Shown here piece by piece: positions 1 to 64,000 of a stretch of 64,000 bases of DNA. This DNA is from Rhizoctonia solani (Eukaryota > Basidiomycota > Agaricomycetes > Cantharellales > Ceratobasidiaceae): assembly GCF_016906535.1 (NCBI RefSeq), contig NC_057372.1, forward strand, positions 1,407,501 through 1,471,500. Direction: 5' to 3'. Made by a program: the position numbers and the translations under genes. How positions within the stretch are numbered: position 1 is the stretch's first letter; every line of letters begins with the position of its first letter. The notes below the pieces were generated by a model. The model saw nothing but the letters and a program-made list of their open reading frames with translations. It ran no database searches and had not been told where the DNA came from.

Positions 1-905
1 CTCAGAACATAAAGTCAACGGCAAGAGTAAAGGGTTAGCTATAACCTTTGTTTGTGTACCGCTGCTGATCACTCATTTATTTACAGCATTTGCTATGTTG
101 AATGCGGTTCTTATGAGGCTGCAAATACCCTGAAGAACTTTTTCGATAACAAGTGAGTGGTGTCAGCCTGACCCACCATTCCATTCCTGACCTAAATTTT
201 TAGTGAGTTTCAAAACCGCCGAGCCGTCGCGACGTTCACTAGTTCGTCTCATGGCAATCCATTCCGAACACTTCCAAAGGGTGAGTTTGTCAAGTTAGAC
301 TTTTCATGGAGTTGATATTGAAAGGTACTGTAGATCCCCCCGGTCGAGGTGGAGGCGCTCCAAGGGGTGGTGGTATGGGTGGAAATAACCAGATACCCAC
401 TGCTCCTATTACCAATAACGGCGGGTCTCAGGGTCGTGGCGGCGGCTTTGGTCGTGGCGGAATGGGTGGCAACGCAGGCAACATGGGGATGATGGGAATG
501 AATAACCCTATGATGGGGATGAATCCCATGATGGGGATGATGGGTCGTGGCATGGGCAACCCTATGATGATGGGGAACATGGGGTAGGTTCATTATTGTT
601 TATTTAAACGTATTGCTGACAACATGTCGCAGCATGATGGGCGGGATGAACCAAGGTATGGGTGGTATGATGGGTCGTGGAGGCGGACCTGGACGCGGAG
701 GTGAGCTGAACGGATAGACCAGCTTAATAGCTACTGAACTTGCTTGGGCGCAGGATTCAACAATATGCGAGGTGGTGGCGGTGGTGGTGGTGGAATGGGT
801 GGTGGCCAGGGGCATATAAACCCTCAGTTCTTTAGTGGAGGTGGAGGGGGTGGGGGTATGCAAGACGGACCTCGTGCCAAACGCCATCGCATGGACGATA
901 GCTAG
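1..905 (+). CDS. RRM-type RNA-binding protein with Gly/Met-rich tail (5' end missing)
   Basis: The 3' part of a gene that begins before the window. Exons by frame are about 2-33, 87-152, 204-280, 325-583, 633-700 and 754-905, all with GT-AG introns. The first exons encode the end of an RNA recognition motif (NGKSKG, then ICYVECGSYEAA, then HGNPFRTLPK). The rest is low complexity, with RGG/GRGG boxes and GMMGMNNPMMGMNP-type repeats, ending in a basic tail GPRAKRHRMDDS. The RRM end resembles metazoan CFIm68/CPSF6, a subunit of the pre-mRNA 3'-end cleavage factor, so a nuclear mRNA-processing role is plausible. Other RGG-box RRM proteins would look similar. The family call rests on a short alignment from memory. 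Confidence 0.65.
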
Positions 906-1471
906 TCCCTCTGCTTGTCAGCTTGTTCTCAAAAGTCTCGTTCTCTTGTCATGACTGTCTCGTGATTCCTGCTCACGCCTGCATTTTTTGTGTTCTGGAG
1001 TACCTGCTCCGTTCTTAAAATAATTATTACATTTTGGTGCTCATAGATTCGTCATTATCCGCTGCCCATCGCGCAATGTGATGACTCATAGTGCTTATTC
1101 ACCATGTGGAGTCTGAATAAGGGGCCTACAAGGTTATCAAACGTTCGTCGAAATCCCCTGGTTGGGTGGCTGACAGCCTCGGATTCGGAAAAGGCCCGGC
1201 GTCATAGCTTGGCCTGCGATTCGCAATATGCAGTACGTATGCCATTTGGTTGTAGATCTGATCGTTGTCGACCGATCTGCGCCACGTCTCACTGGCAGAT
1301 CGAAGGTAGTGTAGATATCATCCAACAACCTTTGCTTGCATCAGCTAATTGGCAATCGGGATCGCGACATCGGGAGCACATTAAAACCTCTCCGGACCAG
1401 AAGACTTTCAAGCACTGACCCCATCCCGCTAATTCTTGGTATTCTCTCTCGTAGACTTTCCCACGATCACC
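906..1471. other. Intergenic, no gene seen
   Basis: About 565 bp between the RRM gene and the oxidoreductase. It should hold the 3' UTR of the first gene and the promoter of the second. Open frames here are short and show no recognisable protein. Confidence 0.5.
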
Positions 1472-2977
1472 ATGACCGTCGGAACCACTATTTACACTGC
1501 TGTCGTTGGGTGTGGTGTCGCCACCCAGCTATTCCACGTTCCTCTGCTCTTAGCTCAAAAGCAACTCTTTACTCTCAAGACCATCGTCGAGAAGGCTGGA
1601 CCCAAGCCTATCGAAGCTATTAATAAGACTTACCGCACCAGTATCAGATGGGTGAATGATATCCAGAACGTGATCAACGATGAAGATATTGAGCTTGTGA
1701 GTTGACGTTTGTTGCTAGGCCGAACCCACTAACTGATGTGTTCGTCGCTGTATCTTAGGTTGTCATTGCGACCCCTAACCATATGCACTTCAGCATGGCC
1801 AAGGTAGGCTACTATTCTTTGCTCCATCCCCAAAATTGGTTGGCTGATTCGGCCTCACCTGTCCGTCAGGCTTGCCTCGAAGCTGGAAAACATGGTATGT
1901 ATTTAAGCCAGCGTCTATGTCTGCGGGCGCAGTAACTAACGCCTTGCCCGGGCCTTGTAGTATTGGTCGACAAGCCCGTAACGCCGACTTACGCGGAGGC
2001 CGCGGAGTTGGCCCGCATTGCCCAGCGATGCAATCGTAAATTGATGACCTTCCAGAATAGGAGATTGGATGGGGATTTCCTTACTGTCAAGAAGCTCATC
2101 GAAGAGAAAGCAATAGGCGAAACTTATGAGGTTGAGTCTCAGTAAGTTGGAATGAATTAATCAGCCCGCTCGGGTCCCGGCCTTTGCCCTCCGAAGGCAT
2201 AGTCTCATTGAAACTGCGGGCTGACTCGTTGGATTTTTTTTGTTATTAGTTACGACCGACTTCGCCTGCAATTAAATGGCACTTGGAAAGAAGGCACCCA
2301 ACCAGGTTGTGGTAACACCTGGAATCTCGCACCCCATTTGATCGATCAATGCATGGTTTTGTTCGGACGCCCTGACAGTGTGATGGGGCTTGTACAAAAT
2401 GTTCGCCAACTCGGCCATTCTAATCTTGACGATTCGGTGCGTAAAGTTGGCATCGTAGTTTCGCGCATATAACTAACATGGTCCTATAGTTCACGATTCA
2501 TCTATACTATACTAATACACCCAGGCCGGTTACCTGCATACTGCGGGGAACCCTTTCTGCCGTTACCGCTAGGCCCCTACGATTCATTGTCAGGGGTGAC
2601 CAGGGTACCTATATTAAGCGGGGCCACGACGTGCAGGAAGGGCAGATGAAAAAACATATGAGCCCATGGGGGCCTGAGTTTGGTATTGAACCCAAGTCCC
2701 AATGGGGTGAAATCGAGGTTCAAAATGAAAATGGGTTTGAATTCGACTTGTGAGTATTTTTTTATCCACGGCAATTGAATCATTTTGTAACCCCTTCCCC
2801 AGCCTTCCCACGTTGAAAGGGGAATACAACAGAATATACCCTAATGTTGCTGGAGTGTTAGAAGGAAAAGAGGAGCCGCTTGTTAGATGGGAGGAATCCG
2901 CTGCCGTCGTCCAGATCCTCCAGTTGGCATTTCAGAGTGCTGAAGAGGGTCGAACATTACCGGTTCCTCGCGCATAG
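1472..2977 (+). CDS. Gfo/Idh/MocA-family NAD(P)-dependent oxidoreductase
   Basis: Seven exons (1472-1696, 1759-1803, 1870-1894, 1961-2141, 2250-2436, 2490-2749, 2803-2977) give 365 residues with every junction in frame. The N-terminus has the Rossmann dinucleotide-binding motif (YTAVVGCGVATQLFH), followed by VIATPNHMHFSMA and VLVDKPVTPTYAEAAEL; the latter is this family's conserved (E/D)KP motif. The C-terminal half is the expected alpha/beta substrate domain, with NLAPHLIDQ carrying the conserved catalytic-region His. Family members oxidise sugars, inositols or dihydrodiols in the cytosol; the substrate cannot be told from sequence. The length is normal. The start is the ATG directly before the TTIYTAVVG strand; an ATG 36 bp upstream is possible but adds unrelated residues. 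Confidence 0.9.
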
Positions 2978-3423
2978 GCGCATTGTTTTGGCCTTCTACA
3001 GGCTATATAAGAGTACTACACTTATTTCTTTGTTATGCTGTTTGTCTTTTTAGGTATGTTTTTATGGATGTAACTACCAGTGTTGTAATTCAGGAACGTA
3101 AATCAATCCTAATTCCATTTTGAGCACGTGCTAGAGTCTGGATCTGCATGAAGGGTGGCGATGCTGTGGCTATGTCGTGATGTTTGCTAGCCCCTGTCTT
3201 TGAATGTCTTGTTGTTGTCCACCATACATACGCATCACAGGTCTTTGCACGCGTCTGAGGCTCATATTGAACCGTGCTAAACCCAAACACTTATCTTCCA
3301 AACATATACATAAACGATCGGCTCTAACAGCATTCAACATCGCTCAACGCGCGCTCAAAACACTCTGCACTACCTACACAAAGACACAATTCTAGTTAAA
3401 AATTGAATGTTTTCTCGGCCGCC
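2978..3423. other. Intergenic, no gene seen
   Basis: About 445 bp holding the 3' end of the oxidoreductase transcript and the promoter of the kelch gene. No coding signal or repeat was recognised. Confidence 0.5.
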
Positions 3424-6400
3424 ATGTCAGACAATATGACTGCATATTGGCCGTGTCTGGCGATTCTTGCTGTGTTGGCTATTATAGAACCAACATTGGG
3501 ATACACGCCAGAAGCAAGGTCTGTAGTGTATATCTATGAACGTGGGTCGCAGCTAAAGTATCCAATCGTGTAGATGGGGCCAAGCGGCAACCATACTTGG
3601 AAATACTCTGTACGTTCACGGAGGCAAAGTGGACCCCTACAACGCGTATACCTATTCATCTGCACCGGGTACTAATGACCTGCTTTCCCTCGACTTGTCA
3701 TCTTCGTTCGCGACGTCCGACCCACCATGGGCATATGTCAGCGGTTCCAACGCTGCTTCCACAAGTCAAGGGCCGTCCGTCGCTTTCCATTCCCTTACAG
3801 CCTTTGATGAGAGATCCATGCTCTTGTTTGGCGGAGACGGTGGCCCTCCCATGCCATTACCGTCCGGGTCTGACTCGGCATGGTTGCTCAATATATCGGG
3901 ACCAAACACTCCGACTTGGATTAAACAGCCAGAAGGTTGGGCCAGCGAGCCCATGAGATCATTCGTCATTCAGCTGCGAGCTCTTTCGGTCGAGTCTGGA
4001 TTATTGGCGGAGAAAAATCTGACGGCTCTAATTTACCTGTGGACGGGAACTACGTATTTCAGCCATCTGTGCCGTCTTTTGACCTACTCTCAGTCAACAA
4101 TGCACCGCCTGTTCTTGTTGGACATTCCGCAGTAAGACTGGGTGCTAACCTTATGCTTGTTCTCGGAGGGTATAATCCCTCCGGTAATACTATGATGGAC
4201 ATGAGCACCTTGTGGTTTGTCGACACTAGTCTCCCAGTACCCGTTTGGACCACTTCTAATGCTTCGGGCGATGTACCAACTCCTCGCAGAGAATTTGCTT
4301 GTACGGTATTGGGTGATGGCAGGGTCTTTTTGCATGGTGGCGCCGATGCCACTTTGCAAACAGTATATTCGGATGCCGCCATCTTGGATGTCTCTCAACC
4401 CCTATGCGATGGTCAACCATTGGCGGGTTTGAAGAAATAGGGGCTCGTCGTAATCACATGGCCGTGGGTGTAGGAAGCCAAGTGTTGATTGCATTCGGTA
4501 ATGCAGCGTCATTCATCAATACCTTCTCGTCACTTATTCAGACTTAGGTTATGGGGTAAACGGTCCCTCATCTTCCTCGCTACAGATATTCGAAAGTGGA
4601 GATAATTCCTGGGGAAGTACATTTGTTCCTGTCTTATCTCCCACTCTACTCCCCTCAGCGTCAAGCCCTGCAGTAACCATCACTCCCAACCCGCCTACTC
4701 AAACTGTACCGCAAGTTTCTACTCGATCAGATGGGGTAATAGTGACTGTTTCTCAGCCAGTCTCTCAACCCATCAATACTCAGATTCCCATTACTTCTGG
4801 TGTATCATCACATGTTTCCGCACCCGGGCCCATTCCTACAAGGTCTCAATCGTCCCCCCCTCATTCTACGCGTAGTCATTCGTCTGGCACTCCATCGTCA
4901 ACTGCCTCTCCTTCCCCCACTGAAAATACAGATGGGCCTTCTTCCAACCTCACAAAGATTGCAATTAGTGCTGTGATTGCTGTTGTCGTTCTGGTTGGAC
5001 TGGTTTTATGTGGCGCATATATTGCTCTTCGGAGGCGAAGGCCAATCTGGAGGCGCGGAGACGGAACGGCACGGTTAATTAGTGGAGAATCTGGCCCATC
5101 AGGTGCACATGAAGGATATGGGGCGGATGAGCCCAAGGGTGTACCGGTTGTGAACTCGAGTTGGCAGGCCTTGCAGCCCCCCCGAAGGCAATGGACACTT
5201 CTTGGTTTGGGCACTCGCCCACAAGCCCGGGCACGGTTTGACATTCTACATGACGAGGATATCAGAGAATTTGGAGATATTTCGGCTAGTCGGACGGATG
5301 TCCGCCGGAACGGGAGTGTGGGAAGTGGTAGGAGCACATGGGGAGATATTGTTAACGCAAGTGCTAGTAGCCTTCGCGTTGTCAGTGCGGCCCTCGGTAT
5401 TGGACAATCTCCTCGCCAATCAAGCTATAGCGCCACACCACCTACGGCCCACAACACAAACTTAAGAGAAAAGAACGTTTCAGACCCGTTTCTCGACCCA
5501 TACAATCGTAGCTCGTGGACAGGGCCCAGTGCGGGTCCCTCAATCTCACGTCCCCGTACCTTCCGACAGGAATCCTCATCTAGCTTACGAGAAATTGTGT
5601 ATGCCAATCCTTTCGAGGACTCGACTAACGATCCACTTTTGTCGCGGAGTGAGGGTGATCAGGACGGCCTAAGGTCGCCTCCTTCTCGCGAAGAGCTTGT
5701 TAGTGCATTTCGTCAACAGGATCTCGAAGATCATGGCCATTACGATGATAGCATTATCCCTACATCCTTCGGGACATATGGTCTCGCTGCGCTTGGAAGG
5801 CCGCACTCAAGTTCCGACCTAGGCCATTCAAGCGGGTCAGTCTCATCCCATAATGCCACGATACTCGGGAATGGTTCCGCTACGGTCGTGGGCTCGACTT
5901 CCTCCCATGATCATCATTCGATAAGTTTACTTAATGCCACTCCCTCTGCACCAATTCGACGTAGCGATTCTTGGTGGTCTCGTTTCTCGAAAGGAAGTGT
6001 GCGAGGCGACCGCAATGTTCACCATGACGGCTTCAGCGTAGTTCGCAGATTGTCCCGAAGCTCAGACCGCCCACCCAAGCCGGATCCTTACATCGACTTC
6101 CGCGACCCAGCCCCGCCACCCATCCGCACAATGGCCCCTATCAGGGAGTCGCGTATTAGCCCGGACGCATCTCCCGCTGAACCTCCTCTTGTCCGACCAC
6201 CTAGTGTTATTATTGGGTCTGTCGGAGCCCATCGACGTTCCTCATCTTCTCTGGTAACAGTACAAACAGCGGATAGCGCCGCCCTGGAGCAGATGGGCCA
6301 ACTTGATATTATTCAGCGCGTTAGAACTGCGAGCACGCACCACACTCAGTCAGCTTCTCAAGACACTAATTCCGATTCGATCGAAGAGACGAGCTCAGCA

Positions 6401-6811
6401 CGACCATCGCGGAGGCCGAGGCTAAGCATCGTGCCTGGTTCTCCATCAAAGACCAGTGCGGAGAGTCGCCAGGAAACCAATACACCTACCCCTTCTCTAT
6501 CTGAGGACCATGGGACTATCGTAACATCGCCCACCGAAATCACGTCAGTTGGACACTCATCACCGATCAAGTTGACTGCACCACTTCAGGCTCGCCCCCG
6601 CCAAAGGAATGGCACTGTGGCAGAGCGGGTTGCAGATTATGAGCGACGTATGTCTCAGGCCAACAGTCCGACCACTCCTCGAAAATCCCCGGTTGGTGGA
6701 GAGCCAGACAGTGGGCGTCCCCGGAGTCGAGTTCGAGTTGAATACGGGCTCGTCCAGCGCCCGGAATTGTTTATTGCTAATCCAGATGATGCAACATCAC
6801 CTTCCGCTTGA
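3424..6811 (+). CDS. Kelch-repeat (galactose-oxidase-like) single-pass membrane protein, frame broken twice
   Basis: The first exon encodes a signal peptide (MSDNMTAYWPCLAILAVLAI). The second (from 3574) starts a beta-propeller with kelch motifs (LYVHGGK, MLLFGGDG, VWIIGGEK, LMLVLGGY, VFLHGGAD). After an intron at 4498-4547 come a Ser/Thr/Pro stalk, one membrane helix (IAISAVIAVVVLVGLVLCG) and an RRRRP stop-transfer sequence. A disordered, Ser-rich cytoplasmic tail of about 580 residues ends at 6811. The family is common in Agaricomycetes; its function is unknown, probably cell-surface binding or sensing. Two places need one extra base to stay in frame: near 3958 (SEPMR into IRHSAAS) and near 4397 (DVSQ into PMRWSTIGG). 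Both sides of each break are well conserved, so either the assembly lacks two bases or this allele is broken. Confidence 0.8.
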
Positions 6812-7259
6812 ACCAGCCCCGAGGCCCTTATAAACTAATTATAAAAATTGCAATCTGAACTTATTCCCGAACTATTGAACCGCATACATGCGATGTATCA
6901 CGAGTTTCAGTCTTTGTTTCTTCGTTCTTGCCAGAAAAGGGTTTATGATATCTATTTATGACCAGCCAAAGTTCTTCCTTGTTCTTCACGCGAGTGTGAT
7001 TGTAGTCATCTAGCGCACATACCACCATGTTGCATAGCATAGTATGTAGTCTATCTATAGAATTAGGTCGCGATATCCTGTACATGTGTGTGAAGCCAAG
7101 GACTGGTCGAGTTATATACTGGGTAGGTTTTGACAATAAATATAGCGTCTATTTATCTAGAAGACAACGCACCACACCCAATACCATATGGTCTTGTGGC
7201 TCAAGGGTTTGGGCGTAATCTAATCACGCATTACTGTGAATTTCTTCAGTAAACTAGGC
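6812..7259. other. Intergenic, no gene seen
   Basis: About 450 bp of AT-rich sequence after the kelch gene. It probably holds the 3' UTR. No coding signal was found. Confidence 0.4.
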
Positions 7260-7900
7260 GCTACGCGAAACAAAACTGAGCTTACATGGTTCGAAAACGC
7301 CTGAGATCGGATGTTGTGCATCTACGCATACTCTCTCGGCGTCAGCAGTGGTTCCCGTGCACACTGCTCAACTACGGCTCCATCTTTAACGTATACCACC
7401 TATGTTAAAACGATCAGTAAAAACCCGCCCACAGCTAGTCCCCAGTCCAAACAACAAACAAGCTAGTTGACTGTACCCACAACTGCCATAGTCTTTTCTC
7501 TTTTTAACCTGCGGAACCGTAACTGTTCAAATGTTTCCAAGAGGCGTTAGTAAATCTGTTCATAAGGAAGCTGGTAGTAATCGAAACGAATACTCCATTC
7601 AGCTTCAGGGTCCAAACTTGCACTGGGCTCATCGTACAGAAGAACCCAGTACTTTCTAGGATTCTTATGAAAGCGCGTGAAAGCTTTAGTACCATAGTGC
7701 GTAGATTAACATAGGCATAAATCCAGACCCAATATAGCGAAATATTACCTACCGTAAGTCTTTCTCATTCCCCGCGACTAAGATTGGTCGGCTTCGCGAA
7801 TCCAAAATTGGATTGGTACTGGTTGACACGGTTGTTTCGGCCTCCATAGACTCAATATTGATCTCAAATTTTAGTATGTGAATGCATCACGAAACGCGAA
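7260..7900 (-). pseudogene. Relic of an ABC transporter ATP-binding domain
   Basis: Read on the minus strand, this stretch follows the C-terminal half of the ABC transporter at 46.9-49.8 kb piece by piece, but in shifted frames. KFEINIES matches KFETNLEP. Then comes a ruined signature motif (LVAGNEKDLR for LSGGEWQRLA) and LSRAF. A Walker B/D-loop (LLYDEPSASLDPEAEW, near 7600-7660) is well preserved. It is followed by LLETFEQLR, EKTMAVVG, VVYVKDGAVVEQ and NIRSQAF. Between REYA and MHNIRSQAF an in-frame TAG (near 7315-7325) stands where the intact copy has Lys. No Walker A or membrane part was found. With the signature lost, several frame changes and a stop, it cannot make a working pump. Confidence 0.75.
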
Positions 7901-8116
7901 TACACATCCCCATCAGACTCATTTTATATTGATTTTCGTAAAATGGATTGATTCACTGTGACCGGGCTTTAGCCTCGACGGTAAACGAATAAAGTTGTTA
8001 GTATAATTGATGGGTCTCACGAATTGTTAAGCGCGCAAAAAGGGTTCTGGGTCCTTTGCAGGATCACCTTGGGATTATTCGGGCCAGAGCTTACTTGCAT
8101 CTTTCAACTCGTACGA

Positions 8117-8122
8117 CACGTG
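8117..8122. promoter_or_regulatory. CACGTG E-box upstream of ERG28
   Basis: A CACGTG core lies 87 bp before the ERG28 start codon. The same hexamer occurs 40-120 bp before four other start codons in this window, so a bHLH/bZIP-type factor site is plausible. Confidence 0.4.
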
Positions 8123-8208
8123 TAAAGTACCAGGCATTCTTCCTAAAAAAAAACTGACCTTTCATTGACGCGTTTTCCGAGTAAATAGATACCACTTTCA
8201 GCCTGAAA

Positions 8209-8853
8209 ATGTCTTTATTCAGCTGTAAGCTCATGACTGCTCAGTCTGACGCGTTTCACGAACCAAATATGCTTCTTCAGTACTTCCTCAGGCAGCCGGG
8301 CTTCTTCCCAAATGGCAACTTGTGGTGTCATCTCTTGCAGTCTTCAATACTGTACAAAACTTTGTGACTCTAAGCCTTACCAAGCGAATTTACAGCAAAC
8401 AACCACAAAATGGTATGTCGCTTTTCCCTTCACGCCCGATGTACTCGGACATATTTTCTATATAGTCACAGCTCTTCAATCACGCACGTTCGCAATCTGG
8501 ACACTCACATCTGCAATTCTGCGATTTTACTGTGCGTATCATGTGAATGAAAAAGTGTACGTATTTCACCTGCCATCATCAAAACAAACCAAGTTTACTG
8601 ACACGTATTCCAAATGGCAGCGTGTACGACTTGACGATGTGGACCTATGTCCTCGCATTTGGCCACTTTACGTCCGAGTTTCTCATCTTCCGTACTGCGG
8701 GACTCGGACCGGGACTTCTGAGCCCAATGATCGTCTCGAGTACGTCGCTTTGCTCCTCGACTGAAGATTGACGTACAGGAACTAAAATGTTTCATGTTAG
8801 CAACTTCGTTCATATGGATGTGGAGCCAATACGACTTTTACGTCTCGCGATAA
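8209..8853 (+). CDS. ERG28: Ergosterol biosynthesis scaffold protein Erg28
   Basis: Five exons (8209-8224, 8281-8412, 8466-8556, 8621-8739, 8801-8853) give 136 residues, the usual Erg28 length. Family hallmarks in order are LLPKWQLVVSSLAVFNTVQN, LQSRTFAIWTLTSAILRFYC, the AYHVNEK stretch, VYDLTMWTYVLAFGHFTSEF and LIFRTAGLGPG, ending SFIWMWSQYDFYVSR. Erg28 is an ER membrane protein that tethers the C-4 demethylation enzymes (Erg25, Erg26, Erg27) to Erg6; it is not itself an enzyme. The hydrophobic segments fit four membrane helices. The third intron uses the second of two adjacent GT sites (at 8557), fixed by the conserved KVVYDLTMW frame. The first exon is only 16 nt. Confidence 0.95.
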
Positions 8854-9612
8854 GATTTTTCAGCATAGTGTATGGTAGTCTGTCGATCCTGATCTCAGTC
8901 AGCTTCGTCGAAATGCAGCTAGTTTGTTCTATAACGCATTGCATCGGCCCGATGTGGCTGGAATGCACCTGTTCTCGGGGTGGGTCGGGTGAAACGTTCT
9001 CGCTTGCTAGTGCACTCGGCTTATTTGGTGAGTTACGCGCTCATATAATGGATGTAAAGTTCGCACCCCGCACTTCGGCGGCGCCGGCGGTTGACAAGAT
9101 CCACCGCAGAAAACCTCTGCAGTGGTCGCATGACCAGGCACATCGTCTCGGACTTAGACCAAGGCGTAAATCAAAGTCCACTTCTAGGATGCCGAGCTAT
9201 TGTATAGGCCCAGAAAAATCTCATTGGAGCTCCGGTGTATTACCCCAAATGGGTATGGGACAATGCGCCGTCTCGAGCCAAAGTTTTCTAGGCTTCGGCG
9301 TACAAACCACCCGAACCAAATCCTAAGGAAAGTCAGCAGAGAGAATGGCTGTGAAGGTTTAGTTGGTAAAAAAAACAAGTCCCATGCTGCTGGTGAGTTC
9401 AAAACTCTGGGATTCCAACTGGTGTAGCTGTTTGGACCGTAAGTTCATCAGAATTCATTCTCCTATATGCTCCAAAGCGTGCACATCGCTGGATCAATGG
9501 CCCCCTAGGCTGGATCAAAACCTACAATACATGCCATGCTGTTATCTGTGGTCCGTACTTCCTATCCCAACTATCCTGGTAGTGTACCGCTTCTCCGCCC
9601 AGCCTGCTTTCC
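8854..9612. other. Convergent intergenic region, no confident gene
   Basis: About 760 bp between the 3' ends of ERG28 and CTU2. Plus-strand frames between 9200 and 9580 look faintly protein-like (for example LLYAPKRAHRWINGPLGW), but they would need a 35-nt intron and match nothing I recognise. No gene is called. Confidence 0.4.
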
Positions 9613-11577
9613 TCACTCGGATTCGAGCAAGTAATCTCGGAGCACATTCTCCGGCCGAACCCATACAGGAAGGGCAACTTGATCAATCGTATGCTTAGGT
9701 ACTGGAACCCGGCCTCGACTCGTGAGCTGGGTATGGCATGCGTAGCAAAGAAGAGGTGCAAGCGTCGGAGTCGTGCTGCTCAGAATCGGTTCGGTCGTCT
9801 GCCTCGATCCGCTCTCAGGGGGTAGAAGCGATTCGTTGGTGCTCACAGAATCGGATCCGGGGTGCGTGTCAGAGCGGGGATGACCGCCTTCGGGATTCAC
9901 CGCACTCGAGGACAGGGGGGACTCCCTGAGCTCTGGTTCAAACGTGCGGATTGCGATTTGTGCCTTCCAAGCTTGAACTCCTGGTTGGATGGGTCTGACA
10001 AGAAATTATACGTCAGCTTAATTATAGAGGTTTAGTGCTGATCATTCCCCGCACGTATATCAAGGGAGAGAAACAGCATACACGTCTGACAAGCAGAAAA
10101 ATCAAATGCCAAACAAGCGTTAAGGAAAGATCGACGAGATTGATGGTATTTCAAAGAGAATAAAGTGACCTTGTTAGATCGGGACTTACCGTGCACATAA
10201 TGGACAGTTCGAATCGCTCGTCCCACCCTTGGGCGCCAGCTTTTCGCACGTTCGGGCGATTGTATGTACCGTGGAAGGAAAGTCCCGATCCAGCCCAGTG
10301 ATAAAGGCTGACCATGACTTGTTTGGTGTTTGTATCTAAGATCGAGTGGAATAGCCACGAACCTTTAGTGAGCCTTGTAATGCCGTTATCCTCGCGTGCC
10401 ATTACAGTTGCAGGCATAATTTCGACCCGGCGCCACCAACACCCAGCCGCTACTTCTTTGTCTGTAATTTCTCTAAGCGACCTGACGATCCTTATGCCTT
10501 CCCAGGTTTCTTCTCCAACTTGGCGTATCGAAAACCCGGCACCAGTTGCCACCGCATCTAGGAGATCCACGGCGTACGATGTCAAGGATCCACCCAAGAG
10601 GAGATGAGAAGACTTGGTATGTCGAGCCGTGTACTGAAGGAGAAGCCGAGTGATGTTGCGAAGGGCTGTAGTACGCGCTGAAGAGGAAGGCTGAGATGAC
10701 AGGTAAAGGTGAAGGGCTTCAGTTGGGTTTGTTTCTGGAGGCAAACGAGTAGCTGGTAGGTCTACGCGGAAAAGATCAGGAATGATCGACAAGGCTGAAC
10801 TCGCTTTAAACACCTTCAGAACTGACATCGATGCCAACTGAGCTCTCACGCAAAGGAAAGCCGACAGAGTTTGCCCAGTTAGGGTCGAATGCATTTTCTA
10901 TGCGCAAAGGGATAAACGTAAAATGAGGATAACGAGCTACCAGCCGACGGGCATCTTCTGTTCTATCTGAGTCTACTAACACCGGTTCCTTAATGAGTGG
11001 CTTAAGGATCCAATAGTGCCACGACGTACCCCAGGGTATGCGGCTGAAATGTCAATAAAGGCAACACGAGCGGTTGGCCAGACATTCTCTCTCTTGGATT
11101 TTGCCTTTGTTCCTCGAGCAGGGTCGAGTCGGGCTGGGGTAAAGTAGTTTTCGTGGACCAAGTCAAGAGAAGAGAGGATCCTGAGCCACCAGAGAACCCA
11201 ACCAGGAGATCACCGGCAGCCTTAAGAACCGGTCGAAGAGAGACCCCCCGCGAGCCTGGGGCGGGCCGGGCTGAGGTGGGTTGATCGTGGGTTCGAGACA
11301 CCGACGGAACTTGTGGCCCAACTGAGTCACAAAGCATTCCCTGGCGAGAGTTTAAGTACACAAGCCACAGACGGAGAGAGAGTATACCTTGCCTGCAATA
11401 GACCGAGTGCCTGATGACAATGCTCGCCGGAAGATCCGGATTCCTACAGCGGACACAGACAGGATCCCTGTCATACTTGGGCTTTCCTAAAGCGACTGAG
11501 TCGAGGAGGATATATGCACTATTTATGCACTTACGAGGCATGAGTTCTGGCCTGGCTGATGGGTCTTCGCACGACAT
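9613..11577 (-). CDS. CTU2: Cytoplasmic tRNA 2-thiolation protein 2 (Ncs2/Ctu2)
   Basis: Ctu2 partners Ctu1/Ncs6 to thiolate wobble U34 of Lys, Glu and Gln tRNAs, using sulfur from Urm1. Reading down the minus strand: the start (MSCEDPSARPELMP), CVRC and YCREC zinc-type cysteine pairs, the PP-loop-like LLVGFSGGSGSSLLL, DLVHENYF, VAFIDISAAYPG, DLPATRLPPETNPTEAL, SSHLLLGGSLTSYAVDLL, RSLREITDKEVA and CPLC. After a variable Ser/Pro linker come YACHTQL and the C-terminus LRDYLLESE. The intron at 11341-11392 has a GC donor, fixed by the YCREC motif. One base seems missing near 11164-11172, between SSLLL and DLVHENYF. The gene is divergent from MED19, with 219 bp between start codons. Confidence 0.92.
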
Positions 11578-11796
11578 GGTGGACGAATGGAGCAAAGTCG
11601 GGAGTGATTTACCAATTGGAAACGAAATTGTGGCCGGTGTCAGGGTCTAGCTTGGTTGGGGTCCTTCTGAACAGCGCGACCACCGAGGTTGCAATTGCTC
11701 ACAGCCATCGTCATTGTCTCGCACGGCTCCTGGACTGGCATACGACTGGGACGAGAGAACAAGATAAATACGAACATTAATATTGATTATTCGTCG

Positions 11797-13514
11797 ATGA
11801 TGACGCAGCCTAACGCGGTGGCCGGCCCGTCGCACACCGGGCAGTCTCTGGCGCACAGTGACGCATCGATTGGGACTGGGACGGCATTGACAGGCGGTAT
11901 TGGGTCACTTTCTCTGGATGCATATCTTCCTCCAGCTCCGGGTGCGTATAATAAATCGGATAATTTTAGCCGCAATTGGCGCTGACAGGAGTGCTCCCAC
12001 CACTCCACCGCCACTTGCCATCTCGAATTCTCAAACTATTCATGTTATACAACAGCACCATCTCGACCGCACACGACAATACACCCCACACACGACCTAC
12101 TGGGAAGATATGGGATACTGCCAGTTTATGACGAATTTGTACGGCCATTTACCACATCAGCGCCGAGCGGGATAGAGGACAAGGGCAAGCGAAAAGAGGA
12201 CGAAGCAGACGAAAGCCGGCACGGACCCAAAGAGGGTCTGTTCCAGCATGGCTACAAGGCGTTTATCAAAGACCTCGGCCGTGAGCTGCTCTTGTCGATT
12301 TCCCATCGCGTCTGCTTACGTTGTCTGAGCCTCTAGTTGGGAAGCACAACCACAAAAAGGATACGTTCCTCACTGACCTCATGCAAATGCCCGAGAAACA
12401 GCCCGTGCAGGTTGTCAAGCTCGACCGCACCACCCTTGTCCATGCTTTCCGGCTCAAGGAAGGCGGTGTTCCGGGCGTAAGTCCGTTTTATCTATCGTGC
12501 ATTGCATCTCACTCGGCACAAGTTCAACACCAGCGCGCTCACTGGCGACGACAAGGAGCGGAAGAAAAAGGTGCGTGGTGCTGTCATTGCATCTCTTCCC
12601 ATTGATCCGTACTCATACACACCCATCAATTATCCAATCCCCAACTCGCTTTGGTTCTACGTCTCTCCAGAAAAAGAAGCGCCCGATCGACCCATCTCAG
12701 CCGTCAGCACCGGCAACCCCTGCTGCTGCCGGCTCGGCCGCGCCGAGCGCTGCGGCACCTATACGGAGACCGGCTGGGCCATTGCCGCCCAGTCAGTTGG
12801 CGAGCAGCCATGTGCCGCCAGCACAACAATCATCACAAAGACCGCCTCAGCAACAACCTCCACCACAACGGCATCCATTGCCAGCGAACCCAAAAGCCGC
12901 CGCTACCGCCGTGAGACCATCAGGGGCAGGCACGGCATCAGGAACAGGGACAATCAAGCGAAAAGACAGAGAGGACAGTGTCAACGGTCATGTAGGAAGT
13001 ATGGGAGGAGGAAACATGGGACCAACAGGAGGAACGGGATTGAAGCCGGCAAAGAAGCGAAAGATGGTGAGTGGTGCGTTTTTTTTGCATGAGATCTGGG
13101 TCGGTGTGGGGATACGTTGTACACGATGCGTTTTTTGGATGGACCAAATGCATGCGTTGAGCTCGCGTACCTAGTTGCCCGTTTAAGCGAGACGTATCTG
13201 CCCCCGGTAGCTTTCGACTTTTTCTGGGGACAAGCGCACATCTATGATTTCGTCTTGTCGATCCCATGACGAACCTCGCCACTATTATGCCCAGCAGAGG
13301 TGGATTGACCAACGTTCCGAGCACGCTATCGTTTTGATTGCTCCGTCGCCGGTTTACAATTTCATCCTACCTATAACACACTTAAACTTTAATATTCTAA
13401 TACGCAACCACCGGGATGCTCACCCTGTTTGAATTGTTACAGGACCCAATGGCGTTCGCACCTGGTCACCACCATCACGCTCAACCAGTTCAACAGCCTA
13501 CACCGCACTATTGA
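11797..13514 (+). CDS. MED19: Mediator subunit 19 (Rox3-type)
   Basis: The head module of Mediator includes Med19/Rox3, a nuclear subunit needed for RNA polymerase II activation. The conserved core here is HDLLGRYGILPVYDEFVRPF, then an acidic/basic linker, GYKAFIKDLGLGKHNHKKD, TFLTDLMQMPEKQPVQVVKL and FNTSALTGDDKERKKKK. A Pro/Gln/Ala-rich tail ends in a lysine-rich KPAKKRKM signal. Exons 12056-12280, 12337-12476, 12523-12570 and 12671-13066 are firm. The first intron is uncertain: 11942-12055 (114 nt) keeps the frame. The last exon, 13443-13514 (ending VQQPTPHY), sits after an unusually long 376-nt intron and is only probable. The family assignment comes from the GKHNHKKD-type motif and the overall order. 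Confidence 0.75.
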
Positions 13515-14717
13515 TTTCCCCCTCTCGCTCTTTCATATTATCGCTATTTCGGATCATTCAACGCATCCTTTTTGCACTCTGTCATTTATGTTTTTTTTTG
13601 CTCCGGCGTACGTCAATTATTTACTCCATGCTATCGATCCTCTACCGATAAAGAGGGTACGACCGGCCAATATCCTACCCACCGAATTCACTAGTCAGCC
13701 TCAAAACTATACAAAGAACGCAGTTTCAGCCTCTTGCGAATGAATTTGAACGTCGTCTACTCTACATCCATGCACACCCACCCAACTCGGTGGCATGCTT
13801 TACCCGCTCCTGTCCCGCGCGGCATGTGGCCCGTAGAGTTACCGCTATACTTCTGCACGGATTCTCCTTTATTCATCAGTTTGCTCTGAATCCATCTTGC
13901 CCGTCTCTTTGGTATAGCTCTCAACGGTGATCAAGTGGGGCCGACACAAGTTCTAGTCCAGACCTATCCTTTTTTTTAAAGCTCATCGAGGCTCCGCTCG
14001 TTGATGGAGACGAAGAATCCGAGTGACGTCGAGGGCTCACGGCGAGATGCTCAGTTGGGAATTAGCCTAACTCCTTAGATCCTGGTGGTTGTCTTCTGTA
14101 GGAGCGGCCAAGTAATGGGCAATACTCAATTTGGATTCAGGGGAACACACGCACGGACACTCTTTCCTTTCCTTTTCCTTTCTCTCTCTCTCTTTTTTTT
14201 TTCGTCCTTGTACGATGGGCTTCCGTTTTCATAGATCAATCGTCGCTATATGATTTCCTCTTTTTGGCCTCGTAGTAATGTACCTATCAAAACGAGTATT
14301 TCAATATCCACGAGTTTCGAGTTTTCAGGTAGTCGAGTAGGCCCCTGCCGAGAAAAACACGCAAGGCACAAGACGAGAGATAAGAGTGACAGATTGATTG
14401 ATCTATTGCGGTAGAGCATCATTGAGAGTGAGTGCTATGCTTACAGAGACAAAACCGAATTGAGGACAGAACCGTATAGCGTAGCATGATTGAGTGAGGA
14501 GAGAGAGAAATATTGAACAAGAAACCAAACATAAATGAACAATGATAAAAAAACGAACAGAACCGAAAAGAACCGAGCCAATCACATCACAATACATAAA
14601 CCTAGTCGAGCCAAGCCCACAAGCCCACATGACGACAACCCAGACCCCGAGAGAATGAAAGAGCAAAAAAGATTACGCAAAGCAAGAGAGGCAAGGCAGG
14701 GAGAGACCGGTAGGGTG
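13515..14717. other. Convergent intergenic region with pyrimidine tract
   Basis: About 1.2 kb between two 3' ends. It holds a strong C/T tract at about 14158-14205 (CTTTCC, TCTCTC and T runs) and purine-rich sequence around 14520-14710. No coding signal is convincing. Confidence 0.45.
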
Positions 14718-15960
14718 CTATACCATATGATCCGCCGACTTGGCAGCCATAGGTGGCGTACGGCCGCCCTCGTCTACTGCGGTGCTAACGCTCGCTCGTG
14801 GAGAAGCCGACACCCCAGCCAAGGAAGCGATTCCATGATTACATCGCGGGTGGTAGGCCATTTCAGGTGCGGTGGGCATGTTGGGTGTCGCAAGTTCGGC
14901 GGATTTACCGAGAGGGGAAGGAGAGGGTTTTGTCTGGGCAGTTGGCTGATTGCTATGATGCGAAGAACGAGGGCGAGAAGATCGTGAACGGCTGGACCGA
15001 CGCGAAGAACGCAAGCGGGCCTCGATTTCCGCTCGTCGTTTGCTTCGTCGGATGAAAAATATGAAGAGGGCGGCAAAGAGGACGACAATAAGTGCTGCAC
15101 CAACTACGCCGCCTGAAGAATGGGTTGGTGATTGAGATGCGAATAGGCAGGTGAGGACGTACCTGCGATGGGGCCTGCATTGCTATCTTTGGCCTTGTTG
15201 TAGTTGGAATGGGAGTCGGCAGTGGATTGGGGGGTGAACGTAGCTGGGGCTTCCGGCGATTAAAATTAATTTAAAAGCAATGACGTTGAGGATGAGAACT
15301 CACCAAGCGTCGGAGTTACAGTAGGGGGAGTGGCAGCCAAGCTAGCGATGTTAGGCCTCCACATGCCTCCATCAACGGGAATCTTGGCCCATTCGGGAAT
15401 CGTGAGGTCGGCGGTGTCGATGCTCAACCTAAAATACGTAAACATAAAATTCGAGTAGTACGGTTGTGCTGAAACGTACCCTCGTGCATTGTAGCTGGGA
15501 CAATTGGAACGCCAGAGTGTCTCGTTGATCCACTTGTTGTCGAGTCCGAGCTGGCACCATGTACAGGCTGCCATGAGATTGTAGGATACTACGGAGCAAT
15601 TGCAGTCGTTTATTTCACCCTCCGAGTCGGGCTGTGTATAGTGGTAGCGGCTGTTTGCCAGAGGTGTTACTCTGGAACGTATACGCAATTAGCCTACAAT
15701 TGTGTATGCTGTACGTGGCCAGATTGAACGCACCGAACACCTCCCGCATCACACTTTGTCTGGAGCTCAGCCCATAGGAGACAGGGGGACTGGCCTCGGG
15801 AGTTTGTCGTCCATCGGCGTAACTGGGCGGGGATTAGGATTAGATGATTCGAATAGGATGGAACAAAGTGTACATACGTGCACTGTACTGTCGTATCTTG
15901 TGCGAGTGCCAGACCGAGGCAGGATACAGCAAACGCAAGTAGAGTTCGTCGGCGAGTCAT
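14718..15960 (-). CDS. Secreted/membrane-anchored protein with Cys-rich ectodomain and one TM helix
   Basis: The start (complement of 15958-15960) opens a signal peptide (MTRRRTLLAFAVSCLGLALAQ). The ectodomain carries NSRGQSPCLLWAELQTKC, DCNCSVVSYNLMAACTWCQ and NETLWRSNCPSYNARG, six or more cysteines and several N-glycosylation sites. This is the NS.xQSPC pattern I know from a widespread, functionally unknown Agaricomycete surface-protein family. After PTVTPTLATFTPQST comes a single membrane helix (GGVVGAALIVVLFAALFIFF), an RRSKRR stop-transfer signal and a Ser/Arg-rich cytoplasmic tail ending SADHMV. Six exons join in frame, each with an intron of 50-65 nt. A surface sensor or adhesion role is an inference only. 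Confidence 0.8.
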
Positions 15961-16308
15961 GGTCAGGGGGAAGTGGAGAACAGAGCGCGGATCCGCCCAA
16001 AGAAATGGACAGGCGCAGAACACAGATCGAGACGAGCCTTGCCATGGCGCGCTCGACGAGTTGCTTGGCGGTCCCAAGCCATTCTTTCCTCCGACACCTT
16101 CTCGTCCCTGGGCATCCCTGGGCATCCCTCGGATATCACAGGCATTACGTAGCATTTTGTACAATAAGACCCTCATAGCTACATCTTTCCTTCGATGCCG
16201 AAACCCGCCAAGCCAGTCCATACATAAAGAAGTCACTAAGCGCCAAGCACTCTTAACTTATCAACATATCAAACGTGTCCACACTCGCCACCTCCCACAC
16301 TTGACACC

Positions 16309-18405
16309 TTAGCCCACAACGCGTGCAACCGTCGTCGAAATGCATCCACTATGCCAAGGGTCCCGAGGTTAGACTTTAGCTCTCCGCACCATTCGGACTT
16401 CTCACCTTGGCGCATCTACCGGGCAAAAGACTTCGGCTTCCCGTGCCTTTGTGTTTTGCAAGCCGATATAGTCCAGCCTAGGGTTTCCGCCTCGCATTTA
16501 GTCACCGACAAGTCAAGCAAAAGTACCAAGACTCACGGCACAGGGATGTAGTGGCGGTTGGGCATCCGATACGTTACCTCTATCACCGTCGGGTTCTGAT
16601 CCAGTACCTCTCGGCTCATACGGTGCATCGTCAACTGCACATCCTCCTCTTCATCAGTCGCAAACACCTCCAAACTCGTATCCCGCACCCGCTGCGCCAC
16701 GTCTGTGAATCGCATGGATTCGCCTAGTGCCGCGAGCTCTTCAATCCGCAACGGTACGCGAGGCAGGCCAAGCAAATACTCCACATCCATTTGTGCGCAA
16801 TACACTCCATCGTTGTGCTCGTTTACGTTGGTACATTCATCGCGTGAGTACCCGCTTCCCACCACCACCGTTTTCATCACTGGCGCTTCGATTAGTCTTG
16901 GCTTTTGGCGCATAAAACCAACGCACCGACAAGCCTTGTATGCTTGATCTCACATCGGCCATGACCACGTCTTGGGCTTCCTTGTCATCATCGTTAGGGC
17001 CCGCACTTGATTCCCTTCTCACGTCAATTGTCACCGAGCGTTTCTCCTCGCCGTCTCGAAGAAACGTGGATCCGTGCAGTCGGCCACGCACGGGTATGCG
17101 TCCCCATTTCACTTGTTGTATGACTATTCGTGCCGCACGGACGTGAACGTGAGTGCCCACAAGATGGGCCCCTAAGTGCAAGCCGAACAGCTCAGGTGAG
17201 AGGACATGCGGCGAAGTCTTGGCCAGCACTGTCAATCCAAGTTAGCTCCGAATCTGGAAAAGAGCCAATAACTTACCATAGCAGGTGTCCTTGACTAAAA
17301 TGGGCACAAATGAGATCCAGAGGTGGCAGTCAATTAGGGCAACTCACTAGGAACCGGAGCGACCCTCGTGTTCGAGCTGGGTCTCGTCCCTTCGAGCATG
17401 GCTGAGATCGCATACTCGACAATAAAATGATGTCCCTCATTGCGAATCACACGGCAGACACGAACCTAAACACGCATAAGCATGGTGCTGAGTGGGATGG
17501 CCATGACACATACAGATTCGGTCCCGTGCATCGATGACGTCAGTACAGGCGTCTCCCGGGAAGTATGACGAATATACGGTGCATGGGTCCGAGCATAGCG
17601 AGGCCCGTTAGCCGGTGGAGATGGCGATTTGCGCGAGTCGGTGTCCATGCGAGACAATCCAGACGGGTCGGACAAACGCCGATACTTGGTTGTGCTCGGC
17701 CCACCGTCGTCGCTCGAAATGAGCTCATCCTGATCTTGAAGAGCTTCTTGCCGCCTGAGTGGAGAGAGTGAACGCGACCGAGAGCGGGAATCCGAGTTGG
17801 AGCCGGAATCGGAGCGGAACCTGTGGCTATGCTGCTGCCGGGCTTGGGTGGGTGCGCTGTCTACTCCCGAGCCAGAGCCCGAGCCTGATCCCGACCCGGA
17901 AGCAGAGGCTGAAATATCGCCACCCGAGCCCGACGCGGCCGAAGTGGTTCCCGAATTGACGTACGGGAATGGTTGGGGTCGTTTTAGGGGTACTTTAGAA
18001 GCATTTATATCGAATTTTCCCTTGGTTGCTGTTGGAGTGCTTGTCGCCGACGACGCAGCTGAATGCATCTTTTTTTCATGGCGCTTTAATAGATCACTGC
18101 GAGGTACATCATGAGTCACGTGATTAAAACGGGGCGGTCCCACACCTCGGCTCACGCCAGTGGACACAGGCACAACCACCACGGAAGCGTTGGTCGATGA
18201 GAAGTGTGAACTTACCTTCGCCCAAAGGAATCATTACAAACGGGGCATTTGTATGGACGGTCGCCGGTATCTAGCGTGCGGATGGCGATCAGGCGCCGGG
18301 TCAGGGCAAAGGAAAATTGAACGCACGAGAGCGCATGTGTCGGGCGACATGCTGGGGGCGAGTAAACGTTGCCTGGCAGACGGGACATGCATGATCTCCA
18401 GCCAT
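16309..18405 (-). CDS. C2H2 zinc-finger protein fused in frame to a degenerate uricase domain
   Basis: Exons on the minus strand: 18327-18405, 18216-18270, 17514-18096, 17348-17465, 17277-17294, 16923-17228, 16537-16879, 16406-16477 and 16309-16348. The first three encode two C2H2 fingers (CPVCQATFTRPQHVARHMRSH and CPVCNDSFGRSDLLKRH). A disordered Ser-Gly/Ser-Arg linker follows. The third exon ends LTSSMHGTES, which aligns with the N-terminus of the neighbouring uricase (LTSARYGKDK). A 48-nt GTATGT...TTTAG intron joins it, phase 0, to VRVCRVIRNEG and the rest of a uricase fold (AKTSPHVLSPELFGLHLG, FLRDGEEKRSVTIDV, VQLTMHRM, PNRHYIPV, GLQNTKAREAEVFCP). Key residues are changed: the Lys of YGKD is Thr, the Thr of VATDS is Pro (VAPVP) and the DDR Arg is Gly (NDG). 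The enzyme is probably dead. Two overlapping genes remain an alternative to one fusion. Confidence 0.7.
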
Positions 18406-18524
18406 GGTTCAAGTCAAGGGGTGGATACAGGTGGAGCAATCCAACCAGCCAAGGGGGTATTATGGGCTCGGGGCGGACGGCCAGCGAGCTTCATCTTGGT
18501 GGAGTGTGGGTCAGACACATGTGT

Positions 18525-18530
18525 CACGTG
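18525..18530. promoter_or_regulatory. CACGTG E-box upstream of the zinc-finger/uricase gene
   Basis: The CACGTG core lies 120 bp before the start codon at 18405, within GTGTCACGTGGCA. It lies between the tandem uricase genes. Confidence 0.35.
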
Positions 18531-18764
18531 GCAGCGCCGTCCGCACATCGAACACGGCCAGCCATCGAGCTCAGCTGGCAGTATCGGTGCTGATATAAGC
18601 ATATCTGATTGGCTGGCGCAGCCGTACTCGCCATTTATGGGACAAGCAATGTGGAATTCTCGTTACTTTGGGTTTCTTTTTACACCAAATGAGTACATCC
18701 CAAGCGTCAAGTCTAGACTACCCCACCCGCCCCACCCCGTTCTAAACCCGCCAGCAGCCTGGCG

Positions 18765-20088
18765 CTATGTGCGTGACACGGTCGCCGTAATGTATCCACT
18801 GCATATACTACATTAGATTGTACTACCGGTAGCATACACACTCACCTCGGAGCCTCAACAGGACAAAATACCTCTGCATCCTTTGGTTTGGTATTTGCCA
18901 GTCCGATGTAGTCGAGTCTACTCATCCGTGAGAGCGCGCTCATTGGAATGAGCCTAGACTTACGGAACGGGAATATAGTGCTTGTTCGGCAACCGGTACG
19001 AAATAGAGTTAGCCGTCGCGTTTTCTGCAATGAACTGTTGTGACATCTTGTACATCGTGGCCTGAATAGCGCGTCATAGTGACGAAATGACGTATGGTAT
19101 AAATTAGCTTACTTGAACGCTCGCGCTCTCGTCGGTCGCAAATGTCTCAAGTGTGATCTTGCGAACATTACTCTGCAGCTCCCTAAACTTAGCTTTTTCC
19201 CCTAGCGAGCCCAGTCCGTCAATAGTTATGGGTTCATTTGGTAGTTTGATACTGTAGTCGAGGTCAATCGATGTGGAGAAAATTCGGTCGTCGACCTCTG
19301 TTCAAGATTAATGTTAGACGTCAGATACTGGATTACGAAATTCGAGTCGGACTTGCCTACGAGCGTCGTGTATTCATCGCGTATGAAACCCTCGAACGCG
19401 GAGCCACTGCTCTTCAGCACTGCCAGAGAGGTTGGTCATTTCAACCGGGGTCGTGTTTCAACTACCTGCCTAGTAGGTCCTTGATACCAGCGGTGACATT
19501 GGCGGAAACTTTATCCTTACCCGCCGTTGCGTCCACCTCGACGTTAACGACAATCTTCTCTTCTCCATCACGCACAAACGAATGTTTATGCGGAGTACCT
19601 CGACATCAATTCGGGTCCATTTGAGTTGTTCGATAGTGATGAATGCCTTGTGAATGTGGGGATACTTGGTCACAAAGTGCGTGCCGAGATGAAGGCCGTA
19701 CAACTCTGGGGAGAGTACATGTGGGGATGTTTTGGCGATCACTGTGGCGCAGGGGATTAGTAATCGGAATATGCATTTTATTTGTAACTTACCATAACAG
19801 GTATTTTTGACTACACCGATGGAGATGAGTCTATAGGATGCTATGTTAATAAATTGAACTCACTCGAATCGGTTGCGACGACTACGCTGTTGTCTGCCTG
19901 TGTGTAGCTGGTCGCAATATCGCCTTCCAATAATGCGCGCACGTTGTACTCAACAACTGCATGCTTATCGCCCTCGCGCACTACGCGAAATACTCGGACC
20001 TGTCCATCGAGTGTGTATGATAGGCCCACGCACACAGGAAGACACTCACCTTGTCCTTGCCGTATCGTGCAGAGGTGAGGGAAGACAT
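18765..20088 (-). CDS. Uricase (urate oxidase)
   Basis: Urate oxidase converts urate to 5-hydroxyisourate in purine breakdown, normally in peroxisomes. The start is at 20088 (MSSLTSARYGKDK). Motifs in order are VRVFRVVREGDKHAVVEYNV, SYTQADNSVVVATDS, IKNTCYVIAKTSPHVLSPEL, HIHKAFITIEQLKWTRIDV, HSFVRDGEEK, SGSAFEGFIRDEYTTL, DDRIFSTSIDLDYS, ASVQATMYKM and LPNKHYIPVP, ending SGYITATVSRT. The Lys of YGKD, Thr of VATDS, Phe, Arg, Gln and the Asn/His of PNKH are all present, so it looks active. No canonical C-terminal peroxisome signal is seen. The intron at 19420-19469 has a GC donor. One base appears missing at about 19598-19602, between RIDVE and GTPHKHSF. The gene lies directly upstream of the degenerate copy, same strand: a tandem duplication. 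Confidence 0.93.
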
Positions 20089-20376
20089 GAGGTAAAGGAG
20101 TATGAATCTGCTAGGCTGTGGGGATCGAAGTGGAATGAGGGTCAGGTGCAGGCCGAGATCGAAAGAGCTATATAGCACGCTCCAATCACCGGCGAGGAGA
20201 TAAGATCTATCGTCCGACGACAAACTCTATACCGCCGCGGAGTCGCACATGACTTTGTTGAGAATCGCGTACCTCGCAGAGAGCTACCCGCTCCGCAACG
20301 GCGAACGATAGCGTATCCAATCGGCCGATCCCTGATAGATATCCAGGGATAAAACTAATATCATAAGTTGTCCGAT

Positions 20377-20382
20377 CACGTG
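20377..20382. promoter_or_regulatory. CACGTG E-box between uricase and ATP synthase subunit g
   Basis: It sits in GATCACGTGTGG, 87 bp before the subunit g start and about 290 bp before the divergent uricase start, so it could serve either gene. Confidence 0.4.
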
Positions 20383-20468
20383 TGGTTTTACCGAAACCTG
20401 AGCCCTGACGACCCTAATGCCGGAGATCCCGAAGGTCTCCGTATTTTCTCTCACCGTCCATCTGCATC

Positions 20469-21052
20469 ATGTTCCGCACGCAAGTGTTCCGCGCTGGTTT
20501 GCGCATCCAAAAGGCCAATGTGCGCCAAGCGTCGACTAAGTCGGCACAGGAGACTGCGCAGCAAGCGCTGAGCGTTGCCCAGAAGCAAGCAGAAAAGGCG
20601 CTCGAGGTCTCGAAGCAGGTTGGCGGAAGGGTTGGCGAGCGAGTGGGGGGCTGGCTCGGATGTAAGTGAAAATAGAGTGCATACAATCTAAAAGAGGCTG
20701 AGACGTGATGGGATAGCCTATCGCGAACCAGTAACATACAATTTGGCGGTCGCACGCGCATTCTTGCGCCAGGTATACGTTGCAGAAGGATTGGCACCTC
20801 CGACTTCGGTTGAAGCCTTCACATCAGCCTATCGCACTTTGCTTGAGCGCGCAAAGAACCCTGCCTACTGGAGGGAGATCTCTCAGTCGGGAGAATGGGC
20901 AAAGGTCGCATTGTATGGGGTCGAGGCATATGGCATCTTCCATATTGGCGAAATTAGTAAGTGTAAAGTTTTTATGTTCAGTACTATCAATTACTTATTA
21001 TCCGATCACTACAGTTGGCCGGAGACACATTGTTGGCTACAAACTGAACTGA
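20469..21052 (+). CDS. ATP20: Mitochondrial F1Fo ATP synthase subunit g
   Basis: Three exons (20469-20661, 20717-20956, 21015-21052) give 156 residues. The N-terminus (MFRTQVFRAGLRIQKANVRQ) is basic and Ser/Ala-rich like a mitochondrial targeting sequence. An amphipathic Ala/Gln/Lys helix follows. The conserved C-terminal part has YREPVTYNLAVARAFLRQVY, PPTSVEAFTSAYRTLLERA, WAKVALYGVEAYGIFHIGEI and IGRRHIVGYKLN, the last being the typical GxxxG-containing helix and end of the subunit g family. Subunit g is part of the membrane dimer interface that shapes cristae. All junctions are in frame. Confidence 0.93.
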
Positions 21053-21726
21053 TTGTACCTAGACATCATTCATATTCATCCCGTCATCCTAAACGATAAT
21101 TATTGATCTTCAGGTCAAAATCTAGGGTTATAGTGTTCATCACTATTTGCCATGCTCCAATGATATGCGTTTCATGAACGCTCTTGCTTGGTTATAGTTA
21201 CTACTACACTTCTTCGTACTTCTCGGTCTGTTTCAGTAAAACAGCTGGATGCGATTTTCAAGTGAATGCGAGCAAGGGGGTGTCGCGGAAATATCCGGCG
21301 CCATTATTACCGCATGTGGCACGCGTGTCCCTTCATGGTCAAGGCTCATCTGTCCGTTTCCCCGCATCGGGAGATGGCGAGCTCGGAGTTGTAAAAATCC
21401 CTTACTCCACTTATGGTTTGCATGTCAGGATTCGTCGATCCGAGGCACATGGCCCTGTCAGATAAGTGTCCAACGACATGCTCAATGATGGAGTTTGTAT
21501 TAAGTACATGTACGATTCTTCTATTAGAAGATCGAGTAATACATACAGGCCGTCTCAGATTACCAGAAAGGTCACCGCGGCGATTTATCTCGCTCCAAGC
21601 GGCGACAATTAGTGACAGACACCTCTGTATGTAGAGTGGCTGCGAAGGTAAGCCACGTTTTGTGAAGTTAAACTACATGGATTTGCTTTTGCTCGCGATC
21701 GGCAATGCGTCTCGACCCACACATGA
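21053..21726. other. Convergent intergenic region, no confident gene
   Basis: About 670 bp between the 3' ends of subunit g and POP4. Plus-strand open frames at 21184-21488 match nothing recognisable and have no convincing introns. Confidence 0.4.
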
Positions 21727-22645
21727 CTATAATTCAATGGTCTCTTTGCTTTTGAACTTTCGAGATGCACGATCTTCTGCCCGATACCGGAACTGGTTTC
21801 CGTATAGTTCAAACTGGAGTTGCTGGTTTGCTCCGTTCTGGCTAACATTGAGCGGAACCGTAAACGTAAAGATTGAATTCTGCTTCGGAAGCACTGTAGG
21901 TGGCGAGAGTTACTTTACGTCCCGCTCGGGCCAGTCGGAGAGCGGGGTGGCTTACCCTTGACCCTATCATCGGTGGTGATTATGCGAAAAACATTGGCCG
22001 TCTCCTCGATCACAACTCCCGAGGACCCGATTAGTGTCGGGCACTTGCTGGCTTTGACTATAATTATTAGTTAGAACCCAATGAAAAACATGTCTATTAA
22101 ACGTTAAACCTGTCATTTTACAGCCATGAAAATCCGCCTTGACAAGTTTGGTCTGCATGCTGATAGCATGCGAAGATAGGTAGGCCTCTAGTGGTCCATT
22201 GATCGACGCTAGCGTGGGTAAGTTTAAGAGTTCTGACATGTATCCGCACCATAGTTTGTGGATATCCACAAACGTCGAGTACCTACACGCTGCCAGTTCA
22301 GTTTGGAGAAGTTACTCTTTGGGGTCATGTCACTCACTTGAGGCCCTTTATCACGGCTTTCGGAGTTAACCTCTCCTTCCCGTACCAGAGATTATGTCTT
22401 CGCCTCCGTTTATCCTCTTGGCGAAGAGCGGCTCTGCTCTTCTGCTCAAGTCGGGACTTGCTTTCTTTTTGGGGGTTATCCAAGATCATAGGACGGCCTT
22501 TCGCCCGTGCTGCAAAGATATTTTCGGCTTCAGATCGGCCTATAGTATCCTCAAGGGTATCAATGACCACATCCGCAGCGGTTCCTGATGTTGCGGTACC
22601 AAGCGGATGGTTAGGCCTGTAGACGTCCACAGTTTCCGAAAACAT
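21727..22645 (-). CDS. POP4: RNase P/MRP protein subunit Pop4/Rpp29
   Basis: Pop4/Rpp29 binds the RNA of nuclear RNase P and RNase MRP, which process tRNA 5' ends and pre-rRNA. The first exon encodes a basic N-terminal arm (SKSRLEQKSRAAL, KRRRRHNLWYGKERLTPKAV). The second starts KYSTFVDIHKLWCGYMSELL, the family signature, then QTKLVKADFHGCKMT. Further exons give VKASKCPTLIGSSGVVIEET, ANVFRIITTDDRVK, VLPKQNSIFTFTVPL and FELYGNQFRYRAEDRASRKF, which is the Sm-like barrel and C-terminus. Introns are all about 50-65 nt and in frame. The start at 22645 (MFSETVDVYRP) is preferred; an in-frame ATG at 22693 would add a hydrophobic stretch not usual for the family. Confidence 0.93.
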
Positions 22646-23027
22646 CTCAAGGGTGAGCGCCAAGAGTAAGAATGCGTGCCATGGATGTGTCATCTTACGC
22701 GCTTGGTTAGTCGCCTGGCGCTAATACCACACTCATTCCTACACTGCCTTTGCATGGGTTTGTGCCGGCAAAAATGCCCTGAATAAATTGCTAGCATGAA
22801 CTTGTCTTTGGTACGGACCATAATAGCGACTACTGAGTGAGGGGGAGCGAAACATAGGGGAGGGCGCTTGTGAGTGCATGGACTGTATTCCATCGCCTTA
22901 CTCATGTAACCGAAGTCTCTGACTAAGAAACCAGTCGGATAAATCATCCCACAGGCTATAATTACCTTGTTCTTGTGTTGTTGGGAACCAACAAACCTTG
23001 TACCGCCTTTGCTCGCTCAGAGTCATC
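22646..23027. other. Divergent promoter region of POP4 and the MFS gene
   Basis: About 380 bp between two divergent start codons. No gene or distinct repeat is seen. Confidence 0.4.
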
Positions 23028-25416
23028 ATGGTAGAAGTCGGTAGCGAACTCGTGAAATCAGGCTCGTCGCAAGACCCACCGCAGGGGCAGGTTACACGTC
23101 GATCTTCCCATAGACTGGATGAAGAAGTTCTAGTCGATGCTCAGCCTCCGATGGGATTCACCCGCGCGTTGATCATTACCACGGCGTGTACCCTGGCTAT
23201 GGTAAACAATGCAAGTACCTCGGTCCTACGTATCACATAATTACTTTGACAAACTTACTACAAGCTTGTTAGGTAATGTCTGGCGCCTCAATCTCTATTG
23301 CGTTGCCCGATATTGGAGTGGACCTGGGCATTTCTCAATCGGAACTTCAATGGCTTATATCGTCTTATGCTCTTACTTCTGTGGGTTATATACATCCCGC
23401 TCTTGTTATTAGTCTTTCTCACGGGCTTTTTCTAGGGGTGTTTCTTATTACTGTTCGGTCGACTTGCGGATCTTTTCGGACGTAAAAAGGTGTTCTTAGC
23501 CGGGACAGTGTGGTCACTAGCATGGTCGTTGGGGAGCGGCTTCGCACCCAACTCGATAGCCCTGAACGTGATGCGTGCCCTTCATGGAATGGGTTCCGCT
23601 GCTACAGTTCCATCGGCGGTGAGTCGTGATGGTGGCAAGGTGTGTACACTCACGTCATTGATGCCATTTTCCCAAAAGATTGGTATCTTAGCCCACGAGT
23701 TCCCTCCTTCGAGGTCTCGTTCCATCACATTCGCGACATTTAGCGCCGGAGCCCCTCTTGGGGGTGCGATTGGGTTTGTGATTGGCGGCGTCATGACGGA
23801 GTACACAAGGTAAGTATGTCTTATCGATAAGGCTCTTCCCGCACAAGGTATCCTAACCGGCATCTTAGCGTGGCGTGGAGAGGAGTGTTCTATGTTAGCG
23901 CAGGGGTCGCCGGGCTAACCATGCTAGCGGCGGCTCTTGCGATACACAAGGATGAGCCTTCCACAGAGAAGGATAGACGCGTGGATTGGGTTGGAGCTGT
24001 ACTTTCTACAACGGCGCTAGTACTATTGACCTTTTCTTTGGCTCAGTCATCCTCGGTCAAGGATGGATGGAGGACACCTTGTAAGCGCTTTCTATGCATA
24101 TATGCATTGGGACCTAGCTCACCTTACACAGATATTCCGGCTGTCCTAGTTGTTTCGGTTCTATTGTTAGTCTGCTTCGTTAGTTGGGAATATTACCTCG
24201 AAACTCGTACAACCCATCCGCCCCTAATGCGTCTGGGATTGTGGACGCGAGCCAATGGGAGATTTGCCGCTGTCCAACTCATAGTTTTCTTTGATTGGGC
24301 CTGCTTTACAACATGGTTATTCTTTGTCACTGTAAGTTTACTGGCCCGGGATCCAAGTTGAGCTCGACTGAAACATAAGTAGCTTTAGTAGGTGTTTAAG
24401 CCCACCTAAAACTTTCTTGGGCGTCTGGGTTTATCCATATTTGTAGCTATCAGGAGTACAAGGGAATATCTCCCGTGAGCTCAACTTACATTCATTCTAA
24501 TGAGGCCGGGCCGCTGATTTGTCGCTATGTAGGTCGGTACTACCGTTCGCGTATTGCCCATGGCAGTTAGCGGATTGCTTTGCAATGTGCGCGGGCTCAG
24601 AATCTAAAATAAAATATAAGGTTATTAACTAAGCTTCATTCCAGCTCGTTGTTGCGTTAGTTGTGGGTCGAATATCTGGAACCGCGCTAATTGGTACGCC
24701 CTCGTCTTTCCTAAGCTCAGTCCCACTGAGCTCACACCTAGACACTCAGCCTTTGGATGTTTCTTTACTGCTCTTGCCTCCTTGCTTTTCGCCCTCATTG
24801 TTCCTTCGGCGTCTTATTGGGCGTTTGGATTCCCGGCGGCGGCCGTGGTCGTATTCGGTGCTGACTTGTGCGTTGCTTCAAAGAGGATCTGAACCGCATG
24901 TATTAACCGAATCTACATTTCAGCATGTTTGCGACGGGCTCGCTGTTCGTCGCCAAGATTGCTCTGCCGCACGAGCAAAGCCTTGCGGGGGGGATCTTCA
25001 ATACGGTCAATCAAGTAAGTGCATAACCCTAACAAAATTTCAACTCCTGAATTGCCGCAACTTATCAATCAGCTTGGTACTGCGTTCGGATTGGCTATTG
25101 CGAGCGTAGTCAGCGACACTGTGCATCGGAGGGCTTTGCGCGAGTCGGGTGACGAACTAGGTTCACTGCTGCGGGGGTACCGAGCCGCATTTTGGACTTG
25201 CTTTGGGTTCGGTACTGTGGGTCAGTGTGGAAGCATGCGCTTTGCTTGCATTGTCCGTATGCTAACTGGCGTTTACTCTGAAACACAGCACTGGTACTTA
25301 CTGTGATTTTTCTCCGCGGTATTGGTATCGTTGGGCACCAAGGCGGGGAAGGTCATGGTAATGATAATAATGGCTCTAATCGTACTAGTCAGTTGGACAA
25401 GAAGGTCCCAGTATAG
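23028..25416 (+). CDS. MFS drug:H+ antiporter-like transporter (DHA2 type)
   Basis: A plasma-membrane-type major facilitator with about ten short introns. Recognisable blocks are VMSGASISIALPDIGVDLGI, SELQWLISSYALTS, the loop 2-3 motif FGRLADLFGRKKVFLAG, RALHGMGSAATVPSA, TFSAGAPLGGAIGFVIGG, WRGVFYVSAGVAGLTM, SYWAFGFPAAAVVVFGAD, LAGGIFNTVNQLGTAFGLAI and an end at 25416 with TSQLDKKVPV. The order, including TTHPPLMRLGLWTRANGR before the second half, fits the 14-helix DHA2 group that exports drugs or small organic compounds; the substrate is unknown. Between ALIG (near 24693) and HSAFGCFFTALASLLFAL one base must be added at the exon junction to keep frame, another possible single-base loss. No cluster partners are nearby. 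Confidence 0.85.
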
Positions 25417-25619
25417 TGTGCAAGTTCCAACTTCCCGCGCAAGGCTGGATGAGTATAGACGAGGGACGAAATGTAATTTAGATAGCCATTAATTACACAT
25501 AAACAAACAAAGGCATTCGTCATCAAAGGGTCTGATCCATGTGTTAGACTCAACCGTGTCCTTCGTCCAAACACGAGCGTCGGTCAACAAGTCCAAGATT
25601 AATTACCTAGATACAAGCG

Positions 25620-28225
25620 ATGACTAGATTCAAGACGATTTTATTGATTTTGTTCTCCGCACCACTCTTGTGTTCTGCTGCGCCCTCACCGAAAAACACA
25701 CATTCAGCTTCTCGCAGCGGTCACCACGCTAGGCTGTACACTCGTTTTGGAAGCCAAGGAGTCAACTTGTGGAACCTACACAGCCAGCTCATAGGCAACA
25801 AAGTTCAGGCTGGCGGAGACCAGGAAAGTCAACAGTTCCTGTTGTCCGACGCGAGCGGTGGCAAGGACAAGTTACTCAAGGCACAATACTTTAAACAGCC
25901 CCTCGACCATTTTGACAAGTCGGTGAATAGCACATTTGGACAACGGTAAGTAAAAACACTACACTACAGTAGCCTTCCTACGAAACCGTCCGGCTACTTC
26001 GCGCGCGCCTCCAACTGCGGTTCGAGTCCCAGTTGGTTCCCTAGACTCCGACCCACTCCGCAATGTTCATGGTACTCAATTCACTCTACGTTGGTTACAG
26101 TTATTGGGTAAATAAAGAATATTACGAACCGGGCGGGCCGGTGTTTGTGTTGGATGGGGGTGAAACATCCGGAGAAGATAGGTAAGAACCGATGACTGTT
26201 GCCTCGTCAAGTGTGCGGCGGCGGTGACATTGTTCAATTGCTTACTGAACGGCCTTCCTTCCCAATCCCAATACTTAGGCTTCCCTTTTTGCAAACGGGT
26301 ATTTTGGCAATCCTCGCAAATGCAACCAAGGGTCTAGGTGTGTATGCCTGTCGTTGAGGATCGACGACATACTTGATGAGATCGTACCTGCACGTAGGCA
26401 TTGTGCTCGAGCACCGTTATTACGGGGAATCAATTCCAGTTGCCGATTTTTCGACAGACTCGATGCGGTAATGAATCTTAATACGATTATTGTGGCGGCC
26501 TAGTTGACCAATGGACCACCTTAGATGGCTCACCAACGCACAAGCACTCCAAGACTCTGCTAATTTCATTGCCAATGTGAAGATTGAGGGCCTGGATTAC
26601 AATGTGACTGCACCTGGAACCAAGTGGATCTATTACGGGGTATGTCTGATTGCTTCTATTCTTCTCGAGTGTTTACGACGACCTGTAGGGGTCGTATGCG
26701 GGCGCACGTGCGGCCCACATGCGGGTTCTGTACCCTCATTTAGTCCATGGCGCGATTGCTTCCAGCGCGGTTACGCAGTGAGTTCGGAGCCGCGGAGCTT
26801 GGCGGACTATAATGCGCCTGACACACCAAACACTACCAGTGCAGCTATAGATTACTGGGAGTATGCAGATGCGGTCCGACGCACCGCGGACCCCGTCTGT
26901 ATCGGTCACCTGACAACGGCAATCCAAGCGATTGACGACTTGCTGTCAACTAGAGTGCTGGCGAAGAGTTTGAAATCGTGGTTTGAGTTGGGTGAGCTCG
27001 AGTCTGACCAGGTAAGGGGCAAGGTTTCATCTGGATGTTATTCGGAGTTCTTGAAATTCCCATACTAGGATTTTGTGTCGGTACTCATGTCTCCTATTGG
27101 CTACGTGCAAGGTCAGAACTGGGATAGCGCAGTGGGGAGCGATGAATGGTCTCGCTTCTGTGCCGCGCTCGGCAGTGGCGGCGCTGACAGCACGCTGGGA
27201 TGGGTACGTGTTCCTGCGGTGGTCTCCAATTTTGCAAAATGGGTTAGAGAGGCAAGTCCAACTACCACAAGGTATAGAGTTTATCGCATGCTCAACTCAA
27301 TTGGGGTGGAGCAGGAGATCGTGTCGCGTTGTCGCCATTCTCAGACGGTCGAGGAGGTAGGCATTAGACTTGAAGATTACATTTCAAATCAGAGGTTGAC
27401 TATCATGCTTCTGTATGTGTATCTGGACAGTGCTTTGGGACTAGGGACGATTCGAAATTTCGATTGACCGATCTGGGTCAGGAGTGGCGGGCATGGACAT
27501 GGCAGGTCAGTGCTTGGTACAGGATTCTAGAGAAGAGCTGACTCGGTAGTCATTATGCCAGGTCTGCACTGAGTGGGGATATTTTATGGTAAAATGGGAA
27601 TATCCTATTTCTTGGTAGCGAGCCACTAATTTCTGGACTCAATGTACAGGGTGCGCCGCCGAATCAAGCGTATCCGACGATTGTATCTAGGCGTCTCACC
27701 CTCGACTACACATCGGCGATTTGCAGACAGGTACGTATCTCGGCGGTGATTTTTGTACGCCTGGTAACACAAACATAGGCGTTCCCGCCGGGCGAGCATA
27801 TTTCGGTGCCGGATTGGCCAAACGTCACAGCTGTAAATGCACTCGGGGACTATGGACTATCCGCTGATCGGCTGGCCTTTATCGATGGAGATGGTGGGTG
27901 CGCAGCAGATTTTGGAAGATAGACACTGGATAGATGTATGCAGAGGACCCCTGGCTACCGGCAACACCTCACAGCCCCCATGCTCCCGAGCGCGCAGACA
28001 CAGTCTTGCGGCCGTTCAAGCTGATCCGCAGTAAGTGTGCCTACCGACCGCGGGCCTTGTCTCATGCCGGGAACTTTTACTGACGACCCATAACCCATAG
28101 CGGGAGTACATCATCACGACGAGAATGGAGTTGAACCTCACAGCGAGGAACCAGCGCATATTCAGGCGATACACAGACAGGAGATTGAGTTCGTCAAGGC
28201 ATGGCTCAAAGGCACGACGGATTGA
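25620..28225 (+). CDS. Secreted serine carboxypeptidase, peptidase family S28
   Basis: S28 enzymes (prolyl carboxypeptidase/dipeptidyl peptidase II group) cut near proline and are secreted or lysosomal. The start encodes a signal peptide (MTRFKTILLILFSAPLLCSA). Conserved blocks are YFKQPLDHFDKSVNSTFGQR, GPVFVLDGGETSGED, GIVLEHRYYGESIPV, the nucleophile elbow YYGGSYAGARAAHMR (near 26690), HGAIASSAVT, DPVCIGHL, VEECFGTRDDSKF, CTEWGYFM, FPPGEHISVPDWPNVTAVNA, the Asp region FIDGDEDPWLP and the His region TGVHHHDENG. Ser, Asp and His are therefore all present. About a dozen introns join in frame with no damage. The first intron is 150 nt, longer than the others. An extracellular digestive role is likely. 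Confidence 0.95.
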
Positions 28226-28603
28226 GGAAGGATGATCATAGTGGGAAGCGTTCGATCCGGAGAGTAGTTTTGCCACGCGTACAACGTGGGATGTCCGTAG
28301 AGCGTCAGAATGAACACGAGAGAGAGATCCCGTGACTCGGGTACAAACAACGAACGCCACCGCTGCGTGGCCCAGAAAAGCGGTTCAGGATACTCAGGAA
28401 TCTGATAGGATACAAACCATAGGCTCGGATGGTGTGCTTTAGCTTCAGGGTCCACCGGCATTTCTGCAAGTGGGTTCGAAACAACCGGCGACCCCTCCTC
28501 CCAAAGTGCTCAAAAGGACGGTGGTGCGGCGCATTTCAGCATCACACTCCTCCCCACCTAACCCCTATAAACCGCCACCCTGGCTTCAGTACTCGCCACC
28601 CCT
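28226..28603. other. Intergenic, probable bZIP gene promoter
   Basis: About 380 bp with no coding signal. The last 100 bp is C-rich (CCTCCCC, CCACCC runs), typical of a fungal promoter or 5' UTR. Confidence 0.4.
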
Positions 28604-29563
28604 TTGCCTCTGCCCACCTCCATGGCTGGTGCGCCACACGGTTCGCCTATGTCTTCCTCACTCACTGACGCCGCCTCAGACGTCCCTGCTGTCCCCGCCT
28701 CTAAGCGTGGCCGCAAGCGCAACGACAATCTGCCTCCTAACCGTGCTCGTGATGTCCAACGTGCATTCCGGGCCCGCCGTGCTGCTCATCTCCAGGACCT
28801 TGAGAGCCGTGTCGAAGTCCTCGAAACTGAAAACTATCGCCTGCGCCAGATGCTCTCTCTCCCTCCCTCTGATCGCCAACCACTAGGCCGAGGCCCTACT
28901 GGCCGTGATCCGGGCAAGCTCATGCCCAAGGTCGGCGACATTAGCATGCATCAAGGCCAGCAAGGTCCCTCGGACCACTACTCTGACAGGAGCACTCCCT
29001 CTCCTTCTGCATCCCACTCCCATGCGGGCTACCCAGTCCCCACCTGGCCTCCCAACGACCACTACATGGGCAACGAGGATCCTGTCTCCCGTACTTCTTC
29101 ATCTGGCTCAAGTTCACCTTACCCTCATCAAGTCAACTATGATTATGGTAGCCAACGTCTTCCTTCTATGGCCCATTCACGCGACAGTCTCATGATGTCT
29201 GGCGGCGGCTCCCCCAACTTCAATGGATCATCCACACCCCGCGACGAGACCTTGCTCGGCGGCTTTGCATCTGGCGGCTTCCCGTCGCCCGCTGGTGGGG
29301 TAAACAATCACGCGTCCGCTGCGCTTCCTCCCCATTCGCACTCAAACGCCAATCTGTTGCTCAATCCTGGATCGAGCCGTATGATCCCTGGCTTCATGAG
29401 CGCCGGTTCCGCGCCTGGTTCTGCATATGTCCCTCGTCGATCGGTCAATGACCTCGGCTCAAGTTTCCCACCCCGATCGGGTTCAATGGGCTTGAATGGC
29501 CCATACAGCTCGGCCGCTCCCGGAGGGCGACTTGGTCTTTCGTCACCGTCCCCGATTAACTAA
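28604..29563 (+). CDS. bZIP transcription factor
   Basis: A single-exon gene of 319 residues. A basic region (KRGRKRNDNLPPNRARDVQR, AFRARRAAHLQDLE) runs straight into a leucine zipper (SRVEVLETENYRLRQML) at about residues 35-85. The fungal pattern NxxxxxxAFRxRR in the basic region suggests the Yap/PAP1-like or related fungal bZIP group, DNA-binding and nuclear. The rest is disordered, rich in Ser, Pro, Gly and His. The target and signal are unknown. ATGs at 28604 and 28622 are both in frame; the first is used here, and the second removes six residues. Confidence 0.9.
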   Translation: MPLPTSMAGAPHGSPMSSSLTDAASDVPAVPASKRGRKRNDNLPPNRARDVQRAFRARRAAHLQDLESRVEVLETENYRLRQMLSLPPSDRQPLGRGPTGRDPGKLMPKVGDISMHQGQQGPSDHYSDRSTPSPSASHSHAGYPVPTWPPNDHYMGNEDPVSRTSSSGSSSPYPHQVNYDYGSQRLPSMAHSRDSLMMSGGGSPNFNGSSTPRDETLLGGFASGGFPSPAGGVNNHASAALPPHSHSNANLLLNPGSSRMIPGFMSAGSAPGSAYVPRRSVNDLGSSFPPRSGSMGLNGPYSSAAPGGRLGLSSPSPIN

Positions 29564-30352
29564 ATGTTTCTGGCTGAGACTGAAAAGGATCCGGATCGGC
29601 CTCCCTGGTAGAAAGGGTTTCTAATGGGATTGGCCACTGTATTCACTTCGATGCTTTCGTTTCTACTCTAATTCTTTGTGTTAATGCGGATGTATATTTA
29701 TTGCCATGTTAGTTACTTTTGGATGTCTGCGACTGGAATGAAAATTGATTACGCGCCACGATTGACTGAGACTGATGGTTGCGGACATTGAAACACGCGT
29801 TTCTTCTCCTTTCGGGAGTCGGCGGAGGGTAGGAAGCATGTCGATCGCAACGGCCTGTGCCTCGTCTGGACATGCCATGTCATGTGGGATGTGCGGGGCC
29901 GAATGCACATCCGACGCCTTTACTTCATCGAGCGATCGATCGCGCATACATACAGAGGCCGGCGGTGTTGAAAATTAGCTCGACCAGTCACGATATGAAA
30001 TCTATCTCGAGGTTGCTGATGGAACTCTCGGTGTGTGGTTCTGAAACAGCTCAGGGGGATTTGTGGCGCGAGGCGGATGTGGGAACGATAGGCGGCGAGC
30101 GGACGGTTAAGCGAACCCAAAAGGGAAGCTGGGATGCAGGGGCGAAGATGATGGCGAGCGTCTCTGATTGTGCGGGTCGCGATCTCTTGCACCGCCGGTC
30201 TCAGCACATGTATCTATCGGATTGCGGACCGGCACTATGCTGACGTCACCACCGGTGAAATTCCCAATGAGGGAGCGCCCAGTGGCTGTGTACCTTCGCT
30301 CGGCTATGCACGTGATCATTTTCCTTCCTCCACACTCTCGACCATCACCCCA
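29564..30352. other. Intergenic, no gene seen
   Basis: About 790 bp between the bZIP and exchanger genes. Short frames on both strands overlap each other and match nothing. It should hold the bZIP 3' UTR and the exchanger promoter. Confidence 0.4.
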
Positions 30353-33128
30353 ATGGTCATCTTGCCCGTGTTTGCACTGATCGCCCAGGCCTTTCTCTGG
30401 GCCAACAGTCGCTATGCTGACGTAAAGTCCGCACACTCATTAGCCACGGTATCCGCGGTGAGCAACGTCACTATACTCGAGGGTGTAAGTCCCTGTATCA
30501 TAGCACTCGCGTGCCAGGCCACTGAATCCTCGCTAGTCTTGTGAACCCCTCCATTTGCCTCCCGTGGAACAGTGCACCCATGTACGTGCAGAGTGCGACC
30601 CCTCTGAAACATTTCTCTCGATTTCCTATCTCGAGAATTATTTTTGCACGCCGCCAAGTGTTCGACCTCTTGCCTTTGGGGGGCTAGTCTTATGGCTCTT
30701 CTTTCTATTTTCGTTTATAGGTGGGTACTCGCCATTTAATATACTCGACAATCTAACCATGATGTAGGAATATGTGCTTCCGACTTCTTCTGTCCCAATC
30801 TTGCGACAATTGCCAGCACGCTTGGCCTCAATGAGAATGTGGCCGGGGTAACATTCCTGGCTTTTGGAAATGGCTCCCCCGATCTGTTCTCTACATTCTC
30901 AGCAATGCGAGCAGGCTCGGGGAGTTTGGCAATAGGCGAGCTTCTGGGTGCTGCCTCCTTCATTGTTTCCGTTGTTGCTGGGTCCATGCCTCTTGTGCGG
31001 CCGTTTCGCGTTAATCCTGGTTCGTTTATGCGGGACGTTGGTTTCTTCACCTTATCGGTGGCCTGTATACTGGTTATCCTGATCGACGGGGAAATACATG
31101 CGTGGGAGGCACTGGCAATGGTTGGACTATATTTGGTTTACGTCTGTGTGGTTGTTGGAGGATCGTGGGTAGAGAACCGGCGCCGACGACTTGCGGATCG
31201 CGAGGCTTTGATTCGCGGAGAATACATCGACACACCTACAGACTCAGCAGAACAAACCCCATTTGAACCATATCGTGATGAAGGTACGTTCTGCGAAATA
31301 ATTTAACTTAATTGGATATTAATATTCCTCTCTTATGGATCAAACAGATTACACTTCATTACCCACGCCCAGTGTGCGAACCCGAGCTTACTCCAATCCA
31401 GTGGCCCCCTTAGGTCAGGACACACTAGGTGTACCCTCCTCGCGCATGCGCGCGCGACCGCCTTTGCATATTCCGCACGATTCGGGCTCGCGAGCATCAT
31501 CAGCCTCGGCTTCTCCATTAACTTCCTCAAGATCTCCCTCCCATGTTCACCAGCTTCCTTCCTTCTCGCTTCTTGGTGCACTAGAATTCCGGACCGTGGT
31601 CAACTCGCTTCATGGGTCGTCGACTGCAGGGACGTTAAGCATGTTTGATGCTCCTGTAAGCCCATATGCAGCAGGTCACTATCGACGATTGTCCATCGTC
31701 AGCAGCGGATCATCTGCGTCAAGCGTGCGGCGGGGTGCCACTACTGCTCCTCCGACAATGGAGGGCACTGACCCCGAAGAGCGACATGACCCGTGGGACG
31801 CTGCATTTAGCCTGCAGCTCAGTGAGCGTGGGGGCGGGAACGGGAATGCAAACAATGGTGCTATGATTGCACCAGCTGCTGAGGTCCACCGTGCGAAATC
31901 ACCTGTGCCATCTATCCATGTCTTCTCTCCCAGCAGCCCAGGCAACGGAACCGGGCCGGCAGCACCTCGCAAATTGTTTGTACCTGACGATGCACCCACC
32001 CAGCCGCAGTGGAAGCTCGTTCTGCGTCAAGTGATACACACACTCTTCCCCTCACTTGTAGATCTCTCTTCACGTCCCTGGCTGTGGAAGCTTGTCGCAG
32101 TTTGCTCTGCACCGGCGATATTTGCCCTCACGCTGACGCTACCAGTTGTTGTCAATGAGCCCGAGTCTAACTTGGGCGATGGAGCTGAAAGACCGGTAAC
32201 GCCCTTGCTTATCGACTACGACGGATCTGACGCAGAGGACGAGATGATACAAGCCCGCATGGAAGTCGAGGAACACATCCATGACGTACACTTTAATAAA
32301 TGGTTGACCGCCACCCAATGTGCGCTCAGTCCGGTGTTTTGTGTATCGGTTCTTTTTTGTAAGTGCACCCACCCGATCGCGCTCGCGTGTATACCATGAC
32401 GTTGTTGCCCATTCGCTGTCAAATCGTTGACTCATTTGATTCATTGTTATCCAGCCGGCCAGAAGCACGTGGCATGGTATATACTGGCCGCCTCGCTTTG
32501 TGGTGTCTCGGTTGCGACCCTCACTGCCGTATTTTCCAATGACGGCAAGAACCCTGCGGCCCGACTCGCGCGTTGTTTTATTGGCTTCGGTGTTGCCATG
32601 GTCTGGATTATGGCCATTGCCGATGAGGTCGTACAGGTTCTTCAGGCGAGTATTTCCCTTGGCGCTAGTACTCCCTATTTTGGCGTGCTTATTCCGTTTA
32701 TGACTTCCCGCGCGGTTGCTTGCATCTAGACGTTTGGCCATATCTTTGGACTCTCAGATGCAATCATAGGCTTGACTATCTTCGCCATTGGGAACTCGCT
32801 AGCCGATTTTGTTGCCAACTTTACGGTGGCAGCATTTGCGCCGGTGATGGGTGTGTCCGCTTGTTTCGGAGGACCCATGTTGAACATGCTGCTCGGTATC
32901 GGTCTCTCGGGTTCCTATGTTATTTCCCAAACTGGTGAGACCTACAAGGTCGACCTCTCACCCACGCTATTGGTTAGCACTATTGGTCTCCTCTGCTTAT
33001 TAATCTACACTCTTGCGATCGTGCCACTCAATGACTTTAACCTCACCCCTCGCTGGGGCCTGATGCTTATTGTGGGCTATGTCATTGTGATGTGCGTTAA
33101 CGTATTCGTAGAGGTTAAAAAGGCTTAA
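30353..33128 (+). CDS. Cation/Ca2+ exchanger, NCX/CCX type
   Basis: A multi-pass exchanger with both alpha repeats. The first is NENVAGVTFLAFGNGSPDLF and the second is GLSDAIIGLTIFAIGNSLADF; the GNGSPD and GNSLAD cores bind the transported cations. Cys-rich CTHVRAECDP follows a hydrophobic N-terminus, as in the SLC8B1/CCX group, and a long Ser-rich cytosolic loop (about 31345-32030) separates the halves. The C-terminal half has GVSACFGGPMLNMLLGIGLS. It probably moves Ca2+ against Na+ or H+ across an internal membrane. The last intron (32646-32729) has a GC donor after VVQVLQ, fixed by the conserved TFGHIFGLSD frame. The start at 30353 (MVILPVFALIAQAFLWANSR) is the first in-frame ATG that opens a signal-anchor-like stretch and is only likely. 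Confidence 0.9.
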
Positions 33129-33317
33129 ACTATTACGATTTGCATACACAAACACGGATGAAGGATGTACAACCCAGTTCTTCCCAATATACCCCGGGAC
33201 ACAACGATACTTATGTTATGTACACTTAATAATCAAAACGAAACAGAAATGACAAAAGAAAAGCTCGAAGTAAAAACAGTCCCTCACGAAACATATCAAC
33301 CAGCATATGAATGATTT

Positions 33318-38897
<5,580 letters not shown>

Positions 38898-38964
38898 ACC
38901 TCCTCTCGCTTCTCCAGCTCAGCGACAACACACACCTCAACCGCACCACAACACCCCAGTCACT

Positions 38965-39840
38965 CTATACATGTACAAACAACAACACTGCCACAACCAG
39001 CCACCCGCGTCGCTCCTCCATCGTCTCGCCCTCGACATGGTCTCTCCATGCATGCCGAGTCCCGGCTCGTTGATTCGCACTTGGTAGATTTCACTCGGCT
39101 CCAAATGATGCTTCTTGGCCATGTCGAAAAAGGACGTGATCGTACCTCGGCCCGTGTGTAAGCCTGCAACTATATGCACTTGCCCAAACGGCGCGACGAC
39201 CCGATCTATTCCCCGCATTAGTTTTTACCTTTGATCAATCAGGGACATTGTTCCTTACCCAGCGTCTCGCACAATGCCTCGTGCATATCTTCCATCCACA
39301 ACACATCGGCCGCCAACACCACATCAAACCTCTCCCGTAACCCATCGGCAGAACCCCACGCGTGTCCTTCCACCACCGTCTTCACTCGACTCGTTCTTTT
39401 GTTTGCTTCGACGTTTTCCTCAAGACGGGCGAGAATGCCTTTATCGGGATAGTCGCTCAGAACCACCCGTTCCGGCTCGTCTTCTCGATCCCCAAACGCC
39501 GACACGATACCCGGCAACCCAGCCGCCGCGCCCAACTCGAGCACTCTCTTCCCCTTGAGTGGCCTGGGCAGGTGATCCGCCATGTACACCGCAGCCTGCC
39601 ACACTCCATCAGCCTGGAGCGCCCAATTCTCAGACTCGGTATCCGGAATCTGGATCCTTATCCCCGTCGACTCTATACCACCATGTATATACACATTCGC
39701 TCAGACACTGGTTACATCCGTCCAGGCTGAAACGACTTACCGTGTGTGTACACTCCGTGTGTAGTCCCAAGCGTTACCGGCACTTCACCAAACACCATCC
39801 CAAACCCACTAGCAAAAATCTCCATCGAGTCTTCGGCCAT
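38965..39840 (-). CDS. EFM7/Nnt1-like protein N-methyltransferase (METTL21 group)
   Basis: Three exons starting MAEDSMEIFASGFGMVFGEV. The seven-beta-strand methyltransferase core is clear: QADGVWQAAVYMADHL, motif I VLELGAAAGLPGIVSAFG, VVLSDYPDKGILARLEENVE and FDVVLAADVLWMEDMHEAL, then DRVVAPFGQVHIVAGLHTGR. Yeast Efm7/Nnt1 modifies the N-terminal region of translation elongation factor 1A in the cytosol, which is the best guess here. The annotated frame runs into an odd Cys-rich tail. Adding one base at about 39055-39067 instead restores WRDHVEGETMEERRGWLVVA and a stop at 38965, which matches the family's C-terminus. So another single base is probably missing. It shares a promoter region with nothing obvious upstream. 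Confidence 0.85.
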
Positions 39841-39889
39841 TATATATATATCTACACTTGTGGTCGATCGAGCCAAGGGCCGATTCAGT

Positions 39890-39895
39890 CACGTG
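39890..39895. promoter_or_regulatory. CACGTG E-box upstream of the methyltransferase gene
   Basis: The core lies 50 bp before the start codon at 39840. About 20 bp further upstream is a perfect 14-bp palindrome, GGGATGATCATCCC (39914-39927). Confidence 0.45.
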
Positions 39896-41868
39896 TAGAA
39901 CGTGTGGGGGTGAGGGATGATCATCCCCCATGCGAGGGACGATCATCTCGGAGACTGTACGTATAGAACATCGGGCCCGCAAGACGGAATAGGACTCGAA
40001 TACGGCGCATATACTCTATTTTCATGCGTTGGGGAATCCAGATTCAGTCGGGTTGGAAAGTCTGAGATGAATCCGATGGGGCGGTAGAATCCGGTGCCCT
40101 CGATACTTGGCACAGCCATCCATCTGGAGACACTCTTCTTCTCCGATTCACGATAACGTTATAACCTCTTGTATTCTGCTTATTCGTAGATGAATAAAAA
40201 GCGCCGTACGCCTGGTTTCATTATTTTGGGAAAGGAACAGTGACCATGTTCTGTCTTGACTGTCACCCGATTCTTCGCTAGCTGCTAGCACTTCGAGTCT
40301 ACTCGATTTCTAACACGCTACTAGTAGGCTGACCGCCCCACTCTGGTCCTAAACCAACCAAATCGGGATAACCCTCGTCGACGTCAAGCCAAAACGCCCC
40401 ATACACTCGGTCCATCTACAACTAATCTCGACTGGGGACGCTTGCCATCTCTTGCGTATGAACCAAAACGTGATATTATTTTTTTCCGTGTGTTGTGCGG
40501 CACCCATGCAGTCGTGCTGCAACTATACACCGTTGTCAGGCATGTATCAGACCACAACCTCGTTTGGGGATAGGTCTCAGAGGCTAGCACGAAGATACAG
40601 CGAGTCGTTTTCTTGGTATTCGAACGCTTATGGTCCCGGTTTTATGCCCAACTCAAAAAGACAGAAACTTGAAGGTGCACGTCCATATCATAGAAAATAG
40701 GTACAAGTCAACTTGACTTTCAGCTCATTCAAGATAAACGAAACATCTACGAGTGAACGAACGGTCTAAATTTTTGATTAACCATACAAGCGCTTGGATA
40801 CGGGCACGGTAAACCCTAACCAGGTGTGAGACACGTCAAGATGCACCTTGAGATGTCGAAAAAAGGCAGATTTAGTCACGTGACTGTCACATAATGCGAT
40901 TTCAAATATAATACTCCAGGTGGCCAAGTCCCCTATACATACCTCGAGCCAGAAAAGAAATAATTCTGCAGAAGTTGGGAGAAAGCAGCAAAGTCAATAT
41001 GATTGGGATGTTTTGCACGCGACTGGAACTCAAAAAATGACGTATCTCATTGAAATTATTATAGTAGTATGTAGAGTCAAGGCCCATAAACTCATTGAAG
41101 CCTTGTCAAAGAGATCAAGGGGGCCCTGGCCAAATACCAGTTCTCACTATAGGTTGAACTCTAATAGCTCCTATAAGCTCCTAGCTATATGTACAGGATG
41201 AAACCAGTATTGGGGTGCCACAAACGGCGCTAATGGTCCTAAATTTACCTTTGAGTGCTCAAGTACTTGGTTTATCTTATTAGCATGGATCTCACAATTC
41301 ACGACAAATGAACTAGACCCCTTTGCAAGAGCTGGCTTAATTTCATACACAGATAGCCGTATCAATGACGCTTCTACAGGCAATAATAATGGTGCCTGCC
41401 CTCAAACCCTTGAATTCGTGGTGCAGAAACTCACGATCATCATTCGAAAAACTAAACTAGAGTTTTGTTTTGATGGCACTCAAGACAGCTGTCTATGTTG
41501 AGCATACCGAACAAACCGGTTGTTGGGTGGATCGCGTTGGTACTTGGGATATGGCCACAAGATCTCCCCAGCAAGCTATGAAATTGCGTGATTCACTCAT
41601 GGATCAAGTTGTTTAACTTTAACTTTCTTGTGGAGGCTAAATGAAATGCCATGAAACGATACCAAGCTTTCATCGGCACGATCGTCCCTGGTGCTATTCA
41701 TTCAATGACACGTGAACTAAGAATCGCTGATGTTCGCCTGGCATTCTACGATAGAGGCTTAGCACTGCGTGTATTAGCTTGGGTAACTTTTTCTGGGTCA
41801 GTTTCTTCACTCGACTCTATCTGATATTGTGTATTTCACTGATGCGCTCATGTACCATCACCGTTGAA

Positions 41869-42790
41869 TCACTCGGCCGAACTGTCGATGGCTAACACTT
41901 GCATTTCAGCCTGGAGCGCCAGAATAAACATCTTGTCCTTCCATGTCAACTCCCAGATAACTGTGCATAGCAAACAAAATAAAATACATAAAAATGCGAC
42001 ATAAATGCATGCCTTAGAATGGTAAACCCCAAGACGCGAACAATGTATAACAGGTACGTAGGCCCTCACCGATTCATCGCCCGGCTTTGCAAATGAAAAT
42101 CGCCGATCATATTCGATCGACGTGCCGAGAGGCCCGCCCTGTGATGCGGTCGACACCAACTCTACCTCGAGCTCGTGGCATATTTCAATTCTGGCGTCAG
42201 TGGTGTCGAGCAGATTTGCGCTCGAAATGTATTCATTTAGCATCAGCTTGGATTTCGTAACCATCAAGTTGTGGATATACCATGAAACAGACATATGAGG
42301 ACCGTACCGGTATCTATGTGTGCTATACGGTGAAACTTGACAATGTCGGCCGGATATATCGCCTAATTTTCTCTCAGAGAATTGTGGCGTTTACTCCGGC
42401 TATCGGATTACTACCATCACTATTCTTTGTGGAACCGCAACTTCCGATCACTAAACAGCGAGCAAAAAAACAGCGATGAAACTCTAATAATATCCGTACT
42501 ATGACTTCCGAATTTAGAGGCGTCGGTCTACTAATCCACGGTGTTCGATTGCCAAAATGGCGAACTTGGACGGACGTGCTACGGGATCAACTAGACACTC
42601 GTCTCCCGGCGCCACACCCGACTTCTTGTCCTGTGTAAACTACCCATGTGCCCTTCATCTGAGCGTCTAAGCGGTTATCTTGCGTCACAAAACCCTTAGC
42701 GTTCTTGATCCGCTCCTCAGCTCGCATTGAACGAGTATACGGAGCTTCATACGCGGTAATAGAATAACATGCCGGTGTATAATATCGGTA
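41869..42790 (-). CDS. Possible uncharacterised gene or gene relic
   Basis: Minus-strand frames here look protein-like but could not be joined into one clean model. Pieces from the upstream side are RAEERIKNAKGFVTQDNRL with AQMKGTWVVYTGQEVGCGAG, then MSVSWYIHNLMVTKSKLML, ARIEICHELEVELVSTASQG, GPLGTSIEYDRRFSFAKPGD and VIWELTWKDKMFILALQAEM near the end at 41869. Composition and the GT/AG sites suggest a real spliced gene, or a recent relic. At least one junction (between ATIL and SERKLGD, about 42385) does not hold frame. I do not recognise the family. Confidence 0.3.
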
Positions 42791-44266
42791 TAGGGGGCGA
42801 GCTTACTTCAATCGGAGAAGACACAAAGGTTTGAGTGAGATTCGGGCTCATGGGTGGAGGAACACGGTGCGGGAGTGGGAGGATTTGTGATGCGCCTCAA
42901 GTTGATTATCGGCCGATGTTCCGCTCTGATCTGCACGAGGCACGTTCTACAATCGGGTTGCAATCATCTACTAGTTTGAAAGCAATGCTATCACTAATCA
43001 CTATGCCGCAAGACGAAATCGAGAATTTAGGTCTTCTATTATGAAATGGCATAGCACAAACTCGCCACACATGTCTTTTCTGAGTCGAAGTGGACCCAGA
43101 ACTCCCGGATGTATGTCATAGTGGTGTCTTTGGAAGCTCTGTGTGAAGGAGGGATAGTTGAGCCAAAGAGATGTAAGTATGAGCCGTGCTACTCCCAAGT
43201 GGTTCCTGCTATACTACATCTAGCCTGATCCTTCACTAGAACTTACAACATTGAATAGTCATCAAATTATCGAACATATCACAAACAAACTGGTCAGTAG
43301 TTTTGGTGGGATCAGCATCACCATGCTTATTATCGGGTTATTAACCATGTTTTGGTTTGCCATTAACTCCGACGGGTAATCCGAACTAGGCGACCCATTG
43401 TATGGACGCCCAAGCACACCGGACCATCTCCCGTGGACTCACTATGCTCAAGGTTCATCTGGGCTTACGAGGTGGCTAGATCGAGGTTCAGCTTTTCGAT
43501 TTGAATTAGTAGCATAAATTCCAATACCCTGGCAAGCGAGCTGCAGGCTCGCGTGGCGTGTGGCACAGCAGTCGGTTCCGACTTCGGCAGCCAAGTACAA
43601 GAGTTTCAGGGGGATGATATCCAGCGCCTATGGTTTAGCCTTGATCCATTAGCAAATTCTCCTACTGGTAATCTGTATTGTGGGTTAATGTCTATTTGCG
43701 CTCGGTCTAGCCTGGAGTGATTGATTGACATGTGCGCACCAGAATCAAATGCTGAACTATAATTTCTACACTGACGACATAGAAGATGCTTAGGCGAGCG
43801 ATTCGATTCTGATTGTTTCGACGATAAATAGGATGTGCCATCATGAGAGGCAAATCTCGACCAAGTGGAGAGAACCGCGCGCTAATCAGAACCTTGAGCT
43901 TTCATTTCAAGGTCGGCAATGTTTACTTAATAGGAACTACCCGTAGAGAATCAAAAATGGTACCCGATTTGTTGTATAGACGAGCATGGATTAAGAACGG
44001 ACTCGAGTTCAGGCCAGGTAGCTGCCTGAGAAGGCTGCCGCACATTGTACTCGTATATCTCGGCGTTTTCTACTATACAGTTGTCTACATGGTCATCTCC
44101 CAACGTATCCACTTATTAGATTGGGTAATTTCGATTTTCCGAGGGGTTGGTAGGCTTATAGGCCCGAGAGCTTACCTAGTATCAGGGTTGAATTCGGACC
44201 GCAGAAGAATAGGAGTTAATAGACCGTCGATCGAAACTCAGTCTCGCAAGTTGTGTACTTAAGATT

Positions 44267-44298
44267 GACAAGTGGACAAGTGGACAAGTGGACAATTG
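44267..44298 (+). repeat. Short tandem repeat, 8-bp unit x 4
   Basis: Three exact GACAAGTG units followed by one variant, GACAATTG. It lies just after the weak open frame at 43843-44262. Confidence 0.8.
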
Positions 44299-46898
44299 AT
44301 AATCTTGTTATGAATATGACACATCATGTCCTCCGCGCAGGTGACATGCATTTTCTGTATTATCCTAGGAATTTTAAGAAGGTTTCACAAATATATCAAT
44401 TGGTCTCCGTATGACTATTAAATCCATTGGCTACACATGGAGCTTATCCTAATTAGTATCGATAGATCATACGTGACAGATGGTGGAGGAGGGCATATGC
44501 GATGATATATGAATATATAGGACGATATAAATATACATAAGCACATGAACGATAGGTCACAGTGGGAGGGACAAAGGAAAGATTCGTCGGATGGCCGCAA
44601 AGAAGTCTCATGGGCCATATAATTACTCTTGCCTAAGTGAAAGGAGGAGTAGTAGACGGGGCAGAAAAGGCGAAGTCACGCGCAGGTATGAGTAGATTAG
44701 CAATATTGAGCACGGCACCACTCACGTAATGGAGTTCTTTTAATATTTATATTCTCATTGCTAGAGTAACAGGAGCCACACGTTAGGGTAGAGGAGGCAC
44801 AAAGGTATACCCCTGACTGCATATATCGCATGTATATAGAGCGTGCCCACGCACGCAGATATTAATTTCTTTCCACCACCTCGTATAACCGTCTCCGACG
44901 CGAATGAGACAACCCGCTCTACAAGCCCAGACGAGATAATAGGTTACCGAAGCACGCCCCCAATGGGCAATATAGTGATGAATACAGTATACCACGGCTG
45001 GAATAAAAAAGGGGGGACAGCCTTTCCAGCATATATATCTGGGTCTGGCTGCATATCTTTGAACGACTTCAAGTTGTACATAGTTTCAAACCACGTGCAG
45101 GTATGAGCTGTGGATAACGTCAACTCGCATCAGCCCTTGGTAGATGAATCTTCGCTGTGACTCCCCACAGGCTCCGAGCTACACCATAAAGCAAAATCTT
45201 CGACTCGATGAGTCATATAAATCTTACAAGGCTGAACCTATAGCCACAGCTGTAGGGGTTATGGTACATGTGGCCGGCAAATATTGATATTCTGGCTGTG
45301 TCTAAATTAGCTTCTGGGTCTCCTGTCAATTGTGCATTTGATATATGAGCGATATACAGGGCATAATATTTATTTCTGGCAGCTATCTCGTATAATTAGC
45401 CTATGCTCCGGCCTGACACGCTCGTATGTATGCCATGTGGGTTCTGTACGAGGTACAAGTAGAGGAGTCCGTGGCTCCACCCGCGGGTGGCCACCAAAGA
45501 CTGCGACCGCCCGGATCGAAGGTTCGAGAAGCGGTAAAGAGGCGCACAACATGGATAAATAATAGGAATTGCCTCTCGTAGATCGCTCTTATGGCACCTG
45601 TGTCAGGTCTTAAAGGTGCTCCCAAGTCTCCCCGCCTCTCTTGTGCGCGTCTGTATCTATTCTCTTTCCCTTTTCTCCCTCGTCTCTTAACGTAGTTTGG
45701 CTTGGTCTCTGAGCCTCGTTCACATGTAACTCCCAAAAAAGCGGGCTCACATGACTGTGACCTCCGCCCCGGCCAAGTATCGCACATGATGTCTCTGCAC
45801 GCCTGCAGCTCGCATGTCTACATACTTTACGAGAGTAAGGGTTGCCCCCAAATATTTCCTTTTCTTTTGTGTACCTGAAATTTTTCTTGCTTCCTATTAT
45901 ATCATTGCCAGCAAAAATTGATTCTGCTCGTGAGCCCTTGAAAATGCTGAAAAGGAGTAGCGTTTTCTTCTGACAAAAGAGAGAAGCGCTACGTTTTTTT
46001 TTGAGAAGTCGGTGGCAAATATATGCGTAGGGTGTGTGCGTGTGAGCATGCTAAAAACTCCTTTTAATAACAGTTTCAAGAAGCCTGCACGTTCTGGATA
46101 CTATGCAAACGGTGTTGCAATTGATATAACTCGTGTGCTTGTAAGGATTGATGCTCTCCCACATTTTTCGCCAAGTTGCGGCCATTGCCCTCGTATCCGT
46201 AAAATGATCATATTATAAAAACTAGTTTGCTATACGATACTGCTGGGTGCTTAGCCATCGCGCTATATATGACTTCCTTTGTGGCGTATCTAGGATGTTC
46301 GGCACCGCATGGGTATGAATCTGTTGTGTCGATGGTGACTGCACTGTGGTGCTATCGTAAGGCATTGCAAGAGGGTCCAATGTGAGTCAGGTTTCGGTAT
46401 TATAGGGGAGAGAGTTTTGTTGGCTGCGAACCACGGCTCGGGGTGTTCTAGGTATCGTGCGGTGAATAGCCGACGTGGTCATTCAATGACTAGACCTGTG
46501 CCAACAGTGAAGAAGTTTCTGACTATCCATGAGTTCATGTGCTTATTGACATTGGAATTGATGGCACATGATTCCAAAAGAATGAGGGATGTACATATCC
46601 TATGTGAATAGCCATGTTTCGTTCGTATATGCCGTCCCGGTTATTCATGTTTTGGGAGTAACATAATGGTCGGTTTGTCCAAATTAGTAAACATGTCTAC
46701 ATAGGGTCGGCCGGCACGTGGTGACTCGAAGGGCTTTGCGCGCCTATGCGGTCTTGCATCTTTCCCGAAATGACTCATTTGACCTCCGGGATTAGAATGG
46801 GCCGCCAAATCTATGCGCCCATTTCTTGAGGCTGTACTTTGTACGCGTTCATAAAGTGCGGTGACCGACAGCAGGACCTTTACCCTGTGCTTTCAACG

Positions 46899-49778
46899 AT
46901 GACAGCCACCGAGAAATCTGCCGATGTTGCTCTCAGCGGCTCGAAGGAGTTTTCGAACGACAAACCTGTAGTATCTGAATATGGCAGTAAGAAACCCAAA
47001 CGAGAGTACCGATTTCGGGAAGAACGGCTGGGCGTATGGTCACTTTATTACCCAATCACTAATTCGTGGAGGGAGTACTTGCCTGCTCTAGAGTCGTTAT
47101 GGGTGCTTTATGACATGGCTAAATCCCTCCCTATTATTTGGGCATTCGTGCTGGAAACACTCTCGCTTGGGCCCATTTTCTTCGTCGCATACTTCATTTC
47201 TTCAACGCTTGTGGGATTTCTGCCTGCTTTTCAACTGTATAACAATTCGAACACTCTGGCATTTGTGAGTTGTTCCTTAGATAACATTTTTTGGGGCATT
47301 GAAAATGTTCCTTTGGATTAAGATTGAGAGCACTATGACCGGGAAACATGTCGATCGCGAGCAGTTTCGACAAATCGCAATCTCTTACTTCGCTGTCTTT
47401 TCCGCGGGATTGATATTTCATAAAATAGAGTAAGCCAGAAAAATCTTCAGAAGACACGCGTTCCTAACGATTATACTCAGAGCATATAGTCGGCCTATAT
47501 TACAGCAACGCGTTTCTCTACACTTTAAACAGCGTTTACTTGAAGGTCTGTACTACTGAATTAAGATACAGAATCTAAATCTTGAGAATTAAGTGATTAT
47601 TATGTTTTAGTGCAAAGCCGCATTGACCTCGCAACTTCTGAGAATCCTGACGTTCAATCCAAAACATCGCGGGCGAGCGCTTGGTTTGCAAGCCCATGGT
47701 CCATTCTGGAGGGACTGGCATCGCTTCTGGCCGTTATAGCGGAAGTGAGCGGTCAGGTGTCAATGTTCTTTAGGATGATGGACTCTCGCCAAGACGCAAG
47801 GTTGTTCGCCTTCTTATGTGTGGCGAGGCCTTTGGGGTTCTTCGCATTTGTCAAAACTAGGCACGGTCGTAAGTTCACTATTGTTATATTCGAGTGCATT
47901 TTTCTGACAAATTAATAAGTTTACTATAGCATGGTCACCGATGCGCGATGGCTGCGCATGCAGGCTCTTTTTGATTTGGGGACTAAATCATCATATAAGA
48001 AGGAAATAATCGCGGACGGCCTGGAGGGATTTATTAATTCTCGTATGCGCTTAATATTACTGGACGTTCTCGAGTATAGAAGCACTAAAATTACTTACAG
48101 AATACGAAAAAGATAGAAAATCACTTGGGATATGTCACTACAGGCACCATACGAGCAGCAGTCGGATCGATCGTGGCTTACGTATAACGATTTCGACGGT
48201 ATCTTTGATGCCTTGCCTTTGGTATGTTCAGCTCTCTGGACTACAAGCTATTGTGCTGCGTCATAACAACCTTTAATAGCTCGCTTTTGCTTGGATAAAC
48301 ATCAGAACAGGAGGCAAAAGTGACTTGTCATCTTTGGTCCTTATTCAACAAGCAACCAGCTCGTTGCAGCAAACGCTTTTTGGAATGATCTATGGAGGGA
48401 ACAATATCGCCAACTTATTCAAGAACGTCATGTCACTCTATGATGTGTTAGAGCTTAAACCTACCATGGTCGACGGAGAAATTCACTATCCTGAAGAGGG
48501 ACATAAAAGCCAAAAAGGAATGGCCATTGAATTCAAGTAAGTAGAATTACCGTACACTGAAGCAATAATGCCTGAACTATCCCTAGGTCTGTTACTTTTA
48601 AGTACCCAATGACAGATAAAGTAATATTGAAAGATATGTCATTCTCGATTAGCTCAGGTCAGCTTTGCGTTATTGTAGGAGAAAACGGTAGGAGGGGTGC
48701 GCAGTACATGTTAACCCATGCTGACCACCATTACATAGGTTGTGGGAAAAGCACTACCATAAACCTTATTACTCGCATGTATGACAGCACCTCAGGCGAA
48801 GTGCTGGTGGATGGACGCCCTCTCAAAGAGTTCAAATTATCAACCTACAGAGAAACGACCAGTGTGATGTATCAAGATTATCAACACCTCCCTCTAACAG
48901 TAGGTTACTCCTAGCGGCGATCAACCGCGAGCTCAATAATCCACAGATCCATGAGAATATTCTGCTTGGAAGGCCAGATTGTCCGAACTCAAAAGAAGGG
49001 GTGGAAGAGGCAGCACGATTGGGTGGAGCTTTCGATTTTGTGCAAAAGCTTCCGCTGAAGTTTGAGACAAATCTTGAGCCACAGCAAACAGGCTATGTGA
49101 ACACATGGGAAGATGATGACGAGGAGGAAAAGAATATTTTTCAGAAATTTATTGATTCCCAAAAGGCAACTAAGCTGAGTGGAGGCGAATGGCAGAGGCT
49201 AGCAGTACGTCTTTCAGGAGCTCACGCCGGAATGACATTAACAAGAGATACTCCACGATATAGCTTTCTAAATCTTTCATGAAAAACTCAGAGAAAGTAA
49301 GGCTGCTTTGCTACGACGAACCAAGCGCAAGTTTAGACCCAAAGGCTGAGTATGGTCAGTAGTTTTTGTCTATATGCGTTGGTAATTTCAGCTAACAATG
49401 GTGTTAGAAACATTTGAACGACTACGACAACTCAGAGGCGGGAAGACTATGATTTTTGTAACCCAGTAGGTGCTGCCTAAGTACCGGTTTTGAGGACTCA
49501 CTAATATGAGAAACTCAGTCGCTTTGGTCATTTAACTAAGCACGCAGACTTGAGTGAGTCTACCCTACTACTAAAAGCGTCCGTATATTAATATGGCACC
49601 TCTTAGTCCTCTATGTGAAGGAGGGATCAATAGTAGAGAAAGGGACACATAAGCAATTGCTTGAGTTAGATGGCGAATATGCCAAGGTGTACAGGATCCA
49701 ATCTCAAGCATTCGAGGATGTAAGTATTCTGCATATTCTACAACACCACACTTATTATTTATGCTTCTAAACCAGTAA
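46899..49778 (+). CDS. ABC transporter, half-size, membrane domain plus ATPase
   Basis: The N-terminal part has several hydrophobic segments (IIWAFVLETLSLGPIFFVAY, ILEGLASLLAVIAEVSGQVS). The ATPase domain has SVTFKYPMTDKVILKDMSFS, Walker A GENGCGKSTTINL (split by an intron), the Q-loop region YQDYQHL, the signature LSGGEWQRLA, Walker B/D-loop LLCYDEPSASLDPKAEY, the switch His in VTHRFGHLTKHADL and EKGTHKQLLELDGEYAKVYR. All catalytic motifs are intact. The final exon is just a TAA after QSQAFED. The family (ABCB-like half transporters expanded in Agaricomycetes) moves unknown compounds. One base seems missing at 48127-48129, between KSLG and DMSLQAPYEQQS. A dead relative lies at 7.26-7.9 kb on the other strand. 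Confidence 0.85.
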
Positions 49779-50143
49779 ATAACTTGTTGGGATGCTTGAT
49801 ATATACTTGAATACGGCATTTATGGTCGAAGGACATAGTAGATGTGTTGTATCAGATAGTTCATTATAAACATGATTGACAAAATGGTGGTTATAACATA
49901 AGCGACTTCGTCCGGCGCTTATGACCGGGAGTTAGTGGAATCTAACCATCACACAACTGCGCCGGCTGTACGCGCAAGCCAGCGGCAGATTTTGCTCGAT
50001 ATAAGCTTCACTCTTCACCAAACCATTTCTACTTCTTTATCATTACCCGCCCTTCAATCGGGTACTTGTTCCACTACTCACACAAGCCACTGGTCAAGGG
50101 TCTTTTTGGTTTACCTGCCTACCTACTTATTACGAATTGCACC
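49779..50143. other. Intergenic, promoter of the DUF1748-like gene
   Basis: About 365 bp with no recognised gene. It is pyrimidine-rich towards the start codon at 50144. Confidence 0.4.
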
Positions 50144-50420
50144 ATGGTACTTGGGCGTCTTGTGCATTATGGTGTAGATGTAGTACTTGTTTCGGCAGTC
50201 CTTGCCGGAGTAAAGAAATCTACCGGCTATACGTGAGTTTCCGTAGTTTGGTAGTCCGTGCTAAATTGATGAGTTTTGATCAAGACCACAAACCAACCTG
50301 ATTACAGAGCCCACACTTAAATCCGTTGCCGATAGTGTTTTAGGGATAGGGGAGACAGTATTTGGGGTGATTCAAGGGAATGCCGTTACCAGTTCGTACT
50401 TCAAACGGGAAAGTCGTTAG
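50144..50420 (+). CDS. Small DUF1748-like protein, junction out of frame
   Basis: The first exon (50144-50232) encodes MVLGRLVHYGVDVVLVSAVL followed by AGVKKSTGY, the clear start of the small fungal DUF1748 family. After an intron ending at 50307 comes PTLKSVADSVLGIGETVFGV, ending VTSSYFKRESR at 50420, also as in the family. The two exons total 202 nt, so the splice as written is off by one base. Either one extra base is present, two are missing, or the gene has decayed. Members are about 70-80 residues with one or two hydrophobic helices, perhaps mitochondrial; the function is not well known. Confidence 0.65.
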
Positions 50421-50739
50421 CCCTATCAGGTTGAGTGAAACGTCGGGCGCGTGTGTATGATACTGAATGTAAAACACTTATTGGCCGATGTTTAGAAACC
50501 CGCTAGTTGCTACTTTGATAGTGGGGTCTCGAACAACCGTATACATTTGAACACTCTAGACTGTGTCTCAGCGCCTCATCGCATGGTTAAAAATGGTAAA
50601 TTGATGTGCAGTTTGGTATAGCTGTGCTAGCGGAAGGTACACACAGAAAACCAACCATTTCTCCATAGATACCTCTCTTGTACTCCATCCCCAAGACAAA
50701 ATCCTCATCTGGGCTCGCGTTCTGTATGGTACACATTGT

Positions 50740-51261
50740 ATGTCACTCCCCGAACTGCCTACTATCAATCCCACCGATCAATATCGAGTCTTCCGGCATC
50801 GGGGGGCCGACGAGTCCAATGAACAGCTCTCGCTACTTGGGGATCCTATTCTTACTGCAGTCATCACGGATTGGATTATCACCAACCGCCCAACCTGGTC
50901 TCCAGGGGAGGTTTCAGTGCGTATGCGACTCCAGGCGCTTAGTCTAACGGATTAAGCGCCATTTTTGGAGTGGCTAACGAAGTGCATGTTGCAGGTGGTC
51001 CGAACAGCACTCATCAAGGGAAGTTCGGTCGCCGATTGGACAACTATGTATAGCCTAGACCAGCACATTCAGACGTCTAACGCAAATTCCAGCCTCTTAG
51101 TGAGGCGCTCGCAAGGCGCCCAGGTAGCGGTTTTTAAGGCATACGTGGCCGCAGTGTATCTGAAAGGAGGGTTTTCAACAGTGAGGAATTGGATGGCGGG
51201 GGTCCTATCGTCTACCGTAGATTTAGAGAAATTTGATCATCCACCATCACAACTCGTTTAA
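50740..51261 (+). CDS. RNase III-domain protein lacking catalytic residues
   Basis: Two exons (50740-50916 and 50995-51261) give 147 residues. The N-terminus (MSLPELPTINPTDQYRVFRH) leads to the RNase III signature region NEQLSLLGDPILTAVITDWI, where active enzymes read NERLEFLGD. The second exon has VVRTALIKG and, near the end, QVAVFKAYVAAVYLKGGFST for the usual QADxFEAYVGGLYL. So the Glu41 equivalent is Ser, and the late acidic pair (Asp114 and Glu117 in the E. coli enzyme) is Ala and Lys. No dsRNA-binding domain follows. It keeps the fold but should not cut RNA. Related inactive domains serve as mitochondrial ribosomal proteins or partners, or this may be a decayed paralog. The alignment is by eye. 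Confidence 0.75.
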
Positions 51262-52356
51262 CGATTGTATACGAATTGTTCCAATTGCATACTTGAAAGA
51301 CTTTCTCTGCCAGATACCTACTCTGCTCCTTAAGGACTAGATGATGCAGGGCAGGGCCTTGATGGCTAGTCAGACGTGGCGGGGTTTCGTCTCTTCAACA
51401 AACACGATCCCTCCGATGTGCACGCTGCTAGCAAATCTGCTTATACGTTATAATTCCCCTTATAATCAATCCTCTACCTATAAGAACATAGTAAGCAGAT
51501 ATAAATACCTGGCGGATACATACGTTGGCAGTCTAGTGTGCTGGGTTTCGTAATGTACTTCAGGCACTCTACCCAAGTACGGTAAAATGAAAATGAGTTT
51601 TAGGAACGAAAGATTATGATAATTTAGTTGTATCTACACGCAATAGATATAACCGCCATGCATATGACAGGGTATCTCCCATATTCTTTGCCATACGCAC
51701 TCACCAAATCACCAAATCACCAAGCATCCAGCGCCAGTATGAGGCATATCCGCCCTTATAGATCGGTGCTTTTGAGCAAGTTACAGCTTAATGGTGGTAG
51801 TCGTAGTCGGGGCATTGCTACGCGTAGTATGTGTGCTATCTAGTTTTACCCGGTCAGGCTTGACTGGCTAATTTAATGTCGATCCCAGGTAATATTAGTG
51901 ATTTTTTTGGAACTGTCGTGTTAGATTCGCATTCAAGGAGCTGGCCGCGTCACCTTGCTCGACAAGTTCTCCCCTATTATTAAAGCCGAAATCGACGAGG
52001 GGCCCAAGGGGCTACACACGTGTTTTACGGTTCGGTTTTGGTTTTGTGAGCGGTTTGCCTTGTTCGCATGTAGCTCCCGTATTTCTTTATATGGACGTGT
52101 ATCAAAAAAAAGGCTACACACGTGACTGCTTATCAACCATGCGAGCCTGACCCTATTGGCTAGTGAAGTCACTGCAATCGACACTATTGAGTCTGACACA
52201 GATGTGTGACTTTTCATAAGCGCAACACGTATAGGCGTGCCAATTAGTATAGAGCACTCATACTAAGAAATGCACCTCTATTTTAAGCCACTTAGGATAA
52301 TTGATCTATGAAGACTGGCACCCAAAACTGAAATAATAGACAAAGTATTCGAACAT
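51262..52356. other. Intergenic, no confident gene
   Basis: About 1.1 kb after the RNase III-like gene. Short frames only. A stretch at 51950-52010 (LDKFSPIIKAEIDEGPKG) has coding-like composition but no context. Confidence 0.35.
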
Positions 52357-53058
52357 ATGTACTCATGCTGACATAAAGTATGTGAACACAATAGATTGAT
52401 TTCCAGTAGCTGCAGATGTGACTTAATCACTTAGTCTCAATAATAAAATATGTATATTGGAGTGCCATTCATTTTATCCAAGTGTCAGAAAATCCAAAAG
52501 CCGAGACAGAGGGAGGTGAGGGTGCACACATGAAAATGAGCATAAATCTAGCATAGGAAGGCAGCTAGATACAAAGAAAAGAAGTAAATAAAATGATAGT
52601 TGGAAGTGTCTTGACCATGTTTGCGCTTTGAAGAGAGTGTAAACGTTTTGTGGTTAGAGAGATATGTTTGATATAATATTGATGGTTTTGAGTATTTTCA
52701 TATGTAATTCATAGGAATGATCAGCATCCAGTACCATTTTGTATCAAACGTATCTCTCTAACCACAAAACGTTTACACTCTCTTCAAAGCGCAAACATGG
52801 TCAAGACACTTCCAACTATCATTTTATTTACTTCTTTTCTTTGTATCTAGCTGCCTTCCTATGCTAGATTTATGCTCATTTTCATGTGTGCACCCTCACC
52901 TCCCTCTGTCTCGGCTTTTGGATTTTCTGACACTTGGATAAAATGAATGGCACTCCAATATACATATTTTATTATTGAGACTAAGTGATTAAGTCACATC
53001 TGCAGCTACTGGAAATCAATCTATTGTGTTCACATACTTTATGTCAGCACGAGTACAT
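52357..53058. repeat. 702-bp near-perfect palindrome (inverted repeat, 317-bp arms, 68-bp centre)
   Basis: The left arm 52357-52673 and right arm 52742-53058 are reverse complements. I found no mismatch in the core; the only differences are one or two positions near each tip. The 68-bp centre (52674-52741) is mostly unpaired. No target-site duplication is visible just outside. Transcribed from either side it would form a very long hairpin RNA. Each arm carries one copy of a small ATG-started frame. It could be a fold-back element, an inverted gene duplication, a hairpin siRNA source or an assembly fold-back artefact. Confidence 0.9.
52797..52850 (+). other. Short hydrophobic ORF in the right arm, mirrored in the left arm
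   Basis: MVKTLPTIILFTSFLCI then stop, with a good start context (CAAACATGG). The mirror copy is the complement of 52565-52618, so the two are arranged head to head about 180 bp apart. The peptide looks like a signal peptide core. A downstream exon would be needed for a secreted protein, and none is firm. Confidence 0.3.
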
Positions 53059-53840
53059 CGCATAGACAGCACATCCTCGTCTATAGGGGGCGTTGTCTCC
53101 CAAACTAGAAACCCCAAGCTTGTTACTGGGCGGCTACTTGAGCAGCTCATCCCCGAATTCACTAACATTTTGATGGTTCCTAGACTTGAATATCGCTGCC
53201 CTAAAAAAGCCATATTATCGAAGTTGAAGTTGAAAATAGAGCTATTCGATATGTATAAATTAGATGTGTATAATTCTGTATATTTGGATCAAAATCCTGC
53301 AAGTCAGTCGCTCTCAAACACATTACGAGCAAGGTGCCGTGCACGGCCACGTGCATTTTCTAGTATAGAAACTATCGAGAGCATTTTAACGACCCCATTT
53401 GCGTTAGATCTATGTTTTGATGTTTCCGCTTTGATAATGGCTCAAACGTGACCAAATGATCCCACTATGTTCTTCCGCTCAATTGAATGGATTCAACTAC
53501 CCTAAATGATAGACAACGTATACTACTATACGACAAGAAGACTGTATAACAAAAAAAGTAATCAATGATAACTTGTAAGGCAAGAAAACGCAAATAATAA
53601 TCGAGGTCAGGCAAAACGATCGAGTAGCCGGATAAACGAGAACTTGAATAACCCATCTGTACAAGTAAAAAGCAACAGGAAGAGAGTCAATGACGGGACA
53701 AAAAGTTGAAAGCATAGACCAGCCCGAGTGGGAAACAAGCACAGATAATTCGAATGAACAACAATACGCGAATGGACAGATCGGCAGAAAAGAGGGAATA
53801 TGTTATAACAATCTAGTCTGTTCAGCTCTGGGTCAACAGT
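53059..53840. other. Intergenic, no confident gene
   Basis: About 780 bp between the palindrome and the 3' end of the next gene. Frames on both strands around 53020-53210 overlap each other and cannot be assigned. Confidence 0.35.
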
Positions 53841-56800
53841 CTATGATTTCTCAGCACTCGAACCGGATTCGAACTTGGGTTTTCGTGATGCGGCAGCGAT
53901 TCGCTTCAGTTGGTCTCGTTCAGCCGAAATGTGCATGGCGTACAAGTCATCCAGGCGTGCCAATGTTGGGTCATTCTTCCGCGTGGATGTGACCGATTCT
54001 TCGCTTCGCGCTGCTCGAGACTTGACCGAAACCGAGTCGGATCGAAGTGATTCGTGACCATGGGAACTCTCTGCACCTTGGAGGCTGGTAGTAGGGGCAT
54101 ATCCCATGGAGCTGCCCGCTCGGATTGCAGGGTGTTGGGTAAGGTTGGGACTCTTCCTACCGCTTGAGCGCAACCCCATACTCGTCGCCGGACGTAACAA
54201 GTTAATTCCCATACCCTTGAACCGGGTTTGACTGGCTGGAGGGGTATTGGTCACTGGTTTACGCGGGTCGATGCCCTGGTAAGGGTTCGGATCCGTCGCG
54301 AGATAAGGATTGGACCGACTGGGGAAGTGCATCACCGTCGAGGTTGTGCTCTTATTCCCCAGCCCAAAGCTCAAGCCGAGACCCATGGTTCCTGAACGAG
54401 ACCTAGAGGAGACGGCGGAAGTAGTTGACACAGCTCGGGAGCGTGACTGGACAAAGATCGGCATGGGCGGTTCGAGTTCAACCTCCGAGTCCGAGTCGAA
54501 TCCTGGTCCACCCTTCTCGAGCGATTGCGTGTAGACCGTATCAAAAAAGTCGGTCGAGGCAGGAGGCGGAGCAGATCGAAGCGAGGCAGCGGTCGAAGCA
54601 ATTGAAGGTGGCTGAAGAGGCTGAAGAGTAAGGGGTGTGATCACCTGTGAGCGACGAACATTCAAAGGTGGACTGGTACGTTGTGGCAATGGAGGAGAGA
54701 CCGTTCCATCCTGAGGGTTCCCTTCACTCAAAAGCGTGCTGGTCCTCGAGGTCATAATAGAGCTACCCCTCCTTGACGACACCCCCGGATCCTCTTTACC
54801 CTTGCCTTTATCCATAGGACCAAATGCTGACATGGCACTTGACATCCTGGACGCTGTCCGGCCCTCGGTAAACGATGGACGCATAACTGTCGAGTTGGTC
54901 ATCCTCGAATCGGGGCGAAGCATTACACCTGTCCGGCTGGGGGCGCGCAAGTCGTTCTCGTCGTCATCCTCTGGCGGCTCAGTCTCATTGCCCTTCGTCG
55001 AATCCTGCTCGTCATCGCCCTCATCATCATCATCCACGGCTATAATCTCGTCCTCATCGTCATCCACCGCCACAATTTCATCGTCATCCGAGTAACTTGA
55101 TCCACTGGTGAGCGACGTAACAGTATCTCTTGACGGTAACAACGTCTTTCCCTCGGGGGTTTTGACCAAGAGTGAGGGCGTCACCGCACGCAATTCCATA
55201 GGTGACATAGCTCGAGGCATTGACGGCGTAAGGGCACGTGGGATAGAAGGTGTCATAGATCGGGATGCAGTCGGCGATCCCGTCCTCGAGACGGATAGTG
55301 GCTTGGTCTTCTGCTTGGTCTTCGCTTGGTCTTCGAGGATGGCGTTGGCACCCTACTTCCTGCTATAGGCGTGATAGCCCTGGGCGCTTTGGTTGGCGTC
55401 GTACTCCTCGACAAATGTCCGGTTGACGGCTTCAGCCCTGGCTTGGTGGTAGATCCGCTAGGCAAAGACGGTACTGCATTCGACGCGGCCGTCCCTACTT
55501 TTTGTGCGATCATAGGAGTTGACAACGCTCTTCGGACGGTATGCTTTGGAACAGGTAGCATCGACGGTTTCCCCACATTTCCCTCTGACGGACGGCCTCC
55601 AAGCTTTGATGGTGATTTGACGGGTGAAGAGGGTGAGAGTGATGCGGGAGAAAGAGACTTGGGGCTCAACGCTGGTGAAAGGGGTTTGCTTGCGCTTGCC
55701 GGTGACAGTGAGGTCTTGCTTGCTGTTCGGGCCCGTGGAGGTGGTGGCAGTGACATCGTCGGCGACGAACCTGATCCAATGGGGAGCTCGCGGGCCTTGG
55801 ACACCGGCGAGCGAGTCGCAAATCCAGGAGAGCGAATACCCGAACTAGGCTTGGGGCTCGTAGGAGGAAGAGCGCTAAGTCGCGAACCTGGAACGATCGC
55901 CCGACCAATGGGAGGGGCAGCGGGACTGGGAAGCGCCGAACTCGAAGCTGATCGCGAGCCAGAAGATCCGGGACTCGGGCTTGGACCCGGGCGCGTGCAT
56001 ATGGTTGGACGGGGCGAAGCAGATGCCGAACGTTGACTGGCTGGGGGAGTCGGATCGGGAATGGACAACATGCTTAACCCGACAGCCTTGTGTAGAAGAG
56101 CTTTCCTCCAGGCTTCATCTTCTGCATCTTCTGTCCGGGGTGGTAGGGCGTCCGCCAATGTTGCTGCGCCAACACTGCTATCAGGGGCCAACCCACCAAA
56201 CGGTGCGGATGAGGACTGAACCGGGAACTGATACGCGGGGAGGTCAACCGTCTCTGTTGGATCTATTACGTCTATCACTGCCGGGCGCGAGTTCGCGTGT
56301 GGTGGTTCCCTGCGCCGTCGGTCTTCTTCGCGCGCCCGCATGTCAATTTCTGCCGAATTGGCAGCCGTAACCAGGTCATCAATCCGCTCTCGTATGACGA
56401 GCACACGACCGCGTCGTTCTTTCTCCCGAAGCGAAGGGACAGTCGACATTGCAGATGGGCATGTCACTGTCCTTGTTGGAGCCGGAGGCCTTGCGGTGGG
56501 AGTTGGTAAGGGAGGTGCCTTGGTATTCTTTGGTGACTCGGGAGCTGCCTTGCTCGGAGTACGAGGTCTACCGACACGGAAAAGATCCCGAAAAGTAGGT
56601 GATGGCATTTTAGTGACCACTGCCGGAGGAATAGGCGAAAGCAAGGATAGCTCTGATTGGTTTGGCTTGGAGTGGGCTGGTGGAAGGAAATAGTTATTGC
56701 GCACGAGCAGACGAAGTCGGTAGGAAACATCGTCGGCGTCTACGGCAAATCCTGGAGTCTGGACGGGATCAACCGAGGAGTGGGCAGATGGTGTCGAAGG

Positions 56801-57357
56801 CGACGGAGGAGAGTCTGGGCCAGTCTGAGAGGAACTTGAGGCAGGGTAGAGTGATGACATAGTCTGACCCGAACTTTGAGTTACCATAGACTCGCGTTGT
56901 TTCTTGACCGAGCGGGAGTGTGGCAAGGGATAGGTCGGTTGAGGCGGCTGATAGAAGAGCGGGTCGTCCGGCGACGACGGAATGTCCTGGCGAGTTGGTG
57001 GACGAGACAAGCTCGACACACGCGGAGGCAAGCGCTGAAAACAGATATTGGTGGGCTGGTCAAGAGGGAGATATATGGAATGTTACTTACGTTGAGAAAG
57101 ATGGTCTGGCCATGGCTGTCCTCGGATGCAACAATGCTCTCCCGGTTGCGAGCAGGGGGCGAGTTGTAAGTAAGGGGCGCCGGTCGAGGCGATGTGCTAC
57201 GGGAGCGGGTGAGTTGGGCACCCAGCTCCTTGTTTAGTCCAGCTCTGCTGGGTGACCTATGGGTTACAGTAGCCTTTGGAATCCGAGTACGAAGACTGCT
57301 GTTGGGTGCTCCGAGACTGGTATGTGCATGTTGGCGGGGAAGTGGCGATACCGACAT
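53841..57357 (-). CDS. Large intrinsically disordered Ser/Pro-rich protein
   Basis: The first exon starts MSVSPLPRQHAHTSLGAPN and is joined by a short intron (about 57034-57088) to RLPPRVSSLSRPPTRQD. The next exon runs nearly 3.2 kb. Almost all of it is low complexity: SPASLSPSSPVKSPSK-type Ser/Pro repeats, an acidic block (DDDEIVAVDDDEDEIIAVDD) and Ser/Arg runs. One ordered-looking helix lies near ERIDDLVTAANSAEIDMRA and another near the end (ARLDDLYAMHISAERDQLKR). Function unknown; a cytoskeletal or signalling scaffold is only a guess. The frame breaks at about 55310-55333 within a repeated GCTTGGTCTTC stretch, where one added base connects SSKTK to KTKPLSVSRTGSPTASRS. An upstream in-frame ATG at 57552 could extend the protein by 65 residues. 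Confidence 0.75.
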
Positions 57358-57953
57358 CCTACATACGCCCTCGTCGATTACTACGAGGCAATTTGACTCG
57401 TTCAGCTGGCCCTCGTTGTCGTTAAAAGGCCCGTTTTCGCCGTCGCTGGGCCGGGCGCGTCGCTCAGTCGTTGTCGAATTTGCGCAATCTTGCTCGAGGT
57501 TCGTCCATGTGGCGCCAGGGGTCCCGACTCCCGACACCCCGTCCCTGGCCACTTCTCTCTATCAACCTTCTATGACCGCTTGGTTCTGTTGGATTCCTCG
57601 CATCGCTGACCGAATGTTACATATGTAGATCGTAGATACACTGTTGCCCTCCTTTTGTCTGCCCCGTCGCCAGAGTTGCTACCGTATTTCGATTTGGTAG
57701 CAGGGGCATACACCTTTACTGAACCGTTGTTTCCTTCTATCCCACAAGCCCCAGCCCAGCAGGGTTTACGAGTATATGCATTATTCAACACTATTTGCAC
57801 GGGCGACCCAGCGCCCAACAGGCGGTGATAACAGCCCACCATAGAGTACCTTTACCCGTCCATCTCGAAGGACCCCATAGACTCTACCCGAGCCATCAAG
57901 ACTATTACCACGTGACCTGTCATCTCTAAACGACGACAACCACAATTGTGGCA
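57358..57953. other. Divergent promoter region
   Basis: About 600 bp between divergent start codons. An E-box (CACGTG, 57909-57914) lies 40 bp before the SERINC start. No gene is seen. Confidence 0.4.
57909..57914. promoter_or_regulatory. CACGTG E-box upstream of SERINC/TMS1
   Basis: It sits in CCACGTGACC, 40 bp before the ATG at 57954. Confidence 0.4.
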
Positions 57954-59814
57954 ATGGGTGCTGTTCTAGCCCTTCCATTTACTGGTGTGATAGGCACCGT
58001 GGCCTCGTCATGTCTGGCGGGCCTCGCATTCTGCTTCACTTCTACAGCAGGTATGTGTGGGCACTGTTGTTCATCCTCAGCGCAGCTCTAATTCGCACGT
58101 ATTAGCATCCATGTTCTGCAAGTCTTGTAATTGCAATTCCTCGATTGCGACTCGTGTCGGGTTTGCCGTGAGTGAAATCATGAAACGTTTTCACTAATTA
58201 ATTAGCAATGTAACATCACCTAGATCATATTTGCCCTTAATTCAATCTTGGCATGGGTGATGCGTACCGACAGAGCCATCAAGCTTATCGAGAAATGGAG
58301 CTACGACTACATAAAGATGGACTGCACCAACGATAAGTGCTATGGAGTCCTTGCCGTTCACCGCATCTGCTTTGCTCTCTGCCTCTTTCATGGACTCCTC
58401 AGTGCCTCGCTTATTGGCGTTAAAGACACTCGTGACAAGCGCGCTGCCATCCAAAACGGGTAAGTAAATTACATTTGGCCTTGTTCTCATATTTACCTGG
58501 GCTATCTGTAGCTGGTGGGGTCCCAAAGCCTTGCTCTGGCTCGTACTAATTGGTGTTTCATTTGCAATCCCGAATCCCTTCTTTATCTTCTGGGGCAATT
58601 ATATTTCCCTTATTGGTGCCACTCTCTTCATTATCCTTGGATTGGTCCTCCTCGTCGATTTTGCGCATTCTTGGTCCGAAACATGTCTGGACCATATCGA
58701 TGCCGCTCCGGAAGACTCAAAACTATGGCAATTCATCCTTGTTGGCTCAACTATGGGCCTATACGCTGTTAGCATTACCCTCACTGTGCTCCTCTACATT
58801 TTCTTTGCTGGTGGAGGCTGTACGCTCAACCAGTTTTTCATCTCGTTCAACTTGGCGCTGTGTATATTAATTACTCTCATATGCGTACACCCCTCAGTCC
58901 AGGAAGCCAATCCTCGCTCAGGACTGGCGCAGGCTAGCATGGTTGCAGCTTACTGCACGTACCTTATTGCGTCTGCTGTAGGGAACCACACCGATGGCAA
59001 ATGCAACCCCCTCCATCGCTCTCCTGCACGAAACGGCACAGTCGTCATGGGCGCCATGTTCACTTTCTTGGCCATTGCGTATTCTACCACCCGTGCGGCG
59101 ACTCAGAGCCGGGCGTTGGTCGGAAAGAAGAAGGGCGCTATTTCCCTTCCGGATGCAGAGGAATATCATCCTAGAGGAGATTCAGGTGTTGGATTGGTCA
59201 CTACTCAACCATCGAGAAAGGATACACCAAGATATCAGGCAATTTTGGCCGCAGTTGAAGCTGGGTAGGTTTGGCGTACTGTTGACCTGAAATCATTGCT
59301 TATTGGGCTTTTAGTGCTATCCCGGCTTCAGCTCTGGACGAAGATGAGGATGAGGAAGACAACTCTCCGAGCGGAGATGAGCGGGACGATGAACGCTCTG
59401 GAACTCGTTACAACGTACGATTTCCACATCTCGTGATTTCATATATGACTAATTCTCTCCTAGTACTCTTGGTTCCATGTCATCTTCCTTATGGGTAGTA
59501 TGTACGTTGGGATGCTCCTCACCGACTGGTAAGTTTACTAGCACCCTTGTTTCGAGCCACTGTCGTCTCAACTTCTCATGCAGGAATGTCGTGAGCACAC
59601 GTCCATTGCCGGACAACCCTGATCCACACCAAGACATTTACATTGGTCGCTCAGAAACCGCCATGTGGATGCGTGTTGTATCAAGCTGGGTCTGTATCCT
59701 ACTTTACATCTGGAGTCTGGTTGCACCAGTGGTTATGCCAGATAGGCAAGTTGTGAAACCCTACTGAATTTGAACCAGAGCTGATCACATTGGTGTAGGT
59801 TCGGCGATTTTTAA
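57954..59814 (+). CDS. TMS1: SERINC/TMS1 multi-pass membrane protein
   Basis: Serinc/Tms1 proteins are 10-11-helix membrane proteins of vacuole, ER or plasma membrane, linked to lipid handling. Conserved blocks are MGAVLALPFTGVIGTVASSC, MFCKSCNCNSSIATRVGFA, IIFALNSILAWVMRTDRAIK, GVLAVHRICFALCLFHGLL, NGWWGPKALLWLVLIG, FAHSWSETCLDHID, the GGGCTLNQFFISFNL region, CVHPSVQEANPRSGLAQA, CNPLHRSPA, an acidic loop (LDEDEDEEDNSPSGDERDD), SWFHVIFLMGSMYVGMLLTD and SETAMWMRVVSSWVC. The last intron (59746-59798) has a GC donor and joins VMPDR to FGDF at the stop; family members end PDRDF-like. The frame is intact throughout. The adjacent MON2 gene is convergent. Confidence 0.95.
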
Positions 59815-59940
59815 GATGCAATATCATATCATAATTTTGTGTTTATGTACCAAGTAACGGGATGCACTAGAACGCTATTTTAATTTCTCGAACCTATATG
59901 TGCCATTCGATATTCAGACCCTGTTTCGTGTTTAAATGGG

Positions 59941-62900
59941 TTATGGAGCTCGTCCCCCGGCGCCCAGCTCAGTCCCGACAGCTCGCAAGCACAGTCTGGC
60001 CAACTCTCGCGCGCTAATCCTCTCTCCGTCATCCGCTTCACCTACAATCTTTGCCGCTGCATCCAGTGAGGCAATGTCAACAAGTGCCTGAAATAGCTTG
60101 TGTAAGTGTGCGCGCGGGGAGCGGCGTGCTGCGTCGGCGACAAGTAATCCAGGCGGTAAAGTCAAATCGACGGCTGGCATAATGTAATGGCGTCAGCATA
60201 GAGTTCAGTGTCAGCAGAGGCCGGTAAGGTGGGGCATGGAGGCTGGAGCGATCGGAGTGGGGGAGAGTAATAAGGTTGGATAAGTGCATATTTGCCTCGA
60301 CTCGTGTCCACAAAGCAATAAATCCTCTCGCATGTTGCTCTCGGCAGCAACTGACAATTACGAGCGTGACCCTTCAAGAAGATTGACCCAGACTTCTGGC
60401 CTCCATTGCCAGCTGCTGTCGGGCCTCCATACCAAATTAACCTGGACTTACGTGGTTGACTCGTGGCATATTTGGAAGGGCTATCGGAGTACGCTGCCCA
60501 TAGACTGCCACTCCAAAGTTCATGCTTGAGCAAGCGACGAAGCACATAGAGAACCTCTTCCTCCCGGACCCTAGGGCGCCAACATTCCGGCTCAATCTTC
60601 GCGACAATAGAACACAGAGAAGGGGCGCTTGCTTACCTAGGAAACGGAACGTTCCCACGTATTGCCTCGTCCTTCGCATACTTGACGAGTACGCTTTCAC
60701 ATCGCTCCAGGAATAGTGGCAAACAAAGCGCCGCTACGCGTCTCCGTTCTGGTGCATGATCTTGATCCGATAACCGAAATGAAGAATTAATATAAAGTAA
60801 ACTCTTGATCAGAATCTGCTGGTGTCAAACAAGAAAACGGTGCTAGCGGGATGCGCGAGCGGCACAAACGCTTGCACTCATGGGATAAAGAACTCACCTG
60901 TCTCAACAATCGCACAGACTAGGGCAAGTAGATCAAAAGCCCAATAAGCGAATCGTTCGCGCGGGACGGGCCGCATGCTTTGTGTCGTGGCATCTTCGTC
61001 CTCCCATGATTCACTCTCCACGTTAGACTTCACATCTGAGTCCCCAATAGCATGTAGAGTACTGGCGGCGTGTAGAATACGAGCAAACTGGGTGATGACA
61101 TAGTCTGGTACTCGTGTGCCTCCGAGATGTGGTACGACATCAACTTCAAGTGATGATAGCAATGCGAGGTCGAAGTTTTCTTCGGCATCTTGGACGTCGA
61201 GTGGAAGAGACTCGGCCGTAGAGCTGAATAGATAAGCCATGTTTACAGCCAATAGTGGATTTTCGGAGCGCATAAGAATTTTCCAAATGCAGGAACCCGT
61301 GGACAACAACGCACCAATCTGCCAGAAGCCCTCCTCTGAACACATCAATTATTTGTCTCCAAATAGCCTCGATTCGGCTATCGGAGACCTCTGTAAAAAA
61401 AGTCTGAGATGGAAGCGAAGGTTAACGTGGCGCATACATGTCTAACCTGTGTTTATTTTGGGCAGTTCGAAGGTACTATCTTTGATAATATGGAGTACAC
61501 AGGTTGTTGCTGTTTTCCACAGTGGAAGATCATTCCCAAACTTTGAGGGCGCAGGACAATCGTATTTAAGTTTGATAGGGATAGAATATGCCTAAACAAC
61601 GAACCATTTCATTATGAGCTACCCTAGGTCGCGCACGAGTCACCACTCTCACTCACGGAAAGCATACGATTAAGGGTGCCGTCTTCGTAGATATCTGCCG
61701 TCGCCTTGAAGCGACCATATACTTCAACAACTATTGGCATAACTCGCTTTGCAAGCCCAATGTATGTGACGCGCCGGGGTGATTTGCGTGCGTCGCCGCC
61801 CGCATTTATGTCTGGCACATCGAAAGCGGCTAGAAATGCAAGCGTAGCAAACTCGGATAGGTCCGTGAGCACCAGCGAGGGTAATCCAGGTAGATTAAGG
61901 TCGAAGTCCAACACTGTATCCAATACAGCTGACTGTACAGGGGTCAGGCCGTCAATGTCTGGTCTATAGTCTCGTGAGCCTGGGTACGCGATCACAGATT
62001 TCAAGATGGCCAGGCACCGCTTGAATCTGTCAAGGTTCCAGTGTGAGTGGCTTGCGGTATGCAACGCTTTGATGATGTCAACAAAAGCTTGGAGGCAATC
62101 TTGAGTAAACGCTAGCCCTGAGGGAGATGTATGCTGTTCAATGGCTGAGCCTATCTTGTCACAGGCGGCCCATATTTGTTCTTTAGAGTTAGTGGCCGTG
62201 TTTGATGCTTCCCCCTCTGTCTTGCTCATACTATGCAACCCTTTTTCTAAACAGCGCAAGGCAGCGGTGCTTGTAGTGTGATCATCCGCTAGTACCGAGT
62301 CTGTCACAATGTCCAGGAACCTAGCCCAACCTCGGTCGTAATCTTCAAGGTACATTATTTTTGTTGTTAGAAAGTCACCCAGTATTGAGGCAATGGATTG
62401 GAATGCAAGTGTTTTAGTTTCGTACCAAGCTTTGGACACTGGGTTAGAATGGTTGAATCCGGGAGCCACTTCGGGGGACAGCGTAACAAGGGCCTGTTCC
62501 ACTGCTGTGGTCAATGTAGACATGAGTGGAAACACAATTTTCCACATGCATTCGTTCCAAGTTCCGGCACTGAGTGTCGCACCATAAAACTGAAGCGTTC
62601 GGAAAAGCGTTTGTATACTACCATTTCGCACTTCCGAGCGTGAATCGGAGCATAAACCAAGTAACTCGAGCAGCAAGAACATCCAAAGCTGACTGTATTC
62701 TTCCTCCTTTTCTGGATCGCTTCGCTTGGCTTGAACCGAGTCAGAAACACTCCATAGCAAACTTTCTGCAGCAGTCAATGAGATGTTAGTGTCGGGCTGG
62801 CGGCCGAAGAGACCGAGAGTCGTGATACATAGCCTGAGATGTTCTGGCGATAATGCGTCGAGATTGTCACACATCAGTGTCATAGACTGGAAAGCTATTC

Positions 62901-64000
62901 GCACAAGCACATTACTATTCTTGGGCTGCAGTGGAGGTGGCTTGAATAGCCGAGGAGTGGAAGGAACGCTCGACGCAGGGGATTTCATAGAAATAACATC
63001 GTCCGCTTGCGTAATACTCGGGGGAGCACTCGGCTTGCATACATTTCCAAGCATCGCAAAAATCGTACCCCACCCTGTGACAAGCGTATGGCCGGAAAAT
63101 TGAAGTATAGTATGTAATGTTTCCAATCCTAGTTTGCGTATATCGATCGCAGTTGACGACTGGCCCTCAAGTGTTACCTGCGCAGAAAGGGCATCGAGAA
63201 CTCTATTCTGGACCTGGGGCTGGAGTTCACCCGTCGTTGAGAGGTTGCGCGGTACAATAGTCAATATCTCATCCAATACTTCAGCTGCTTGCATGCGAAT
63301 GCTAGGAGGAGCGGCCCCCTTGGCAACGATGGACAATAAGTGTTTCGTAATTGCGTTCCAAGCTACCTCCGGGTCACGATAGGCTAGTCTATGCACGTTC
63401 AGAAGAGCAACAACTCCAAGTTTGGCGATACCATAATCACCCGTCCGCTGAAAAAGCATTCAGTAAAAGATTAAGCGCGACACGGGAGCACTTGCCAGTG
63501 TACGGGTAACATGGATACCACTCGCACGTCTTCGCTGAAGATTATCAGAACTCGAAACAGTTTGAAGCATAGTAGATGATGACTTGGGGTCATCCGTATT
63601 TTCGATCTGAATGCTTTCAGATTGCATTCCAACCATCGCGGCACTGAGCTTGCAAAGAGCACGGATAAAATCCCCAAACGCCGAATCCTCCAGGTTTTTC
63701 GATGCATCAAATATTTTTTCCATCGTAGTCAAGATGGCCTCGGGATCTAACTCCACGAATAACGGATGGCGAGGAACAGAGTTGATTGAAGAAGGTCCTG
63801 GCATTGCAGGGGGTCCTCCAGTGGGCCGTAGCTTTGCACTTAGAGATGAATTCCCGAGCACTGATGAGCGCTTTCCACTTGCGTTCATCGAACGCGCCCC
63901 CTTGGCAGTCAACACATAGTCCGCATTCTGTAATAGTTCGATAACGTCAAACCAGCTGACACCCAGGCTTCCGGCGAGAAACAAAGTGATAGAGATGAAT
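59941..64000 (-). CDS. MON2: MON2 homolog, Golgi/endosome trafficking protein (5' end missing)
   Basis: Mon2 is a large Arf-GEF-like scaffold on trans-Golgi and endosomes that works with Dop1 and Neo1. The window holds the C-terminal part: VPRHPLFVELDPEAILTTM, AFGDFIRALCKLSAAMVG, YGIAKLGVVALLNVHRLA, QFSGHTLVTGWGTIFAMLGN, LVRIAFQSMTLMCDNLDALS, SEVRNGSIQTLFRTLQFYGA, TWNECMWKIVFPLM and the C-terminus PERRRVAALCLPLFLERC, EEEVLYVLRRLLKHELWSGS, ending at 59941. The family order is kept and junctions hold frame where checked. An intron of about 265 nt separates SQP from PVDLTLPPG and may hide a small exon. The gene continues beyond the right edge. Confidence 0.93.

Follow-up and report, generated by a model that had tools for sequence, protein, structure and literature searches.

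The window analysed here, the whole 64,000-nucleotide stretch of Rhizoctonia solani DNA, corresponds to positions 1407501-1471500 of contig 3 in a genome of 40.7 Mb and 16 contigs. Two neighbouring genes, gene A and uricase B, lie on its minus strand. Gene A was divided into nine exons, assigned from splice signals and homology, and its ends are as the initial annotation had placed them, with an ATG at 18405 and a stop codon ending at 16309 on the minus strand. The features are as follows.

16309..18405, minus strand: gene A, C2H2 fingers, low-complexity linker and pseudo-uricase (exon model, splice ends, Pfam and relatives of the same architecture)
18327..18405, minus strand: gene A exon 1, ATG and C2H2 finger 1 (open reading frame, Pfam, intron position in common with L010)
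18216..18270, minus strand: gene A exon 2, start of C2H2 finger 2 (exon model, Pfam, comparison with L010)
17514..18096, minus strand: gene A exon 3, last part of finger 2, a linker rich in Ser, Gly and Arg, and uricase N-terminus-like LTSSMHGTES, in frame
17466..17513, minus strand: gene A 48-nt GT..AG intron, phase 0 (position homologous to intron 1 of uricase B)
17348..17465, minus strand: gene A exon 4, pseudo-uricase, VRVCRV..VAPVP, with Thr57 replaced by Pro and Asp58 by Val (exon model, residue alignment)
17277..17294, minus strand: gene A exon 5, pseudo-uricase, 18 nt, as also in uricase B (exon model)
16927..17228, minus strand: gene A exon 6, pseudo-uricase, whose junction to exon 7 is off by one base in the assembled frame (relatives read through)
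16537..16879, minus strand: gene A exon 7, pseudo-uricase, Phe159 and Arg176 sites replaced, Gln228, Asn254 and His256 kept
16406..16477, minus strand: gene A exon 8, pseudo-uricase (exon model)
16309..16348, minus strand: gene A exon 9, C-terminus and stop (exon model)
18765..20088, minus strand: uricase B, tandem neighbour with intact active-site residues (ATG at 20088, stop at 18765)

The initial annotation had two C2H2 fingers and a linker running in one open frame into a uricase start. This holds for the linker, which enters the uricase part in frame, but the finger region is split by two introns at 18271-18326 (56 nt) and 18097-18215 (119 nt). The 48-nt intron at 17466-17513 stands as described, with GT..AG ends and in phase 0, and is sited as intron 1 of uricase B, after GTES in gene A and after GKDK in uricase B; the end of exon 3, LTSSMHGTES, is the homologue of LTSARYGKDK in uricase B, and exons 4-9 supply the remainder of a domain of uricase length. 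All six introns in the uricase part of gene A have counterparts in uricase B (the phase of the one between exons 6 and 7 was taken from relatives), which has two more, while both finger introns are found at the same places in another C2H2 gene, L010. Gene A is thus built from two recognisable sources, and a chance frame is ruled out. L010 itself, at about position 2513288 of contig 3 and about 1.09 Mb from gene A, is apparently a C2H2-Zn2Cys6 gene, the Zn2Cys6 part having been read from the translation.

Profile searches with the translated gene agreed with the domain assignment, since both C2H2 and Uricase scored above the Pfam cut-offs. The fingers matched zf-C2H2 at residues 5-27 and zf-C2H2_4 at residues 33-56, with all zinc ligands in the translation, and Uricase (PF01014) scored 35.3 bits in exons 1-6 and 58.3 bits in exons 7-9, against a cut-off of 25. 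The Pfam scan gave no Zn_clus (Zn2Cys6) match in gene A. Under the zinc-finger recognition code, the helix residues RPQHVAR and RSDLLKR suggest that the fingers would prefer a G-rich site.

Compared with the relatives, the assembly puts exons 6 and 7 of gene A out of phase by a single base, and the literal frame stops just past the junction; an in-phase 52-nt GT..AG option at 16902-16953 drops residues that are kept in the relatives. Uricase B, which ends 359 bp upstream of the ATG of gene A on the same strand, had been called intact. Its active-site residues are, but it too carries a phase discrepancy of one base, near 19597. Its pieces are identical to the R. solani AG-1 IA uricase P0129 at 99/100, 43/43 and 140/150 residues, with the mismatches at exon ends, where the gene models differ, which makes R. 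solani AG-1 IA or close kin the very probable source of the genome. Since P0129, from another AG-1 IA record, matches both flanks of the site near 19597 and reads through there, the discrepancy in uricase B is likely to be an assembly slip, and we infer the same for exons 6 and 7 of gene A. Read against P0129, uricase B would also contain two GC..AG introns, inferred from homology, with donors GCAGGT after 19470 and GCAAGT after 19357.

A third uricase elsewhere in the genome was considered and rejected, as all four genomic PF01014 matches (from six candidates scored in a search blind to introns) fall within gene A and uricase B. Among the sequences compared, the Rhizoctonia uricases with a full C-terminus end in SRT, SRA, SRI or SRG; the classical peroxisomal C-terminal signal is SKL. 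A mitochondrial ATP synthase subunit g gene (PF04718, 60.7 bits) lies at about 20470-21050 on the plus strand, divergent from uricase B.

Loss of the uricase active site

Residues were numbered after the Aspergillus flavus uricase, from alignments, and compared in 12 gene A rows, namely the window, P0001-P0010 and P0121. The alignment contained 41 proteins picked from two match lists of 120 listed rows each, 8 of them gene A rows and 33 not. In the A. flavus enzyme, according to PMC7792999, Lys10-Thr57 is implicated in catalysis, and Thr57, Asp58, Phe159 and Arg176 bind or line the purine (urate) analogue. Lys10 is replaced by Thr, Thr57 by Pro and Asp58 by Val, each in 10 of the 12 gene A rows with the site absent from the other two, so that the Lys10-Thr57 dyad is Thr-Pro in all nine rows having both positions. 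Phe159 is replaced in 12/12 rows, by Arg in 11 and by Gly in the window, and Arg176 has become Gly in every row. Gln228 is kept in 11 of the 12 (P0008 has a gap), Asn254 and His256 in all, and the loop ahead of Thr57 is shorter. At position 159 the window (exon 7, about 16830-16880) has Gly-Ser in place of Arg-Asn/Asp, near the discrepancy between exons 6 and 7.

In the rows outside gene A, Thr57, Asp58, Phe159, Arg176 and Asn254 are kept in 33/33, Lys10 and His256 in 32/33 (the exception being P0129, with its odd exon ends) and Gln228 likewise in 32/33 (P0148 is gapped). The residue alignment thus confirms the Lys to Thr, Thr to Pro and Arg to Gly changes given in the initial annotation, along with the retained Gln, Asn and His, and extends the list by Asp58 and Phe159. 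Neither the Lys10-Thr57 dyad nor the full Phe159/Arg176/Gln228 set of an active factor-independent urate oxidase is present. The three-dimensional uricase fold is nevertheless predicted for the domain, which from its sequence would be enzymatically inactive.

The initial annotation had proposed a urate- or purine-responsive regulator. In a direct sensor of this kind the dead pocket would still bind the metabolite and switch the fingers, which we regard as unlikely. In its favour, Asn254 and His256, and Gln228 in all rows but one, are retained, and gene A sits in tandem beside a uricase, here and in two other genomes (FRC11_009872/3 and FS749_016151/2). There is also a parallel in QutR and other AROM-derived repressors, for which the working hypothesis, in PMC10512348, has the enzyme inactive but still able to bind the inducer, and the Arg at position 159 in 11/12 rows might suit another, charged ligand. 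Against it, the residues that contact the purine analogue, Thr57, Asp58, Phe159 and Arg176, are replaced together with Lys10, and the Thr57 loop is shortened. The predicted structure also speaks against survival of the urate pocket, as residues 161-180 of the P0010 model have a pLDDT of about 50, where the active paralogue has 80-82. Both models were built from the same 41 sequences, of which only 8 were gene A rows, and this may itself lower the confidence. Canonical urate binding by the old pocket is therefore unlikely.

The fusion in related fungi

The same fusion was sought in related species, a check put forward with the initial annotation, and C2H2 and Uricase were found in one protein in several other records, namely P0002, P0004, P0005 and P0006 of R. 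solani, P0003 of Ceratobasidium sp. 423 and P0008 of Ceratobasidium AG-Ba. Among the matches listed, the fusion is confined to Rhizoctonia, Ceratobasidium and close relatives; the two genera both belong to the Ceratobasidiaceae. That it is an artefact of the assembly of the window was rejected, since other records show the same fusion. P0001 is a single prediction that merges uricase B and gene A. Because the P0007, P0009 and P0010 models begin past the fingers, finger-less products may exist. The tandem of gene A and a uricase is conserved, as the locus tags of the fusion (or of a finger-less model) and of the uricase follow one another in Ceratobasidium 423 (FRC11_009872/009873) and in UAMH 11750 (FS749_016151/016152).

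In 12 of the 13 relatives that have the linker, a single frame carries it into the uricase start, with 35-45 residues between TDSRKS and HGTES; the exception is P0006, whose model departs from the common frame within the linker. Splicing a protein model forces it into frame, a bias from which only P0232-P0235 are free; these open reading frames, which start past the fingers, cross the uricase start uninterrupted and continue into the sequence equivalent to the intron in the window. In comparisons of P0002 or P0005 with the other rows, the fingers were 95-100% identical where present (47% in the misannotated P0001), the linkers 59-90% and the uricase halves 81-95%.

P0007 and P0010 are spliced, lie on short contigs (1,945 and 1,626 bases) and begin within the linker and the uricase part, whereas the calls from the same source on long contigs (P0232, P0234 and P0235) are unspliced, for which reason the two are probably cDNA. 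P0121, spliced and on a contig of 1,070 bases, would be another sign of transcription.

These models bear on a second explanation, according to which the locus makes the fingers and the pseudo-uricase as separate proteins, the latter starting in the linker or at the Met of MTSSMHG or SSMHG, with the fusion being a minor form or a product of gene prediction. P0010 begins with MTSSMHGTES and P0007 and P0009 with MHS, P0007-P0010 and P0232-P0235 retain the Met of the old uricase start, and the Met after it (SSM or STM) is present in 13/13 rows compared. Moreover, if the 48-nt intron were retained, the finger-linker frame would hit a stop inside it. However, the linker frame enters the uricase N-terminus in all but one of the relatives, and the old start Met is a Leu in the window and in P0001-P0005. 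A search with the finger-linker part (7,987 candidates scored, at 0.55-1.75 times the query length) also gave no separate Ceratobasidiaceae finger-linker protein by name among 56 rows, several of which lack an organism name; the only rows covering most of the query at an identity of at least 60% were P0232-P0235, which are unspliced pieces. On balance we consider two separate products improbable.

Age, constraint and origin of gene A

In a tree of 42 rows, the 11 gene A rows formed one clade (support 100/100), whose stem measures 1.32 changes per site, and grouped with 11 B uricases of Ceratobasidiaceae (99/93; 84/87 for the B clade alone), the exact attachment being less sure on account of the long stem. 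The tree indicates that gene A has one origin, grouped with the uricase of the Ceratobasidiaceae themselves, of which it would be a tandem duplicate.

The divergence since then was compared for matched species pairs. The distances for A and B were 0.197/0.207, 0.107/0.118, 0.085/0.079, 0.149/0.252, 0.165/0.213 and 0.291/0.183, and are thus alike overall, with A exceeding B in two of the six pairs (0.085/0.079 and 0.291/0.183); mis-spliced models touch three of these pairs, P0130 raising B in the second and fourth and P0008 raising A in the last. In these data, drawn from protein sequences only, a phase of fast change gave way to conservation of the degree seen in a working enzyme, a pattern expected of a new function and not of decay.

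A decaying pseudogene is accordingly a very improbable explanation for gene A. The copy in the window, as assembled, breaks phase between exons 6 and 7 and has lost the catalytic residues, but in the relatives the frame continues across the junction, with 81-95% identity in the uricase half, the distances within the A clade resemble those of the working enzyme, and unbroken spliced copies exist (P0007, P0010 and P0121). Uricase B, in addition, shows the same type of slip, and there it is absent from the other R. solani AG-1 IA record. For the family as a whole, decay was rejected on the read-through and the conservation in relatives. A still-active uricase with a rearranged active site is just as improbable. 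The predicted fold, Gln228, Asn254 and His256 are kept and P0002 and P0005 bear the database name factor independent urate hydroxylase, but Lys10-Thr57 is Thr-Pro wherever both positions are present, Phe159 and Arg176 are replaced throughout, and the genome already has a second uricase with the full residue set.

Nine other species have both C2H2 rows and uricases among the matches listed. For five of these, the two were on contigs of equal size (Thelephora ganbajun, Exidia glandulosa, Russula compacta at 11,093 bases, R. earlei at 24,880 bases and Ramaria rubella), where the sizes compared are those of the longest contig of each cluster and a match means linkage, not adjacency. The four that did not share a size were Amylostereum, Punctularia, Marasmius oreades and Taiwanofungus, for which the two rows come from different strains. 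A Scleroderma cluster pair was also on contigs of equal size, but under two species names, and was left out of the count. Among the C2H2 proteins of the five linked species, P0045 and P0238 scored above the Zn2Cys6 cut-off and the other three did not. The linkage in five of nine other fungi suggests that neighbouring C2H2 and uricase genes fused. In such an origin, an ancestral C2H2-Zn2Cys6 gene would have stood beside a uricase; duplicated in tandem, the neighbours would then have fused and lost the Zn2Cys6 part, which would explain the order uricase B, fingers, pseudo-uricase.

A putative regulator derived from an enzyme

With the fingers intact, the catalytic set lost, and the fold and sequence conserved, we consider it fairly likely that gene A encodes a DNA-binding regulator, in which the pseudo-uricase half serves oligomerisation or regulation. 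The putative DNA-binding protein with a uricase-fold pseudoenzyme, proposed in the initial annotation, is well supported by its presence in several species, by residue changes throughout the clade and by the conservation that followed. The paired C2H2 fingers, which are of the type found in fungal C2H2-Zn2Cys6 factors, would bind DNA. True uricases are tetramers, and the uricase half would hold the factor as an oligomer, giving a regulatory surface or an altered pocket. The targets of the factor would include genes of purine catabolism, for instance uricase B; the position of gene A beside a uricase suggests a role in purine regulation.

More tentatively, and doubtful as it stands, the protein may act as a single-chain metabolic switch that arose by duplication and fusion of an ancestral neighbouring C2H2/uricase pair. 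The pseudo-uricase would co-assemble with uricase B or bind another ligand of the purine pathway in its remodelled pocket, and the fingers would relay the level of the enzyme or of an intermediate directly to promoters. Co-assembly is conceivable because it takes two protomers to form a uricase active site (PMC7792999).

Compared with uricase (PF01014; A. flavus enzyme, PDB 1ws2 and 1r4s), gene A belongs to the fold family, with both halves above the cut-off, but has Lys10, Thr57, Asp58, Phe159 and Arg176 replaced and a shorter Thr57 loop, and adds N-terminal zinc fingers and a linker. UaY of Aspergillus nidulans is a urate-induced Zn2Cys6 activator of the purine pathway that is not known to carry a uricase domain. 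Like UaY, gene A would possibly control the use of uric acid, but it combines C2H2 fingers with a uricase fold. The name uaY occurs in a reference title in PMC5488104.

Gene A also resembles the basidiomycete C2H2-Zn2Cys6 factors of the Gf.BMR1 type, with an N-terminal C2H2 pair of which the first finger is nearly identical, and shares both finger introns with L010, but in place of a Zn2Cys6 match the remainder is a uricase fold. Cmr1 and dual-specificity C2H2-Zn2Cys6 factors are described in PMC5415576. The ascomycete AROM-derived repressors QutR, GaaX and TanX are, according to PMC10512348, regulators with a metabolic-enzyme fold thought to be inactive. By analogy, gene A has an enzyme fold without catalytic residues and a proposed role as regulator. 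Those proteins, however, act as repressors and have a separate Zn2Cys6 activator encoded next to them, whereas in gene A a single chain carries both the DNA-binding domain and the pseudoenzyme, here a uricase.

We found no published description of such a fusion in open-licence PMC papers, which does not imply its absence from print. The fusion, itself conserved, joins a DNA-binding domain to a dead copy of a purine-catabolic enzyme, and with some copies labelled as an active urate hydroxylase, databases probably mislabel this type of protein as an enzyme. It shows cleanly how an enzyme can be taken up into a probable regulator, with a long stem, renewed constraint and the paralogues side by side. 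If the linkage of C2H2 and uricase genes in other Agaricomycetes is confirmed as adjacency, it would single out a candidate for the control of uric-acid use in basidiomycetes.
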